Origin: Pelagovum sp. HNIBRBA483
GTDB taxonomy: Bacteria; Pseudomonadota; Alphaproteobacteria; Rhodobacterales; Rhodobacteraceae
Assembly: GCF_040931995.1 (NCBI RefSeq)
Contig: NZ_CP162412.1
Coordinates: forward strand, 2,108,001 to 2,172,000
DNA length: 64,000 nucleotides
Direction: 5' to 3'
Below are positions 1-64,000 of this stretch, piece by piece; position 1 is the stretch's first letter, and each line of letters opens with the position of its first letter. The notes beneath the pieces are model-generated. The model searched no databases. It was not told the origin of the DNA and saw nothing but the letters and a program-made list of their open reading frames with translations. Position numbers and translations under genes: made by a program.

Positions 1-354
1 CATCTGGCAGATAAGGACTTCGACAAGTCGATGGATACCAACGTCAAGGCGACGGCGCGGCTGATCGCCTATGCCGCGCCGCTGATTGGCGAGAGCGGGC
101 GGGCGATCTTCTTTGACGATCCACGCGGCGGGCAGGCGTTTTTCGGCCATTACGGAAGCTCGAAAGCGGCGCAGGTTGCGCTGGCGCGCAGCTGGCAGGC
201 GGAAAGCGCCAAGACGGGGCCGCATGTGCGGATCTTGACACCGGAACCGATGCCGACGGCGGTGCGGGCGCGGTTCTTCCCCGGTGAAGCGCGTGATGAT
301 CTGGCCGATCCGCGCGATGAAGCGGCGCGGCTCTTGCCGCAAATCCTCGCCTAA
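1..354 (+). CDS. SDR family oxidoreductase, C-terminal part (5' end outside window)
   Basis: The reading frame is open from base 1 and ends in TAA at 352-354, so only about 117 C-terminal residues are present. The Asn-Val-Lys-Ala-Thr stretch near residue 14 and the Tyr-Gly-Ser-Ser-Lys motif (the SDR YxxxK catalytic pair) identify a short-chain dehydrogenase/reductase, an NAD(P)-dependent oxidoreductase. The substrate cannot be told. The segment where the catalytic Ser normally sits, about 13 residues before the Tyr, reads Phe-Phe-Asp-Asp-Pro with no Ser, so catalysis may be altered. The 3' end overlaps the end of the convergent LysR gene by 4 bases. Confidence 0.8.
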   Translation, partial: HLADKDFDKSMDTNVKATARLIAYAAPLIGESGRAIFFDDPRGGQAFFGHYGSSKAAQVALARSWQAESAKTGPHVRILTPEPMPTAVRARFFPGEARDDLADPRDEAARLLPQILA

Positions 355-1280
355 CTGCTTTCGATCTCGCGCATCTCTGACTGCGCCTGTGCGATGATCC
401 AATCGCGCACGGCTTCCGCCTGTGGAATGAGCGGCCGCGTCTTGGACCAGACGAGGTAGAAACCTGCGCCAGTGCGCCACGCCCATTCGGGCCGCGCGGC
501 GAGGAGGCCCTGCCGGATCAAGCCGCGGGTGACGTGCTGCCAACCGAAGGCGAAACCCTCCCCCGCGATGGCGGCTTGCAGGACCAGCGCGTAATCATTG
601 AGCCGCAAACCCGCGACCGGCTCGCGGTTGTGCACATCGTGATGGGCGAACCATTGCCGCCATGTGGGGCGCGCGCGGATCGGTTCTTCGAGGTGGATCA
701 AGCGCTCGTGGAGCAAGTTCGGCACGGAACGGAGGTTGCGGGCGGAGGCCATGACGAGGGGGCTGGCGATCGGGAAGATCACCTCATCCGCGATTTTGGC
801 GGCGTGCACGTCGGGCCAATCCCCCTGCCCCCGCCGGACGGCGAGGCTGATGTTCTCGGCGTCGATGTCCGGCTCGTGGTCGCTGGACTGGAGGCGGAGG
901 TCGATCTGGGGGTGATCGCGGTGCAGTTCCTGCAAGCGAGGCATCATCCAGTAATATGCAAAAGCGGATGACGCATTGAGCGTGACGTGATCGCTGCGCC
1001 CGTATTGCCGGACCTGCCGCACCGAACGGAGCACATCCTCGAACGCGCGGGTGACATCGGCGTGGAGGCGGCGGCCTGCATCGGTCAGCGTGACCTTGCG
1101 ATGCGTTCGGTTGAACAGAAGAACGCCCATTGCCTCCTCCAACTGGCGGATCGCGGCGCTGACGGCGGGTTGCTGTACATTCAACTCTTGCGCTGCAGCG
1201 GTGAAGGAACCGAGCCTTCCTGCGGCTTCAAAGACGCTCAAGTGGCGCGGCGAGGGGAGGATTTTCCAAAGCTCTTGCAT
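351..1280 (-). CDS. LysR family transcriptional regulator (GcvA-like)
   Basis: A 309-residue protein of normal LysR length. Residues about 12-70 form the winged helix-turn-helix (LSVFEAAGRLGSFTAAAQEL then QPAVSAAIRQLE, ending LFNRTHRKVTLTDAGR). The remainder is the periplasmic-binding-like effector domain. The PSPRHLSVFEAA opening resembles GcvA-type members. It is divergent from the MttB-like gene at 1364 with an 83-base gap, the usual arrangement for a LysR protein controlling its neighbour, so regulation of the mttB/dmgdh pair is likely by inference. No strong Shine-Dalgarno is visible before the ATG at 1280. Ligand unknown. Confidence 0.9.
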   Translation of the reverse strand: MQELWKILPSPRHLSVFEAAGRLGSFTAAAQELNVQQPAVSAAIRQLEEAMGVLLFNRTHRKVTLTDAGRRLHADVTRAFEDVLRSVRQVRQYGRSDHVTLNASSAFAYYWMMPRLQELHRDHPQIDLRLQSSDHEPDIDAENISLAVRRGQGDWPDVHAAKIADEVIFPIASPLVMASARNLRSVPNLLHERLIHLEEPIRARPTWRQWFAHHDVHNREPVAGLRLNDYALVLQAAIAGEGFAFGWQHVTRGLIRQGLLAARPEWAWRTGAGFYLVWSKTRPLIPQAEAVRDWIIAQAQSEMREIESS

Positions 1281-1363
1281 AACTGAGGATTATCCAAAGC
1301 ATCGGAATTTTCAAGCGTCACAAGCATCTGTCGCCGCATTACCATCACGCGAGAGCTTTCAGG

Positions 1364-2893
1364 ATGATCCCCATGGCCAGACGCGCCCGCCCGAACCGAT
1401 CACATTCCACCGCGCTCGGTGCGGCGCCACCGTCACCCCATATCCGCCGTACCTTGCCCTTCTTTGATGTGCTTGACGACGAGCAGATCGAGAAGCTGGA
1501 ACGGCAGGTGGACTGGCTTTTAGAAAATGTGGGCATCGCCTTCCGTGACGACCCTGAAGCACTGGAGGTCTGGCAGCAGGCCGGAATTACGCCGGATGGC
1601 GACCGAATCCGCGCTGATGCGAAATGGATCCGTGCGCTCTGCGCCAAAGCGCCGCGCCATTTCATCCAACACGCCCGCAACCCCGACCGCAGCGTGGTGA
1701 TCGGGGATGGAAATCAGGTTTTCGCGCCGATCTATGGTGCGCCGTTTGTGCGCGATCTGGAAAATGGCCGCCGCTACGGAACGATGGCCGACCTCGAAAA
1801 CCTGATCAAGCTTTCCTACCTGCACCCGAACCTGCACCACACGGGGCTAGTGATCGTCGAGCCATGTGATGTGGCGGTGAGCCATCGGCATCTGGACATG
1901 CTGTTCCTGCACATGACGTGCTCGGACAAGCCGCATCTGGGCGCTATCACGGAAATGAGCCGCGCGGAGGACAGCGTGGCGATGGCGGAAATCCTGCACG
2001 GCGCCGACGGGTTAGAGGAGCGCTGCGTGATCATGGGTAACGTCAATACCAACTCACCCCTGTTGGTGGATAAGGTGGTGACGCAAGCGATCCGCGCCTA
2101 TTGCGGGCGGGGTCAAGGGATCGTGGTGGTTCCGTTCATCCTCTCAGGTGCGATGGGGCCGGTTTCCACTGCTGCGAGCGTGGCGCAAGCGATGGCGGAA
2201 GCGATGATCTGCTGTGCTTTTGCGCAGCTCGTGCGGCCGGGTGCGCCGTTTGTACTGGGGAACTTCCTCTCATCCATGTCGCTCAAATCGGGCGCACCGA
2301 CCTTTGGCATGCCGGAGCCGGTGATCTCGAACTACGCGATCGGGCAACTTGCGCGGCGGGCGGGCCTGCCCTTGCGCTGTGGTGGCTCGCTCACGGCCTC
2401 GAAAATTGAGGATGCGCAGGCGGCCTATGAAAGCGCGGATTCGATGCATTCCACCATGTTGGCGGGTGCGAATTTCGTCCTGCATGCGGCGGGGTGGCTG
2501 GAGGGGGGCCTTTGCACCGGATACGAAAAGCTGATCATGGATGCGGACAGGCTGGGCAGCTACCAAAAGGTGCTCGCGCAGGGGTTGGATTGCAGCGATG
2601 AGGCGATGGCGCGGGATGCCTATGATGAGGTCGCGCCGGGTGGGCATTTCCTTGGCTCCGGCCATACGATGCGCAATTATCAAACCGCTTTTTATGAGCC
2701 TGCACTGAGCAACAGCGAAAACGTGGAAAGCTGGGAGGAAGCCGGCAGCGCCGATATGCGGATGCGGGCCAATAAACGCTGGAAGGACATGCTGGCCGCT
2801 TATGAAGCGCCGCCAATAGACCCCGCGGCCAAGGAAGCGCTGGCGGCTTATGTGGCCAAGCGCAAGGAAGAAATCCCCGAAGCCTGGTACTAG
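1364..2893 (+). CDS. Trimethylamine methyltransferase (MttB) superfamily protein, non-pyrrolysine
   Basis: A 509-residue protein with the MttB-type TIM-barrel signature (for example TCSDKPHLGAIT, GNVNTNSPLL, and the segment around LGNFLSSMSLKSGAPTFGMPEP). Family members move a methyl group from quaternary or tertiary amines (trimethylamine with pyrrolysine; glycine betaine, carnitine or proline betaine in non-Pyl homologues) to a corrinoid protein. No in-frame amber codon interrupts the gene; TAG at 2891-2893 is simply the stop. It lies 27 bases before a dimethylglycine-dehydrogenase-like gene, so the substrate is probably an N-methylated glycine or related betaine. No corrinoid protein is encoded nearby. 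An ATG at 1373 with AGGATG upstream is an alternative start. Confidence 0.85.
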   Translation: MIPMARRARPNRSHSTALGAAPPSPHIRRTLPFFDVLDDEQIEKLERQVDWLLENVGIAFRDDPEALEVWQQAGITPDGDRIRADAKWIRALCAKAPRHFIQHARNPDRSVVIGDGNQVFAPIYGAPFVRDLENGRRYGTMADLENLIKLSYLHPNLHHTGLVIVEPCDVAVSHRHLDMLFLHMTCSDKPHLGAITEMSRAEDSVAMAEILHGADGLEERCVIMGNVNTNSPLLVDKVVTQAIRAYCGRGQGIVVVPFILSGAMGPVSTAASVAQAMAEAMICCAFAQLVRPGAPFVLGNFLSSMSLKSGAPTFGMPEPVISNYAIGQLARRAGLPLRCGGSLTASKIEDAQAAYESADSMHSTMLAGANFVLHAAGWLEGGLCTGYEKLIMDADRLGSYQKVLAQGLDCSDEAMARDAYDEVAPGGHFLGSGHTMRNYQTAFYEPALSNSENVESWEEAGSADMRMRANKRWKDMLAAYEAPPIDPAAKEALAAYVAKRKEEIPEAWY

Positions 2894-2920
2894 GCCGGAA
2901 ACCCAAAGAGGGAGGAAAAC

Positions 2921-5389
2921 ATGCCCGAGATACAAAAAGAGGTCGAAACTGGCGGCAAGGCGCTGCCCTCTCATGCGAAGGTGGTGGTGATCGGCGGTGG
3001 CGTTGTCGGCTGCTCGATCCTGTTCCATCTGGCGAAGTTCGGCTGGAAGGATGTTGTGCTGCTGGAACGTGATGAGCTGACATCCGGCTCCAGCTGGCAC
3101 GCGGCGGGGCAGATCCACACGATCAGTTCCGACCCGAATATCAGCCGCCTACAGGGCTATACGATCGACCTTTACAAAGAGATCGAGGAGACATCGGGCC
3201 ATTCCGTCGGCCTGCATATGACCGGCGGGTTCTACGCGGCATCGACGAAGGAGTGGTATGATTACCTGAAGCGCGAGCGCTCGAAGGCGCGGTATATGGG
3301 GCTCAATCAAGAATTCATCAGCCCCAAGGAGCTGGCTGAGCGGCACCCGCTGATCGACCCGAAGCACTATTACGCCGCGCTGTGGGATGATCAGGACGGC
3401 GATCTCGACCCCTCTGGCGCGACATATGCTTTTGCCAAATCGGCGCGGGTGCATGGGGCGCAATATTTCACCCATTGCGGGGTCACGGCGATGACCCAGC
3501 GGCCGGACGGCTCGTGGGATTTGACCACACCGAAGGGCGTGATCAATGCCGAGCAGGTGGTGAACTGCGGCGGGCTTTGGGCGCGTGAGGTCGGCCATAT
3601 GTCCGGCATTCACCTGCCGGTGCAGCCGATGGAGCACCATTACCTGATCACCGAGGCGATCCCGCTGATCAAGGAGCGGATGGAGAGCATGGGCGAGGCA
3701 GGCCGCCTGCCCGCTGGTATTGATTACGAGGCGAATATCTACTTCCGGCAAGAGCGGCAGGGGATGCTGCTGGGCACTTATGAGCCGAAATCGACGCCGT
3801 GGAAGGTCGACGGTACACCTTGGGACTTTGGCCATGAGTTGTTGCAACCGGATCTGGACCGGATCGCGGACCGGCTGGAGATGTCCTTTGAGCGCATACC
3901 GACCATCGGCGAGGCGGGGATCAAGGATATGATCAACGGGCCATTCACCTTTGGCCCTGATGGCAACCCGATGATCGGCCCCGTTCCGGGGATGCGGAAC
4001 TACTGGGTCGCGGTGGGTGTCATGGCGGGCTTCTGCCAAGGCGGCGGCGTGGGCCTGACCATGGCAGAATGGATGATCGACGGGGAACCGTCGATTGACG
4101 TCTGGGCGATGGATGTGGCTCGTTTTGGTGAGTTTGCGACGCCGGACTGGGGGACGGTGAAATCATCCGAAAACTACGAGCGGCGCTTCGTGATGACTTT
4201 CCCCAACGAAACGCTGCCCAAGGGCCGGATGCAGAAAACCACCGCGCTCTATGACCGATTGGTGGCGAAAGGCGCGCGGATGGGTCAGGGCTTTGGCCTT
4301 GAAAACGCGCTGTGGTTTGCCGACGGGCCCGAAGATGCCCATGAGGAGCCGACCTTTGAGCGCAACCGGAGCCACGATTACGTTGCGCGGGAGGTGAAGG
4401 CGGTACAGGAAGCCGTGGGCGGGATCGAGATCGCCAACTTTGCCAAGCATGAGTTCAAAGGCGCGGGCGCGCGGGCCTATCTGGACCGGACGCTGGCGGG
4501 CTATGTGCCAAAACCCGGGCGGCTGACGCTGACACCGATGCTGACGCCGAAGGGGCGGCTCTATGGTGATTTGACGGTGGCGTGTTTGGCAGAGGATCAT
4601 TTCATCCTCTTCGGCTCAGGCGCGATGCAGGAGGCGCACCGGCGTTGGTTCGAAAAAGACCTGCCGGATGATGTGCGCTATCGGAACGTCAGCGATGATT
4701 GGCACGGGATCGCGCTCTCTGGCCCGAAATCGCGGGCGCTGCTGCAACGGCTGATGCGGGAGGATGTCTCTGCCGAGGCGTTCAAGTTCCGCGACCTGCG
4801 GCAGACATTCGTCGCAGGCGTGCCGGTAATTTTGAACCGGATCAGCTTTTCCGGTGAGTTGGGTTACGAGATCTATTGCAAACCGCAATACCTGTTGCGG
4901 CTTGCAGAGGCGATCGAGGAAGCGGGTGCTGATCTGGGCTACCGCTGGTACGGGGCGCGGGCGCTGATGTCGATGCGGCTGGAGAAGTGCTGGGGCGCGT
5001 GGACGCTGGAATTTCGCCCCGACTTCAACGCGGTTGAGAGCGGCATGGATGCGTTCATTAACTGGAAGAAGGACTTCGTTGGCAAGGAAGCGACAGAAGC
5101 CCTCCGTGCAGAAGGCCCTGCCCGCAAGCTGGTGACGCTGACCATCGACGTGGAAGGCATCGACGTATCCGCCGATGAAGCGATCCTGAAAGATGGCGCG
5201 GCGGTGGGCTATGTCTCCTCCGGCGGCTATGCGCACAGGGTCGGGAAATCCATGGCGATGGGCTATGTCGCGGCGGAACATGCGACAGCAGGAACGAAGC
5301 TACAGGTGGAAATCCTTGGTGAGATGTATGGCGCCGAGGTGCTCGCTGGCCCGCTTTATGATGCGAATGGCGGGTTGATGCGCGGGTAG
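2921..5389 (+). CDS. Dimethylglycine/sarcosine dehydrogenase-like flavoprotein (FAD oxidoreductase fused to GcvT-type domain)
   Basis: An 822-residue two-part enzyme. The N-terminal DAO-type FAD domain has the dinucleotide motif VVVIGGGVVG near residues 21-30 and the SSWHAAG motif, whose His60 corresponds to the covalently flavinylated His of mammalian dimethylglycine and sarcosine dehydrogenases. Roughly residues 430-815 form the aminomethyltransferase (GcvT-like) folate domain. The family oxidatively demethylates N-methylglycines and passes the one-carbon unit to tetrahydrofolate. Length matches DMGDH/SARDH. A good ribosome site (GAGGGAGGA) precedes the ATG. It is cotranscribed with the MttB-like gene and ends just before a strong terminator. 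Exact substrate is not determinable from sequence. Confidence 0.88.
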   Translation: MPEIQKEVETGGKALPSHAKVVVIGGGVVGCSILFHLAKFGWKDVVLLERDELTSGSSWHAAGQIHTISSDPNISRLQGYTIDLYKEIEETSGHSVGLHMTGGFYAASTKEWYDYLKRERSKARYMGLNQEFISPKELAERHPLIDPKHYYAALWDDQDGDLDPSGATYAFAKSARVHGAQYFTHCGVTAMTQRPDGSWDLTTPKGVINAEQVVNCGGLWAREVGHMSGIHLPVQPMEHHYLITEAIPLIKERMESMGEAGRLPAGIDYEANIYFRQERQGMLLGTYEPKSTPWKVDGTPWDFGHELLQPDLDRIADRLEMSFERIPTIGEAGIKDMINGPFTFGPDGNPMIGPVPGMRNYWVAVGVMAGFCQGGGVGLTMAEWMIDGEPSIDVWAMDVARFGEFATPDWGTVKSSENYERRFVMTFPNETLPKGRMQKTTALYDRLVAKGARMGQGFGLENALWFADGPEDAHEEPTFERNRSHDYVAREVKAVQEAVGGIEIANFAKHEFKGAGARAYLDRTLAGYVPKPGRLTLTPMLTPKGRLYGDLTVACLAEDHFILFGSGAMQEAHRRWFEKDLPDDVRYRNVSDDWHGIALSGPKSRALLQRLMREDVSAEAFKFRDLRQTFVAGVPVILNRISFSGELGYEIYCKPQYLLRLAEAIEEAGADLGYRWYGARALMSMRLEKCWGAWTLEFRPDFNAVESGMDAFINWKKDFVGKEATEALRAEGPARKLVTLTIDVEGIDVSADEAILKDGAAVGYVSSGGYAHRVGKSMAMGYVAAEHATAGTKLQVEILGEMYGAEVLAGPLYDANGGLMRG

Positions 5390-5396
5390 ATCACAT

Positions 5397-5410
5397 TGCA
5401 ATCGGTTGCA
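5397..5410 (+). promoter_or_regulatory. LacI-type operator before the lacI gene
   Basis: TGCAA-TCGG-TTGCA is an inverted repeat with a central CG, the usual shape of a LacI/GalR operator. A second inverted repeat, TTGCAC-TTTTTC-GTGCAA, overlaps it at 5406-5423. The site resembles that at 8753-8768, so autoregulation by the LacI protein encoded at 5462 is inferred. Confidence 0.6.
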
Positions 5411-5430
5411 CTTTTTCGTGCAATATGAGA

Positions 5431-5460
5431 GGCTCCCCGTGCAAATCGGGGAGCCTTTTT
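5431..5460 (+). terminator. Rho-independent terminator after the dehydrogenase gene
   Basis: A perfect 9-bp stem (GGCTCCCCG / CGGGGAGCC) with a 7-base loop is followed directly by T5. It ends one base before the lacI start codon, so the GGGGAG of its 3' arm is also the only plausible Shine-Dalgarno for lacI. Confidence 0.85.
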
Positions 5461-5461
5461 C

Positions 5462-6463
5462 ATGCGGGTGACATTACGGGAAGTGGCAGAGAAAGCGGGC
5501 GTTTCGCGCTCCGCCGTGTCGCGGACCTTTACCGAGGGGGCTTCTGTCTCCCCCAAGACCCGCGCGAAGGTGATGAAGGCGGCGGAGGCGCTCGGCTATC
5601 AACCCAATGCGCTGGCCTCATCGCTGACCACGGGGCGGACAAAGCTGATCGGACTGATCTCTAACAACTTCAAGAACCCGTTCTTCCTCGAAGTGTTCGA
5701 CCTGTTCACCCGTGGGCTACAAGAGGCCGGATTGCGACCGCTGCTCGTCAATCTCACTGATGAAACAGACCCCGAACAATCGCTGCGGATGTTGCGGCAA
5801 TATTCGGTGGATGCGGTGATTGTTGCCTCCTCGACGCTGCCGACCTCATTCGCTACGGCCTTTCGCGTCGCAGGGGTGCCGGTGCTGCACTGCTTTGCCC
5901 GCGCCAGTGACAACCCCGATGTCCATGTTGTAGGGATCAACAACGTCGCGGCGGGGCGGCTGGCGGCGCGGGAGATGAAGGCACGCGGCTACAGCAAGGT
6001 GGGTTTCTTGGGCGGGCCGGATAGCGCCACCTCCACCCAAGACCGCCTGCAAGGATTTGCGCAGGAAGCACAAGCGCAGGGGATGCAGGTCACGGCCACA
6101 CATGCGCGCAGCTACAGCTTTGCGGCGGGGCGCGCGGCGATGCTGTCTCTGTTAAAGCACACGCCTGCGGAGGCATATTTTTGCGGCGATGACGTGATCT
6201 CGATCGGTGCGCTATCTGCACTGCGGGACAGCGGCTTGCGCGTGCCGGAGGATATTGGCCTGCTTGGGGTCAACGATATGGAGATGGCGGGCTGGAACGG
6301 CATCGACCTGACAACGATCCGGCAACCGGTGAAGCAGATCGTGGAGGCGGCGATCGCGCAATTGGGGCTGCTGCTGGAAGATCCGCAGCGACCGCCCGAG
6401 GCGCGGCTTTTTAGCTGCGAGGTGGTCGAACGGGCAACGCTCAGGCCGCCCGTTCAGGAATGA
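5462..6463 (+). CDS. LacI family transcriptional regulator
   Basis: A 333-residue protein. The N-terminal LacI helix-turn-helix occupies residues 2-22 (VTLREVAEKAGVSRSAVSRTF) with hinge helix near residues 45-55 (YQPNALASSL). A periplasmic-binding-protein-like sugar-sensing domain follows (GLISNNFKNPFFLEVF, then GVNDMEMAGWNGIDLTTIRQP near the end). It stops one base before the end of the convergent Gfo/Idh gene. LacI-type operators lie upstream of this gene and in the divergent promoter at 8735-8817, so it most likely represses the adjoining sugar/inositol genes. Effector unknown. Confidence 0.92.
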   Translation: MRVTLREVAEKAGVSRSAVSRTFTEGASVSPKTRAKVMKAAEALGYQPNALASSLTTGRTKLIGLISNNFKNPFFLEVFDLFTRGLQEAGLRPLLVNLTDETDPEQSLRMLRQYSVDAVIVASSTLPTSFATAFRVAGVPVLHCFARASDNPDVHVVGINNVAAGRLAAREMKARGYSKVGFLGGPDSATSTQDRLQGFAQEAQAQGMQVTATHARSYSFAAGRAAMLSLLKHTPAEAYFCGDDVISIGALSALRDSGLRVPEDIGLLGVNDMEMAGWNGIDLTTIRQPVKQIVEAAIAQLGLLLEDPQRPPEARLFSCEVVERATLRPPVQE

Positions 6464-7621
6464 TCAGCGGAACATTGGCGGGCGGGCATCGACCCAAGCG
6501 CCTTGCTTTTTGGAGCTGTCGACAGCGGCATGGACGGCTGCCATAGAGCGCAAGCCATCCTCTGCCTTGGGGAAGAGATTGGCGGCAGGATCCATCGCGC
6601 GGCCTTCCTTTTCTGCGTTAATAGCTTCCGCCAAGTCATTGTAAATATTTGCAAAAGCAAGTGGCATGCCCTCGGCATGACCCATCGTGACACGGCTTGC
6701 GCGGTCGGCCTCGGGGGAAAGGCCCGCTTCGCCGCGCTCGATGATCTGGTTGCGGCCTGCAACTGGGGTCCAGATCAGCTGGTTGGGCTGTTCCTGCGCC
6801 CAGCGAACGCCGCCTTTGGAGCCGAAAACCTGCAAGGTCAGGCCATGCATCCGGCCAACAGCAATCGAAGACGTCCACAAACGGCCCGCAGCGCCACCGT
6901 CGAAGCGCAGGTTAACCATCGCATCATCTTCGAGCGTGCGGCCTTCGATGGTTGCGACAAAATCTGAAGAAAGGGTCGTAACCTCCTGCCCCAAAACGAA
7001 ACTTGCCATATGCAGCGCATGGATACCGCAATCCGCGAACTGGGCGGAGACGCCCGCCTGGGCGGGATCATAGCGCCAGCGGACGCGGGGGTTATCCATG
7101 TCAGCGGCATTGGCGTGATGGCCGTGGGAGAACTCAGCCATGACCATGCGGATATCGCCCAGATCACCGCGCGCCACCATCGCTCGCATGTGCCGCACCA
7201 GCGAGTAGCCGCTATAGCCGTAGTTGACCGCGCAGATGCGGTCCGTCGCGCGGGAAATGCGGACGATTTCTTCGCCTTCCTCGACGGTCATTGTCATCGG
7301 TTTTTCGCAGAGCACATGGAAACCTGCCTCAAGGAACGCCTTGGTGATCTCGAAATGCGTGGCATTGGGGGTGGCGACCGTCACCAGATCAATCCGGTCG
7401 TCGCGGTTACGCTCACCTTCGAGCATTTCGCGCCAGTCGCCATAGGCGCGGTCGGCGGCGATGCCGAGCCGCTGGGCATAGGCGCGGCCTGCTTCAGGAT
7501 TGGCGTCTAAAGCACCGGCTTCAAAGGAGAAATACCCATCAAGACCAGCGCCAAGACGGTGTGCTGGACCAATCTGGCTGCCTTCACCGCCGCCGATCAT
7601 GCCCCATTTGAGTTTCTTCAT
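6464..7621 (-). CDS. Gfo/Idh/MocA family NAD(P)-dependent oxidoreductase (first)
   Basis: A 385-residue protein. A Rossmann fold near the N-terminus (WGMIGGGEGSQIG) and the family signature Cys-Glu-Lys-Pro near residues 105-108 hold the catalytic Lys. The C-terminal alpha/beta domain is of normal length. The family includes myo-inositol 2-dehydrogenase, scyllo-inositol dehydrogenase and other sugar dehydrogenases; sequence alone does not choose among them. It is the second gene of a two-gene operon, 9 bases after its upstream paralogue, with GAGGGAT as ribosome site. The neighbouring IolB and PfkB genes favour an inositol or inositol-like substrate. Confidence 0.88.
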   Translation of the reverse strand: MKKLKWGMIGGGEGSQIGPAHRLGAGLDGYFSFEAGALDANPEAGRAYAQRLGIAADRAYGDWREMLEGERNRDDRIDLVTVATPNATHFEITKAFLEAGFHVLCEKPMTMTVEEGEEIVRISRATDRICAVNYGYSGYSLVRHMRAMVARGDLGDIRMVMAEFSHGHHANAADMDNPRVRWRYDPAQAGVSAQFADCGIHALHMASFVLGQEVTTLSSDFVATIEGRTLEDDAMVNLRFDGGAAGRLWTSSIAVGRMHGLTLQVFGSKGGVRWAQEQPNQLIWTPVAGRNQIIERGEAGLSPEADRASRVTMGHAEGMPLAFANIYNDLAEAINAEKEGRAMDPAANLFPKAEDGLRSMAAVHAAVDSSKKQGAWVDARPPMFR

Positions 7622-7630
7622 TTTGATCCC

Positions 7631-8734
7631 TCAGATTTCAGAAACGTTGACCCACCGGCGCCCGCTTTCAGAGGCGCGCGCAGCGGCGATGATACGATTG
7701 ACCTCGTGCCCCTCACGGAAGGTCGGCCAGACCGGTTCGCCAGTATGGATCGCTGTGAGGAAGTCTTTGGCCTCGATTATGATGGTGTCATTATAGCCGG
7801 TGCCATGCCCCGGCCCCTGACAGAACGGCGCGTAATCGGGGTGCGCGGGGCCGGTAAGGATTTTGCGGTAGCCGCGCTCTGCCTCTGGTCCGTCAGCGAG
7901 GTATAGCTCGAGCGCGTTCTGGTCCTCCTGATTGAAGCGCAGTGCGCCTTTGGTGCCGACAACCTCGTAAATATAGCCCATCTTGCGGCCGTGATGGGTG
8001 CGGCTGAAGTAAAGGTGGCCCTGCACGCCGCTCTCGAAAGTGACGAGCATTTGTGCCTGATCGTCGTTCTTCACCGCGACGCCGCCGCGCTGCGCATGGA
8101 CCGTTTTGCGGTCGGCCATGACCTCGGCAATTGGGCCGAGAAGCGCGCGGGCCGCATTGACCATGTGCGGCGCGAGATCACCCAAGCAACCTGCGGCCTC
8201 CGTCTCTGTCCGCCAGTTGGCGGGGGCTGCAGGATCGGCGAGGAAATCCTCGGAATGTTCGCCACGGAACCATGTGACATCGCCAATCAACCCATCCGCG
8301 ATCAGCTTGCGGGCATATTGGGAGGCGGGTGTGCGGATGTAGTTGAACCCGACCATGTTGGCGACGCCTGATTTCTCGGCGGCGGCGACCATTGCGGCGC
8401 TGTCTTCGAGGCTTTCGCCCAAGGGCTTTTCGCAGAGCACATGCTTGCCGTGCTCGATTGCGGCAAAGGCTATCTCGCGGTGGGTGGCTTGCGGGCTGGC
8501 GATGACAACGGCCTCGACGGCCGGATCAGCGACGAGTTCACGCCAATCGGCGGTGCCGCGCTTGAAGCCGTAGGCGTGACGGTATTTCTCGGCCGATTGC
8601 GGAGAGGTGGCGGCGATCATTTCGAGCCGTGGGCGCAGGGGTGTGTCAAAAACAGCCGCCACGGAGGCCATCGCCACCGAATGGGCTTTTCCCATGTAAC
8701 CACCGCCGATGATACCGATGCCGATGTCCGCCAT
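7631..8734 (-). CDS. Gfo/Idh/MocA family NAD(P)-dependent oxidoreductase (second)
   Basis: A 367-residue paralogue of the downstream gene. It has an N-terminal GIGIIGGGYMGKAH nucleotide-binding motif and the CEKP signature near residues 101-104. The C-terminal substrate domain contains GDLAPHMVNAARAL, where family members carry a conserved His-containing active-site segment (D-x-x-x-H). GGAGGAG stands 4 bases before the ATG. It is divergent from the kinase-iolB-aldolase operon across a LacI-type operator. It probably oxidises a cyclitol or sugar in the same pathway; exact substrate unknown. Confidence 0.88.
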   Translation of the reverse strand: MADIGIGIIGGGYMGKAHSVAMASVAAVFDTPLRPRLEMIAATSPQSAEKYRHAYGFKRGTADWRELVADPAVEAVVIASPQATHREIAFAAIEHGKHVLCEKPLGESLEDSAAMVAAAEKSGVANMVGFNYIRTPASQYARKLIADGLIGDVTWFRGEHSEDFLADPAAPANWRTETEAAGCLGDLAPHMVNAARALLGPIAEVMADRKTVHAQRGGVAVKNDDQAQMLVTFESGVQGHLYFSRTHHGRKMGYIYEVVGTKGALRFNQEDQNALELYLADGPEAERGYRKILTGPAHPDYAPFCQGPGHGTGYNDTIIIEAKDFLTAIHTGEPVWPTFREGHEVNRIIAAARASESGRRWVNVSEI

Positions 8735-8752
8735 TTTCTCCTCCCAAGTGTA

Positions 8753-8768
8753 TTGAAACCGGTTGCAA
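8753..8768 (+). promoter_or_regulatory. LacI-type operator in divergent promoter
   Basis: TTGAAACCGGTTGCAA is a 16-base near-palindrome with the CCGG centre typical of LacI-family operators. It lies between the divergent Gfo/Idh operon and the kinase-iolB-aldolase operon and shares the half-site TTGCA with the operator before the lacI gene. Confidence 0.7.
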
Positions 8769-8817
8769 TTCAGGTATCGTTATTCAGACAGAGTCGTCAA
8801 TGCAAAAGGAGTGTGCC

Positions 8818-9783
8818 TTGGCAAAAGTAAGCGAGCGCCTGCGCGGTCGGGCGATCCTTGTGATGGGGCGTGCGGGGCTGGACCTCTACCCTGCCCCTGC
8901 CGGCACGAAGATCGAAGATGCGACGAGCTTTACCGCTGGCTTGGGCGGCTCGGCTGGCAACATTGCCGCGGCGCTGGCGATTGCGGGCACGGAAACAGCG
9001 ATGCTGTCCTGCGTCTCGGACGATGCGGTGGGGCGCTACACGCTGAAGGAGCTGGCGCGGCGCGGCATCGACACAAGCTATGTGCGCACCGTTGGCGGGG
9101 AGGCGCGCAACACGCTGGCGCTTTCGGAAAGTGTGTTCGAAGGCCACGAAACGGTTGTGTACCGCAACGGGGCGGCGGATTTTGAAATGGGCATCGACGA
9201 TGTGCGAGCTGTTGATTTCAGCGCCTATGGCGGGATGGTCACAGCTGGAACGGTGTTGGCAGCAGAGCCTGCACGCAGTGCGGCGCTCAGCGGGTTTGAC
9301 CGTGCGCGGGCGGCGGGGTGCCTTTGTATCCTCGACGTGGATTACCGCCCTTATAGCTGGCCCAGCGCGGAGGAGGCTTCGCGCATTCTCAGCCAAGCGG
9401 CGGTCAAGAGCGATGTTATCGTCGGCAATGACGACGAGTTCGGCTTTATGGCGGGCGCTTATGAGAAAGGCTTTGCCAAAGCGCGGGAACTGGCTGCCGA
9501 GGGGCGGCTGGTGATTTACAAAATGGGCGAACGCGGCGCGATCACCTTGCAGGGCGACGCGCAGATCGAGACGCCGGTTTTCCCCGTCGATACACTCAAG
9601 CCGGTGGGCGCAGGCGATGCCTTCCTTGGCACCATGCTGGCGGCGCTCGTGAAAGGCACCGCGCTTGATGATGCCGTGCGGCGCGGCGCTGCGGCGGCGG
9701 CAGTGGTTGTCACGCGCCCGGGCTGCTCAATCGCCCTGCCGACCCCTGAAGAACTGGACGCGTTCATCGCGCAAAGGAGCTGA
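8818..9783 (+). CDS. PfkB family carbohydrate kinase (IolC-like)
   Basis: 321 residues from a TTG start chosen because AAGGAG at 8806-8811 sits 6 bases before it; an ATG at 8800 is in frame but lies upstream of that ribosome site. The N-terminal GLGGSAGNIAAALAIAG and the C-terminal VGAGDAF anion-hole/catalytic Asp motif (Asp about residue 267) mark a ribokinase/PfkB fold. Followed directly by iolB and an IolJ-like aldolase, it is probably 5-dehydro-2-deoxygluconokinase. It lacks the extra C-terminal DUF2090 domain found fused to IolC in some proteobacteria. The role is inferred from context. Confidence 0.85.
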   Translation: MAKVSERLRGRAILVMGRAGLDLYPAPAGTKIEDATSFTAGLGGSAGNIAAALAIAGTETAMLSCVSDDAVGRYTLKELARRGIDTSYVRTVGGEARNTLALSESVFEGHETVVYRNGAADFEMGIDDVRAVDFSAYGGMVTAGTVLAAEPARSAALSGFDRARAAGCLCILDVDYRPYSWPSAEEASRILSQAAVKSDVIVGNDDEFGFMAGAYEKGFAKARELAAEGRLVIYKMGERGAITLQGDAQIETPVFPVDTLKPVGAGDAFLGTMLAALVKGTALDDAVRRGAAAAAVVVTRPGCSIALPTPEELDAFIAQRS

Positions 9784-9784
9784 C

Positions 9785-10627
9785 ATGCATATCCCCCCCT
9801 ATGACAATAAAAACGCACCGATCGTCGATGTGGGTGACGCGCGGGTGCCGCTCAACTACTTCAACATCGTCAAACTGACGAAGGGGCAGGCATTCACTTA
9901 TCAGGTGCCGGGGTTCGAAACCTGCGTCGCCCCTGCGACGGGGTCTGTTGACCTTGATATTGAAGGCTATGAGGTCAAAGCACTTGGCAATCGCGGCGTC
10001 GATGTCTGGGACGGGGAGCCGGAAGGCACCTATGTGCCATCTGGAGCGAAGGTGACGATGGTGTGCGTTTCCGACAGTGCGGAAGTGTTCGTTGCGGGCG
10101 CAAAATACGACGAGGTGCTGGACCCGTTCACCGTGCGGCCTGATGAGATTGATCTGGTGCAATACGGATCGGACGACACCAAGACGCATCGCAAGATCAA
10201 GCACATCCTTGGCCAGAAGCAGCATGGCAAGGTGGGGCGCCTGTTGGTGAGCGAGTTGTTTACCGTCGGGCAAGGCGGCTGGTCCGGCTTTCCGAGCCAT
10301 AAGCATGACACCGACCGCCTGCCGAACGAAACGCGCCATGACGAAACCTATAACTTCCGGTTCCGGCCCAATCACGGCTCGGGGATGCAGATGCTCCAGC
10401 GCGAGGATGGCGCTGTTGGCGAGGCTTATCACATCGTCGATGGATCGACCTTTGTGATCGATAATGGCTATCACCCCTGCTGCGCCCTGCCCGGCTACGA
10501 GATGTATTACTTCACCATTCTGGGCGGCCTCTCGCAGCGGAGCCTTGTGCAGTATTTCCAGCCGACCCATGCCTATCAGGTGGAAACAATCCCCGGCATC
10601 AAGGACATGGTGGCGAAGTTCAAATGA
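9785..10627 (+). CDS. iolB: 5-deoxy-glucuronate isomerase
   Basis: 280 residues; the ATG at 9785 follows the kinase stop by one base, with AAAGGAG at the end of the kinase gene as ribosome site. The cupin-type motif SHKHDTDRLPNETRHDETYNF and the later GYHPCCALPGYEMYYF are strongly IolB-like. IolB converts 5-deoxy-glucuronate to 5-dehydro-2-deoxy-gluconate in myo-inositol catabolism. Kinase, isomerase and aldolase are adjacent, so the lower half of the inositol pathway is covered here; IolE and IolD are not in the window. Confidence 0.9.
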   Translation: MHIPPYDNKNAPIVDVGDARVPLNYFNIVKLTKGQAFTYQVPGFETCVAPATGSVDLDIEGYEVKALGNRGVDVWDGEPEGTYVPSGAKVTMVCVSDSAEVFVAGAKYDEVLDPFTVRPDEIDLVQYGSDDTKTHRKIKHILGQKQHGKVGRLLVSELFTVGQGGWSGFPSHKHDTDRLPNETRHDETYNFRFRPNHGSGMQMLQREDGAVGEAYHIVDGSTFVIDNGYHPCCALPGYEMYYFTILGGLSQRSLVQYFQPTHAYQVETIPGIKDMVAKFK

Positions 10628-11457
10628 CGGTTGCGACGCTGGCAGAGGTGCTGCGCCCCGCGATGCGCGAGGGCTATGCGGTTGCTGGGCTGGTGGTGCT
10701 GGGTTGGGAAGACGCCCGCGCCTATATCACCGCCGCCGAAGCCGCCGGAATGCCGGTGATCCTGCAAGCGGGGCCAGGGTGCCGCGCCAACACGCCATTG
10801 CCGATCTTGGGCGCGATGTTCCGGCATCTGGCGGAGGGGGCGTCGGTGCCAGTGGTGAGCCTTTTGGACCATGGCAAGACGCTGGAGGAATGCCGGATCG
10901 CGCTGGAGAGCGGGTTTTCCTCGATCATGTTTGACGGGTCGCGCTTGCCGTTAGACGAAAACATCGCGCAAACGGCAGAGGCGGTTGCGATGGCGCATCG
11001 CGCAGGGGCCAGTTGCGAGGGCGAGATCGGGTTCGTGGGCTACGATGCCGGCGAGGAAAGCCACGGGACCGACCCGCAGGAGGCCGGACGATTTGCGCGG
11101 GAAACCGGCATCGACGCGATGGCGATCAGTGTGGGCAACGTGCATTTGCAACAGGAAGCGGCGGCGGTGATTGACCGCGCGCGGCTGGCCGCAGTTCAGG
11201 CGGCCGCGCCTAATGTGCCCTTGGTGATACATGGCGGCTCTGGCGTTTCGGAAGCGGACCGTATCGCTTTGGCACGGGAAACGGCGGTCGCGAAATTCAA
11301 CATTGGCACGGAATTGCGCCAGACATTTGGCGCGAGCTTGCGCGCAACGTTGGAAGAAAACCCTGCGCTGTTTGACCGGATTGGTATCCTCTCGCAAGCG
11401 GAAGCGGCGATGGCGCAGACCGCCGAGAATATAATCGGCGCTTTCGGCCCCAAGTAA
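10624..11457 (+). CDS. Class II fructose-bisphosphate-type aldolase (IolJ-like)
   Basis: 277 residues; ATG overlaps the iolB stop (ATGA), so translation is coupled. Class II aldolase features are SLLDHGKTLEECRIALESGFSS cut here to its metal-binding His (LLDHG), CEGEIG, the zinc-ligand HGGSG near residue 206, and FNIGTELR near 230. IolJ splits 5-dehydro-2-deoxygluconate-6-phosphate into malonate semialdehyde and dihydroxyacetone phosphate; tagatose- or fructose-bisphosphate aldolase activity is the alternative. Operon position after IolB favours IolJ. Confidence 0.82.
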   Translation: MTVATLAEVLRPAMREGYAVAGLVVLGWEDARAYITAAEAAGMPVILQAGPGCRANTPLPILGAMFRHLAEGASVPVVSLLDHGKTLEECRIALESGFSSIMFDGSRLPLDENIAQTAEAVAMAHRAGASCEGEIGFVGYDAGEESHGTDPQEAGRFARETGIDAMAISVGNVHLQQEAAAVIDRARLAAVQAAAPNVPLVIHGGSGVSEADRIALARETAVAKFNIGTELRQTFGASLRATLEENPALFDRIGILSQAEAAMAQTAENIIGAFGPK

Positions 11458-11596
11458 GAAAATCCTTTATTGCGCGACGTTTTCGCGGTTCACTGAGCCT
11501 ATGGGTAGGCCGGCGACGAGGAAATCAGTACGCACGCAGCGAAAGCGGCAAAGCATGTCCGCTGCCGGCGGTCTACGCGCACTCCAGAGCTTTTTC

Positions 11597-11648
11597 TTGA
11601 CGGCTGAGGGGTAACTGGTGCATTTGCGGGGAAATGTTAACGCTAACA
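11597..11648 (+). promoter_or_regulatory. Putative glycogen operon promoter and operator
   Basis: In the 232-base gap before glgB I see no gene. TTGACG at 11597-11602 and TGCATT at 11619-11624 (16-base spacing) could be -35/-10 elements. TGTTAACGCTAACA at 11635-11648 is an inverted repeat (TGTTA...TAACA) with a central CG, of the LacI/GalR operator type, placed where it would block initiation. The operator is clearer than the promoter. Confidence 0.4.
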
Positions 11649-11689
11649 CATCCTGTGGAAGCACATGACGTAAACAGCAAGGAAGCACA

Positions 11690-13906
11690 GTGCCGGACGC
11701 AGAACTCCCCATTGATGAGGCCACGGCTTGGCAATTGACGGATGGCACGCATCCCGCGCCGCAAGACTTGCTGGGAACCCGAAAATTTGGTCGCGCGACG
11801 TGGCTTACGGCGATTGATCCGGGTGCGGAGCGGCTAGAAGCGAGGATCGGCGCGAAGAGCTACCCATTAGAAAAGGTCGCTGGTGCGGTTTTCTGCGGCA
11901 AGGTTCCAGCGGGTCGGGCCTATCGCTTGGTCGGGCATAGCGGCGATCAGGTTTGGGAATATGAGGATGCCTACCGTTTCCCTGCAATGCTGGGCGACAT
12001 GGATTTGCATCTGATCGGGGAAGGCACGCATCTGCGGCTTTGGGATGCCCTCGGCGCTCACGTCACCACGATTAAGAAAGTCGCAGGAACGCATTTTGCT
12101 GTTTGGGCACCCAATGCGCGGCAGGTTTCTGTCGTTGGGGATTTCAACCATTGGGACGGACGCCGCCACCCGATGCGCCCGCGTGGAAGCTCGGGCATCT
12201 GGGAGCTGTTCGTTCCCGGTGCTGGCGATGGGCAGAGCTATAAATACCAGATCACGAATTACGACGGGCACCTTCTGCCATTGAAGGCCGATCCGATGGG
12301 CTTTGGGGCGCAGCATCCGCCGGAAACCGCAAGCGTGATCCGAGATATCAGCGGATATGGCTGGCGCGATAGCGACTGGCTGGAGAAACGCGCCAAAACC
12401 AATGACCGCAACAGACCGGTTTCCATCTACGAAGTGCATCTTGGCAGCTGGAAGCGGCGCTGGGAGGATGGTGGACGCCCGCTCTCTTACAAGGAAGCCG
12501 CGCAAGAGCTGGTGGGGTACGCCAAAGATATGGGTTTTACCCATTTAGAGTTACTGCCGGTGTCGGAGTTCCCCTTCGATGGCAGCTGGGGCTATCAGCC
12601 GGTAGGCCTTTATGCGCCGACGACGCGCTTCGGGCCACCGCATGAATTCCGCGATTTGGTGGATGCCGCGCATCGGGCGGGGCTGGGAATCTTACTCGAT
12701 TGGGTGCCGGGGCACTTCCCTTCCGATGTGCATGGGCTGGCGCAGTTTGACGGGTCGCATCTGTATGAGCATGCGGACCCGAAAGAGGGATTTCATCAGG
12801 ACTGGAATACCCTGATCTACAATTATGGCCGCACCGAGGTCGCCAACTTCCTGATCGCTAATGCGGTGTACTGGCTGGAGGAATACCATATCGACGGGCT
12901 GCGCGTGGATGCGGTGGCCTCAATGCTCTACCGCGATTACAGCCGCGCCGTTGGCGAGTGGATCCCGAACGCGCATGGCGGGCGGGAGAACCTTGAAGCA
13001 ATCGCGTTCCTCAAGCGGATGAACAGCGCCGCCTATGCCGCGCAAGCGGGCATTATGACGGTGGCGGAGGAATCAACGTCCTTTCCGATGGTTTCGGCCC
13101 CTGTGGATGCGGGTGGCTTGGGCTTTGGCTTTAAGTGGAACATGGGCTGGATGAACGACACGCTCGACTATATCCAGCGTGATCCGATCTACCGCCAGCA
13201 TCACCATCACCAACTGACCTTCGGCTTACACTACGCCTTCAGCGAGAATTTCGTGCTGCCGATCAGCCATGACGAGGTCGTGCATGGCAAAGGCTCAATG
13301 CTGGAGAAGATGCCCGGGTCGGATTGGGAAAAGTTCGCCAACCTACGCGCCTACTACGCGTTCATGTGGGGGCATCCGGGGAAGAAACTGCTGTTCATGG
13401 GCTGCGAATTTGCCCAGCCCGAGGAATGGAACCACTCGGATGACCTGAACTGGGACGCCGCCGCAAGGCCACCGCATAAGGGCGTGCAAGACCTCGTGCG
13501 CGACCTGAACCGGATCTATGCCACGACGCCCGCGCTCTACCGGAAGGATTGCGAAGCGGATGGGTTCGAGTGGGTCGAAGCGAATGATGCCGCGCAATCG
13601 GTCTATGCCTTCCTGCGCTATGGCGACAAGGGCGATCCGCCGGTGTTGGTGCTGTGCAACTTTACGCCAGTGGAGCGGACGGGGATGCGTTTTGGCGTGC
13701 CCTACGCGGGCCACTGGGAGGAAATCCTAAACACGGATGCCGGAATTTACGGCGGGGGGAACCGTGGCAACATGGGCGGCGTGGACAGCACACATATGCC
13801 CGCGCACGGGAAGGCAAACTCGATTGAGGTGACGCTGCCGCCGCTGAGCGTGGTGATGTTCAAGGTGGCGCATAAAGGCGACTTGGGAGGACAAGGGAAT
13901 GGTTGA
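11690..13906 (+). CDS. glgB: 1,4-alpha-glucan branching enzyme
   Basis: 738 residues from a GTG start with AAGGAAG 5 bases upstream. Domain order is an N-terminal carbohydrate-binding region, a second CBM48-type module ([20 protein letters not shown], about residues 135-155), a GH13 catalytic barrel and a C-terminal beta domain. The catalytic Asp in GLRVDAV (about residue 406), the Glu in VAEES (about 459) and the HDEVVHGK segment are intact. It forms alpha-1,6 branches in glycogen. First gene of glgB-C-A-X-pgm; its end overlaps glgC by 8 bases. Confidence 0.97.
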
Positions 13907-15158
13907 AAATCGCAGGCTGACGAACCGGTCTATGGCGTTTGTGCTGGCGGGAGGGCGCGGCAGCCGGTTGAAGGAACTGACTGACAGGCGTGTGAAACCG
14001 GCAGTCTATTTTGGGGGAAAGACGCGGATCATCGATTTTGCGCTCTCAAACGCGATGAATTCGGGCATTCGGAAAATGGCGATTGCCACGCAATACAAGG
14101 CGCATAGCCTGATCCGGCATTGCCAGCGGGGGTGGAACTTCTTCCGTGCGGAGCGGAACGAATTTCTGGATATCCTGCCCGCCTCGCAGCGCAATGACGA
14201 CCAGTCATGGTATCAGGGCACAGCAGACGCGGTCACGCAGAACATCGACATCGTGGACAGCTACGGGATTGATTATGTGATCATCCTCGCGGGCGATCAT
14301 ATCTACAAGATGGATTACGAGATCATGCTGCGCCAGCATGTGGAGACTGGCGCAGACGTGACCATTGGCTGCCTGACCGTGCCACGCATGGAGGCGACGG
14401 CCTTCGGCGTAATGGCGACAGATGCGAGTGGGCAAATCACGTCGTTCCTCGAAAAACCGGCCGACCCACCGGCGACGCCGGAAGACCCAACCAAGGCGCT
14501 GGCCTCGATGGGGATCTATGTTTTCAACTGGAAATTCCTGCGCGAGTTGCTGCTGAAGGATCGTGATGATCCGAATTCCAGCCATGATTTCGGCAATGAT
14601 CTGATCCCCGAGATCGTGAAAAACGGAAAAGCGATGGCGCATCGCTTTGACGAAAGCTGCGTGCGCTCGGACGGCGCACCGGCATATTGGAAGGACGTAG
14701 GTACGGTGGACGCCTTTTGGGAGGCAAATATCGACCTGACCGATTTCACGCCGGAACTGAACCTGTGGGATCCGGAATGGCCGATCTGGACCTATTCGGA
14801 GAGCGTGCCGCCTGCGAAATTCATCCATGATGAAAAGGATCGGCGCGGGATGGCGATTTCATCGATGGTATCGGGCGGCTGCATCATCTCGGGGACGGAG
14901 GTGCGCAATTCGCTGTTGTTTACCGAGGTGCATACCAACTCCTATGCAGTGCTCGATCATGCGGTGGTGTTGCCGTATGTGACGGTCAATCGCCGTGCTC
15001 GGTTGCGTAAGGTTGTGATTGATCGTGGTGTTATCATTCCCGAAGGGCTGGTGGTCGGAGAAGATCCGGACGAAGATGCAAAGTGGTTCCGCGTGACCGA
15101 GAAAGGCACGACGCTTATCACGCAAGACATGCTCGACAGGAGAGCCGCCGAACGATGA
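13899..15158 (+). CDS. glgC: Glucose-1-phosphate adenylyltransferase (ADP-glucose pyrophosphorylase)
   Basis: 419 residues. It has the nucleotidyltransferase signature [20 protein letters not shown] (residues about 17-36), [14 protein letters not shown], and the glucose-1-phosphate site segment with GTADAV. The C-terminal left-handed beta helix is of normal length. It makes ADP-glucose, the committed step of bacterial glycogen synthesis, and is usually allosterically controlled. The ATG overlaps the end of glgB, preceded by GGGAGGACAAGGGA; the stop overlaps the glgA start (ATGA). Confidence 0.97.
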
Positions 15159-16573
15159 TCCGTGTCCTTTCCGTTGCTTCTGAATGCGCGCCGTTGATCA
15201 AAACAGGCGGTTTGGCCGATGTGGTGGGCGCCCTGCCCGCTGCAATCGCGGCGAACGGTGTCGAGATGCGTACGCTCTTGCCCGGGTATCCGGCGGTGCT
15301 GGAGGCCTTAGGGAAAACCAAGACGATCGCCAAATATGACGACCTGTTCGGGGGAACGGCGACGCTGATGGCCGCTAAAGTGGCGGGGCTTGACCTGTTG
15401 GCGGTCAAGGCGGCGCATCTTTATGAGCGGGTGGGCAATATCTATCTGGGGCCGGATGGCAAGGACTGGCCGGACAATCCCGAGCGCTTTGCCGCGCTGA
15501 GCAAGGTCGCGGCCGAGATCGGCCTGCAAGGTGCGGGCGGCTGGGTGCCTGATGTGCTGCACGGGCATGACTGGCAAGCCGGTTTGATGATGGAATACCT
15601 GCCCGACGAGGGGCGCCCCGCGACGGTGATGACGATCCATAACATCGCGTTTCACGGGCTTGCGGGCGCGGAGAAGATCGCGGACCTGCACCTAGACCCG
15701 CTTCGGTTCACGCCGGAGGGATACGAGTATTGGGGCAAGGTATCGGCGCTCAAAGCGGGGTTGATGCGCGCTGACCGTTTGACAACCGTTTCAAAGACTT
15801 ATGCCGCAGAACTGATGCGCCCCGAGTTTGGCATGGGGCTGGACGGGGTGATGCGGTCACGGCGAGGCGTTCTGACAGGCATCCTCAACGGGATTGACGA
15901 GACAGCATGGAACCCCGAGACGGACCCGCTGATCGCGCCATACAAAACATTGAAGGGCAAAGCGGCCAATACCGCTGCATTGCGCGCCGAGATGGGCCTG
16001 CCGGAGGCAGAAGGGCCGCTGTGCGTGGTCGTCTCCCGCCTGACGGAACAGAAGGGGCTGGACCTTTTGCTGCAAGCCCTGCCGACACTGTTGGAACGTG
16101 GCGGGCAACTGGCGCTTTTGGGCAGTGGCGAGCCAAGCCTCGAAGCCGCATTCCGCGCGGCGACGCGCGATCCAAATGTCGCGGTACGGATCGGATATGA
16201 CGAAGCGCTGTCGCACCGGATGATTGCAGGCGGCGACGCGATCCTTGTGCCGTCGCGCTTTGAGCCATGCGGGCTGACGCAGCTTTACGGGTTGCGCTAC
16301 GGTACGGTGCCGCTTGTCGCCCTCACCGGCGGGCTGGCGGATACGGTGATCAATGCCTCGCCCGCAGCGATGGCGAAGGGGGTGGCAACTGGCGTTCAGT
16401 TCTCACCGATCACTGCTGAGGCATTGCGCGTGGCGCTGGATGACCTTTGCGACCTCTACGCGGAAAAGGCGCAGTGGCAGAAGCTCCAGCGCAATGCGAT
16501 GAAACAGCCGGTCGGCTGGGACCGTTCCGCCGCTGCCTATGCGGCACTCTATGCGGAGGTTCTGGGCCGGTAA
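15155..16573 (+). CDS. glgA: Glycogen synthase (ADP-glucose type, GT5)
   Basis: 472 residues from the ATG at 15155, which overlaps the glgC stop; GACAGGAGAG gives the ribosome site. The [13 protein letters not shown] motif (Lys16) binds ADP-glucose, and the C-terminal [18 protein letters not shown] is the conserved GT-B donor site. It elongates alpha-1,4-glucan. Placed between glgC and glgX with one-base overlap at its 3' end (TAATG). Confidence 0.97.
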
Positions 16574-18660
16574 TGGCTGGAAATCTGGCGATCACGGCTG
16601 GCCGACCCTACCCGCTTGGCGCGCGCTTCGATGGTGAGGGGGTGAATTTCGCGGTCTTTTCGGCGCATGCGACGCGGATCACGCTGTGCCTGTTCGATGA
16701 CGAAGGGCGCGAGAACCTGCTGATTGATCTGCCGGAGCGGGATGGCGATATCTGGCATGGCTATGTCAGTGGCCTGCGCCCGGGGCAGCATTACGGCTAC
16801 CGCGCACATGGCCCCTATCGGCCCGACGAGGGACATAGGTTCAACCCGCATAAGCTGTTGCTGGATCCCTACGCCAAGCAGATCTCTGGCCATCCTGAAT
16901 GGCACCCTGCCCTGTTCGGGTACGATGCCACGGCTGAACATGGCGACCTGACCTTTTCGACCCGCGACTCGGCACCGTTTATGCCGCGCAGCGTGGTCGC
17001 GGATACCAGCTTTAGCTGGGGCCGCGAAACACCGCCCAATGTGCCGTGGTGCGATACGGTGATCTATGAAGCGCATGTGAAGGGGCTGACCGCCATGCGC
17101 AAAGACATCGACGCGCCCGGGAGCTTTCTGGCAATGGCGTCTGACCCGATCATCGAGCACCTGCTTGCCCTCGGGATCACGACGCTTGAACTGTTGCCAG
17201 TGCAAGCCTTCCTCAATGAGGGGTTCCTGATTGATAAGGGGCTGACGAATTACTGGGGGTACATGACCCACGGGTTCTTCGCGCCCGACCCGCGTTACCT
17301 TAAAGGGCAATCGCTGGCGGAGTTCCAGTTCATGGTTGCGCGCCTGCATGCGGCGGGGATCGAGGTTATCCTCGATGTGGTTTACAACCATACGTCCGAA
17401 GGCAACCAGATGGGGCCGACGCTCTCATTCCGCGGCTTGGATAATGCAAGCTATTATCGGCTGGCGGAATCCAAACGCTATTACATCGACGATACCGGCA
17501 CCGGAAACACGCTGAACCTTGAGCATCCGATGGTTATGCGGATGGTGCTCGATTCACTGCGTTATTGGGTTGAGGAGATGCATGTTGACGGCTTCCGCTT
17601 CGACCTCGCGTCAACGTTGGGGCGGCGGCATGACGGGTTTGATCAGAATGCGCCTTTCCTCGCGGCAATCAGGCAAGACCCCGTGTTAAGCCGTGTGAAG
17701 CTGATCGCAGAGCCGTGGGACGTCGGCCCGGGCGGGTATCAACTGGGAGCCTTCCCGCCGCCATTTGCTGAGTGGAACGACAAATACCGCGATCAGATCA
17801 GGCGGTTCTGGCGCGGCGATACGGGCCATGTGCGGAAGCTGGCAACGCGCGTTTCAGGTTCGGCGCTGCGCTTCGACCATTCGGGACGGCCTGCGACCGC
17901 GTCGATCAACTTTTTGACCGCGCATGACGGTTTTACCCTCAGCGATCTCGTCAGCTACAATGAGAAGCATAACGAGGCCAATGGGGAGGCCAACCGCGAC
18001 GGGCATAGCCACAACTACTCGGACAACTGCGGCACCGAGGGGCCGACCGACGACCCAGAGATTAACGCCCGCCGCGCCCGCCGCCGCCGCAACATGATGG
18101 CGACGCTACTGCTGAGCCAAGGCACGCCGATGATCCTTGCCGGTGACGAACTGGGCAACAGCCAAGGCGGCAACAACAATGCCTATTGTCAGGACAATGC
18201 GATCAGCTGGATTGATTGGTCGGCGGTTGATCACGAGTTTCTGGCCTTCTGCAAGCGGCTCATCGCCTTTCGCAAAGCGCACCCGATTTTGCGGCAGAAG
18301 CGCTTCCTGCATGCGCGGCCAAGGCTGGTGGACGGGCAACCGGATATGTTCTGGCGGCGGGCGGATGGAAGCCCGATGTCGGATGCCGATTGGAATGACC
18401 CTGCCTTGCGGCATTTGGCCGTTGAACTGCGCATGGCGTCTGGCACGCCGGAATATGCGCCACGGGAGGGCGCGTTGTTCGTGGTGTTCAACACCGGCCG
18501 CCGCTTTAACGTGACGCTGCCGGAGCCGGAAAAAGGGCATCATTGGGTGCGCCATCTCGACACCGCACGCCCTGATGCTGCACCAAAGCCAGCGCATGGG
18601 CGCAAGCGCATTCATACGAATTCTGTTGTGGTATTTGTTCAGGAGAAAGACAGAAGCTGA
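16573..18660 (+). CDS. glgX: Glycogen debranching enzyme
   Basis: 695 residues from the ATG at 16573, overlapping the glgA TAA by one base. N-terminal CBM48 (GVNFAVFSAHATRITLCLFD) and GH13 isoamylase-type catalytic domain with DVVYNHTSEGN, VDGFRFDLAS (nucleophile Asp about residue 340), IAEPWD and LTAHDGFTL. GlgX removes the short alpha-1,6 outer chains left by glycogen phosphorylase. No glgP is present in this window. It completes the glycogen turnover operon with pgm. Confidence 0.96.
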   Translation: MAGNLAITAGRPYPLGARFDGEGVNFAVFSAHATRITLCLFDDEGRENLLIDLPERDGDIWHGYVSGLRPGQHYGYRAHGPYRPDEGHRFNPHKLLLDPYAKQISGHPEWHPALFGYDATAEHGDLTFSTRDSAPFMPRSVVADTSFSWGRETPPNVPWCDTVIYEAHVKGLTAMRKDIDAPGSFLAMASDPIIEHLLALGITTLELLPVQAFLNEGFLIDKGLTNYWGYMTHGFFAPDPRYLKGQSLAEFQFMVARLHAAGIEVILDVVYNHTSEGNQMGPTLSFRGLDNASYYRLAESKRYYIDDTGTGNTLNLEHPMVMRMVLDSLRYWVEEMHVDGFRFDLASTLGRRHDGFDQNAPFLAAIRQDPVLSRVKLIAEPWDVGPGGYQLGAFPPPFAEWNDKYRDQIRRFWRGDTGHVRKLATRVSGSALRFDHSGRPATASINFLTAHDGFTLSDLVSYNEKHNEANGEANRDGHSHNYSDNCGTEGPTDDPEINARRARRRRNMMATLLLSQGTPMILAGDELGNSQGGNNNAYCQDNAISWIDWSAVDHEFLAFCKRLIAFRKAHPILRQKRFLHARPRLVDGQPDMFWRRADGSPMSDADWNDPALRHLAVELRMASGTPEYAPREGALFVVFNTGRRFNVTLPEPEKGHHWVRHLDTARPDAAPKPAHGRKRIHTNSVVVFVQEKDRS

Positions 18661-18670
18661 TCTGTCTTGA

Positions 18671-21000
<2,330 letters not shown>

Positions 21001-21093
21001 GGTATCCTCGCTATGCTTGGTGTGTTCATAGGCGCAGGACCGTTTGAAAGCCAGAGATGGGCCGAAATTGCACGAATTATCGCGCGGGCGGTG

Positions 21094-21123
21094 TTGACAT
21101 CCTCGCTACACGACCCCATACAT
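21094..21123 (+). promoter_or_regulatory. Putative sigma-70 promoter of the persulfide module
   Basis: TTGACA (21094-21099) and ATACAT (21118-21123) with 18-base spacing lie 61 bases before the MBL start. The -35 is a consensus match, the -10 is weak. The rest of the 183-base divergent gap shows nothing else I can name. Confidence 0.4.
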
Positions 21124-21183
21124 TAGGAAATCAAAATGTTTTAATGCGTAACGGCTCAGCCAGCGTAAAAGATGGAGAAAGAA

Positions 21184-22056
21184 ATGGCAAAAATCACCCA
21201 GCGCCCCGATGTCAAAGCGTTCTTCGATCCGGCGACGAATACGATCAGCTATGTGGTCAAAGACCCCGACTCCAACGCCTGTGCGGTCATCGATTCCGTT
21301 ATGGACATCGACTACGCAGCCGGTCGCATCACCTATGAAAACGCCGACGAGATCATCAAATACATTGAAGATAATGGCCTGAAGCTCGAGTGGCAGATCG
21401 AAACTCACGTCCACGCCGACCACCTCTCCGCTGCGCCGTACATTCAGGAAAAACTGGGTGGCAAGATCGGCGTTGGTGAGAACATCACTGTTGTGCAGGA
21501 CGTTTTTGGCAAGGTGTTCAACGAAGGCACCGAGTTCCAGCGCGACGGATCGCAGTTCGACCGGCTCTTCAAGGAAGGCGACACTTACGAGATCGGCAAT
21601 CTGAAGGCCTATGCCATCCACACCCCGGGCCACACGCCGGCTTGTATGACGCATGTGATCGGTGATGCAGCCTTTGTCGGTGACACACTATTCATGCCCG
21701 ATGGCGGCTCCGCGCGCGCCGACTTCCCCGGTGGCGATGCGGGCATTCTCTTTGATAGCATCCAGCGCGTTCTGGCTCTGCCGGATGAAACGCGGCTTTT
21801 CATGTGCCATGACTACGGCCCGAACGGGCGCGACATCCAGTGGGAGACCACCGTGGCCGACGAAAAGGAACACAACATCCATGTGGGCGCCGGAAAGACA
21901 AAGGAAGAGTTTGTCAAATTCCGCACCGAGCGCGATGCGCAGCTCGCCATGCCGAAGTTGATCATTCCGTCTTTGCAGGTCAATATGCGTGCAGGTGAGA
22001 TCCCGACCGATAAAGACGGACGCCCGATGCTGAAAGTGCCGGTGAACGGACTTTGA
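21184..22056 (+). CDS. MBL-fold persulfide (sulfur) dioxygenase-like protein
   Basis: 290 residues from the ATG at 21184, chosen because GGAGAAAG lies just before it; the ATG at 21172 lies upstream of that site. The metal motif THVHADH (His75, His77, Asp79, His80) followed by TPGHTPAC and FVGDTLF fits the ETHE1/Blh type of metallo-beta-lactamase fold, which oxidises glutathione persulfide to sulfite. A DUF442 protein and a SulP transporter follow directly, a sulfide-detoxification grouping. In Blh of other proteobacteria the DUF442 and MBL domains are one polypeptide; here they are separate. Confidence 0.88.
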   Translation: MAKITQRPDVKAFFDPATNTISYVVKDPDSNACAVIDSVMDIDYAAGRITYENADEIIKYIEDNGLKLEWQIETHVHADHLSAAPYIQEKLGGKIGVGENITVVQDVFGKVFNEGTEFQRDGSQFDRLFKEGDTYEIGNLKAYAIHTPGHTPACMTHVIGDAAFVGDTLFMPDGGSARADFPGGDAGILFDSIQRVLALPDETRLFMCHDYGPNGRDIQWETTVADEKEHNIHVGAGKTKEEFVKFRTERDAQLAMPKLIIPSLQVNMRAGEIPTDKDGRPMLKVPVNGL

Positions 22057-22080
22057 TCGCGGTCCAAGGAGACATATGAA

Positions 22081-22416
22081 ATGACCCTTACCCAACTCAG
22101 TGATCAAGTTTCGGTTTGCGGGCAGATTTCGGTTGCCGATGTGGCCGACATCGCGGCGCAAGGCTTCGGCACAGTGATCTGCAACCGCCCTGACGGTGAA
22201 GGCCCCGACCAAACGCCGTGGGCAGAGATCGAAGCGGCGTGCAAAGCGCAAGGCATGGTGGCGCATTACATTCCGATGTCACCGATGGGCCTTGCCGGCA
22301 CCGAAGTGCCCGCTTTTGCTGAAGCGCTGAAAAGCGCGGAAGGCAAGGTCTTGGCCTATTGCCGCACCGGAAACCGCAGTTCGATTCTTTGGCAACAGGC
22401 GGTCAACACCGCCTAA
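22081..22416 (+). CDS. DUF442 / TIGR01244-type sulfur transferase
   Basis: 111 residues. The protein-tyrosine-phosphatase-like fold ends in the active-site loop YCRTGNRS with Cys94; opening residues LTQLSDQVSVCGQIS are typical of the TIGR01244 family. It is expected to handle sulfane sulfur for the adjacent MBL dioxygenase, as the N-terminal domain of Blh does in fused homologues. The gap to the MBL gene is 24 bases with AAGGAGACA as ribosome site. Confidence 0.85.
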   Translation: MTLTQLSDQVSVCGQISVADVADIAAQGFGTVICNRPDGEGPDQTPWAEIEAACKAQGMVAHYIPMSPMGLAGTEVPAFAEALKSAEGKVLAYCRTGNRSSILWQQAVNTA

Positions 22417-22506
22417 GCCTGCCTCCCCCACTCTCGCCAGACAATCGGCTGGAAGCGTGCTTTCAGCCGACGCTCTCCCTTTTTCTCTCACCACCGGACG
22501 AACACA

Positions 22507-24264
22507 ATGTTCAAGTCTTCCCTTGCCCGTTATCTGCCGATCCTTGATTGGGGCCGCAGCTACAATCGCGATGCCTTTTCCAACGATATGATTGCGGCGG
22601 TGATCGTGACGATCATGCTGGTGCCGCAGTCGTTGGCTTATGCGCTGTTGGCGGGATTGCCACCGGAAGCAGGGATTTATGCCTCGATCGTGCCAATCGT
22701 GCTTTACGCGATATTCGGTACCAGCCGAGCGCTGGCAGTAGGGCCTGTTGCGGTGGTTTCCTTGATGACCGCCGCCGCAATTGGCAACGTCGCTGAAAGC
22801 GGCACAATGGGCTATGCGATGGCGGCGCTGACGCTTGCGGCCTTATCTGGTGCGATTTTGCTGGTCATGGGCGTATTGCGGCTTGGGTTTCTTGCAAACT
22901 TTCTGTCGCATCCTGTCATCGCGGGTTTCATCACCGCCTCGGGTATCCTGATCGCGGCGAGCCAGTTGGGGCATATTCTGGGGATCAAAACCCACGGTCA
23001 CACGCTACCGGAACTTCTGATGAGCCTTCTGCATGGGCTGGGTGAAATGAACCTCTATACGCTGGTCATTGGCGCGGGCGCGACGGGCTTCCTCTTTTGG
23101 GTGCGCAAAGGGCTGAAGCCGCTTTTGCGGGGGCTTGGCGTCTCCCCCAAATTGGCGGATGTGGCGACAAAAGCCGGACCGGTCGCAGCTGTGGTGGCAA
23201 CCACTGTGGCTGTCTGGGGGTTTGGCCTTGCGGAGCGGGGTGTGAAGATCGTGGGCGACGTGCCGCAAAGCCTGCCGCCGCTGACGATGCCGGATTTCTC
23301 CCCCGATCTGATTTCGGCGCTCTTTGTGCCTGCGCTGCTGATTTCGATCATCGGGTTTGTGGAATCCATTTCCGTTGCGCAAACTCTGGCCGCCAAGAAG
23401 CGCCAGCGGATCACGCCGGATCAGGAATTGATCGGTTTGGGTGCGGCGAATATCGGTGCCGCGTTTACCGGCGGATTTCCGGTAACGGGTGGTTTCTCCC
23501 GTTCTGTGGTCAATTTCGACGCCGGTGCCGAAACCCCTGCGGCGGGTGCTTTTACGGCCGTTGGGTTGGCAATCGCCGCCGTTGCGCTGACGCCGCTGGT
23601 CTACTTCCTGCCGAAAGCCACGCTTGCGGCAACGATCATCGTGGCGGTGCTGAGCCTTGTCGATCTGGGCATTCTGAAGCGGGCTTGGGGCTATTCGAAG
23701 AAAGACTTCATGGCCGTTGCAACGACCATCGCTTTGACGCTTGGCTTTGGTGTCGAGATCGGCGTTTCGGCAGGGGTGATCCTGTCGATCCTGCTCTACC
23801 TTTACAAAACTTCGCGCCCGCATATCGCGGAGGTGGGGCTTGTTGAAGGGACGCAGCACTTCCGCAACATCAAGCGCCATGCTGTCCGCACGGAAGCCAG
23901 TCTGCTGACCATCCGCATCGACGAGAGCCTTTATTTCGCCAATGCGCGCTATCTTGAAGATCACCTCTACAATCGCGTCTTGCAGGATTGCCCTGTGCGC
24001 AATGTGGTGCTGATGTTCTCAGCGGTGAACGAGGTGGATATGTCTGCGCTCGAAAGCCTTGAGGCGATCAACACGCGGCTGGGCGAGATCGGGATCAAGC
24101 TGCACCTCTCAGAGGTGAAAGGCCCTGTAATGGACCGGCTGAAGCGCTCGCATTTCCTTGACGAACTAACGGGCGAAGTGTTCCTCTCGCAATATGATGC
24201 GATGGCTGCGCTAACCGAAATCCTGCCAGATAGTGGCAAGCGCCCGTCGCTCACGGCTGCGTGA
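22507..24264 (+). CDS. SulP family anion (sulfate) transporter with STAS domain
   Basis: 585 residues. The N-terminal SulP signature (VPQSLAYALLAGLPPEAGIYAS cut to its core PQSLAYALLAG) and about 10-12 hydrophobic segments are followed by a C-terminal STAS domain from about residue 445 (LLTIRIDESLYFANARYLED, VVLMFSAVNEVDMSALE). The family moves sulfate, bicarbonate or other anions. Position after the persulfide dioxygenase genes suggests export of sulfate or sulfite, or uptake of sulfate; direction is an inference. 90-base gap to the DUF442 gene. Confidence 0.92.
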   Translation: MFKSSLARYLPILDWGRSYNRDAFSNDMIAAVIVTIMLVPQSLAYALLAGLPPEAGIYASIVPIVLYAIFGTSRALAVGPVAVVSLMTAAAIGNVAESGTMGYAMAALTLAALSGAILLVMGVLRLGFLANFLSHPVIAGFITASGILIAASQLGHILGIKTHGHTLPELLMSLLHGLGEMNLYTLVIGAGATGFLFWVRKGLKPLLRGLGVSPKLADVATKAGPVAAVVATTVAVWGFGLAERGVKIVGDVPQSLPPLTMPDFSPDLISALFVPALLISIIGFVESISVAQTLAAKKRQRITPDQELIGLGAANIGAAFTGGFPVTGGFSRSVVNFDAGAETPAAGAFTAVGLAIAAVALTPLVYFLPKATLAATIIVAVLSLVDLGILKRAWGYSKKDFMAVATTIALTLGFGVEIGVSAGVILSILLYLYKTSRPHIAEVGLVEGTQHFRNIKRHAVRTEASLLTIRIDESLYFANARYLEDHLYNRVLQDCPVRNVVLMFSAVNEVDMSALESLEAINTRLGEIGIKLHLSEVKGPVMDRLKRSHFLDELTGEVFLSQYDAMAALTEILPDSGKRPSLTAA

Positions 24265-24267
24265 GGG

Positions 24268-24281
24268 TTGATCAAGATCAA
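24268..24281 (+). promoter_or_regulatory. FnrL/Fnr box
   Basis: TTGATCAAGATCAA is a perfect match to the Fnr consensus TTGAT-N4-ATCAA. It lies 4 bases after the SulP stop and 53 bases before the SHOCT-protein start, a position fitting activation of that gene under low oxygen. Confidence 0.85.
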
Positions 24282-24334
24282 ATTAGGGTTCGGCTTTCGC
24301 GACTAACCTACCTGCATGGGAAAAGGAGATTGAC

Positions 24335-24634
24335 GTGAAACAGCTTTGGATACCAATTGCCGCCCTGTTGATGCCAAAGGTCGCGCTGGCTGACCCTGAC
24401 GGCACATATGGCACACATATGCACGGCTATGGAGGCTGGTTCATGGGGCCGTTCGTGTGGCTCCTCGTAATCGCCGCGATCCTGTGTTGTGCCTATGTCA
24501 TCTTCCGCCCGAGCATGGGACGGCCCGAGGAAAAGGGGCCGACGGCGCTCGACGAGTTGGACTTGCGGCTGGCGCGAGGGGAGATCGACCCCGAGGATTA
24601 TGAGGCGCGGCGGAAGCTCCTTTCAAAAAGCTGA
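24335..24634 (+). CDS. Small membrane protein with C-terminal SHOCT domain
   Basis: 99 residues. A signal-like N-terminus (KQLWIPIAALLMPKVALA), a short segment rich in Gly, Tyr and His (GTHMHGYGG), one membrane helix (about residues 36-58, PFVWLLVIAAILCCAYVIF), then a SHOCT domain (LDELDLRLARGEIDPEDYEARRKLL). AAAAGGAGA precedes the start. The exact function is unknown; the perfect Fnr box upstream points to induction at low oxygen. It converges on bhcD with a 16-base gap. Confidence 0.85.
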   Translation: MKQLWIPIAALLMPKVALADPDGTYGTHMHGYGGWFMGPFVWLLVIAAILCCAYVIFRPSMGRPEEKGPTALDELDLRLARGEIDPEDYEARRKLLSKS

Positions 24635-24650
24635 CCGCCACGCCGTTTTG

Positions 24651-25625
24651 CTAGAGCTGGGCTACAGCGGCCAAGCCGCGCGCGCGCGCAACCCGCGCGG
24701 CGACCTGCGCAACGGCGAGATCCTGCAAACCGACGCCGGTGCCGTCAAACAGGGTGATTTCCGCGTCTGTCTGACGGCCTGCGTTGGTGCCGTTGATGAC
24801 ATGGCCGATAGGCGTGATCTCCTCCGCTGAGATCATGCCTGCCTGAACCGCATGCTGTGCCTCACCCAGGGTGATGCTTTGGGCGACCTCGTCGGTAAAG
24901 ACGGTCGCGCGGGCGAGAAGTGCCGGATCGACCTCTTGCTTGCCGACCGTATCAGTCCCCATGCAGGCGATATGGGTGCCGGGCTTGATCCAATCCGCCA
25001 TCAAAAGCGGCTCGAAAGCGGAGGTGATGGTGATGATCACGTCAGCCTGTGCGCCCAACTCCTCACGCGTGACCGCCTCGAACGGCAGGCCAAGCTCTTC
25101 GGCCACGGCGCCAAGCTTGGGCAGCATGTCAGGATGCGGATTCCATGCGACGACCTTTTCAAAATCGCGCTGCTCGGCAGCCGCGCGCAGCTGGAAGGTG
25201 GATTGATGCCCTGCCCCGACCATGCCCAGAACGCGCGCGTCCTTGCGGGCCAGATGGTCGATGGAGACAGCAGAGGACGCCGCTGTGCGCACGGCGGTGA
25301 GGTAATTGCCGCCCACAAGCGCGGAAAGCTGGCCTGTGTCGGGGTCAAAGAGGAAAACCGTGGACTGGTGATTGGTCAGGCCCCTTGCCATATTCCCCGG
25401 CCAGTAGCCGCCGGATTTGACGCCCAGCGCCATGCCTGCGCGATCAAAGCCCGACTTGAAGCCATAGAGCGCATCTGCATGGCCCAGTGCCTCGCGCACT
25501 ACGGGGAAGTTCCATGCGTCCCCCTGCGACATGGCGGCGAAGACGTTCTCCACCGCTGCGAAAGCGTCAGAGCGGCTGACGACCTGCTGGCAGATGTCCT
25601 CTCCTACAATCAAGATCTCGGGCAT
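24651..25625 (-). CDS. bhcD: Iminosuccinate reductase (ornithine cyclodeaminase/mu-crystallin family)
   Basis: 324 residues from the ATG at 25625, which overlaps the bhcC TAA by one base. The Rossmann segment is VLGMVGAGHQSTFQLRA and the N-terminal lysine region SGFDRAGMALGVKSGGYWPGN is cut here to GVKSGGY, typical of the OCD/mu-crystallin family. In the beta-hydroxyaspartate cycle BhcD reduces iminosuccinate to L-aspartate with NADH. The gene order bhcA-B-C-D matches the cycle cluster known from Paracoccus and marine proteobacteria, which makes this assignment firm. Confidence 0.93.
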   Translation of the reverse strand: MPEILIVGEDICQQVVSRSDAFAAVENVFAAMSQGDAWNFPVVREALGHADALYGFKSGFDRAGMALGVKSGGYWPGNMARGLTNHQSTVFLFDPDTGQLSALVGGNYLTAVRTAASSAVSIDHLARKDARVLGMVGAGHQSTFQLRAAAEQRDFEKVVAWNPHPDMLPKLGAVAEELGLPFEAVTREELGAQADVIITITSAFEPLLMADWIKPGTHIACMGTDTVGKQEVDPALLARATVFTDEVAQSITLGEAQHAVQAGMISAEEITPIGHVINGTNAGRQTDAEITLFDGTGVGLQDLAVAQVAARVARARGLAAVAQL

Positions 25626-26788
25626 TAGTAGGCCTTTCCACGCGCGGAGACGGGCCAGAGCGTCTCGACCTTGTCGCCGCGCAGGCCGACATACCAATCA
25701 TGCACATTGCAGGTGGGGTCACAGTGACCGGGGACGAGCTTGAGCTTGTCGTTCACCTTCAGCACGCCGTTCAAGTCTTCGACGACGCCATGTTCATCGG
25801 AGCATTTGATGTATTTCACATCTGTACGCCCGTAGATGACCGGCAGGCCGCTATCGACGGATTGCGCTTTCAGCCCCGCATCGACGATGGCTTTCTCGGC
25901 CTTGGCGTGGCTCATGACGCTGGTGAGGATAAAGAGCGCGTTCTCCCACTCGCCATCGTCGATCCGGTTGCCCTTTTCATCGAGGATGCGCCCGTAATCC
26001 GCATCCATGAAGGCGTAGGAGCCGCATTGCAGCTCGTTATAAACGCCCGAAGTTCCTTCGAAATAGTAGGAGCCAGTGCCGCCGCCACCGACGATGTCAC
26101 ATTCCAGCCCGACAGCGGCGAGGCCGTTCACCGCGTCGCGGACCATCTCGACGGCAATCTCGATCTTGGCTTTGCGGTCGGCGTAGCTGTCGAGGTGCTG
26201 CATGGCGCCTTGATAGGCTTGGATGCCGGCGAACTTCAGCCCTTCGGCAGCGTCAATCGCCTGTGCAATCTCAACGACATCAGCGGTGCGCGTCACACCG
26301 CAGCGGCCTGCGCCGCAGTCGATCTCGACGAGGCATTCGATCTCGGTTCCGTGGCGCCGGGCAGCGGCGGAAAGATCGCCGACATTCGCCAGATCATCGA
26401 CACAGCAGATCGTGCGCGCGCCGAGCTTGGGCAGACGGGCAAGGCGGTCGATCTTGGCCGGATCGCGCACCTGATTGGAGACGAGCACATCCTTGATGCC
26501 GCCACGGGCAAAGACCTCGGCCTCGCTGACTTTCTGGCAGCAGACGCCGCAGGAACCGCCAAGCTCCTCCTGAAGCAGCGCCATATCGACGGACTTGTGC
26601 ATCTTGCCATGCACGCGATGACGGACGCCATGCGCTTTGGCCCAATCGCCCATCTTCATGATGTTGCGCTCCAGCGCATCGAGATCAAGCACGAGGCAAG
26701 GTGTTTGAATGTCAGCCGCATCCATGCCCGGCAGGGCGGGAACATCGTAGCCGACTTCAAGATCGGAAAAATCAGTGGTATCTTTCAT
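25625..26788 (-). CDS. bhcC: beta-hydroxyaspartate aldolase (D-threonine aldolase-type fold)
   Basis: 387 residues from the ATG at 26788, selected for the GGAGGA 6 bases upstream; an upstream in-frame start at 26815 would overlap bhcB. The N-terminal PLP barrel has HGKMHKS (PLP Lys about residue 62) and the C-terminus carries the metal site in PGHCDPTCNVHDW. BhcC condenses glycine and glyoxylate to (2R,3S)-beta-hydroxyaspartate. It lies 11 bases after bhcB in the same operon. Confidence 0.93.
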   Translation of the reverse strand: MKDTTDFSDLEVGYDVPALPGMDAADIQTPCLVLDLDALERNIMKMGDWAKAHGVRHRVHGKMHKSVDMALLQEELGGSCGVCCQKVSEAEVFARGGIKDVLVSNQVRDPAKIDRLARLPKLGARTICCVDDLANVGDLSAAARRHGTEIECLVEIDCGAGRCGVTRTADVVEIAQAIDAAEGLKFAGIQAYQGAMQHLDSYADRKAKIEIAVEMVRDAVNGLAAVGLECDIVGGGGTGSYYFEGTSGVYNELQCGSYAFMDADYGRILDEKGNRIDDGEWENALFILTSVMSHAKAEKAIVDAGLKAQSVDSGLPVIYGRTDVKYIKCSDEHGVVEDLNGVLKVNDKLKLVPGHCDPTCNVHDWYVGLRGDKVETLWPVSARGKAY

Positions 26789-26799
26789 GGGTCTTCCTC

Positions 26800-27774
26800 C
26801 TAGCCTTTGATCCAAGGCAGTTTGTCCAGATCGACGTTGCCGCCGGTGATGACCACGCCAACGCGCTTGCCGCGATAGGCGTCAGGGTTTTTGAGAATAA
26901 CGGCGAGCGGGACCGCGCAGCTGGGCTCCATAACGATCCGCAGGTATTTCCAAGTGATCTTCATGGCGTCGATGATCTCCTGCTCGCTGGCCGTCTGAAT
27001 GTCGGTCACATAGCGGGAGACGAAGTGCCATGTGTTTTCCTTGAGCGGCACTTTCAGCCCGTCGGCGATGGTTTCGGGGGCGTCATCGGCGATGATATGG
27101 CCCGCTTTGAACGAGCGGAAGGCGTCATCGGCCTGTTCCGGCTCAGCGGCGTAAATTGCCGTATCAGGCGCGAGGTTTGAAAGCGTCAGGCAGGTACCGG
27201 AGATCATACCGCCACCGCCAATGGGAGCGACAACGGCATCAAGGCCGCCGGTTTGTTCCAGAAGCTCTGCCGAACAGGTGGCCTGCCCCGCGATCACGCG
27301 CGGGTCGTTATAGGGGTGAACGAACTCACCGCCTGTGCGCGCCTGCACTTCGGCAAAGACGGCCTCGCGCGATGTGGTGGAGGGCTCGCATTCGGTTATC
27401 GTGCCACCGAAGCGGCGCACGGCGTCCTTCTTGGCTTGTGGCGCGGTGCGGGGCATGACCACATTACAGGGAATACCCCGCCGACCGGCGGCATAGCTGA
27501 GCGAGAGCGCGTGGTTGCCGGAGGAATGGGTGCAGACCCCCTTTGCGGCGGCGGCATCGCTGAGGCCAAAGACCGCGTTACACGCGCCGCGCACCTTGAA
27601 GGCGCCTGCTTCCTGAAAGTTCTCACATTTGAAGAACAACTGCGCGCCGGTGAGGTCGTCAAGGTATTGCGACCGTAGAACCGGCGTGCGGTTGATATAC
27701 GGTTCGATACGCTCGTGCGCGGCGCGCATATCGTCGATGGTCAGCGTCTCGGCTGGGGTGTTGATGTCGAGCAT
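26800..27774 (-). CDS. bhcB: beta-hydroxyaspartate dehydratase (threonine dehydratase-like)
   Basis: 324 residues. Fold-type II PLP enzyme with FQEAGAFKVRGA (PLP Lys60), SSGNHALSLSYAA and the glycine-rich phosphate loop VAPIGGGGMISG. It resembles threonine ammonia-lyase and serine racemase, but operon position between bhcA and bhcC assigns it to dehydration of beta-hydroxyaspartate to iminosuccinate. GAGGAC precedes the ATG; 9-base gap from bhcA. Confidence 0.92.
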   Translation of the reverse strand: MLDINTPAETLTIDDMRAAHERIEPYINRTPVLRSQYLDDLTGAQLFFKCENFQEAGAFKVRGACNAVFGLSDAAAAKGVCTHSSGNHALSLSYAAGRRGIPCNVVMPRTAPQAKKDAVRRFGGTITECEPSTTSREAVFAEVQARTGGEFVHPYNDPRVIAGQATCSAELLEQTGGLDAVVAPIGGGGMISGTCLTLSNLAPDTAIYAAEPEQADDAFRSFKAGHIIADDAPETIADGLKVPLKENTWHFVSRYVTDIQTASEQEIIDAMKITWKYLRIVMEPSCAVPLAVILKNPDAYRGKRVGVVITGGNVDLDKLPWIKG

Positions 27775-27783
27775 GTTGTGTCC

Positions 27784-28974
27784 TCAAGCAGCGGATTGGG
27801 CTGGCAGCGTGTGCGCCGTGCGGAAATGTTCCTGTGAGGCGGCGACGCCGGTACCAAGGCGGATCGGATAGCCCAGATCGGCCATCGCCATTTCGATTGT
27901 TGCCAGACCGGAAAGCACCATCGGCTCGGTCAGGCTGCCAAGATGGCCGATGCGGAAGGCTTTGCCGTTCATCTCGCCCAAGCCGATGCCGAAGGACACC
28001 CCGTAGCGGTGGAAGGCGTGATCGGTGAGCGCGTTACTGTCTAATCCATCGGGAACATAGATCGCGCTGACCGTATCGGAATAGAGATCGGGCATTTCAG
28101 CCACGAGGCGCAAGCCCCATGCGCGCACCGCTTGGCGGACGCCTTCGGCCAGATGGGTGTGGCGGGCGTAGACGTTTTCCAAGCCTTCCTCTTCGAGCAT
28201 CGCGAGGCTTTCGCGCAGGCCGTAGATCAGCTGCAAGGGCGGCGTATAGGGGAAGCCGCCGGTGGCGTTTGCCTTCATCATGTCGCGGAAATCGAAAAAT
28301 GTGCGGTGTAATTTCGCGCTTTCCATCGCGGCGAGCGCCTTGGGGCTGACCGCGAGAATGGCCATGCCGGTGGCAAGCATGAAGCCCTTTTGACTGCCGG
28401 AGACACAGATATCGACGCCCCATGCATCCATCTCGAAAGGCATGGAGGCCAGCGACGACACCGCATCGACGAGCAGAAGCGCAGGGTGGCCTGCGGCATC
28501 CATCGCGGCGCGGACGGCGGCGATGTCGGATTTCACGCCGGTGGCGGTTTCGTTATGGGTGACGAGGACGGCCTTGATCGCTTGTGCTTTGTCAGCGGTC
28601 AGGCGCTCCTCGAAACGCGCGGCGGGCGCGCCCTGCCCCCACGGAGTTTCGATCACTTCGACATCCAGCCCGTGACGCTGGCAGAGATCGATCCAACGGT
28701 GCGAGAACATACCATACCGCGCGATGAGCACCTTATCGCCGGGAGAGAGCGTGTTGCTGATTGCCGCTTCCCATCCGCCCGTTCCGCTGGCCGGAAAGGT
28801 GATGACGGTGCCGTCGGTGGTTCCGAAGACGGCCTTCGATTTCTCCAGAACCGGCGCGAAAGTTTCAACGAAATCCGGTGCGCGGTGATCTTGGGTCTGG
28901 ACCATCATCGCGCGGCGCAGACGATCGGGGATGTTGGTCGGGCCGGGAATGAATACAGGGTTCTGATCGGACAT
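27784..28974 (-). CDS. bhcA: Aspartate-glyoxylate aminotransferase (class V)
   Basis: 396 residues from the ATG at 28974 with AAAGGAGGA upstream. Class V aminotransferase of the serine-glyoxylate type: FIPGPTNIPDRLRRAM at the N-terminus, SGTGGWEA near 63-70, and SGSQKGF with PLP Lys196. BhcA makes glycine from glyoxylate using aspartate as amino donor, closing the cycle. It is the first gene of bhcABCD and is transcribed divergently from bhcR across an AT-rich gap. Confidence 0.93.
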   Translation of the reverse strand: MSDQNPVFIPGPTNIPDRLRRAMMVQTQDHRAPDFVETFAPVLEKSKAVFGTTDGTVITFPASGTGGWEAAISNTLSPGDKVLIARYGMFSHRWIDLCQRHGLDVEVIETPWGQGAPAARFEERLTADKAQAIKAVLVTHNETATGVKSDIAAVRAAMDAAGHPALLLVDAVSSLASMPFEMDAWGVDICVSGSQKGFMLATGMAILAVSPKALAAMESAKLHRTFFDFRDMMKANATGGFPYTPPLQLIYGLRESLAMLEEEGLENVYARHTHLAEGVRQAVRAWGLRLVAEMPDLYSDTVSAIYVPDGLDSNALTDHAFHRYGVSFGIGLGEMNGKAFRIGHLGSLTEPMVLSGLATIEMAMADLGYPIRLGTGVAASQEHFRTAHTLPAQSAA

Positions 28975-29152
28975 GGTGTGGTCCTCCTTTGCCCTGATCA
29001 TCCGCGAGTCCGAGGTATTTCGCAATTTTTTCAAAATTATTTTTCAAAAATGAGATTTTCTTTACAAACATCTGTTTTATATTATATTTTTTATTTTCAA
29101 GGTGAACGGTATACATTGGTATGAAATATTTTTTCATTTTGCAGGTGCAGAA
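28975..29152. promoter_or_regulatory. AT-rich bhcA/bhcR divergent promoter region with repeats
   Basis: A 178-base gap far richer in A+T than its flanks. It contains the direct repeat TTTTTCAAAA at 29027-29036 and 29040-29049 and the perfect inverted repeat ATGAAA-TATTT-TTTCAT at 29121-29137, which ends 15 bases before the bhcR start. These are candidate BhcR (IclR) sites; BhcR is known to control this operon in response to glyoxylate. Exact operator is not proved here. Confidence 0.55.
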
Positions 29153-29977
29153 ATGACGACCCAAGCGCGGCGCGGGCGCGGACGCCCGAAATCCAGTTTC
29201 AAAGAAACAACTGCCCCAACGATGCAGGTTCTGGATCGGGCGTTGACGGTGCTTGACGCACTGGCAAACGGGGGCGCGACGACGCTGACGGTACTCTCTG
29301 AGGAGTGTGACATCCCCACGGCAACAACGCACCGGATTTTGAGCACCTTGCAACAACGTGGCTATGCGGCGTTCGACGACATAACGCAGGAATGGGCCAT
29401 CGGTATTGCTGCCTATCGGACGGGAACCGCCTATCTGAACCGGACAACGCTTTTGGATGTTTCGCGCCCCGTGATGCGGCGGTTGATGGAGGAAACGGGC
29501 GAAACCGCGAACCTTGCCGTGCGGGATGGCATGACGGTGGTGTTCATCGGGCAGGTAGAAGCAACCCATCCGATCCGCGCTTTTTTCAACCCGGGCACAC
29601 GCACCGCGATGCATGCATCCGGCACCGGCAAGGCCATTCTGGCGGCCCTGCCACCAACAACCATAGACGCATTGCTGGCACAGACCACACTTGAGCCGTT
29701 TACCGAACGGACCCTCGCGACCCCTGCTGCGCTCGCCAATGACCTCGCCCGCACGAGGGAGCGTGGATGGTCATTTGACCGCGAAGAGCGCCATGCGGGT
29801 ATGTCCTGCATCGGCGCAGCGATTCAAAACGCGGCGGGCGAAGTGATTGCGGGTGTGTCGATCTCGGGGCCATCAAGCCGCTTTACCGATGACCGGATCA
29901 CTCTGTTTGGGGCAATCGTGCAGCAAGCGGCGGCAGAAATCACCGAAGCGCTCGGCGGCAAGGGCAATGAAGCCTAA
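29153..29977 (+). CDS. bhcR: IclR family regulator of the beta-hydroxyaspartate cycle
   Basis: 274 residues from the ATG at 29153 (weak AGGTG upstream); an upstream in-frame ATG at 29102 would add a poorly coded extension. The N-terminal winged helix (VLDRALTVLDALANGG, CDIPTATTHRILSTL) follows a basic tail (RRGRGRPKS), and the IclR effector domain has VEATHPIRAFFNPGTRT and HASGTGKAILAALP. Divergent from bhcABCD, as in known clusters where BhcR senses glyoxylate. Confidence 0.92.
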   Translation: MTTQARRGRGRPKSSFKETTAPTMQVLDRALTVLDALANGGATTLTVLSEECDIPTATTHRILSTLQQRGYAAFDDITQEWAIGIAAYRTGTAYLNRTTLLDVSRPVMRRLMEETGETANLAVRDGMTVVFIGQVEATHPIRAFFNPGTRTAMHASGTGKAILAALPPTTIDALLAQTTLEPFTERTLATPAALANDLARTRERGWSFDREERHAGMSCIGAAIQNAAGEVIAGVSISGPSSRFTDDRITLFGAIVQQAAAEITEALGGKGNEA

Positions 29978-30057
29978 CAAACGCAGCGCCTAAACTATTG
30001 CCATTGGGTGGAAATTCCGACTTTTATAAGGTTCGGGGCAGCGCTGGAGGGGCGATC

Positions 30058-30987
30058 ATGGCGCATGATGTGGTGATTTTGGGGGTGTTCGCGGGAGACG
30101 CGACCTTTAAAGCAGCGCGCTTGCCGGTCTTGGGAGAAACACTGCTTGGCGACGGGTTCTCGCTCGGCCCTGGCGGAAAAGGCTCCAATCAAGCGATTGC
30201 CGCCGCAAAGGCTGGCGCCGACACGGCCTTCATCACCCGCCTCGGGGATGATGCGTTTGCCGCGCTCGCCTATGAGACATGGAAGACAGCAGGCGTGACG
30301 CCCTTGGTGCGCACAATGCCCGATGAGGCCACGGGAGCGGCGTTCATCTTCTTGGAGCAAGGCACCGGCCAGAACGCGATCATCGTCTGCCCTGGTGCAG
30401 CGACGGGTATCGCAGCGGATGACATGGACGCGCAGGCTGAAGCGATCAGCGGCGCGAAGGTCTTTGTCGCGCAACTGGAACAGCCGTTGGAAGCCGCGCA
30501 ACGTGGATTGGAGATCGCTCGGGCGGCGGGTGTGACCACGATCCTGAACCCAGCCCCCGCACGCGCCCTACCGGACGACGTGCTGAAACTTTGCGATCTG
30601 TTGACCCCGAATGAATCCGAGACGGAGATTTTGACCGGTCTGCCGGTCCGCACCATTGAGGAAGCAGAAACCGCTGCGCGTGCTTTGCAGGCGCGTGGGC
30701 CTAAGAACATCATCCTGACATTGGGGGAAAACGGTGCGCTCTGGTATGACGGGGACCACATGCGGATGATCGAGCCAATGCACGCGGGAGACACTGTAGA
30801 CACAACCGGCGCAGGCGATGCCTTCAACGGTGGTCTGGCAACAGCATTGGCCGAGGGGCGCCCGCTTGACGATAGCCTGCAATTCGCCACCGCTGTCGCG
30901 GCAATTTCTGTCACCCGACGGGGCGCGGGACAAGCGATGCCTTCTCGCGCGGAGGTTGAAGCGTTACTGGCCAAAAAAGGCCTATAA
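30058..30987 (+). CDS. rbsK: Ribokinase
   Basis: 309 residues from the ATG at 30058, preceded by GGAGGGGCG. PfkB-family signatures are the N-terminal GPGGKGSNQAIAAAKAG (sugar-binding glycine pair) and the C-terminal DTTGAGDAFNGG catalytic motif. NPAPAR and LTPNESET in the middle are typical of ribokinase. It phosphorylates ribose to ribose-5-phosphate. No ribose transporter is adjacent, so a different pentose or nucleoside-derived sugar is possible. An 80-base gap separates it from bhcR. Confidence 0.85.
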   Translation: MAHDVVILGVFAGDATFKAARLPVLGETLLGDGFSLGPGGKGSNQAIAAAKAGADTAFITRLGDDAFAALAYETWKTAGVTPLVRTMPDEATGAAFIFLEQGTGQNAIIVCPGAATGIAADDMDAQAEAISGAKVFVAQLEQPLEAAQRGLEIARAAGVTTILNPAPARALPDDVLKLCDLLTPNESETEILTGLPVRTIEEAETAARALQARGPKNIILTLGENGALWYDGDHMRMIEPMHAGDTVDTTGAGDAFNGGLATALAEGRPLDDSLQFATAVAAISVTRRGAGQAMPSRAEVEALLAKKGL

Positions 30988-31015
30988 AACGGCGAATGGG
31001 GATGACAGGAATGGC

Positions 31016-31055
31016 TCCCCTTGATAGGGGAAAGGTCGATAACGAGCGGACCTTT
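31016..31055 (+). promoter_or_regulatory. Two small hairpins before galU
   Basis: TCCCC-TTGATA-GGGGA (31016-31031) and AAAGGTC / GACCTTT with an 11-base loop (31031-31055) occupy the gap between rbsK and galU; the second ends in T4 two bases before the galU ATG. Together they could act as a weak terminator of rbsK or as a leader structure for galU. Confidence 0.4.
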
Positions 31056-31057
31056 TC

Positions 31058-31948
31058 ATGACCAAAAAAATTCGCAAAGCGGTATTTCCTGTGGCGGGGT
31101 TGGGAACTCGGTTCCTGCCTGCAACGAAAGCCATGCCGAAAGAACTCCTGCCTATCGTCGACAAGCCGATCATTCAATATGCGGTGGAAGAGGCGATCGC
31201 GGCGGGCATTACTGATCTGATCTTCGTCACCGGCCGCACAAAGAGGGCCATCGAGGATCATTTTGATGCCAATCTGGAACTTGAAAGCGCCCTAAGCGCC
31301 AAGGGCAAAGACGATCTGCGGGAAATGGTGCGCAATATCGTTCCTGAAGGGGTGAATTGCATCTTCATCCGGCAGGCGGAGGCATTGGGTCTGGGTCATG
31401 CGGTGCTGTGCGCCGAACCGGTCGTGGGTAATGAGCCTTTTGCGGTATTGCTGGCAGATGACCTGATCCGTGGTGAAACCCTGCCGACACAGGCGCTCGT
31501 GACGGCCTATGAAAAGATACCTGCGACGACGCTCTCCGTTACGCGGGTACCAAAGGACGAGGTGGACAAATACGGCATCGTTGCGCCCGACGGAACGGTC
31601 AATGGTGGCATTGTGCCGGTGGCTGGCATCATTGAAAAGCCGCCTGTTGCGTCCGCGCCATCCGATCTGGCGTCGATCGGGCGGTACGTTCTGGAGCCGG
31701 AGATCTTTGACATTTTGCGCAACCAGCCGCCGGGGCATGGGGGCGAAATCCAACTGGCAGACGCGATCAACACGCGCGCCAATGCAGGCAAGGTTCAGGC
31801 CGTTGCGCTCACTGGCGACCGTTATGACTGCGGATCGAAATTCGGCTATTTGCAAGCGATTGTTGATTTCGCGCTCGATGACCCCAATTTTGGCGCAGAT
31901 TTCCGACGGTTCATTGCTGCGCGCGCGCAAGGACTGGCCGCTGAATGA
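31058..31948 (+). CDS. galU: UTP-glucose-1-phosphate uridylyltransferase
   Basis: 296 residues. The nucleotidyltransferase motif is [20 protein letters not shown] near residues 8-27, followed by [10 protein letters not shown] and [10 protein letters not shown]. It makes UDP-glucose for exopolysaccharide and glycolipid synthesis. The stop overlaps the galE start (ATGA), indicating an operon with coupled translation; galE then turns UDP-glucose into UDP-galactose. Confidence 0.96.
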
Positions 31949-32973
31949 CGGCCACACGCGGAAATGTCCTCGTCACCGGCGGGGCCGGCTATATCGGTTC
32001 CCATGCGTGCAAGGCACTGGCGGCCGCTGGGTTTACGCCGATAGCGTTCGACAACCTATCGACGGGCTGGCCGCAGGCGGTGCAGTTCGGCCCGCTTGAG
32101 ATCGGTGATCTCATGGATCGGGCGCGGCTGGACACGGTTTTTGCCACACACCAGCCTATTGCCGTCATGCACTTCGCAGCGCTGTCGCTTGTGGGCGAGT
32201 CGATGGAGAAACCCGGAAAATACTGGCGCGAGAACGTCACCGGCGCGCTGAACCTCATCGAAGCGGCGCTGGCCAGCGGCTGCAAGGAGTTCATCTTCAG
32301 CTCCACGTGCGCCACCTTTGGCGACCATGACGGCGTGACGCTGACCGAGGATACCGCGCAATATCCGATCAATGCCTATGGCGGCTCGAAAAAGGCGATT
32401 GAGGAAATCCTCAAGGACTTTGCGGCGAGCGACGGGCTGAACCATGTAATCTTCCGTTATTTCAACGTGGCAGGCGCCGATCCGGAAGGGCAGATCGGCG
32501 AATTGCACGAGCCTGAAACCCATCTCATCCCCATTGTGATAGATGCCGCGCGGGGAAAGCGGGACTCGGTTGCGATCTATGGAGACGACTACGCAACGCC
32601 GGACGGAACCTGCATTCGCGACTACGTTCATGTGATGGATCTGGTTGATGCTCATCTGGCAGGGCTGGAATGGCGGCTGGCCGGGTGGGAGAACCGCGCG
32701 TTCAATCTCGGGACGGGACATGGCTATTCAGTGCGGGAGGTGATCGATACGGTCAAGCGCGTGACCAATGTGCCGTTTACCGTTAACAACGCGGCGCGAC
32801 GGGCGGGGGATGCCGCTTTTCTGGTCTCCGGCTCTGAACGGGCCTTGAACGAGCTGGGCTGGAGCCCGAAACGCTCAGCGCTTGAAACGATCGTGCGCGA
32901 TGCGCATCGCTGGCACCTCTCCGGCATTGCCGAGACATGGGCGGCGCAAGGGCGTGCTCCAGCAAAACGCTAG
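31945..32973 (+). CDS. galE: UDP-glucose 4-epimerase
   Basis: 342 residues. Extended SDR: N-terminal [21 protein letters not shown] site, [10 protein letters not shown] with catalytic Ser/Thr, and the YGGSK catalytic Tyr-Lys pair. [14 protein letters not shown] near the C-terminus is typical of GalE. It interconverts UDP-glucose and UDP-galactose. Coupled to galU by a 4-base overlap and convergent with the DUF3726-like gene, 3 bases away. Confidence 0.95.
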
Positions 32974-32976
32974 GCG

Positions 32977-33627
32977 CTAGTCGTTATCGGTGGTTCCAGC
33001 GCCAGCGCCTTTGGCGCGGCTTTCCTCTGTTGCAGGCGCATAGGTGCGGGCCGCAAATGCGTTTAGTTGTTCATAGGTATCGTAGGAAACGGCGCAACGG
33101 CTTGCCTGTTCTGACAAATCAACAAGGCTCGGGTCGTCACTTGGCGTAATCTTGACGTGGTCACTGTTTGACACACGGCGGCGCAGCCCTGACCAAGCGA
33201 TATCGCCGTTGGGCCGCGCTGCCGCAGTAAAACCGAACCAAGAAAGGGTCAACGGTCGGCCGAGCGTTTGGGCCGCTCGCGCGACCGCGGGCAGGAGCAA
33301 TAAGGGCCACTGAATGGGACCAATATCAATCTGACTGTCAAAAATCGCCGGTCGGTCAGCAATTGCGCGGGCAGTGGTGATCGGGCATAACATCCCGTCT
33401 TCGGCAGGTTGGATGCGTTGGCCAAAGAGATTGGGCGGCAGGGGTGCTTTTCCGTCTGGTGCCTCGTTATCGATCAACAGGGCCGCAAGCACGCCTGCGG
33501 CAGAAAATCCGTGGTGCTCCAGCCAACGGATATCGCGCGCCGCTTCGTCTGCGACACCCCAGCTGAACCCTGCGCCCCGAGCCGCCTTGCGGGCGAGCGC
33601 TTCGATCTCACCAAGGGACAGGTCCAT
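32977..33627 (-). CDS. DUF3726-like protein of unknown function
   Basis: 216 residues. The start LSLGEIEALARKAARGAGFSWG resembles the DUF3726 family as I recall it; there is no obvious catalytic motif, signal peptide or membrane helix. The C-terminal 20 or so residues are polar and probably disordered. It starts directly at the base after the stop of the 567-residue unknown gene and is the last member of an operon with aldehyde dehydrogenase and membrane dipeptidase. Function unknown; the tight coupling suggests it works with those enzymes. Confidence 0.7.
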   Translation of the reverse strand: MDLSLGEIEALARKAARGAGFSWGVADEAARDIRWLEHHGFSAAGVLAALLIDNEAPDGKAPLPPNLFGQRIQPAEDGMLCPITTARAIADRPAIFDSQIDIGPIQWPLLLLPAVARAAQTLGRPLTLSWFGFTAAARPNGDIAWSGLRRRVSNSDHVKITPSDDPSLVDLSEQASRCAVSYDTYEQLNAFAARTYAPATEESRAKGAGAGTTDND

Positions 33628-35331
33628 CTACTGCTTTCCAATCGTCGGATAAGACCAATCATCGGCGGCAAGTTGATCACGCTCCCACGGCATCGGCGCG
33701 TTCTGGAACATGTTGATCCGCAACCAACGGTCCGAACGCGGATCGAAATGTTGAGCACCAAAAAAGGCCAGTTTTGCCCGCAACAGATCAATCGGCATCA
33801 TCTCTTGGCTGATCGTGTTGTCACGGATTTCTGCATATGGATGGGAGGCTAAAAGCTGTACGCGGCGCACGGCATGGCGGTGTTCCGGACGGCGCAGCAG
33901 TATATCGGCGACGGGCTCGTCAGGCGCATGTTTTCGCAGTTCCCGATACAGAGCCGCGACATCTCGCCCCGGCGCCAAAGGTTGTTCGTAGTCAGCGATA
34001 TCTTCTTCGAACCGCTCGCCGAGGCGGGGTTCGAGCTTTTCTTCAGAGACGTACCACGCGCGGGCTGTTTCGGATCTTTTGTCCCAATCAACGTTCAGTG
34101 CCCAGTCGTAGCGGGACTCGATCAAATGACAGATCTGGGACACCCGCATCCGGCCGTCGATCTCGGCGACCGCGCTTTCATCGGCGGCCATTGAATCGGC
34201 CAGCGGATCAACCAAGGCTGGATAAGGCTCCAACATCAGGGAAACGAGGAGTTCCTGCCCTTCGAGGCTGAGGTTCTCGCACCCCCAGTTATAGAGCCGG
34301 TCCCAAGGCCCAAAATTCCAGATATTCGCATCGTCGATCACCTCAACGATTTTTTCAACGTTGAGGCGCAAATCCGAAAGCTTAGCGAGCTGATAATCGC
34401 TCGTGGTGAACCAATCGGCAACGTTCAGCGCGGCACGCGCGACAAGATCGCGAAAGCGGGCGGCTTCGTCCGTGCTTGCATTTTCGAGGCGACGGACACG
34501 GGCCAATGCTTCCTCGCGCGCGGCGATCCAGTTGTTCAGAAGAGCTGGATGGTTGATCAAGAACGGGGCCATGCCAAGGCCCGTTGAATTGCCTATACCG
34601 AGCCGGCGGCGCAACTCCGGCGCAAGGGGCACGGCCGTATCAGGCGCGCGAACGCGGGCCAGATGTTCGACCAGATCACCGACGAACACCCGCGTGAGAT
34701 AGACGGACATCATTTCGACCTGGAAAGGCGCAACAAACTCGGGGCGGTTAGCGATCTGCGTACGATCTGCGGCACCGAACTTGCCGGAGCCATAAACCGC
34801 CGTCGTGCGCATCAGGTAGCCGATGGAGGTCACCATTTCAGTATCTGGCTGGCGGCCGGCGGCCAGATGGCCAACCACATGCTCCCATAGGCGCACCGAG
34901 CGGTTCGCACGGGAGAGGCTCAGTTCTTTTTCGGAAATTCGGCCCGCTTCTTGTTTTGGGACGTTCTGTGACAAACGTTTTATGTCTTCGGCGGTGGGAA
35001 CCCCGTCAAACAGGGTAAACGTGGCGTCCCAAGCGGTGGCGATCACGCGATCGGAGCGTTGTTCGGCGGGCAAATCATGCGCAAAGGCGATGAGCGAGTA
35101 ACTATGCGCGGGGCCATGCAGGGTGTAGACAGCGTGACCTTCGCCCTTGCCATTGATCTCGAACGCGCCGCGCTCGAAACGCCAGTTCTCAGCGACGATG
35201 CGGCGCAGAAGAATCCGCATGAAGGACAAACGATGCTGGTGGATAGACCCAAGCCGCGCGAGGGTCATTACCTCGGACGGGTCGCGCATACCGACGATCT
35301 CACGAACGTTGTCTCTCGCCAGATTGTTCAT
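33628..35331 (-). CDS. Conserved-looking protein of unknown function, 567 residues
   Basis: I do not recognise a family. The ATG at 35331 forms TGATG with the dipeptidase stop, and GGAGCT precedes it; a GTG three bases earlier is the alternative. The protein is soluble, rich in Arg, Glu and Trp, with no signal peptide and no nucleotide-binding motif. Distinct segments include WDATFTLFDGVPTAEDI (about residues 100-116), LWEHVVGHLAAGRQPD, GIGNSTGLGMAPFLINHPALLNNW cut here to GLGMAPFLINHPAL, and NIWNFGPWDRLYNWGCEN in the last third. Helical overall. It sits between the dipeptidase and the DUF3726-like gene with overlapping frames, so it very likely shares their pathway. Confidence 0.75.
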   Translation of the reverse strand: MNNLARDNVREIVGMRDPSEVMTLARLGSIHQHRLSFMRILLRRIVAENWRFERGAFEINGKGEGHAVYTLHGPAHSYSLIAFAHDLPAEQRSDRVIATAWDATFTLFDGVPTAEDIKRLSQNVPKQEAGRISEKELSLSRANRSVRLWEHVVGHLAAGRQPDTEMVTSIGYLMRTTAVYGSGKFGAADRTQIANRPEFVAPFQVEMMSVYLTRVFVGDLVEHLARVRAPDTAVPLAPELRRRLGIGNSTGLGMAPFLINHPALLNNWIAAREEALARVRRLENASTDEAARFRDLVARAALNVADWFTTSDYQLAKLSDLRLNVEKIVEVIDDANIWNFGPWDRLYNWGCENLSLEGQELLVSLMLEPYPALVDPLADSMAADESAVAEIDGRMRVSQICHLIESRYDWALNVDWDKRSETARAWYVSEEKLEPRLGERFEEDIADYEQPLAPGRDVAALYRELRKHAPDEPVADILLRRPEHRHAVRRVQLLASHPYAEIRDNTISQEMMPIDLLRAKLAFFGAQHFDPRSDRWLRINMFQNAPMPWERDQLAADDWSYPTIGKQ

Positions 35332-36311
35332 CACTTAGCTCCAAAGTTCTCATCAAAGAAGCGTAGCCAGTTTTCGCCCATAATCGCCGCAACTTCGGTT
35401 GCATCGAAGCCTGCTGCGGCAAGGCCTTGTTCGATACTGCCGAAATCGCGGTTATCTTTGAACCAGTCGGGCATCGGCGGAAAGCCAGGCGCGCTGGCCG
35501 AACCTTCGCCGTAGTCAATCTCCTTGGTCCAGCGACCGACTCGCATCCATTCAACGACAGTATCAGGCTGATCCTGACAAAGGTCGGAGCCGATGCCTAG
35601 ATGCTTCACACCGAATTTATCGGCCGCATCCGCAACCATCTGGCAAAAGCTCGCCAGCGTGCAGGCGCTCTTGTCTTTCAAATGGTGCGGGTAAAGCGAA
35701 AAGCCGATCATACCGCCGTTTTGCGTCACCGCGCGGATGACGTCGTCTTTCTTGTTGCGCAGCGCGGGGTGCCAGCTGTGGGGGTTGGCATGGGTGATCG
35801 CGATGGGACGCTCCGAGATGTCCGCTGCCTCGATGGTCGAACGGTCTGCCGAGTGGGACATGTCGATGACGAGCCCTACCCTGTTCATCTCTTTGATCAC
35901 CTGCTTGCCCATACGGGTGATGCCGGGGTCTTCGGCCTCGTAGCAGCCTGTGGCGAGGAGCGACTGGTTGTTGTAGCTCAGCTGCATGAACCGCGCGCCG
36001 AGGGTGTGGAGGATCTCCACCAACCCGATATCATCCTCTATCGGGCTTGGGTTCTGAAACCCGAAAATGATTGCCGTGCGGCCATCCTGCTTTGCCTGCC
36101 GCACATCCGCGCCGGTGCGGGCTTGGCAGATTAGATCGGGGTATTGCTCGAACCAGCGGTTCCATTGCTCCATATTGAGCACGGTTTCGCGGAAGTTCTC
36201 GTGATAGGCGATGGTCACATGCACCGCATCGACGGCCCCTTCGCGCATCTGGCGGAAGATCTTCTCGGACCAGTTGGCATATTGCAGGCAATCGATGCGG
36301 TGGGCGCTCAT
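35331..36311 (-). CDS. Membrane dipeptidase (renal dipeptidase, peptidase family M19)
   Basis: 326 residues. Family M19 features are the conserved GFQNPSPIEDD, NNQSLLATGCYE, the metal-binding VIDMSHSA with its His, ITHANPHSW and GIGSDLCQD near residues 235-250. Despite the family name there is no signal peptide, so it is cytoplasmic. M19 enzymes cleave dipeptides or related amide/lactam compounds. ATG overlaps the aldehyde dehydrogenase stop by 4 bases. M19 genes occur beside dimethylglycine/sarcosine catabolic genes in pseudomonads, so a role in handling small N-substituted amino acids is possible. Confidence 0.87.
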   Translation of the reverse strand: MSAHRIDCLQYANWSEKIFRQMREGAVDAVHVTIAYHENFRETVLNMEQWNRWFEQYPDLICQARTGADVRQAKQDGRTAIIFGFQNPSPIEDDIGLVEILHTLGARFMQLSYNNQSLLATGCYEAEDPGITRMGKQVIKEMNRVGLVIDMSHSADRSTIEAADISERPIAITHANPHSWHPALRNKKDDVIRAVTQNGGMIGFSLYPHHLKDKSACTLASFCQMVADAADKFGVKHLGIGSDLCQDQPDTVVEWMRVGRWTKEIDYGEGSASAPGFPPMPDWFKDNRDFGSIEQGLAAAGFDATEVAAIMGENWLRFFDENFGAK

Positions 36312-37759
36312 TCCGGTGTCCCCGCGCTGATATAGGCGGTTTTGACCGTGGTATAGAACTCTGCCGCGTAGCTGCCCTGTTCGCGCGCGCCGTAGCTGCT
36401 TTCACCGCGCCCACCGAAGGGGACGTGATAATCGGTGCCTGCGGTGGGCAAGTTCACGGTGACGACGCCGGTGCGGGCGTTGCGGCGAAAATGCGTGGCG
36501 CGCGCGAGGCTTTGAGTGACGATCCCGGAGGTGAGGCCGAACCGGGTATCGTTGACGACGCTCAGTGCCTCGTCATAGCTGCCGACCTTGATAACAGAGG
36601 TCAGCGGCGCGAACATTTCCTCGCGGTTGATCTCCATCTGGTTGGTGGTGTTGAGGAACACGCCGGGCGACATGTAATAGCCTTCGGTGTCGCGGTTCAG
36701 CCGTTCGCCGCCGCAGGCGAGTTCGGCGCCTTCGCTGCGGCCCTTTTCGACCCAAGCGAGGTTTTCATTAAGTTGCCCTTCGCTGACCACTGGACCGATC
36801 TGCGTGCCGTCTTTAAGCGCGTGATCGACGACCATCGCCTGTGCGCCTGCGACGAGTTTATCGACGAAAGCATCATGGATGCCCTCATGAACCACGAGCC
36901 GCGAGGACGCGGTGCATTTCTGCCCTGTGCCGCCAAAGGCACCGCCCAAGGCAAGGGCAACTGCGAGATCGAGATCGGCATCATCCATCACGGCGAGCGC
37001 GTTCTTTGACCCCATCTCCATCTGCACTTTCGTCAGGTTCTGGATGGCGGCGGCGGCGATGCCTTTGCCCACCGGCACCGAACCGGTGAAGGAAATGGCG
37101 TTCACGCCCGTGCTTTCGACAAGGCGCTGACCGACCGAACCACCCGACCCCATCACGAGATTGAAAAGTCCCTTTGGGATGTCCTGACGGGAGATGATCT
37201 CGGTCAGGGCATGGGCCGATGCGGGGGTGAGGTTGGCCGGTTTCCAGATCACAGCGTTACCAAACGCCAGTGCGGGCGCGATCTTCCAGCTCGCGGTGGC
37301 GGTGGGGAAGTTCCAAGGGCTGATCACAGCGACGACGCCCACCGGCTCGCGGCGCACGTCGATCTCGACGCCCGGGCGAACGCTGTCTGCCGTATCACCG
37401 ATCTGGCGGAGCACTTCGGCCGCGTAATAGGTGAAGAACTGACCGGCGCGGAACACCTCGCCCTTGCCTTCGGCAAAGGGTTTTCCCTCTTCGCGGCTGA
37501 GAAGCGTACCCAGTTCCTCGGCCCGCGCCATCAGCTCGTTACCAATCGCCATCAGGACGTTTTGCTTACGCTCCAGCGGATAGGCGGCCCATTCGCGCTG
37601 GGCGGCATGAGCGGCATCCAGCGCGGAGTCCAACTGCGCGGCGCTGGCCTGCGCAAAATGACCGATCAAATCGGATAAATCAGAGGGGTTCCGGTTCTCG
37701 ATTGCGGCATCACCCGCCACCCAGTCACCAGCGATGTAGTTCTTAAATTCTTGCGCCAT
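36308..37759 (-). CDS. NAD(P)-dependent aldehyde dehydrogenase (alpha-ketoglutaric-semialdehyde-dehydrogenase-like)
   Basis: 483 residues. The ALDH motifs are complete: SPWNFPTATASWKIAPALA, FTGSVPVGKG, EMGSKNALAV with the general-base Glu, and FGGTGQKCTASSRLV with catalytic Cys. The GGTGQKCTASSR form is common in 2,5-dioxovalerate dehydrogenases, so alpha-ketoglutaric semialdehyde is a plausible substrate, but others are possible. First gene of the operon that continues into dipeptidase, the unknown protein and the DUF3726-like protein; it lies 77 bases after the LysR gene on the same strand. Confidence 0.88.
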   Translation of the reverse strand: MAQEFKNYIAGDWVAGDAAIENRNPSDLSDLIGHFAQASAAQLDSALDAAHAAQREWAAYPLERKQNVLMAIGNELMARAEELGTLLSREEGKPFAEGKGEVFRAGQFFTYYAAEVLRQIGDTADSVRPGVEIDVRREPVGVVAVISPWNFPTATASWKIAPALAFGNAVIWKPANLTPASAHALTEIISRQDIPKGLFNLVMGSGGSVGQRLVESTGVNAISFTGSVPVGKGIAAAAIQNLTKVQMEMGSKNALAVMDDADLDLAVALALGGAFGGTGQKCTASSRLVVHEGIHDAFVDKLVAGAQAMVVDHALKDGTQIGPVVSEGQLNENLAWVEKGRSEGAELACGGERLNRDTEGYYMSPGVFLNTTNQMEINREEMFAPLTSVIKVGSYDEALSVVNDTRFGLTSGIVTQSLARATHFRRNARTGVVTVNLPTAGTDYHVPFGGRGESSYGAREQGSYAAEFYTTVKTAYISAGTPE

Positions 37760-37828
37760 ATTGCCTTTCCCATTGCGTTGGAGCGACCCTATCGCGGCAG
37801 GGGATTTCAGGCAAAAGCAAAGTTATTT

Positions 37829-37847
37829 AGAAAATTTCAGATTTTCT
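37829..37847 (-). promoter_or_regulatory. AT-rich inverted repeat at the LysR/aldehyde dehydrogenase boundary
   Basis: AGAAAAT-TTCAG-ATTTTCT is a perfect 7-bp inverted repeat that overlaps the LysR stop codon and lies 70 bases before the aldehyde dehydrogenase start. It could be a weak terminator or a LysR-type binding site; no T-run follows. Confidence 0.35.
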
Positions 37848-38733
37848 GATCTTCGGGCGCCGGCCGTGCCGCTTCAATCCGTTCGGCCAGAGCGCGGGCG
37901 GCAGGGATCATCTCCTCGCGCGGTGGGGTAATGATCGACACCTCGCGCCGTTCGCTCATATCGCGGAGCGGAAGGAACGCCAGATCACGCAGATTGGTGC
38001 GCGCGACGAGCCTCGGCAGGATCGTGATGCCGATGCCTTCGCGCACCAAAGCCACTAAGGAGGCGGTATTCGGGACATGCATACGCGCCCGCGCCCGCAG
38101 CGGCGCAAAAGATGGGTCACGGATCAGGGCGCAGAGGTCATTGGTGATCAGGTCAACATCGGTCAGGTCGTCCCATGTCAGGCTGTCCCAGTTCTGTGCC
38201 AACGGGTGATCTGCCCTGCACACCACGCCAAAACGGTCTTGCATGAAGGGGCGCCGCTCCAACCCCGGCATGACCGGAACGGTGGCGAGGCCGATGTCGG
38301 CCTGCTCCTGCTCCATCGCTTGTTGGACGCCGATGGAGTTCATATCCCGCAGTTCGATGCGCACGCGGGGATGCTCGGCAAGGAAGGCCCGCAGAACAGG
38401 CGGCAGAACCGCCATCGCGACAGACGGCGTCGCGGCCAGACGCACAAGGCCCATTTCTGCCTGACTGAGCGCCTCGATCATGTCGAGCGTGCGGTCGAAA
38501 TGCTCCAGCTCCCGCTTCGCCGCCGCGTGGACAGAAGTGCCCAGCGCTGTAAGCCGCGCCTTGCGGCCGCTCTCAAACAAAGGCGCGCCGATGTGATCCT
38601 CGAATTGCTTCAATGTCATGGAGACAGCGGACGGTGTGCGCCCCAGCACCTCGGCTGCCGCCGCGAGGCTGCCTTGATCGACCACCGCGCGGAAGACGCG
38701 CAACATTTCGAGCTTGATTGCCATTTCAGCCAC
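37837..38733 (-). CDS. LysR family transcriptional regulator
   Basis: 298 residues from a GTG at 38733; an ATG at 38724 (giving Met-Ala-Ile-Lys) is equally possible because no clear ribosome site marks either. The N-terminal helix-turn-helix reads FRAVVDQGSLAAAAEVLGRT then SAVSMTLKQFE. The effector domain is normal. It precedes the aldehyde dehydrogenase-dipeptidase operon on the same strand, so it is probably its local regulator. Confidence 0.88.
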   Translation of the reverse strand: MAEMAIKLEMLRVFRAVVDQGSLAAAAEVLGRTPSAVSMTLKQFEDHIGAPLFESGRKARLTALGTSVHAAAKRELEHFDRTLDMIEALSQAEMGLVRLAATPSVAMAVLPPVLRAFLAEHPRVRIELRDMNSIGVQQAMEQEQADIGLATVPVMPGLERRPFMQDRFGVVCRADHPLAQNWDSLTWDDLTDVDLITNDLCALIRDPSFAPLRARARMHVPNTASLVALVREGIGITILPRLVARTNLRDLAFLPLRDMSERREVSIITPPREEMIPAARALAERIEAARPAPEDQKI

Positions 38734-38737
38734 GCTG

Positions 38738-38782
38738 CAAAAAGAAAAAGCCGACGACAGTTTTGCTGAACTATCGTCGGCT
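38738..38782 (-). terminator. Rho-independent terminator after the carboxy(nor)spermidine dehydrogenase gene
   Basis: Read on the minus strand, a 12-bp stem with one mismatch (AGCCGACGATAG / CTGTCGTCGGCT) and a 10-base loop is followed by TTTTTCTTTTT. It begins 21 bases after the dehydrogenase stop and ends just before the LysR start, separating the polyamine operon from the LysR unit. Confidence 0.85.
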
Positions 38783-38802
38783 GTAAAGAGCGTGTCAGGC
38801 GG

Positions 38803-40041
38803 TTAGCCGTTCCAGGGGCGATCTTCACCTTTGAACTCGACGCGCGTGGGCAGGCCGATTTCGTCAAGGATTGTGAAGAACGGCTTCGGGTCCAGCTCCT
38901 CGACGTTGACCATCGTGCCGGTATCCCAGTCGCCTTGTGCGATCAGCATGGCGGCGGCGACGGGCGGCACACCAGCGGTGTAACTGATGCCTTGGCTGCC
39001 AACCTCGTTATAGGCTTCCTTGTGATCGGCGACGTTGTAAACAAAGACTTCAACCTCTTCGCCATCCTTCACGCCTTTGACCAGATCACCGATGCAGGTC
39101 TTGCCGGTGTAGTTGGGTGCCAGCGAGGACGGATCAGGCAAGCAAGCCTTGACCACCTTGAGCGGAACGACCTCTTGGCCTTCGGCGGTGGTGACGGGTT
39201 GCTCGGACAAGAGGCCGATGTTCTTCAACACGGTGAAGACGTTGATGTAATGTTCGCCAAAACCCATCCAGAAGCGGACATCAGCATGGGGGTAGTTGGT
39301 GGCGAGGCTATGCACCTCGTCATGGCCGGATTGATAGGCCCGCTGTGTGCCGACGACAGGCAAGTCCCAATCGCGGCCAGAGGCGAACATGGTGGTTTCT
39401 TTCCACTGCTGGTCTTCCCAGTAGTAGACGACGCCGGTGAATTCGCGGAAGTTAATCTCTGGGTCGAAGTTGGTCGCGAAGTATTTGCCGTGCGAGCCTG
39501 CATTGATGTCCACGATGTCGATCGATTTGACCTCATCCATGAACTCATCAATCGCGAAGCGGGCGAAGGCGTTCACGACGCCCGGATCGAAGCCCGCGCC
39601 GAGGATCGCTGTTACGCCCTTTTCGGCGCACCGGTCGCGGCGCTTCCACTCGTAGTTGCCATACCACGGCGGGGTTTCGCAGATTTTATCCGGCTCCTCG
39701 TGGATCGCAGTGTCGATATAGGCCGCACCGGTTTCGAGACAGGCTTCCAGCACAGACATGTTCACGAACGCAGTGCCAACGTTAATGACGATCTGCGCGC
39801 CGGTTTCGCGGATCAACGCGGCGGTCGCGGGGACGTCTTTGGCATCCAGTTCATGGGCTTTGAAAACGCCCTCCTGCTTCATGGCGGATTTTTCGTGCAC
39901 GGAAGCGATGATCGCCTCACATTTCGAAACCGTCCGGCTGGCAATATGCAGGTCGCCTAGAACATCATTGTTCTGCGCACATTTATGCGCCACGACCTGA
40001 GCGACGCCACCAGCGCCGATGATAAGCACGTTGCGTTTCAT
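38803..40041 (-). CDS. Carboxynorspermidine/carboxyspermidine dehydrogenase (saccharopine dehydrogenase family)
   Basis: 412 residues. N-terminal Rossmann motif LIIGAGGVAQVVAHKCAQ and the long saccharopine-dehydrogenase-like body (GAGFDPGVVNAFARFA; NAGSHGKYFATNF) match carboxy(nor)spermidine dehydrogenases of about 400 residues. The enzyme reductively condenses aspartate semialdehyde with putrescine or diaminopropane. The decarboxylase gene lies 36 bases upstream, giving the alternative, SAM-independent spermidine pathway. A strong terminator follows. Confidence 0.9.
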   Translation of the reverse strand: MKRNVLIIGAGGVAQVVAHKCAQNNDVLGDLHIASRTVSKCEAIIASVHEKSAMKQEGVFKAHELDAKDVPATAALIRETGAQIVINVGTAFVNMSVLEACLETGAAYIDTAIHEEPDKICETPPWYGNYEWKRRDRCAEKGVTAILGAGFDPGVVNAFARFAIDEFMDEVKSIDIVDINAGSHGKYFATNFDPEINFREFTGVVYYWEDQQWKETTMFASGRDWDLPVVGTQRAYQSGHDEVHSLATNYPHADVRFWMGFGEHYINVFTVLKNIGLLSEQPVTTAEGQEVVPLKVVKACLPDPSSLAPNYTGKTCIGDLVKGVKDGEEVEVFVYNVADHKEAYNEVGSQGISYTAGVPPVAAAMLIAQGDWDTGTMVNVEELDPKPFFTILDEIGLPTRVEFKGEDRPWNG

Positions 40042-40077
40042 TTCCCCGATACCCTCCGTATTATGAATGGGGTTCGT

Positions 40078-41175
40078 TCACGACAGCGCGGCCGCGAAAT
40101 CCTCGTAGCCAAATTCCTTGACCAGTCGTTCTGTCCCGTCGAGCTCGCGAATGGCGATCGACGGCATTTTCACACCGTTGAACCAGTTCTTCTTGACCAT
40201 AGTGTAACCGGCGGCATCCTGAATGGACAACCTGTCCCCTGCATTGATTGGCGCGGGGAAGCGGAATTCACCAAAAATATCGCCCGCGAGGCAGGATTTG
40301 CCGCAGATCATCCACTCTTCCGGCCCTGCGTTCGGGTGCATCTTCGCGCTTTCACGATAGATCAGCAGGTCCAGCATATGCGCCTCAATGCTGCTGTCGA
40401 CGATGGCGAGGTTCTTGCCGTTATAGAGCGTGTCGAGAACCGTCACCTCGAGCGTGGTCGAGTTGGTGATCGCCGCTTCACCCGGCTCAAGGTAGACCTG
40501 CACCTCATTTTCACCTGCGAAACGCTTGAGCCGTTCGGCCAGCTTTTCGAGCGGGTAGTCGGCGCCGGTGAAATGGATGCCCCCGCCGAGCGACACCCAA
40601 GAGACGCGGCGGATCAGGTGGCCGAAACGCTCTTCGATCAGCGTCAGCATTTCGTCAAACCGCTCAAAATCGGCGTTCTCACAATTGTTGTGGAACATGA
40701 AGCCCGAAACACGGTCCAGAACCGCCTCGATTGCTGCCGGATCATGCTCGCCAAGCCGGGAAAACGGGCGCGACGGGTCGGCCAGATCGAAGCCACTGGT
40801 CGAGACACCCGGATTGACGCGCAGACCGCGAATGTGGTCGCGGCTGGCAGTCTCGAAGCGGTCAAGCTGGCCGATTGTATTGAAAATGACCTTATCCGAG
40901 TGAGTCAGAACCTCGGCAATCTCGTGATCCGCATAGGCCACGGAATAGGCATGGGTTTCGCCGCCGAATTTCTCCCGCCCGAGGCGGACCTCGTAAAGCG
41001 AGGAGGACGTCGTGCCGTCCATATACTCGCGCATCAGGTCGAACACGGACCATGTGGCAAAGCACTTGAGCGCCAGAAGCGCCTTGGCGCCGGAGGCCTC
41101 CCGCAGATGGGCGATCTTTTCCATGTTCGGAAGCAAACGCGACTTGTCGATCAGGTAGTAAGGCGTCTGGATCAT
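40078..41175 (-). CDS. nspC: Carboxynorspermidine/carboxyspermidine decarboxylase
   Basis: 365 residues. Alanine-racemase-fold PLP enzyme: LLALKCFATWSVF with the PLP Lys near residue 33, NPGVSTSGFDLADP, SLGGGIHFTGADYP, YLEPGEAAITNSTTLE and VDSSIEAHMLDLL are characteristic of NspC. It decarboxylates carboxyspermidine or carboxynorspermidine to spermidine or norspermidine. First gene of a two-gene operon with the dehydrogenase, in the reverse of the order common in vibrios. Product cannot be told from sequence; spermidine is usual in alphaproteobacteria. Confidence 0.92.
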   Translation of the reverse strand: MIQTPYYLIDKSRLLPNMEKIAHLREASGAKALLALKCFATWSVFDLMREYMDGTTSSSLYEVRLGREKFGGETHAYSVAYADHEIAEVLTHSDKVIFNTIGQLDRFETASRDHIRGLRVNPGVSTSGFDLADPSRPFSRLGEHDPAAIEAVLDRVSGFMFHNNCENADFERFDEMLTLIEERFGHLIRRVSWVSLGGGIHFTGADYPLEKLAERLKRFAGENEVQVYLEPGEAAITNSTTLEVTVLDTLYNGKNLAIVDSSIEAHMLDLLIYRESAKMHPNAGPEEWMICGKSCLAGDIFGEFRFPAPINAGDRLSIQDAAGYTMVKKNWFNGVKMPSIAIRELDGTERLVKEFGYEDFAAALS

Positions 41176-41300
41176 GTTCCCCCCGCAGAGAAAGGACGTG
41201 AAAATGGAACCGCCCCAATAAGGGGTTTGCCGCTGTCAGACAATGGTTTTTTGCGCCGTCCGGCGCCACCCCGCTATGACGGCGGGATGGCGCGAGGAGT

Positions 41301-44150
41301 TTATTCCGCTGCGTCGAGATACTCTTCGAGCGGCGGACAGGTGCAGATCAGGTTGCGGTCGCCATAGACGTTGTCTACCCGATTGACCGGCGCCCAATAT
41401 TTATCGACGCGGAACGACCCACGCGGGAAGCAGGCTTCTTCGCGGGTGTAGGGGCGATCCCATTCGCTGACCAAGTCCTCAACCGTGTGCGGCGCATTGC
41501 AGAGCGGGTTGTTGTCCTGCGGCCAATCACCGGATTCAACCTTGGCGATCTCGTCACGGATGGCGAGCATCGCATCGCAGAAGCGGTCCAGCTCGGCCTT
41601 GGTTTCGCTCTCCGTCGGCTCCACCATCAGCGTACCGGCAACGGGCCAGCTCATCGTCGGCGCATGGAACCCGTTGTCGATCAAGCGCTTGGCGATGTCA
41701 TCGACAGTCACATGCGCACTGTCGGCAAAGGGGCGTGTATCGAGAATGCACTCATGCGCGACGCGGCCCTTGGAGCCTTTGAACAGCACGTCATAGGCGC
41801 CCTCAAGCCGCTTGGCGATGTAGTTGGCATTCAGGATTGCCACTTTCGTCGCCTGAGTGAGCCCCTTACCCCCCATCAGGAGCACATAGGCCCACGAGAT
41901 CAGGAGGATCGAGGCCGAGCCCCAAGGCGCAGCACTCACCGGCCCCTCGCTGCCGCCGGTTTCAGGGTGACCAGGCAGATAGGGCGCAAGGTGGGATTTC
42001 ACCCCAATCGGCCCCATGCCGGGGCCACCACCGCCATGCGGGATAGCAAAGGTCTTGTGCAGGTTGAGATGGCTGACATCGCCGCCCACATCACCCGGGC
42101 GGGCGAGGCCGACCATAGCATTGAGGTTGGCACCATCGATATAGACCTGCCCACCAAATTCATGGGTGATCTCGCAAACCTCGCGGACGGTTTCCTCGAA
42201 CACGCCGTGGGTGGAGGGATAGGTGATCATGCAAGCGGCAAGCTTATCGCCTGCGGCCTCGGCCTTGGCGCGGAAGTCTGCCACATCGATATCGCCGTTC
42301 TCCGCCGATTTGACGACCACAACATCCATGCCGCACATCTGTGCCGAGGCAGGGTTGGTGCCGTGAGCGGAAACGGGGATCAGGCAGATACGGCGCTGAT
42401 CGTCACCGTTGGCGCGATGATAGGCCATGATCGTCAACAGACCGGCGTATTCCCCCTGCGCGCCAGAGTTCGGCTGCATCGACATCGCGTCATAGCCGGT
42501 GGCGACGCAGAGCTTCTCGGAGAGGTCCGCGATCATGTCTTGGTAGCCAGCCGCCTGATCCACTGGCGCGAACGGATGCATGAAGGCAAACTCGGGCCAA
42601 GTAATCGGCATCATCTCAACAGCGGCGTTGAGCTTCATCGTGCAGGAGCCGAGCGGGATCATCGCGCGGTCGAGCGCAAGGTCGCGGTCCGAGAGGCGGC
42701 GCATGTAGCGCATCATCTCGGTTTCGGCGCGGTTCATGTGGAAGATCGGATGGGTCAGGTAATCCGATCTCCGATGCAGTGCATCCGGCACGCGATAACG
42801 GTGGGTCAGGTCGTCATCCTTGCGGTCGATACCGAAGGCGCGCCAGACGCTCTCGATCGTGCGGCGGCGGGTGCGCTCATCGAGGCTGATGCCAACTTTT
42901 GTTGTGCCGACCTTGCGCAGATTGACGCCATTTTCGACAGCGAGTTGCATTACCGCGCCCTGAAGTGGGCCAACCTCGACGGTGATCGTATCGAAGAATA
43001 CCTCCGGCTCGACCTTGAAGCCTGCCTTTTCCAGCCCCTCAACGAGACGCACGGTCTTGCGGTGGATACGCTGCGCGATGGCTTTCAGGCCCTTTGGCCC
43101 GTGGAACACCGCATACATCGACGCCATCACCGCCAAGAGCGCCTGCGCGGTGCAGACGTTCGACGTGGCTTTCTCGCGGCGGATATGCTGCTCGCGGGTC
43201 TGGAGGGACAGGCGATAGGCCTTGTGGCCGTGGCTATCGACCGAAACGCCAACAATCCGGCCCGGCATGGAGCGCTTGTAGGCGTCCTTGCAGGCGAAAT
43301 AGGCAGCGTGCGGGCCACCATAGCCAAGCGGCACGCCGAAGCGTTGCGTGGAGCCGACGGCAATATCGGCGCCCATTTCGGCCGGCTCTTTGAGGAGCGT
43401 CAGTGCAAGCGGGTCCGCGATCACGATGCCGATGGCCTTTGCCTCGTGCAGCCGCGCGATATGGTCGGTGAAGTCACGCACATGGCCATGGGTGCCCGGA
43501 TACTGGAACACAGCGCCAAATACGGCGCTGGCATCCATGTCGTCTGGGTTGCCGACGATGATCTCGATGCCGAGCGGCTCCGCACGGGTGCGGATCACTT
43601 CGATGTTTTGCGGGTGGCAATCCTGATCGACGAAGAACGCCTTGGCTTTCGACTTCGCGACGCGCTGCGCCATTGTCATCGCTTCGGCTGCGGCGGTGGC
43701 TTCGTCCAGCAGCGAGGCGTTGGCGATCTCCAGCCCTGTCAGATCGGTGATCATTGTCTGGTAGTTCAGCAGTGCCTCAAGGCGGCCTTGGCTGATCTCC
43801 GGCTGGTACGGCGTGTAGGCGGTGTACCAAGCGGGGTTTTCAAGGATGTTGCGCTGGATCGCTGGCGGCGTGACGGTGCCGTAGTAGCCCTGCCCGATCA
43901 GCGAGGTCAGCACGGTGTTCTTCTTGGCCGTTTGGGTCAGGAAATGCAGCAATTCCCCTTCCGACTTTGGCTTGCCGAAATCGAGCGGCTCTGCCTGACG
44001 GATCGCGGCGGGCACCGTTTCGTCGATCAGGGCATCGAGACTGTCAACGCCGATGACCGACAGCATCTCGGTCATTTCCTCAGGCGACGGGCCGATATGG
44101 CGGCGGTTGGCAAAATCGTAGGGAAGGTAGTCCGTTGGCGCGAATGGCAT
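41301..44150 (-). CDS. gcvP: Glycine dehydrogenase (decarboxylating), P protein
   Basis: 949 residues from the ATG at 44150 (Met-Pro-Phe-Ala-Pro-Thr). The single-chain P protein has N-terminal and C-terminal PLP-fold halves; the PLP lysine is in [18 protein letters not shown] in the second half. It decarboxylates glycine and passes the aminomethyl group to the lipoyl arm of GcvH. Last gene of gcvT-gcvH-gcvP. A perfect 9-bp hairpin with a short T-run lies in the 84-base gap before it and may set its expression below that of gcvT and gcvH. Confidence 0.97.
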
Positions 44151-44173
44151 GGGGGCCTCACTGGTGTCGGGGG

Positions 44174-44199
44174 AAAAGATGGCGCGCGGCCGCGCCATC
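44174..44199 (-). terminator. Intercistronic hairpin with short T-run between gcvH and gcvP
   Basis: Read on the minus strand, a perfect 9-bp stem (GATGGCGCG / CGCGCCATC, 4-base loop) is followed by TTTT. The T-run is short, so partial termination or an RNA-processing/stability role is more likely than full termination. Confidence 0.55.
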
Positions 44200-44234
44200 C
44201 GATGTTTTGCGGTCAAGAACGGCAGATCCGCGGA

Positions 44235-44594
44235 TCAGCCGATGAAATCCTTGTAGCCGGCTTCGTCCATCATATCGTCGAGCGGCGACAGGTCTCCGAC
44301 CTTCATCTTGAAGAACCAGCCATTGCCGAGCGGGTCTTCGTTCACGAGGGCAGGATTGTCGTCGAGCGCCGTGTTCACTTCCACGATCTCGCCGTCAATC
44401 GGGGCGAGGATATCGGATGCGGCCTTGACGCTTTCGATCACCACGACTTCGTCATCCTTGGAGACGGTCGTGCCTTCGTCGGGAAGCTCGACAAAGACAA
44501 TATCGCCCAATTGCTCGCTGGCGTGTTCGGTGATGCCGACAACGACGAGATCATCCTCGACGCGGAGCCATTCGTGTTCTTCGGTGTATTTCAT
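44235..44594 (-). CDS. gcvH: Glycine cleavage system H protein
   Basis: 119 residues, the usual length. The lipoyl-attachment segment is VVIESVKAASDI with the modified Lys near residue 58-60; EHEWLRVE at the N-terminus is typical. The lipoylated protein shuttles the aminomethyl group between P, T and L proteins. 20 bases separate it from gcvT; GGAGACC-type ribosome site (minus strand) before the ATG. Confidence 0.97.
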   Translation of the reverse strand: MKYTEEHEWLRVEDDLVVVGITEHASEQLGDIVFVELPDEGTTVSKDDEVVVIESVKAASDILAPIDGEIVEVNTALDDNPALVNEDPLGNGWFFKMKVGDLSPLDDMMDEAGYKDFIG

Positions 44595-44614
44595 CGGAGG
44601 GTCTCCTGTTGGAC

Positions 44615-45748
44615 TTAACGTTTATATGTTGACGGGCGGAATGGCATTTCCGCGACCGTGACGGGAAGGCGTTTCCCCCGCACTTCACCCCACAGCTCTG
44701 TTCCTAGCGCGGCAAAAGCCGTCTGCACATAGGCCATCGACATCGGGCGGGCGATTGTGGGGCCGAATGCGCCGGAAGTAATCTCTCCAACTTCCGCGCC
44801 ACCTTCGGCGGCGTCATAGAGGTTGGTACCGGCCCGCATTGGGGCGCGGCCTTCGGGCAAGAGGCCTACGCGCTGGCGTGCAGCACCATTAGAAAGTTCG
44901 GCAAGGATGCGGGCTGCACCGGGGAAGCCGCCTTCGCGCGCGCCGCCCGCGCGGCGGGCTTTTTGCATGGCCCAATTCAGGGAAGCTTCGACGGGGCTGG
45001 TGGTTTGGTCAAGATCGGAGCCGTAGAGGCACAGGCCCGCCTCCAGCCGCAGGCTATCCCGCGCGCCAAGGCCGATTGGGGCCACGTCGTCCCGCGCCAA
45101 GAGCGCTTTGCAGAAGGCCTCGGCCTGATCTTGCTGCACCGAAATTTCGTAACCGTCCTCACCGGTATAGCCGGAACGGGAGATCCAGAGCGCACCGAAG
45201 CTGCTATCAACCACCGCCACATCCATAAAACGCATCTCCGCCGCGGCGGGAACGAGGGAGGCAAGCGCGGCCTCTGCCGACGGGCCTTGCAAGGCAACCA
45301 GCGCGCGGTCTGTGATCTCCTCGACCACGCATTGCGCACCGATATGCGCCTGCAGATGGGCAATGTCCTGCTCTTTGCAGGCGGCATTGACAACGAGGAA
45401 CAGGTGATCGCCGCGATTGGCAACCATCAGGTCATCGAGGATGCCACCATCGTCATTGGTGAACAGCGCATAGCGCTGGCGGCCTTCTTTAAGGCCGAGG
45501 ATGTCCACGGGAACGAGGCTTTCCAGCGCGAGCGCCACATCCGAAACGGTGCCGCCCTCAAGCGGGCGCAGGATCACCTGCCCCATATGGCTCACATCAA
45601 AGAGGCCGGCCTTCTCACGGGTGAAATTATGCTCCTGCATGACCCCCATCGGGTATTGCACGGGCATTTCGTAACCGGCGAATGGCACCATCTTCGCGCC
45701 AAGTTCACCATGCATATCGAACAGGGACGTTCGCTTCAGATCAGTCAT
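44615..45748 (-). CDS. gcvT: Glycine cleavage system T protein (aminomethyltransferase)
   Basis: 377 residues. Features include MVPFAGYEMPVQYPMGVMQEH cut to its core FAGYEMPVQYP, LFDVSHMGQ, SRSGYTGEDGYEI and LGARDSLRLEAGLCLYG, all GcvT signatures. It transfers the methylene group to tetrahydrofolate and releases ammonia. First gene of the operon, immediately downstream of a tandem glycine riboswitch; AGGAGG lies 5 bases before the ATG. Confidence 0.97.
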   Translation of the reverse strand: MTDLKRTSLFDMHGELGAKMVPFAGYEMPVQYPMGVMQEHNFTREKAGLFDVSHMGQVILRPLEGGTVSDVALALESLVPVDILGLKEGRQRYALFTNDDGGILDDLMVANRGDHLFLVVNAACKEQDIAHLQAHIGAQCVVEEITDRALVALQGPSAEAALASLVPAAAEMRFMDVAVVDSSFGALWISRSGYTGEDGYEISVQQDQAEAFCKALLARDDVAPIGLGARDSLRLEAGLCLYGSDLDQTTSPVEASLNWAMQKARRAGGAREGGFPGAARILAELSNGAARQRVGLLPEGRAPMRAGTNLYDAAEGGAEVGEITSGAFGPTIARPMSMAYVQTAFAALGTELWGEVRGKRLPVTVAEMPFRPSTYKR

Positions 45749-45789
45749 GCCACCTCCTGTGACGGGCCAAGCGCATGACGGAATCGCTC

Positions 45790-45828
45790 GGCATCATTCT
45801 CGGACGGAATCGTCCGAACGTTGATGCC
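45790..45828 (-). promoter_or_regulatory. Long hairpin between glycine riboswitch and gcvT (probable expression platform)
   Basis: An outer 7-bp stem (GGCATCA / TGATGCC) and an inner 6-bp stem (CGGACG / CGTCCG, loop of 4) form one interrupted hairpin. No T-run follows, so it is not an ordinary terminator; it starts 2 bases after aptamer 2 and ends about 30 bases before the gcvT ribosome site. Confidence 0.55.
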
Positions 45829-45830
45829 CC

Positions 45831-45980
45831 CTCTGTCCTTTCGCCTGAGATCGTTATCCCTTCGGCGGACGCAAATGCGCCTCTCTCCAGAGTCTTACGC
45901 ACATCACGGTCCTTGTGCCTGAGAGTTTGCCGGGGCGCTTGCTCCTTCGGCACTGGTAAACCAGTTCTCCCGTGATGTGC
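45831..45980 (-). ncRNA. Tandem glycine riboswitch (gcvT element, two aptamers)
   Basis: On the minus strand, aptamer 1 (45899-45980) is closed by an 11-bp P1 stem (GCACATCACGG / CCGTGATGTGC) and contains GCCGAAGGAGCAAG and AACTCTCAGGCACAAGGACC. Aptamer 2 (45831-45892) is closed by CTCTG/CAGAG and contains GCCGAAGGGATAACG and ATCTCAGGCGAAAGGAC. These repeated CCGAAGG and CTCAGGC-AAAGGAC blocks are the glycine-aptamer hallmark. It controls gcvTHP, normally switching it on when glycine is high. The remaining gap to 46125 (377 bases in all, 45749-46125) holds no gene. Confidence 0.95.
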
Positions 45981-46098
45981 TGCCTGTCTACGGTATTCGG
46001 GAGTGATGTCGCAAGATGTTTTTGCATGCGACGGGATACATCGAAACCGATGCACCATCAGCGTGATTGCTTTGTCGGGACGAAAGATATAATCTAAA

Positions 46099-46107
46099 AT
46101 ATGAATA
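46099..46107 (-). promoter_or_regulatory. sox-type motif TATTCATAT upstream of the SoxH-like gene
   Basis: TATTCATAT reads on the minus strand here and lies 18 bases before the start of the MBL gene. The same 9-mer occurs at 55356-55364 and 56812-56820 in the two sox promoter regions, suggesting common control, perhaps by SoxR. Inferred from sequence only. Confidence 0.45.
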
Positions 46108-46125
46108 TAATGATGGGAGGAAGCA

Positions 46126-47034
46126 ATGCGCCTGACGAGACGACAATTCCTATGGAGCAGCTCTGCAACGGCTGCGGGATCGCTTTTGGGCCTGCGCGCG
46201 CATGCCCAAGCGATGATTGGCGAAATGCAGATCGACACGCTCAGCGATGGCAATCTCGTTTTGCCGAAGAGTTTCGCGCTCGGCAGCCATAGCGAAGCAG
46301 AGGTGCAACCGATTCTCGACGGCTACGGTCTTAGCGCCGAACAACTCACGCCAGACTGCAACGTCACGCTGTTGCAGGTGGGCGACCGGAAAGTGATGTT
46401 CGACGTTGGCGCGGGGGCGAATTTCATGCCGTCAGCAGGCAAGTTGCTCGATGCGCTCGACGCGCTGGGCGTTTACCCTGAGGAGATCACCGATGTGATC
46501 TTCACCCATGCGCATCCCGACCATTTGTGGGGCGTTTTGGATGACTTCGACGATCTCCTGTTCCCCGAGGCAGAATATCGTATCGGGCAGGTCGAGCGCG
46601 ACTACTGGCTCGACCCAACGACGCCAGACACAATCAGCCCCGAACGGCTTGCCTTTGTTGGCGGTGCGATCCGCTATCTTGGCGCGGTGGAGGACCGGCT
46701 CACCACATTCGAAGATGGGGAGGAAATCCTCCCCGGCGTGACGGCGAAAGCGACTTACGGACACACGCCCGGGCATATGTCTTTCCAGATTGCGCAAGGG
46801 GGCGAGAGCCTCCTCATCGTGGGCGATGCGATTGGCAATCATCATCTGGCCTTCGAACGGCCAGACTGGACCTCTGCCTCCGACCATGACGGCGAGGTAG
46901 GTGCTGCAACGCGCGTGGCGCTGATGAACGAACTGGCGGATAGCGGGCAAGGGATCATCGGCTATCATCTGCCCTTCCCCGGAATTGGACGCGCTGAACG
47001 CACGGGCGACACCTTCCGCTTCGTCCCCGCCTAA
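46126..47034 (+). CDS. Tat-exported MBL-fold metallo-hydrolase (SoxH-like)
   Basis: 302 residues. The twin-arginine signal RLTRRQFLWSSSATAAG (Arg5-Arg6) and hydrophobic stretch ending RAHA predict folded export to the periplasm. The metallo-beta-lactamase motif is FTHAHPDHLWG (about residues 126-136), followed by YGHTPGHMS and VGDAIGNHH. Paracoccus sox clusters contain a Tat-exported MBL gene, soxH, of similar length; this gene lies near but not inside the sox cluster. GGGAGGAAG precedes the start. SoxH identity is inferred, and its biochemical role is uncertain even in known clusters. Confidence 0.8.
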   Translation: MRLTRRQFLWSSSATAAGSLLGLRAHAQAMIGEMQIDTLSDGNLVLPKSFALGSHSEAEVQPILDGYGLSAEQLTPDCNVTLLQVGDRKVMFDVGAGANFMPSAGKLLDALDALGVYPEEITDVIFTHAHPDHLWGVLDDFDDLLFPEAEYRIGQVERDYWLDPTTPDTISPERLAFVGGAIRYLGAVEDRLTTFEDGEEILPGVTAKATYGHTPGHMSFQIAQGGESLLIVGDAIGNHHLAFERPDWTSASDHDGEVGAATRVALMNELADSGQGIIGYHLPFPGIGRAERTGDTFRFVPA

Positions 47035-47038
47035 GAGA

Positions 47039-47065
47039 AAACCCGGCGATCACATCGCCGGGTTT
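47039..47065. terminator. Bidirectional terminator between the MBL gene and hemA
   Basis: A perfect 12-bp stem (AAACCCGGCGAT / ATCGCCGGGTTT, 3-base loop) sits between two convergent genes. On the minus strand (hemA) it is followed by TCTCTT after the stem T-run; on the plus strand the stem itself ends in TTT. Confidence 0.8.
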
Positions 47066-47091
47066 CCCAATCCGTCAAATATCTTGGTAGC

Positions 47092-48309
47092 CTACTGCGC
47101 CGCGAGTGGCTGGCGGGCCAATTCGCACTGCGCCCACAACTCACCCAGCGCAGCGACAAGCTTGCCGATATCCGCCTCCGTGTGAACGGGTGATGGCGTG
47201 ATCCGCAGACGCTCGGTCCCTTTGGGAACGGTCGGGTAGTTGATCGGTTGGATGTAGATGCCGTAATCGCGCATCAGCACATCCGAGATATATTTGCACT
47301 TCACCGGATCACCGACCATGACCGGAATGATGTGGCTGGGATTTTCGATATGGGGGATGCCCATGTCATCGAGCGCGGCGCGCACTTCGTTGACGCGCTG
47401 TTTCTGGAGATCGCGCTCGCTCGCGGATGCCTTCAGATGGCGGATCGACGCACATGCGCCAGCGGCCACGGCGGGAGGAAGCGCCGTGGTAAAAATAAAG
47501 CCGCTGGCGAATGAACGCACGAAATCCACAAGTTCGGCAGAGGCCGCGATATAGCCGCCGACCACGCCAAAGGCTTTGCCAAGCGTACCCTCGATGACGG
47601 TGAGGCGATCCATCAACCCCTCGCGCTCAGCGATCCCTGCCCCGCGCGGGCCATACATGCCCACGGCATGCACCTCATCGAGATAGGTCATCGCGTTGTA
47701 TTTATCCGCCAGATCGCAGATCTCTTTGATCGGTGCGATGTCGCCATCCATCGAATAGACGCTCTCGAACGCGATCATCTTTGGCTGTTCAAGAGGCAGC
47801 GCCGCAAGGTGGCGCTCAAGATCGGCGAGATCATTGTGCTTCCATATGATGCGCTGCGCTTTTGAATGGCGGATGCCTTCGATCATTGAGGCATGATTGA
47901 GCGAGTCCGAGAGGATCACCATGCCGGGTATCTTGGCGCCCAGCGTGCTCAGCGCAGCCCAGTTCGACACATAACCGGAAGTGAACAGAAGCGCGGCTTC
48001 CTTCCCGTGCAGGTCGGCCAATTCGCGCTCGAGCAAAACATGATGATGGGTCGTGCCGGAGATGTTGCGCGTACCGCCAGCACCAGCGCCGACGCGATCA
48101 ATGGCATCATGCATTGCCGCCAGCACATCGGGGTGCTGCCCCATGCCGAGGTAATCGTTCGAGCACCAGATGGTCACATCGCCGCCGGCATCGTGATTTT
48201 GCGCCTTAGGGAACGCCCCGCGATGACGCTCCAGATCCGCAAAGACGCGGTAGTTCCCCTCGTCTCTCAACTCATCCAGACGCGCACGGAAAAAGGCTTG
48301 ATAATCCAT
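47092..48309 (-). CDS. hemA: 5-aminolevulinate synthase
   Basis: 405 residues. ALA synthase signatures: [15 protein letters not shown] near residue 48, [25 protein letters not shown] (PLP Asp) and [14 protein letters not shown] with PLP Lys near 246. It condenses glycine and succinyl-CoA, the C4 route to haem typical of alphaproteobacteria. It follows the DUF302 gene by 8 bases and so probably shares its promoter, which carries a near-perfect Fnr box; Fnr control of hemA is known in Rhodobacter. Confidence 0.96.
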
Positions 48310-48317
48310 CGTTCCCC

Positions 48318-48758
48318 CTAGAACTCTACCGCTTCGCGGGCAATTGCGTCGAGCAGGGCTTCGACCTCTTTCATCGGTCCTTCCGGCATTACCCGATAGC
48401 CGACCTCGACATTGCCCTCACGCTCGAATGCGAACACGCCATAAGGGCAATGGGCGATGTTATAAGGATCGGCTTCCATCATCTTGCGCGACAGGCTTGC
48501 CGAGCAGAACATGAAAATATCCGCCTGATCAAAGATCACCACATCGCTGCCCACGACCTCTGCTGTGCGATTCAGCATTTCACCGACATGGCTGACCCAA
48601 TCAACCACCAAACCGCGATCGACTATGGCGGTTTCGATATTGAAAGTGGCATCCTCAAAAGAGCCGCCATAGGGATAAGTGACCGCATGACTGTCGGCCT
48701 GAGCGATGGAAACGCCCAATCCGACCGTGCAAGCTGCCGCTGTCAGAATTCTGAACAT
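48318..48758 (-). CDS. DUF302 family periplasmic protein
   Basis: 146 residues with a signal peptide (about residues 1-21, ending AQA). The rest matches the DUF302 fold: [20 protein letters not shown], then [34 protein letters not shown] cut here to its core [11 protein letters not shown]. Two Cys residues near the centre (Cys in FCSA and HCPYG) could bind a ligand or metal. Function unknown; DUF302 genes often accompany sulfur or low-oxygen genes. It lies between soxD and hemA, behind an Fnr-like box. Confidence 0.85.
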
Positions 48759-48817
48759 TCATGTCTCCCGTTGGTCTGTCCGCCGGCCTCTTTTCGGGCA
48801 TTTCGGCCGGTCCTACT

Positions 48818-48831
48818 TTGATCTGGATCAG
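48818..48831 (-). promoter_or_regulatory. Fnr-type box upstream of the DUF302-hemA operon
   Basis: On the minus strand CTGATCCAGATCAA matches TTGAT-N4-ATCAA at 9 of 10 positions. It is 60 bases before the DUF302 start and is the likely low-oxygen control site for the DUF302-hemA unit. Confidence 0.7.
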
Positions 48832-48862
48832 ATCACGGGCAGGACCGGCCCGGAGGAGTCGG

Positions 48863-50125
48863 TTATAGATCGCCTCCAACACTGGTGAGGTAGGCGATCA
48901 CGGCGTCGATATCATCCTGTGAGCCAAGCCCACGGAAGGTCATTTTGGTCCCAGACATCGCACCGCGCGGATCGGCAAGGAATGCCGAAAGGTTTTCGTG
49001 GTTCCATACTTCGCCCGCCGCTTGGGCATCCGCGAAAACGCCCGAGTAGCGGAAACCGTCGACGCCACCGATAGTGCGGCCCATGAGCCCGTTCAGTTGC
49101 GGGCCGGAGCGGTTTGTAGCGCCCTCACCCACTTGGTGACATGCCGAGCACTTGCGGAAGACACCTTCGCCCTTTTCCACGAGGGCGGGATCAACCGCTG
49201 CAACCGCGACTTCAGCGTCAGCTGCCGCTTCTGTTGTCTCGGTCGCGCCTTCCGTGGCAGGCAGTTCCTCAGCGGCGCTGGCTTCTTCAACGGCGGGGAC
49301 GGCGGCCTCTTCGGTGCCGTCTTCTTCCGGCGTCACGTCCAGCACGGTTGCGCGCATGGTGATTTCGACTGTCTCTTTGCAGTTTTCCATGCAAATTTCC
49401 GGTCGCACGAAAACAGGGAATTCTGTTTCAAGCCGGTCGTCGAGATAGAAATTTTCCTCGTTCGGTAAGCGCATTTCGGTGAAGTTCTCGTTGTTCAGCA
49501 CGAAGTCGTCTTCGACGAGGTTGTTCAGATACAGGAGGTATGCGGTGATCGCGTAGATCTCATCTGGCTCAAGCGACTGGGCATAGCCAAAGGGCATCGC
49601 CCTGTTGACGTAGTCATAAACGGTCGAAAGGTAGGGCCAATAGGAGCCGATGGTTTTCACCGGATCGGCGTCCTCAAGGGTATTCCACCCGCCTGCGAGC
49701 ACCGGCCAGCGGCCAACTGCCTCGCCGAAATCACCGTGACAGACGGCGCATTTCTCGACGAATACTTCTTCACCAGTCCAGACATCTCCTTCACCAGCCG
49801 GAAGGCCCTGCCCGTCGGGGCGGACATCGATATCCCATGCGGCGATTTCAGCAGGATGCGCCTCGCGCCCCAGACCATACCCCCCCGGAATGCTCGGTAC
49901 CGAGGCCTCGGCAAACGCAGCAACCTGCACGACAGGCGCTTCTGCCACAGGTGTTGGCTCTGCCGCCGGCGCGGCATCCTGTGCCTGAGCCGGCTGCACA
50001 GCGACGGCATCACGCAGCGGCGCGGGAAGATCGACGACAAATTGATCGGCCAGAACATAGGCCAGTGTCAGAACCGAGGCTGCGCCTGCTGCGGCGGGTG
50101 CGAAAATTTTAAGAAATTTCGACAT
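48863..50125 (-). CDS. soxD: Sulfite (sulfane) dehydrogenase cytochrome subunit SoxD
   Basis: 420 residues from the ATG at 50125, overlapping the soxC end by 17 bases. N-terminal hydrophobic segment (about residues 10-30) probably serves as signal or anchor. Two CxxCH haem sites, KCAVCHG (126-130) and KCSACHQ (326-330), are separated by a central domain and an Ala/Glu-rich linker (about residues 265-310). The diheme SoxD accepts electrons from SoxC, giving Sox(CD)2 that oxidises the SoxY-bound sulfane without free sulfur formation. Last gene of the soxVWXYZABCD series. Confidence 0.95.
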   Translation of the reverse strand: MSKFLKIFAPAAAGAASVLTLAYVLADQFVVDLPAPLRDAVAVQPAQAQDAAPAAEPTPVAEAPVVQVAAFAEASVPSIPGGYGLGREAHPAEIAAWDIDVRPDGQGLPAGEGDVWTGEEVFVEKCAVCHGDFGEAVGRWPVLAGGWNTLEDADPVKTIGSYWPYLSTVYDYVNRAMPFGYAQSLEPDEIYAITAYLLYLNNLVEDDFVLNNENFTEMRLPNEENFYLDDRLETEFPVFVRPEICMENCKETVEITMRATVLDVTPEEDGTEEAAVPAVEEASAAEELPATEGATETTEAAADAEVAVAAVDPALVEKGEGVFRKCSACHQVGEGATNRSGPQLNGLMGRTIGGVDGFRYSGVFADAQAAGEVWNHENLSAFLADPRGAMSGTKMTFRGLGSQDDIDAVIAYLTSVGGDL

Positions 50126-51374
50126 TTTCGGCGATCCCTTGTTCGTTGACGTACCAGGTTTGGATACCGTTGTTGTGGTAGATCGAGTTTTCACCCCGAA
50201 TGGCGCGCAGCTCGTTCTTCGTGGGCTGCACATAGCCCGTTGAGTCATGTGCGCGGCTCTGCAAAAGCAGCGGTGAACCGTCCCATTCAAATTCGTAATA
50301 GAAGCGGTGCATGGACTTGTTCATGCTCGGGCCGGACATACGGGCCTGATGCCAGTTCTTGCCACCGTCCAGAGTCACATCCACGCGGGGGATTGTCCCG
50401 CGACCGGACCATGCGACGCCAGTGAGAACTGTCCAGCCCTTGCGGTGGGTCAGCGGCGCTTGCGGGCTGGGGTTGGTGATGACGGATTTTGCGTCCATCT
50501 CCCAAGTGAAGCGACGGGCTTGACCGTTTTCGAAAAGATCGGTGTATTTCGACGTTTCTTCGCGCGCGTGCCACGGCTGATCGCCCACTTCGATGCGACG
50601 GAGCCATTTGATCCACATATTGCCTTCCCAGCCGGGAACGACGAGGCGCACGGGGTAGCCTTGCTCCGGGCGCAGCGCTTCGCCGTTCATCTTGAACGCG
50701 ACAAGGCAGTCATCGAGCGCTTTTTCCATCGGGATGGAGCGGTTCATGCCAGATGCATCCGCACCCTCGACCATGATCCATTTACCATTGGCTTTGACGC
50801 CAGCTTCCTCAAGCAACAGGCGCAGCGGAACGCCGGTATACATGACGTTATGGATCATGCCGTGCGTGAACTGGCATCCGTTCAGCTGGGCACCTGCCCA
50901 CTCCATGCCGCTATTGGCCGCGCATTCGAGGAAATAGACGTGGTTCTCACGCGGGTACCGCATGAGGTCTTGCATGGTGAATACCAGTGGCTTGTCGACC
51001 AGACCGTTGATCATGATCCGGTGATCGGCAGGCTCGACCTCGGCGATACCGCCGTGGTGCCGCTCAAAGCACAGACCGTTGGGCGTGATAATGCCGTCCA
51101 GTTCGTGCAACGGTGTGAAGTTGACCGAGGAGATCGGATCGGCAGTCAACCATTCGACGCTGCGGCGCACCACATGTGCTTCGTGCTTGCTCGGAGAGCC
51201 ATAAGGAAACGCATCAACCCCTTCGCCAAGGTATTGGCTCCAAGGCTGCTTTTCGGTGATGACTGCTTCCTGCGCCTTCACCACGCCGGCGTTGGCAGCG
51301 GCGCCACCTGCGGCGAGTGCCCCGGAGAGAAAGGCGCGGCGCGAAGGTTTGGTTCCTTTGAATTTAATATCCAT
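50109..51374 (-). CDS. soxC: Sulfane dehydrogenase molybdoprotein SoxC
   Basis: 421 residues from the ATG at 51374 with GAAGGGA upstream (an in-frame TTG farther up would contain that site). Twin-arginine signal (KPSRRAFLSGALAAGG) for Tat export. The sulfite-oxidase fold has the molybdopterin Cys in FLECAANSG (about residue 152-160) and a dimerisation domain at the C-terminus. SoxC oxidises the SoxY-cysteine sulfane together with SoxD. Presence of SoxCD predicts complete oxidation of thiosulfate to sulfate without sulfur globules. Confidence 0.96.
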   Translation of the reverse strand: MDIKFKGTKPSRRAFLSGALAAGGAAANAGVVKAQEAVITEKQPWSQYLGEGVDAFPYGSPSKHEAHVVRRSVEWLTADPISSVNFTPLHELDGIITPNGLCFERHHGGIAEVEPADHRIMINGLVDKPLVFTMQDLMRYPRENHVYFLECAANSGMEWAGAQLNGCQFTHGMIHNVMYTGVPLRLLLEEAGVKANGKWIMVEGADASGMNRSIPMEKALDDCLVAFKMNGEALRPEQGYPVRLVVPGWEGNMWIKWLRRIEVGDQPWHAREETSKYTDLFENGQARRFTWEMDAKSVITNPSPQAPLTHRKGWTVLTGVAWSGRGTIPRVDVTLDGGKNWHQARMSGPSMNKSMHRFYYEFEWDGSPLLLQSRAHDSTGYVQPTKNELRAIRGENSIYHNNGIQTWYVNEQGIAENVEIS

Positions 51375-51393
51375 TTTCGTTCCCTTCAAACCG

Positions 51394-53097
51394 TCAGTTC
51401 CCAGTCACCTGAACAGAGGTGTTGGTGCCGACAGAAACGGTGCCCAATTTACGAATGTGGCTTTCCACGACATCCCAGATATCGGGGCCTTCGGTGCCCT
51501 CGTTGACACTGGCCCAACCGGCGACGACATAGGATTTCGCGTCATCCAGCGCCTCGCCTGTTGCGAGGAGCGTGACATCCGAAATGCGCTCGCCAATGGG
51601 TTTGCTGACATCGACGCGGTAGCCTAGACCGCCCAAGCGCACCATGTCCCCGCCCTGCTGGTAATAGGGATCCGGGTTGAAGATATTGTCGGCAACATCT
51701 TCCATGATGACCTTGATGAATTCGCCGGTCATTTCGGTGCGATACGCCTTGGGGTAGGTCATCGATGTAACGTTCCAGATATCCTCGCGGGTGATATCCT
51801 GCCCCGGCATGATCGACGGTCCCCAGCGGACGCCGGGCGACATGGCAATCTGCGCATCCCGCTCGGAGAGCAGCGCGTCGCAGATCAGATCGTCCCACGA
51901 GCCGTTGAAATTGCCGCGACGGTAAAGGAGCGTCTCATCGTCGGTCTTGCCGATCACTTCGTTCAACGCGGCCTCATAGGGCGCGCGCTGCTCATCAATC
52001 AGAGCGGAGACGGAGGCATCCGGCGCAATCACATCTGCAAAGATCGGGATCAGCTTGTGACGGAAGCCCATCAGGCGGCCATCGCGCACGTCGAGATCAA
52101 CGCGGCTGACGAATTTGCCGTTGGAGCCGGAGGCGACGATCAGCGTATCGCCAGACAAAACAGGCTCTGGAATGGCATCATGGGTGTGGCCCGAAAGGAT
52201 GACATCAATGCCGGTCACTTTCGTGGCCATCTTCTTGTCCACGTCGAAGCCGTTATGCGACAGTACGACGACAAGGTCCGCGCCTTGCGCGCGCACTTCA
52301 TCGACCATCTCCTGCATGCGTTGATCGCGAATACCGAAGGAGAAGTCAGGGAACATCCAACCTGGGTTGGCGATGGGCATATAGGGGAAAGCCTGCCCGA
52401 TCACGGCGATCTTTGCGCCGCCACGTTCGAACCATGTATAGGGTTCAAACTCGGGCGCGGGCTCATCCCACATGGCATCAAAGATATTCTGGCCGAGTGC
52501 TTTGAACGGCAGATCACCGACGATATCGCGGACGCGATCCTGACCGAGCGTAAATTCCCAGTGGAAGGTCATCGCGTCGGGCTTCAGCGCGTTCATCACG
52601 TTGACCATATCCTGCCCTTCGGTCTGGTAGCAGGTGTAGGAGCCGTGCCATGTGTCGCCACCATCGAGCAAAATCGCATCGGGGCGGTCAGCGCGGATTG
52701 CGTTGATCACGGTCGCCACACGGTCAAGCCCGCCCATCTTGCCATAGGCGCGGCCCAGCGACGTGAAATCGTCATAGGTCAGCGCATAATGGCTGGGGCT
52801 GTTATCAGCGATGCCATAGGCGCGGCGGAAATCAGCGCCGGTAATATGCGGCACTGCGCCCTTGTTCCCACCGACGCCCAGATTGATCTCCGGTTCACGG
52901 AACCAGATCGGCTTCATCTGCGCGTGAATATCCGTCACATGGATCAAGGAGACATTGCCGAACGTATCAAACTGCAAAAGCTGGTCTTGTGTCAGAGCCT
53001 GCTGCGCCGCAAGCCGGGACCAATTTCCGAAACCGGACGCCCCGACAAGAGCCGATGCTGCCATACTCACTTGCAGAAAGTCTCGCCTCGAAATCAT
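51394..53097 (-). CDS. soxB: Thiosulfohydrolase SoxB
   Basis: 567 residues. A Tat signal (ISRRDFLQVSMAASALVG) opens the protein. The metallophosphoesterase-type dimanganese site appears as VTDIHAQMKP, DGGDTWHGS, LSHNGFD and LSGHTHD; the 5'-nucleotidase-like C-terminal domain follows. SoxB hydrolyses SoxY-bound sulfonate to release sulfate. In order with soxC downstream (19-base gap) and soxA upstream (84-base gap). Confidence 0.97.
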   Translation of the reverse strand: MISRRDFLQVSMAASALVGASGFGNWSRLAAQQALTQDQLLQFDTFGNVSLIHVTDIHAQMKPIWFREPEINLGVGGNKGAVPHITGADFRRAYGIADNSPSHYALTYDDFTSLGRAYGKMGGLDRVATVINAIRADRPDAILLDGGDTWHGSYTCYQTEGQDMVNVMNALKPDAMTFHWEFTLGQDRVRDIVGDLPFKALGQNIFDAMWDEPAPEFEPYTWFERGGAKIAVIGQAFPYMPIANPGWMFPDFSFGIRDQRMQEMVDEVRAQGADLVVVLSHNGFDVDKKMATKVTGIDVILSGHTHDAIPEPVLSGDTLIVASGSNGKFVSRVDLDVRDGRLMGFRHKLIPIFADVIAPDASVSALIDEQRAPYEAALNEVIGKTDDETLLYRRGNFNGSWDDLICDALLSERDAQIAMSPGVRWGPSIMPGQDITREDIWNVTSMTYPKAYRTEMTGEFIKVIMEDVADNIFNPDPYYQQGGDMVRLGGLGYRVDVSKPIGERISDVTLLATGEALDDAKSYVVAGWASVNEGTEGPDIWDVVESHIRKLGTVSVGTNTSVQVTGN

Positions 53098-53181
53098 CGT
53101 CTGACCCTTCGCATTCTGTTTTTTGAATATTTTAAGGTAAAGAAAAGCTCACACCGGAGATCCCAGTGTGAGCCTCTAGCT

Positions 53182-54039
53182 TTAGTTTCTGACGGACGGA
53201 CCTTCGACGGAAAGACCATTGCCACGCGATGCGACATATAGCTCAAGCGCCACGAATTCGGGGCTACCGGGGCTATAAGTCTCGGCCATCGTATCCCGCA
53301 CGCAGCCTTTGAAGCGGCCCTGAACACCGTTCAGCTTTGCGTTTTTCAGGCGGTAGGTCGGGAAACCGTTGATCTGACCTTGGCTGAGGTGGTCCGCACG
53401 GATCAGGTTGCCGTAGTTCTGCTCGTGGCAGTTAGCACAGCTCAGATCCAGCTGTCCGGTCCGCTCATAGTACAGGTCGCGCCCTTGCTCCCAAATCTCC
53501 TGCACGGGGCCGTCGATCGCTACATTAACGATCGTGCCGCGGCCCACTGCGGAGATATAGGCTTCCATGCTGAGCATGGCGCCAGCGTCGGTCTTCAGTG
53601 CATCAGCGCCCATCTGCTCGGTGCGGCAGGCATTGATCTGCATTTGCAGGGTGCGCAGTTCACCAGCATCGTCGTTCCACTTCGGATAGACGGCGCGGAC
53701 TTCGCGCATGCTGTCCTCAGCGTCACCATGACAATCTGCGCAGGATTTGCCTTCGGTGCCTTCAGGCGTGTTCCATGCGACCATCGCTTCCTCGACGAAG
53801 ATCATGCCGGGGTTGTCGAAGTCGTCCATCTGCATGGTTTGTGTCTCGTCCGACCGGAAGACCCAGCCAGAATATATCGTCCGCAAGGCACCATCGAGAT
53901 GGGCCGGAGCGGGCGCTTCGGTGACGATCTCAAGTTCGCCATTGATGACGAGGCTGGCATCTTCATCGGCGGCGGCGAACTGGGCGAAACCGCCCAGCGC
54001 TGCTGCATAAATCGCACCTTTCAGAAGTGCTTTTGTCAT
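53182..54039 (-). CDS. soxA: Diheme cytochrome c SoxA (L-cysteine S-thiosulfotransferase subunit)
   Basis: 285 residues from the ATG at 54039 with GGGAGGAAG upstream. Signal peptide about residues 1-24. Two haem motifs, SCADCHG (100-104) and SCANCHE (201-205), make it the diheme form; the active-site Cys246 lies in KGCVRDTM. With SoxX it attaches thiosulfate to the SoxY C-terminal Cys. It follows soxZ by 26 bases. Confidence 0.96.
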   Translation of the reverse strand: MTKALLKGAIYAAALGGFAQFAAADEDASLVINGELEIVTEAPAPAHLDGALRTIYSGWVFRSDETQTMQMDDFDNPGMIFVEEAMVAWNTPEGTEGKSCADCHGDAEDSMREVRAVYPKWNDDAGELRTLQMQINACRTEQMGADALKTDAGAMLSMEAYISAVGRGTIVNVAIDGPVQEIWEQGRDLYYERTGQLDLSCANCHEQNYGNLIRADHLSQGQINGFPTYRLKNAKLNGVQGRFKGCVRDTMAETYSPGSPEFVALELYVASRGNGLSVEGPSVRN

Positions 54040-54065
54040 TTGTCTTCCTCCCGTTGCCGCCGCGA

Positions 54066-54395
54066 TCAAGCGAGCGCGATGTCCTTGGATTCGGTGTAGA
54101 CCGAGCCGTCATCATCGTACCAAGTGAACTCGAAGGTTCCGGCCTCAGGGACCAAGGCCTCGAACTCAAAGAACGGGTTGGTGGAGATTGCCGGCTCGAG
54201 AGCCACTTCAATCACGGACTGTCCGTTGAACGCGCATGTAAAGCGGTTGATGATCGACCGCGGGATCGGGTTGCCATCGCTGTCTTTGCGCTGGCCCGAC
54301 TCCATCGGGTGCGAAATCATTGACTTGATGGTAATCGTCTCACCAGCAGCAGCGCTGCGGGGGACACGGACGCGGGGGGTAACGTTATCTGCCAT
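54066..54395 (-). CDS. soxZ: Thiosulfate oxidation carrier complex protein SoxZ
   Basis: 109 residues, no signal peptide: SoxZ rides out through the Tat system with SoxY. The VRVPRSAAAGETITIKSMISHPMESG segment, cut here to TIKSMISHPMESG, is characteristic. Forms the SoxYZ heterodimer that carries the substrate. The gap to soxY is 19 bases, with GGAGGA as ribosome site. Confidence 0.96.
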   Translation of the reverse strand: MADNVTPRVRVPRSAAAGETITIKSMISHPMESGQRKDSDGNPIPRSIINRFTCAFNGQSVIEVALEPAISTNPFFEFEALVPEAGTFEFTWYDDDGSVYTESKDIALA

Positions 54396-54414
54396 TTTCC
54401 ATATCCTCCTTTAA

Positions 54415-54831
54415 TCAGCCGCCGCAGCCGCCGATGGTCACTTTGACTTCTTGCGAAGCCCTCACATAGCTGCCGTCCGCCATGCGGGCGACGGCCACAA
54501 CATTTTGCGTACCCGCCAGACGAATGCGAGTGGACGCCAATTGCGTTGCGGCCAGCGGGCCGAACGAGAACGTCGCCACATCGGGTGTCGGGTTGCCCAT
54601 TGCGAAGAGTGCAATCGCAACTGCGCCCGGCGCTACGGCAGACACCGGCACCGAGTTCCCGTTTTCGGCGATTTCAGGAGCGGTCAGCGTGATGCCGCCC
54701 TCGCCTGCCTCGGCGCCGCCAGTGAACGCGGAAATCGCGTCTTCTGCGGCAGCGGATGCACGAAATGGCAGGATGGCGGCAGCGGCCGTTCCCATCGCCA
54801 TCAGCAGGGTATCCCTACGAGTAAAAGTCAT
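54415..54831 (-). CDS. soxY: Thiosulfate oxidation carrier protein SoxY
   Basis: 138 residues. Tat signal (TFTRRDTLLMAMG, Arg5-Arg6) and the diagnostic C-terminal tail GGCGG, whose Cys carries the sulfur intermediates on a swinging arm. It is the central scaffold of the Sox system and is reactivated by SoxS. Located between soxX and soxZ. Confidence 0.97.
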   Translation of the reverse strand: MTFTRRDTLLMAMGTAAAAILPFRASAAAEDAISAFTGGAEAGEGGITLTAPEIAENGNSVPVSAVAPGAVAIALFAMGNPTPDVATFSFGPLAATQLASTRIRLAGTQNVVAVARMADGSYVRASQEVKVTIGGCGG

Positions 54832-54860
54832 GACTTCTCCTTCTCAATCCTTGGCCCAGC

Positions 54861-55331
54861 TCACTGCAACGTCATGAGGTAGGCGATAACATCTTCGATT
54901 TGCTGTGCGGTCAGGAGCGGCGAGGCCGGCCCTTCCAATGCTTTGCCGGTGAAGCCGTCGCCAAGCCGGTTGAACCCGTCGACCTTGTAAAAAGCCGGCA
55001 TCATCGTATCGGGGAACACGTTCTTCGCGTTGACGAGGATGCCGCGCAGGTCTGCCTCGGTCCAACGTTCGCCAACATAGTCAAGCGAGGGGCCAACCTC
55101 ACCGTGGAAGGGGAACACTTCCAGAAGCTCTGTCACCTGATGACAGGCGACGCAGTTGCCTGAACCCTTGTTCATTACCGCGCGCCCTGCTTCGGGATCG
55201 CCAGCGACACCGGTGAGCGACTCGACGACCTCGCCGTAATCACCAAAAACGACGTCGCCCGGCGCGACCTCGGCAACAGCTGCTGTCGCCGTGATGGCCA
55301 GCCCTGCTACAAATTGGATAGTGCGTTTCAT
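54861..55331 (-). CDS. soxX: Monoheme cytochrome c SoxX
   Basis: 156 residues with signal peptide (about 1-20). One haem site NCVACHQ (60-64) and the axial Met segment DTMMPAFY. SoxX accepts the electrons when SoxAX couples thiosulfate to SoxY. First gene of the soxXYZABCD transcript; a 136-base gap with SoxR-type motifs lies before it, and GGGAGG in the leader provides the ribosome site. Confidence 0.96.
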   Translation of the reverse strand: MKRTIQFVAGLAITATAAVAEVAPGDVVFGDYGEVVESLTGVAGDPEAGRAVMNKGSGNCVACHQVTELLEVFPFHGEVGPSLDYVGERWTEADLRGILVNAKNVFPDTMMPAFYKVDGFNRLGDGFTGKALEGPASPLLTAQQIEDVIAYLMTLQ

Positions 55332-55467
55332 TTGCCCTCCCTGGAGATCCCATCTTATTCATATTTGTGCATACAATAGAACACAGCCTGAGATTTTCGC
55401 AACATTAAATTCAAATAATTGAATATTCTGCGCTGCGGCGAAGGCTCAAGCTGCGCTGCGGCGCGGG
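55332..55467. promoter_or_regulatory. soxW-soxX intergenic regulatory region
   Basis: No gene is seen in these 136 bases. TCTTATTCATAT at 55353-55364 matches a 12-mer in the soxV/soxS region, and ATTCAAATAATTGAAT at 55409-55424 is a perfect inverted repeat (ATTCAA/TTGAAT). SoxR repressors are known to bind the soxW-soxX and soxS-soxV gaps in other species, so these are good SoxR candidates. Confidence 0.65.
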
Positions 55468-56031
55468 CTACTGCCGACGCTCGTTGAACTTACGCGCATG
55501 ATATTTCTGGAAATTTTCTCCGCTCTCGTAGCCGTGCTCCAGAACCCAGTTCAGCATGTTACCGAACATCTCGACGCCCAATGCCCCGGGAACATAGGCG
55601 ACCCTCGCCTCATGGGCGGGTACACCTTCGGACACCTCTTCAGGGAAGAAGAGAATCGTTGGCGTGTACATCGCGCCCCACTTCAGCACGGCTTCTTTCT
55701 CCGTCAGGATTTCACCGTCGAAATCCGTGACCTCGAAATCACCGAACATGTTGATCTGAACGACGTAGAAGTTCTCGCTCAGGATCGGGTCAATGGCGGG
55801 GTCGGGATAGACCTCTTCATGCATCTTGGTGCAATAGATGCAGCCGCGCTGCTCGATCATCACCATCAACCTACGGCCTTCGGCATTGGCCTCGGCGAGA
55901 TCCTCCCGCAAGTCTTTGAAGGTGTCGCGCATCCACGGCGCCTTGTGTAGGCCATCATCGCCCAACACTGCAGCCGATAGGGAAGTGGCCACAGCAATGA
56001 GGCCCGCAGCGATTGGTAATAAACGATTCAT
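55468..56031 (-). CDS. soxW: Thioredoxin-like protein SoxW
   Basis: 187 residues from the ATG at 56031 with AAAGGAGTGACT upstream. The in-frame sequence farther upstream is inside soxV on another frame and is not part of the gene. Signal peptide about residues 1-21; active-site motif GCIYC (Cys64, Cys67) in a thioredoxin fold. SoxW receives electrons from membrane-bound SoxV and passes them to periplasmic Sox partners. 11-base gap to soxV. Confidence 0.92.
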   Translation of the reverse strand: MNRLLPIAAGLIAVATSLSAAVLGDDGLHKAPWMRDTFKDLREDLAEANAEGRRLMVMIEQRGCIYCTKMHEEVYPDPAIDPILSENFYVVQINMFGDFEVTDFDGEILTEKEAVLKWGAMYTPTILFFPEEVSEGVPAHEARVAYVPGALGVEMFGNMLNWVLEHGYESGENFQKYHARKFNERRQ

Positions 56032-56042
56032 AGTCACTCCTT

Positions 56043-56780
56043 TCAGCCCAAACCCGAGAACGACGGGAAGGCATCGATCATCCATTGTGCGATAAGATTG
56101 ACGCTGTTGGTCGCGATCAGCGCCGCGAACAGCAACAGCATGAGGCCCATGATCCGCTCGGCATAGGCCAGCGCCCCACGATGACGGGCCACCCACGCAA
56201 GAAACGGGCGCGCAAACAAGGCGGCAATTACAAAGGGGGCCGTCATCGCCACCCCATAAACAGCCAGAAGCGCCGCGCCCTCCCATAGGTTGCCCATGCC
56301 GCCCGCAATCATCAGGATCGAGGCCAAGGCAGGGCCAACGCATGGGGTCCACCCGAAACCGAAGGCGAGCCCCATCACATAGGAACCGGCAATCCCGCGC
56401 GGCTCCCCAGTGGTTTCAAGCCGCGCCTCGCGATACAGGAGCGGAATGCGCATCACGCCCAAAAAGTGCAGCCCGAAGAGCGCTAAAACCGCAGCAGCGA
56501 GGTAGGAGAGCGGCTGCTTCCATTGCAGGAAAAGCTGTCCTAGCGCCGTTGCGCCCATGCCCAGCAGCACAAAAATCGTGGTGACGCCCAAGGCGAAGGC
56601 AATGGACGAAAGCACCAGTCGCCGCTGAGCACCAGCCGCGATTCCGCCTTCGTCGCGCAGTTCCGACATGCTCAATCCGGCCATGTAGCACAGGTAGAAC
56701 GGAACCATCGGCAGAACGCATGGGGTGAAGAAAGACAAAAGCCCCGCCACGGCCGCCCCGATGTAACTGATTTCCAACAT
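56043..56780 (-). CDS. soxV: CcdA-family thiol-disulfide transporter SoxV
   Basis: 245 residues with six hydrophobic segments. The two CcdA redox cysteines are in FFTPCVLPM (Cys21) and FGWTPCVGPA. It carries reducing power from cytoplasmic thioredoxin across the membrane to SoxW. First gene of the soxVW unit, divergent from soxS; the 89-base gap has repeated TTATTC motifs. Confidence 0.94.
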   Translation of the reverse strand: MLEISYIGAAVAGLLSFFTPCVLPMVPFYLCYMAGLSMSELRDEGGIAAGAQRRLVLSSIAFALGVTTIFVLLGMGATALGQLFLQWKQPLSYLAAAVLALFGLHFLGVMRIPLLYREARLETTGEPRGIAGSYVMGLAFGFGWTPCVGPALASILMIAGGMGNLWEGAALLAVYGVAMTAPFVIAALFARPFLAWVARHRGALAYAERIMGLMLLLFAALIATNSVNLIAQWMIDAFPSFSGLG

Positions 56781-56869
56781 GCGCCATCCCTGCCTTATTC
56801 AAATCTTGTCTTATTCATATATTCAAATTATGATAAGTGTTCAGCTATCCGTCAATCGGGATTCAAATC
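56781..56869. promoter_or_regulatory. soxV-soxS divergent regulatory region
   Basis: CTTATTCAAAT (56794-56804), CTTATTCATAT (56810-56820), ATATTCAAAT (about 56819-56828) and GATTCAAATC before soxS are repeated variants of one motif; TTATTCATA is also imperfectly mirrored by TATGATAAG. It shares TCTTATTCATAT with the soxW-soxX gap. Probably the SoxR operator of both divergent units. Confidence 0.65.
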
Positions 56870-57250
56870 ATGCGTGCGTTTCTTCTTAGCCTGCCGCTGG
56901 TCTGGCTTCCGCTCCTCGCCAGTGCGGAAACCGTCAATCTGTTGATGGCGGAGGAAGATGGCTGCATGTGGTGCGCGCGCTGGGAAAGCGACGTCGGCAT
57001 CGAATACCCGAAAACCGCTGAAGGCGCTTCTGCCCCGTTGATCAAACATGACATCCACGCTGATCTGCCGGAGGGCGTCACCCTGACCCGCCCTCTCCAG
57101 TTCACGCCAACCTTCGTGCTGCTTGTTGATGGTGCAGAGGTCGGACGGATCGAAGGCTATCCGGGTGAAGATTTTTTTTGGGGATTGCTCTCGAAGATGA
57201 TTTCGGACGCGGGTATAGAGCCTGTGCAGAAACCGGAAGCCTCTAGCTGA
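56870..57250 (+). CDS. soxS: Thioredoxin-like protein SoxS
   Basis: 126 residues from the ATG at 56870; an in-frame GTG at 56837 would add 11 residues before the signal peptide and is less likely. Signal peptide about residues 1-19 (FLLSLPLVWLPLLASA) and redox motif GCMWC (Cys32, Cys35). SoxS in Paracoccus reactivates SoxYZ and is needed for full thiosulfate oxidation. Followed by soxR after 99 bases. Confidence 0.88.
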   Translation: MRAFLLSLPLVWLPLLASAETVNLLMAEEDGCMWCARWESDVGIEYPKTAEGASAPLIKHDIHADLPEGVTLTRPLQFTPTFVLLVDGAEVGRIEGYPGEDFFWGLLSKMISDAGIEPVQKPEASS

Positions 57251-57349
57251 CCGGCCAAGCCAAGGAACACACATCGAAAAATTGTGTTTCTTGCGAGTAT
57301 ATGGTAGGCAAAGCTATACTTAGCATAATAGCGCGCAGGGACGCGGACT

Positions 57350-57682
57350 ATGGGTATTCCAATTATTGACGACCAAATTGACGAAGCCGGTCTGGACGAA
57401 TTGGTAAGCAACGCGACGGATGCGGCGAATTTCCTGAAAGCGATCAGCCATGAGGGACGGCTGATGATTTTGTGCCATCTGGCATCGGGAGAAAAATCGG
57501 TCACCGAACTCGAAGACCTGCTCTCGGCGCGGCAGGCGGCTGTTTCGCAACAGCTCGCGCGGCTGCGGCTCGAAGGGCTTGTGACGCCGCGACGTGACGG
57601 CAAGACGATCTACTACCGCTTGACGGACGACAGACCGCGCCAGATTATTGATTTGGTCTACGACCTATTCTGCACACGATAA
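57350..57682 (+). CDS. soxR: ArsR-family repressor SoxR
   Basis: 110 residues. Winged helix-turn-helix of the ArsR type: LKAISHEGRLMILCHLASGEKSV cut to AISHEGRLMILCHL, then the recognition helix ARQAAVSQQLARLR and the wing TPRRDGKTIYYRL. Cys residues near the helix and C-terminus may sense persulfide as in SqrR/BigR relatives. SoxR represses the sox genes in the absence of thiosulfate or its products. Located between soxS and soxT. Confidence 0.92.
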   Translation: MGIPIIDDQIDEAGLDELVSNATDAANFLKAISHEGRLMILCHLASGEKSVTELEDLLSARQAAVSQQLARLRLEGLVTPRRDGKTIYYRLTDDRPRQIIDLVYDLFCTR

Positions 57683-57726
57683 GGAGGAAACCGCCGTGGT
57701 AACGGCGGTTTCGATGGGAGGACGCC

Positions 57727-58785
57727 GTGTGGATTGATGTTATCGGCGAGGGAAACCTCGCTGCGATTATTGGCGGGATCGGTGGTATCCTGCTCGGGCT
57801 TGCTGCCCGATTGGGCCGCTTTTGCACACTCGGCGCCATCGAGGATTTCTTTTACGGTGAATCTGACATTCGCCTGCGGATGTGGGGCGTCGCACTAGGG
57901 GTAGCGATCATTGGCACTTTCGCCTTGAGCGCGACTGGGCTGCTGTCCCTGCCCGAAACAATCTACCTTGATTTCCGGTGGATGCCGCTTGCGAGCATCG
58001 CGGGCGGGCTTGTATTCGGGTACGGCATGGCACTCGCGGGCAATTGCGGCTACGGCGCGTTGGCGCGTTTGGGTGGCGGTGACCTGCGCAATTTCATGAT
58101 CGTCCTCGTGATGGGCATTGCAGCCTATGCAACGATCTCCGGTCCATTTGCCTATGTCCGCGTTTGGCTATTTCCGGCCGAGCGCGCAGCTGAGCATATT
58201 CCGGGAATTGCCCACAGCATTGCCAATTGGACAGGCTTCGCGCCTTCTACAATCGGGATTATCATTGGCGCGCTTATCCTCGGGTTCACCCTTGCTCCCG
58301 CGCGGGTCAGGCAGGAACGAAAAACTATTTTCTGGGGGGCCATCGCGGGGCTATCGGTGATCATTGCATGGGCCGGAACACAGTGGATCGCCCGGAATGG
58401 CTTTGAGGAGCTTCAGGTTGTTTCCCACACATTTGCAGCACCGCTCGGCGAGTCCATTCTTTGGACAATGACCGCGTCAGGCACCACGCTCAGTTTTGCG
58501 CTCGGCTCGGTCGCGGGGGTTTGGATCGGCGCGTTCATCGGTTCGCTGATCAAAGGGCATTTCCGCTGGGAAGCTTGTGAAGATCCGCGCGAATTGCGGC
58601 GGCAAATCTTTGGCGCGGCGTTGATGGGTGTTGGTGCGGTTGTGGCGATGGGATGCAGTATCGGGCAAGGGCTGTCGGCCTTCTCGGTGCTGGCGTGGTC
58701 CGCGCCGATCACCGTCATGGCGATCTTCGCAGGGGCGGCCTTGGGACTGAGGCAGTTGATTACCGGATTTTCGATCGCAGAGTGA
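57727..58785 (+). CDS. soxT: YeeE/YedE family transporter (SoxT-like)
   Basis: 352 residues from GTG at 57727 with GGGAGGA 5 bases upstream. About nine hydrophobic segments and the two Cys-containing signature loops GMALAGNCGYGALARLGGGD (about residues 98-117) and GCSIGQGLSAFS near the C-terminus mark the YeeE/YedE thiosulfate-transporter family. SoxT lies beside soxSRV in Paracoccus and its relatives and may import a sulfur compound for signalling or use. Converges on the decarboxylase gene 2 bases away. Confidence 0.88.
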   Translation: MWIDVIGEGNLAAIIGGIGGILLGLAARLGRFCTLGAIEDFFYGESDIRLRMWGVALGVAIIGTFALSATGLLSLPETIYLDFRWMPLASIAGGLVFGYGMALAGNCGYGALARLGGGDLRNFMIVLVMGIAAYATISGPFAYVRVWLFPAERAAEHIPGIAHSIANWTGFAPSTIGIIIGALILGFTLAPARVRQERKTIFWGAIAGLSVIIAWAGTQWIARNGFEELQVVSHTFAAPLGESILWTMTASGTTLSFALGSVAGVWIGAFIGSLIKGHFRWEACEDPRELRRQIFGAALMGVGAVVAMGCSIGQGLSAFSVLAWSAPITVMAIFAGAALGLRQLITGFSIAE

Positions 58786-58787
58786 CG

Positions 58788-59918
58788 CTAAAGCGTTGCG
58801 ACCGTGACAGTCTCGCAGCGCCCGTAGCCGTTAAACCGCGTGGTAACGCCTGTCAGATAGGCTCCCATCGACCGGAACAGGAGCCAGTCATCCTCCCGTG
58901 TATCAGAGGGGAGCTCCAACGCTTCTGGCAATTTGTCGATGCTGTCACAGGTCGGGCCAAAGGCGACACGGGCGACACTTTCGCCGGTGCGCGGTGTACC
59001 GTCCCTGCTGATCACCTCGAACGTAGGCATATGCATCGATAGGAATTCCGACAGCCCGCCATAGATGCCGTCATTCAGGTAAACCCGTCCCGCGCGCAGT
59101 GATTTGATGCGGACGGCATAGGCATAGCTGTCAGCAACAAGCGCCCTACCCGGCTCACACAAGAGCGCGGGGCGGTCAGCAAAAGCCGCATCAACTGCCT
59201 CTTTGATCGCCGCGAAGAAGCGGCCATACTCCGGTGCTGCGCCCTGCCGCGCAGACGGGAAACCGCCCCCAACATTGAGCCGCGAAATGCGAACATCGGC
59301 ACGCTGCGCGATATCCGCAGCAGCTGCGATGTAGCGGGCATATGCCCCCGGCCGTTGGCATTGTGTGCCAACATGAAAGGTCAGCGCCGGTCGCCAACCT
59401 GCCTCGGAGACGCATCGCAACAACGCCACCGCCTGATCCGGCGTGGCGCCGAATTTATCGCCAAAATTGTAATGCCCGCCTTCGACGTCGAGGCAGAAGC
59501 GCACGCTGACTTCATTGTAAAGCTCAAGCCCCGCCGCAGCCATTTTCCGCAACTCGCCCGCATCGTCAACCGACCATGACCGCACCCCCGCGCGACGGGC
59601 TGCCGCGATCTCGGCGCTGCTGCGCACGGGATTGTTGTAGTGCATTGGTACGGCGGACCCGCAGAGCCGCTGTACGCTCTCTATCTCCGTCGGGGAGGCA
59701 ACATCGAAACCGGCAAGCCCCCTGCCCCAAAGCCGCGCCACGACCCGATCAGACGGGTTCGCCTTGACCGCATAGGTCACATCCCCCGCGAAGCCGTTCA
59801 CGAAATCATCCAACCGCCGGTCCAGCGCTGCGGGCGCGAAAAAATGCACCGGCATATCCGGTTGGAAACGCTGCAAATAAGATGCTGGGCAATCTGCTTT
59901 TTCCAAGCGCTGCAACAT
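58788..59918 (-). CDS. Ornithine/lysine/diaminopimelate-type decarboxylase (type III PLP)
   Basis: 376 residues from the ATG at 59918, supported by GGCGGAGG upstream; in-frame codons farther up run into the promoter region. Alanine-racemase fold: TYAVKANPSD with PLP Lys near residue 47, FHVGTQCQRP, LNVGGGFPSA, LCEPGRALVADS, and FGPTCDSIDKL with the catalytic Cys near the C-terminus. The FGPTCDS motif is typical of eukaryotic-type ornithine decarboxylases. Putrescine made here would feed the carboxyspermidine pathway at 38.8-41.2 kb. A divergent AsnC/Lrp regulator probably controls it. Confidence 0.88.
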   Translation of the reverse strand: MLQRLEKADCPASYLQRFQPDMPVHFFAPAALDRRLDDFVNGFAGDVTYAVKANPSDRVVARLWGRGLAGFDVASPTEIESVQRLCGSAVPMHYNNPVRSSAEIAAARRAGVRSWSVDDAGELRKMAAAGLELYNEVSVRFCLDVEGGHYNFGDKFGATPDQAVALLRCVSEAGWRPALTFHVGTQCQRPGAYARYIAAAADIAQRADVRISRLNVGGGFPSARQGAAPEYGRFFAAIKEAVDAAFADRPALLCEPGRALVADSYAYAVRIKSLRAGRVYLNDGIYGGLSEFLSMHMPTFEVISRDGTPRTGESVARVAFGPTCDSIDKLPEALELPSDTREDDWLLFRSMGAYLTGVTTRFNGYGRCETVTVATL

Positions 59919-60015
59919 GGGAACCTCCGCCTCGATCTTTATTATTGCTCTTAGTTTACGGTGGGAAATGTCAGACTGACTCAGCACTTTGCGCAAAAAT
60001 GCTTATCATTAATCA

Positions 60016-60040
60016 ATAATGCCGATAATATCGGCATTAT
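60016..60040. promoter_or_regulatory. 25-base perfect inverted repeat overlapping the Lrp-type gene start
   Basis: Two 11-base arms (left arm ATAATGCCGAT) flank an AAT spacer; the right arm contains the first two bases of the ATG at 60039. It lies between the divergent decarboxylase and regulator genes and is the obvious operator for the AsnC/Lrp protein. Confidence 0.75.
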
Positions 60041-60479
60041 GACGGAACTGGATGACATCGACCGCCGCTTGATCGCAGAACTTTCCGCCAATGCGCGATT
60101 GCCGACTTCGGCGCTGGCGGCGCGTGTCGGAATTGCCCGCACCACCGCCCAAGCACGGATCGAGCGGTTGGAGCGGGCGGGCGTGATTGCGGGTTACACG
60201 CTGCGACTGAGCGAGGACACGCTGCGCAATGCTATCCGCGCGACGGTGCTCGTCCATATCACCCCCGCCGCGCAAACCAATGTGCTGAACCAACTGCGCC
60301 GCCTGCCTGCGGTGGAGCGCGTACACACAACATCGGGGCGCTTTGATCTGGCTTGCCAGTTGCGCACCGAGTCCACCGGCGCGCTGGACGATACGCTCGA
60401 CCGGATCGGTGCGATTGACGGGGTGATGGCGCTGGAAAGCCTGATCCACCTCTCGACCAAGATCGACCGTAGCGCCTAA
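60039..60479 (+). CDS. AsnC/Lrp family transcriptional regulator
   Basis: 146 residues from the ATG at 60039. The N-terminal helix-turn-helix reads LDDIDRRLIAELSANARLPTSAL then GIARTTAQARIERLE; the RAM ligand-binding domain follows (VLVHITPAAQTNVLNQL; TTSGRFDLACQL). No Shine-Dalgarno is present and the start lies inside an inverted repeat, so the mRNA may be leaderless or the true start may be farther upstream (in-frame GTG at 59961). It is divergent from the decarboxylase gene and likely regulates it. Confidence 0.88.
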   Translation: MTELDDIDRRLIAELSANARLPTSALAARVGIARTTAQARIERLERAGVIAGYTLRLSEDTLRNAIRATVLVHITPAAQTNVLNQLRRLPAVERVHTTSGRFDLACQLRTESTGALDDTLDRIGAIDGVMALESLIHLSTKIDRSA

Positions 60480-60550
60480 GGGCGGCAGAGAGGGCTTTTC
60501 CTCCGCCGCCCCCCGCGTTAGATGGTCCCGACGAATAAGGGACCGCGATC

Positions 60551-63397
60551 ATGGCAATGGAAAAGACCTTTAACGCAGCCGAGGCTGAAGCCCGCATTTT
60601 TGAGGCTTGGACCAATTCTGGCAGCTTCCGCGCAGGCGCGAACGCGAAGCCGGATGCAGAGAGCTTCACCATCATGATCCCGCCGCCGAACGTGACCGGC
60701 GCGCTGCATATGGGCCATGCGTTCAACAACACGTTGCAGGATATCCTGATCCGCTGGCACCGCATGCGCGGCTTTAACACGCTCTGGCAACCGGGGCAGG
60801 ACCATGCAGGCATCGCGACGCAGCTTCAGGTCGAGAAAATGCTCGCCGCCCAAGGCAATGCGGGCCGCCGCGAACTCGGGCGCGAGAAGTTCCTTGAAAA
60901 GGTCTGGGAGTGGAAGGGCCAATACGGTGACACCATCGTCAATCAGCTCAAACGGTTGGGCTGTTCCTGCGACTGGGAACGCAACGCCTTCACCATGTCC
61001 GGAGCGCCGGGTGCGCCCGAGAGCGACCAGAGCGGCAACTTCCACGATGCGGTGATCAAGGTCTTCGTCGATATGTACGAAAAGGGCCTGATCTATCGCG
61101 GCAAGCGGCTGGTGAACTGGGATCCGCATTTCGAGACAGCGATTTCTGACCTCGAGGTCGAGAATATCGAAGTCGACGGCCATATGTGGCACTTCAAATA
61201 CCCGCTCGCAGGTGGCGAAACCTACACCTATATCGAGAAGGACGAGGACGGGAATATCATCCTCGAAGAAGAGCGCGATTACATCTCTATCGCCACCACC
61301 CGCCCCGAAACGATGCTGGGCGATGGCGCGGTCGCGGTGCATCCCTCTGATGAACGCTATGCGCCGATCGTGGGCAAGCTGTGCGAAATTCCGGTTGGGC
61401 CAAAAGAGCATCGCCGCTTGATCCCGATCATCGTCGATGAATACCCCGATCCGACCTTTGGCTCCGGCGCGGTGAAGATCACCGGTGCGCATGATTTCAA
61501 CGACTATCAAGTCGCCAGGCGTGGCGGCATCCCAATGTACCGCCTGATGGACACGCGCGGCCAGATGCGGGCCGATGGCGCGCCCTACGCCGAGGAAGCC
61601 GCAAAGGCGCAGGGCTTTGCCAAGGGTGATGCATTTACCGAAGCCACCGTCGATGCGATCAACCTCGTGCCGGAAGAATATCGCGGGCTGGACCGCTTCG
61701 AGGCACGCAAGCGCGTCGTGGCCGACATAGATGCCGAAGGGCTGATGATCACCATTGAAGACAAGAAGATCATGCAGCCGTTTGGCGACCGCTCAGGCGT
61801 GGTCATCGAGCCGATGCTGACCGACCAATGGTTTGTCGATGCGCAGAAGGTTGTTGGCCCCGCGCTGGATGCAGTGCGCGAAGGGCGCACCAAGATAATC
61901 CCTGAAAGTGGCGAAAAGACTTACTACCATTGGCTCGAAAATATCGAGCCGTGGTGTATCTCCCGCCAGCTTTGGTGGGGGCACCAGATTCCGGTTTGGT
62001 TCGATGCCGAGGGCAACGAATACTGCGCCGCGACCGAGGAGGAAGCGCAAGCCAAAGCAGGCGCTGGCGTCGCCCTGACCCGCGACCCTGACGTGCTAGA
62101 TACATGGTTCTCTTCCGGCCTTTGGCCCATCGGCACGCTCGGCTGGCCCGAAAAGACGCCGGAGATGGAGAAATACTTCCCCACCGATGTGCTGATCACC
62201 GGATTTGACATCCTGTTCTTCTGGGTGGCGCGGATGATGATGATGCAATTGGCCGTCGTCGATCAGGAGCCGTTCCACACGGTCTACCTGCATCAATTGG
62301 TGCGGGACGAAAAAGGGCAGAAGATGTCCAAGACCAAGGGCAATGTCATCGACCCGCTTGAAATCATTGATGAATACGGCGCAGACGCACTGCGCTTCAC
62401 CAATGCCTCGATGGCGGCGATTGGCGGTGTGCTGAAGCTTTCGAAAGATCGCATTCAGGGCTACCGGAACTTTGGTACCAAGCTATGGAATGCCTGCCGC
62501 TTTGCCGAGATGAACGGCGTCTTCGAATCGCATTCAGGCAGCACCGCGATCCCGACCGCCACGCAAACGGTGAACAAGTGGATCATCGGCGAAACCGCCC
62601 GCGTGCGCGAAGAGGTGGATGCCGCGCTAGAAGCCTATCGCTTCAACGATGCCGCCAATGCGCTGTACGCCTTTGTTTGGGGTAAGGTCTGTGACTGGTA
62701 TGTGGAGTTCTCCAAGCCGCTCCTGATGGATGGATCCGATGCTGAGAAGCTGGAAACCCAGCAGACGATGGGCTGGGTGCTGGGTCAATGTCTGGTTCTG
62801 CTGCACCCGATCATGCCTTACATTACAGAAGAGCTTTGGGGGCTGATGGGCACACGTTCGAAAATGCTCGTCCATGCGGATTGGCCGAACTATGCCGCTG
62901 CCGATCTGGTTGACGCTGCCGCAGACGCGGAGATGAACTGGGCGATTTCGCTGATCGAAGGTGTGCGTTCTGCCCGCGCCCAGATGAACGTGCCGGTGGG
63001 TCTGCGCATTCCGGTGCTGCAACTGGATGCGGACGATGCCGCCAAAACCGCGCTTGCCAACAATGAAACCCTGATCAAGCGCCTTGCGCGGATCGAAGGG
63101 ATCGACAGCGTCGAGAGCGCCCCGAAAGGCGCGATCACGGTGCCTACGGCGGGTGCAACCTTTGCCCTGCCGCTGGCCGACATCATTGATGTGGACGCTG
63201 AAAAGGCACGCCTATCGAAAGTGCTCGGCAAGCTGGAAAAGGAGCTTGGCGGCCTGCGTGGGCGGTTGAACAACCCCAAATTCGTGGCCTCCGCGCCCGA
63301 AGAGGTGGTCGAAGAAGCCCGCGAGAACCTGCGCCTGCGCGAAGAGGAAGAGGGCCAGCTGAAAGCCGCCCTTGCGCGGCTGGAGGAAATCGGTTGA
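60551..63397 (+). CDS. valS: Valyl-tRNA synthetase
   Basis: 948 residues. Class I synthetase: HIGH-type [17 protein letters not shown] near residues 39-55, the editing domain in between, and [13 protein letters not shown] for KMSKS near residue 595. A coiled-coil arm ends the protein (about residues 875-945: [21 protein letters not shown] and [18 protein letters not shown]). Charges tRNA-Val. An essential housekeeping gene; no visible link to its neighbours. Confidence 0.98.
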
Positions 63398-63425
63398 TAG
63401 CTGCCCTGCGGATGACCTGAAACAG

Positions 63426-63457
63426 AAGCCCGCGCCACCCGCGCGGGCTTTTTCTTT
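63426..63457 (+). terminator. Rho-independent terminator after valS
   Basis: A 9-bp stem (AAGCCCGCG / CGCGGGCTT, 7-base loop) followed by TTTCTTT, 28 bases after the valS stop. Confidence 0.85.
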
Positions 63458-63496
63458 GCTCTTGTTCTGCCGGATTTCTCATGTCTAATTCGCGCC

Positions 63497-64000
63497 ATGA
63501 CACAGAATGATCCCCGCCTGACACCGCTTATCGCCGCCCTGCCCTCGACCATGCCGTTCAATTGCCCCGACGATGTGGAGCGCGCCCTCGAACGCCCTTT
63601 CGCAGCGCGGATCGGGGCCAATGAATGTGGTTTTGGCCCCTCGCCCAAAGCGCTCGAAGCGATCAGCAAAGCTGCGCCCGAGATATGGAAATACGGTGAC
63701 GGTGATTGCCACGATCTGCGCATGGCATTGGCGGACCATCACCAGATCGGGCCTGAGCATATCATGATCGGTGAGGGAATCGACGGCTTGCTGGGCCAGC
63801 TCGTGCGCCTGACCGTGACTGAGGGCACGCCGGTGGTGACGTCGCGCGGCTCCTACCCCACCTTCAACTACCATGTGAAAGGCTATGGCGGGGTGCTGCA
63901 TGAGGTCCCTTATACCGGCGACCACGAAGACCCCGAACGCCTGATTGCCAAGGCCCGCAGCACCGGCGCGCGGCTGATCTATATTTCCAACCCCAACAAC
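63497..64000 (+). CDS. Histidinol-phosphate-aminotransferase-like enzyme, N-terminal part (runs off window)
   Basis: Open from ATG at 63497 to the window end (168 residues). Fold-type I aminotransferase features: ANECGFGPSPKALEAI, YGDGDCHDLRMALADHH, IMIGEGIDGLLGQLVRL, and YISNPNN, where the NPNN segment binds PLP. The pattern resembles histidinol-phosphate and related amino-acid aminotransferases. The PLP lysine lies beyond the window, so specificity cannot be judged. Confidence 0.85.
   Translation, partial: MTQNDPRLTPLIAALPSTMPFNCPDDVERALERPFAARIGANECGFGPSPKALEAISKAAPEIWKYGDGDCHDLRMALADHHQIGPEHIMIGEGIDGLLGQLVRLTVTEGTPVVTSRGSYPTFNYHVKGYGGVLHEVPYTGDHEDPERLIAKARSTGARLIYISNPNN

Follow-up and report, generated by a model that had tools for sequence, protein, structure and literature searches.

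The window (the whole 64,000-nt stretch of DNA analyzed here) contains, at 60039–60479 on the (+) strand, a gene for an Lrp/AsnC-type regulator of 146 aa. Its product combines an N-terminal AsnC-type HTH domain (PF13404; 53.7 bits, 1.8e-14) with a C-terminal RAM domain (PF01037; 46.9 bits, 2.6e-12), as characteristic of the Lrp/AsnC family, and both domains scored above the cut-off. Against the NCBIfam equivalogs LysM, AsnC, and Lrp, its best score was 72.4 bits, below the curated cut-off of 180. A divergent ornithine/lysine-decarboxylase-like gene occupies 58788–59918 on the (−) strand (PF02784, 9.4e-33; PDB ornithine decarboxylases, 1.6e-33), starting at 59918 with a Shine-Dalgarno (SD) sequence GGAGG at 59924–59928, and a gap of 120 bp separates it from the regulator. 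Downstream on the (+) strand lies a valyl-tRNA synthetase-like (valS) gene (60551–63397; named from a reading of the sequence only), which adjoins the regulator in many relatives. Between the regulator stop and the valS-like start, two strong hairpins are present at 60480–60545 (fold of 60478–60556: −37.1 kcal/mol, z −2.7); this sequence is closely retained in the Marivivens relative described below and is possibly a terminator or leader structure. Beyond the decarboxylase-like gene, the genes at 56043–58785 resemble, by names taken from sequence reading only, a CcdA-like membrane protein, a thioredoxin-like protein, an ArsR-type regulator with two Cys residues (ILCHL and LFCTR), and a YeeE/YedE-like transporter, a set that on those names recalls the sulfide-responsive BigR/SqrR clusters. 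An 11-bp perfect inverted repeat (GAAACCGCCGT/ACGGCGGTTTC, 57687–57712) between the ArsR-type and YeeE-like genes may be an operator or a terminator.

A search of GTDB genomes yielded 80 relatives, making 81 loci with the window, and the divergent ornithine-decarboxylase-like gene stands beside the regulator in all 81. No account of this regulator-decarboxylase pair turned up in searches of the literature. The nearest relative is a Marivivens MAG of the same genus (L010), with a 99% identical protein. Thirty sequences (the window, L044–L069, and L071–L073) form a clade with a common start and no strong SD.

The position of the regulator ATG (60039–60041) is conserved across these 30 clade members. 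An alternative start is the in-frame GTG at 59961 mentioned in the earlier note, in which case the inverted repeat described below would be internal to the gene. The frame is indeed open from this GTG (172-aa ORF), but we consider such a start highly improbable because the GTG is not conserved among relatives and in-frame stops lie close upstream of the ATG in several of them; specifically, the extension closes after just 8 codons in L057, 14 in L058, 19 in L066, and 20 in L049. Moreover, the GTG has no SD upstream, and in the short form the family match starts from residue 4.

A perfect palindrome of 25 bp, ATAATGCCGATA-A-TATCGGCATTAT, runs from 60016 to 60040, with fully (100%) complementary 12-nt arms at 60016–60027 and 60029–60040 and 1 nt between them. 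A60039 and T60040 of the regulator ATG fall inside it, so the perfect inverted repeat through the first two bases of the start codon that the earlier note reported is real; drawn as a hairpin, it has 11 pairs and a 3-nt loop. The palindrome exceeds chance for its location: arms of at least 11 with a spacer of no more than 3 have a P of about 5e-5 in a 142-nt stretch of the same base composition, and arms of exactly 12 (spacer 0–8) are expected about 0.1 times per 64 kb. The window holds one other perfect inverted repeat with 12-nt arms, the terminator-like AAACCCGGCGAT/ATCGCCGGGTTT at 47039–47065. A reading as a repeated genomic element was rejected, since further copies were absent from the 64-kb window at ≤3 mismatches and, at ≤2 mismatches, from the rest of the genome and from 294 additional genomes of the family.

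To avoid circularity, the operator motif was derived from 51 distant loci only, with the clade of the window excluded; 23 dyads in these loci gave a 17-bp motif with the consensus TTCGTCATAATGACGAA, of the type TTCGTCA-N3-TGACGAA. The half-site TGMCGA occurs 54 times in the distant set (9.7 expected) and 32 times in the clade (5.5 expected), and relaxed dyads at spacer 3 number 23 and 8, respectively, compared with about 0.1 expected. When the clade was scanned with this motif, the five best centers, relative to the start codon, were −21 (mean score 8.2), −1 (5.7), −64 (−2.9), −51 (−4.2), and −42 (−12.6), whereas the largest column mean in 2,000 random-shift controls was −18.6. In an alignment of the 30 sequences at the ATG, short blocks (GnCA and TGnC) stand out as sharply conserved, beginning at −69 and reaching into codon 2, although counts of this conservation overstate independence because the clade members share ancestry.

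In the window, the best of the five is the predicted dyad ATCGGCATTATGACGGA at 60030–60046 (center 60038, −1), whose position is conserved in the 30 sequences. It takes in the start codon as well as parts of codons 2 and 3 and, with a score of 19.7, ranks second in the 64 kb; the best dyad of the Marivivens relative likewise lies at −1 (score 13.7). Codon 2 is ACN in 27 of the 30 clade sequences, and Thr as residue 2 could be retained for other reasons. In L045, L047, and L049, ATGATC replaces ATGAC at the start, and the codon-2 half-site is therefore altered in these three relatives; their −21 and −64 dyads are still present. The predicted dyad at −21 (60010–60026, center 60018), the strongest across the clade, scores −4.1 in the window, where its left half is lost and only the right half, TGCCGA, is retained. 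Further upstream, the predicted dyad at −64 (59967–59983, center 59975; core GTCA-GAC-TGAC) scores 6.5, a weak one at −51 (59980–59996, center 59988) scores −1.2, and a very weak one at −42 (59989–60005, center 59997) scores −15.0. The centers −64, −42, −21, and −1 lie ~21 bp apart, with −42 being weak and −51 falling outside this helical register. The single best motif match of the window (ATCGTCAAACTGACGAA, 9867–9883; score 20.7) was rejected as a regulator site and taken as chance because it falls within an iolB-like coding region. A genome-wide scan allowing one mismatch gave 68 matches compared with 30 for the reversed control and is thus too loose for naming a regulon.

These data recast the palindrome. 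Its own center scores −22.0 with the motif from relatives, compared with +19.7 for the start-codon dyad, and we therefore rejected it as the regulator's dyad. Because the relatives show the dyad TCGKCA-N3-TGMCGA, with 60030–60046 as the unit, we read the palindrome as half-sites of two neighboring units: inside it, TGCCGA (right half-site at −21) faces TCGGCA (left half-site at −1). The A/T flanks that complete the perfect palindrome arose by chance or are specific to the window; in the same-genus Marivivens relative, 8 of the 12 palindrome pairs are kept and the pairing is partly lost. Thus, of the earlier proposal of an operator over the start codon, the placement of the start codon within a probable operator holds, while the 25-base palindrome itself does not stand as the operator unit.

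The conserved half-sites may instead belong to another regulator and not to the adjacent Lrp/AsnC protein, a reading to which we give a low probability. The genome does contain paralogues (its Lrp-like matches number 10, including the regulator gene itself); however, the motif accompanies the regulator-decarboxylase gene pair through the relatives, and the size and spacing of the dyads agree with the Lrp family. Specifically, Lrp dimers generally occupy sites of 13–17 bp, with center-to-center distances of two or three helical turns known (PMC2995911), and the predicted dyads are pseudopalindromes of this size, spaced, apart from that at −51, by approximately whole helical turns.

The repeat could also act in RNA, as the earlier note suggested. 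If the mRNA started upstream, e.g., from a −10 TATCAT at 60004–60009, the palindrome hairpin would hide the AUG and control would be translational. The fold is stable in the window (11 pairs, 3-nt loop, −13.4 kcal/mol, z −6.2), but relatives retain only 3 to 8 of the 12 pairs, with folding energies from −2 to −16.5 kcal/mol, and the most variable core pair of the stem shows no significant covariation. TATCAT is not retained in the same-genus relative, and an SD is absent 3′ of the hairpin. We therefore rejected hairpin control, in which conserved pairing would be expected, and regard a translational switch of this kind as very unlikely. In Rfam, nothing came near the gathering score. The further suggestion that the protein separately blocks translation found no support, and promoter occlusion, as proposed below, would cover it.

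As the earlier note had stated, the regulator of the window has no SD before its ATG, the best anti-SD match in range being 3 nt (TAA). A candidate −10 element, TAATAT, lies at 60026–60031 on the (+) strand, 7 bp before the ATG, which would place the transcript start at A60039 or one base before. The TA at −13/−12 is present in 20 of the 30 clade sequences (next best position: 4), and no other TA across the 70 bp is strongly conserved. A candidate weak −35, TTATCA (60003–60008, (+) strand; TTACCA in the same-genus relative), precedes it by a 17-bp spacer (TTATCA-N17-TAATAT); this −35 is poor and not convincingly conserved in the clade, whose best TTGACA-like match lies at −41 with a 22-bp spacer from the −10. 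A sigma-70 promoter scan returned no promoter. Alphaproteobacterial promoters are frequently without the last T of the −10, with a usual gap of 6 bp between −10 and start (PMC8407463), and in S. meliloti, 171 transcript starts were located at the start codon (PMC3616915).

Ten of the 30 clade members, including most Limimaricola, carry AGGA or AAGG 8–10 nt before the ATG, in the place expected for the −10; this could be a weak SD with a short leader there. Among the 20 members without it, TA at −13 is found in 17 (next position: 4). An operator over the start codon combined with a short leader (about 5–25 nt) and a weak or absent SD would make the strict term "leaderless" wrong. Both the AGGA at a spacing of 8 in part of the clade and the conserved TTGACT-like sequence at −41, which with a 17-bp spacer would set the start near −6, speak for such a leader, but the window has no SD and strong conservation of TA is confined to −13, and we hold this arrangement to be unlikely. 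In the window, the missing SD and a candidate −10 suitably spaced from the ATG point to the possibility already raised in the earlier note, namely a leaderless or nearly leaderless regulator mRNA, which would probably begin at the AUG or only a few bases from it.

Precedents exist for a leaderless self-regulated regulator gene and for helically phased Lrp sites. In Rhodobacter sphaeroides, a member of the same bacterial family, acuR is leaderless and self-regulated, with an operator that overlaps its promoter (PMC3017554); the regulator comes first in the acuR-acuI-dddL mRNA, which starts from the AUG without an SD (PMC3017554). An inverted-repeat operator overlapping the promoter and self-repression are predicted from sequence here as well. 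However, AcuR is a TetR-type protein with its operator in the promoter, while here the regulator is of the Lrp/AsnC type and the last predicted dyad extends across both the start codon and codon 2. The domains, the 13- to 17-bp pseudopalindromes about two helical turns apart, and the position of the control region next to the regulator all resemble Lrp/AsnC autoregulation (PMC2995911), but here the terminal predicted dyad coincides with the start codon of a probably leaderless bacterial gene. A mechanistic parallel to what we propose is Pyrococcus furiosus LrpA, a dimer of which sterically blocks RNA polymerase just downstream of its own promoter element (PMC2995911), although with archaeal promoter machinery. 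A predicted operator at the start of the regulator gene fits known self-regulation, and the unusual aspect is that its overlap with the ATG and codon 2 is fixed across 30 related sequences.

From the sequence features, conservation, and gene pairing observed here, we infer binding by the regulator, repression, and the position of the transcript start, and negative autoregulation by an Lrp array appears most likely. The regulator would bind a row of 15- to 17-bp dyads (TCGKCA-N3-TGMCGA) in the 120-bp gap to the decarboxylase gene, with the last dyad centered one base before the start codon; TG of the ATG and AC of codon 2 would therefore form one half-site. RNA polymerase would use the −10 (−13 to −8), which is flanked by the −21 and −1 half-sites, and transcription would begin at the A of the ATG or within a few bases of it, so the mRNA would be leaderless or nearly so and translated without an SD. 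A bound dimer would occlude the edge of the −10 together with +1 and the start codon, silencing the gene at the level of transcription; upstream dimers may assist repression, and the upstream dyads may tie the regulator to the divergent decarboxylase promoter. On balance, we favor this combination, i.e., a dyad array ending on the start codon, a leaderless or nearly leaderless mRNA, transcriptional autorepression, and a link to the divergent promoter, as the probable explanation. As a guess from the neighboring gene, the ligand may be ornithine, lysine, or another such amino acid or polyamine precursor.

As the case illustrates, a perfect palindrome, however striking, is not necessarily the binding unit and can consist of two half-sites of neighboring dimers. 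It also offers a clear, testable predicted operator motif for an uncharacterized, decarboxylase-paired Lrp/AsnC regulator across Rhodobacterales and adds, after acuR, a further candidate for a leaderless self-regulated regulator in this order. More tentatively, and with somewhat less than even confidence, we suggest that the array came to rest on the start codon in one Rhodobacteraceae clade, with ATG-AC serving there as transcript start, initiation codon, Thr2 codon, and half-site; in many more distant relatives, the dyad lies upstream of the start. If this is true, the N-terminus, the leaderless start, and repression would be locked together in the clade.
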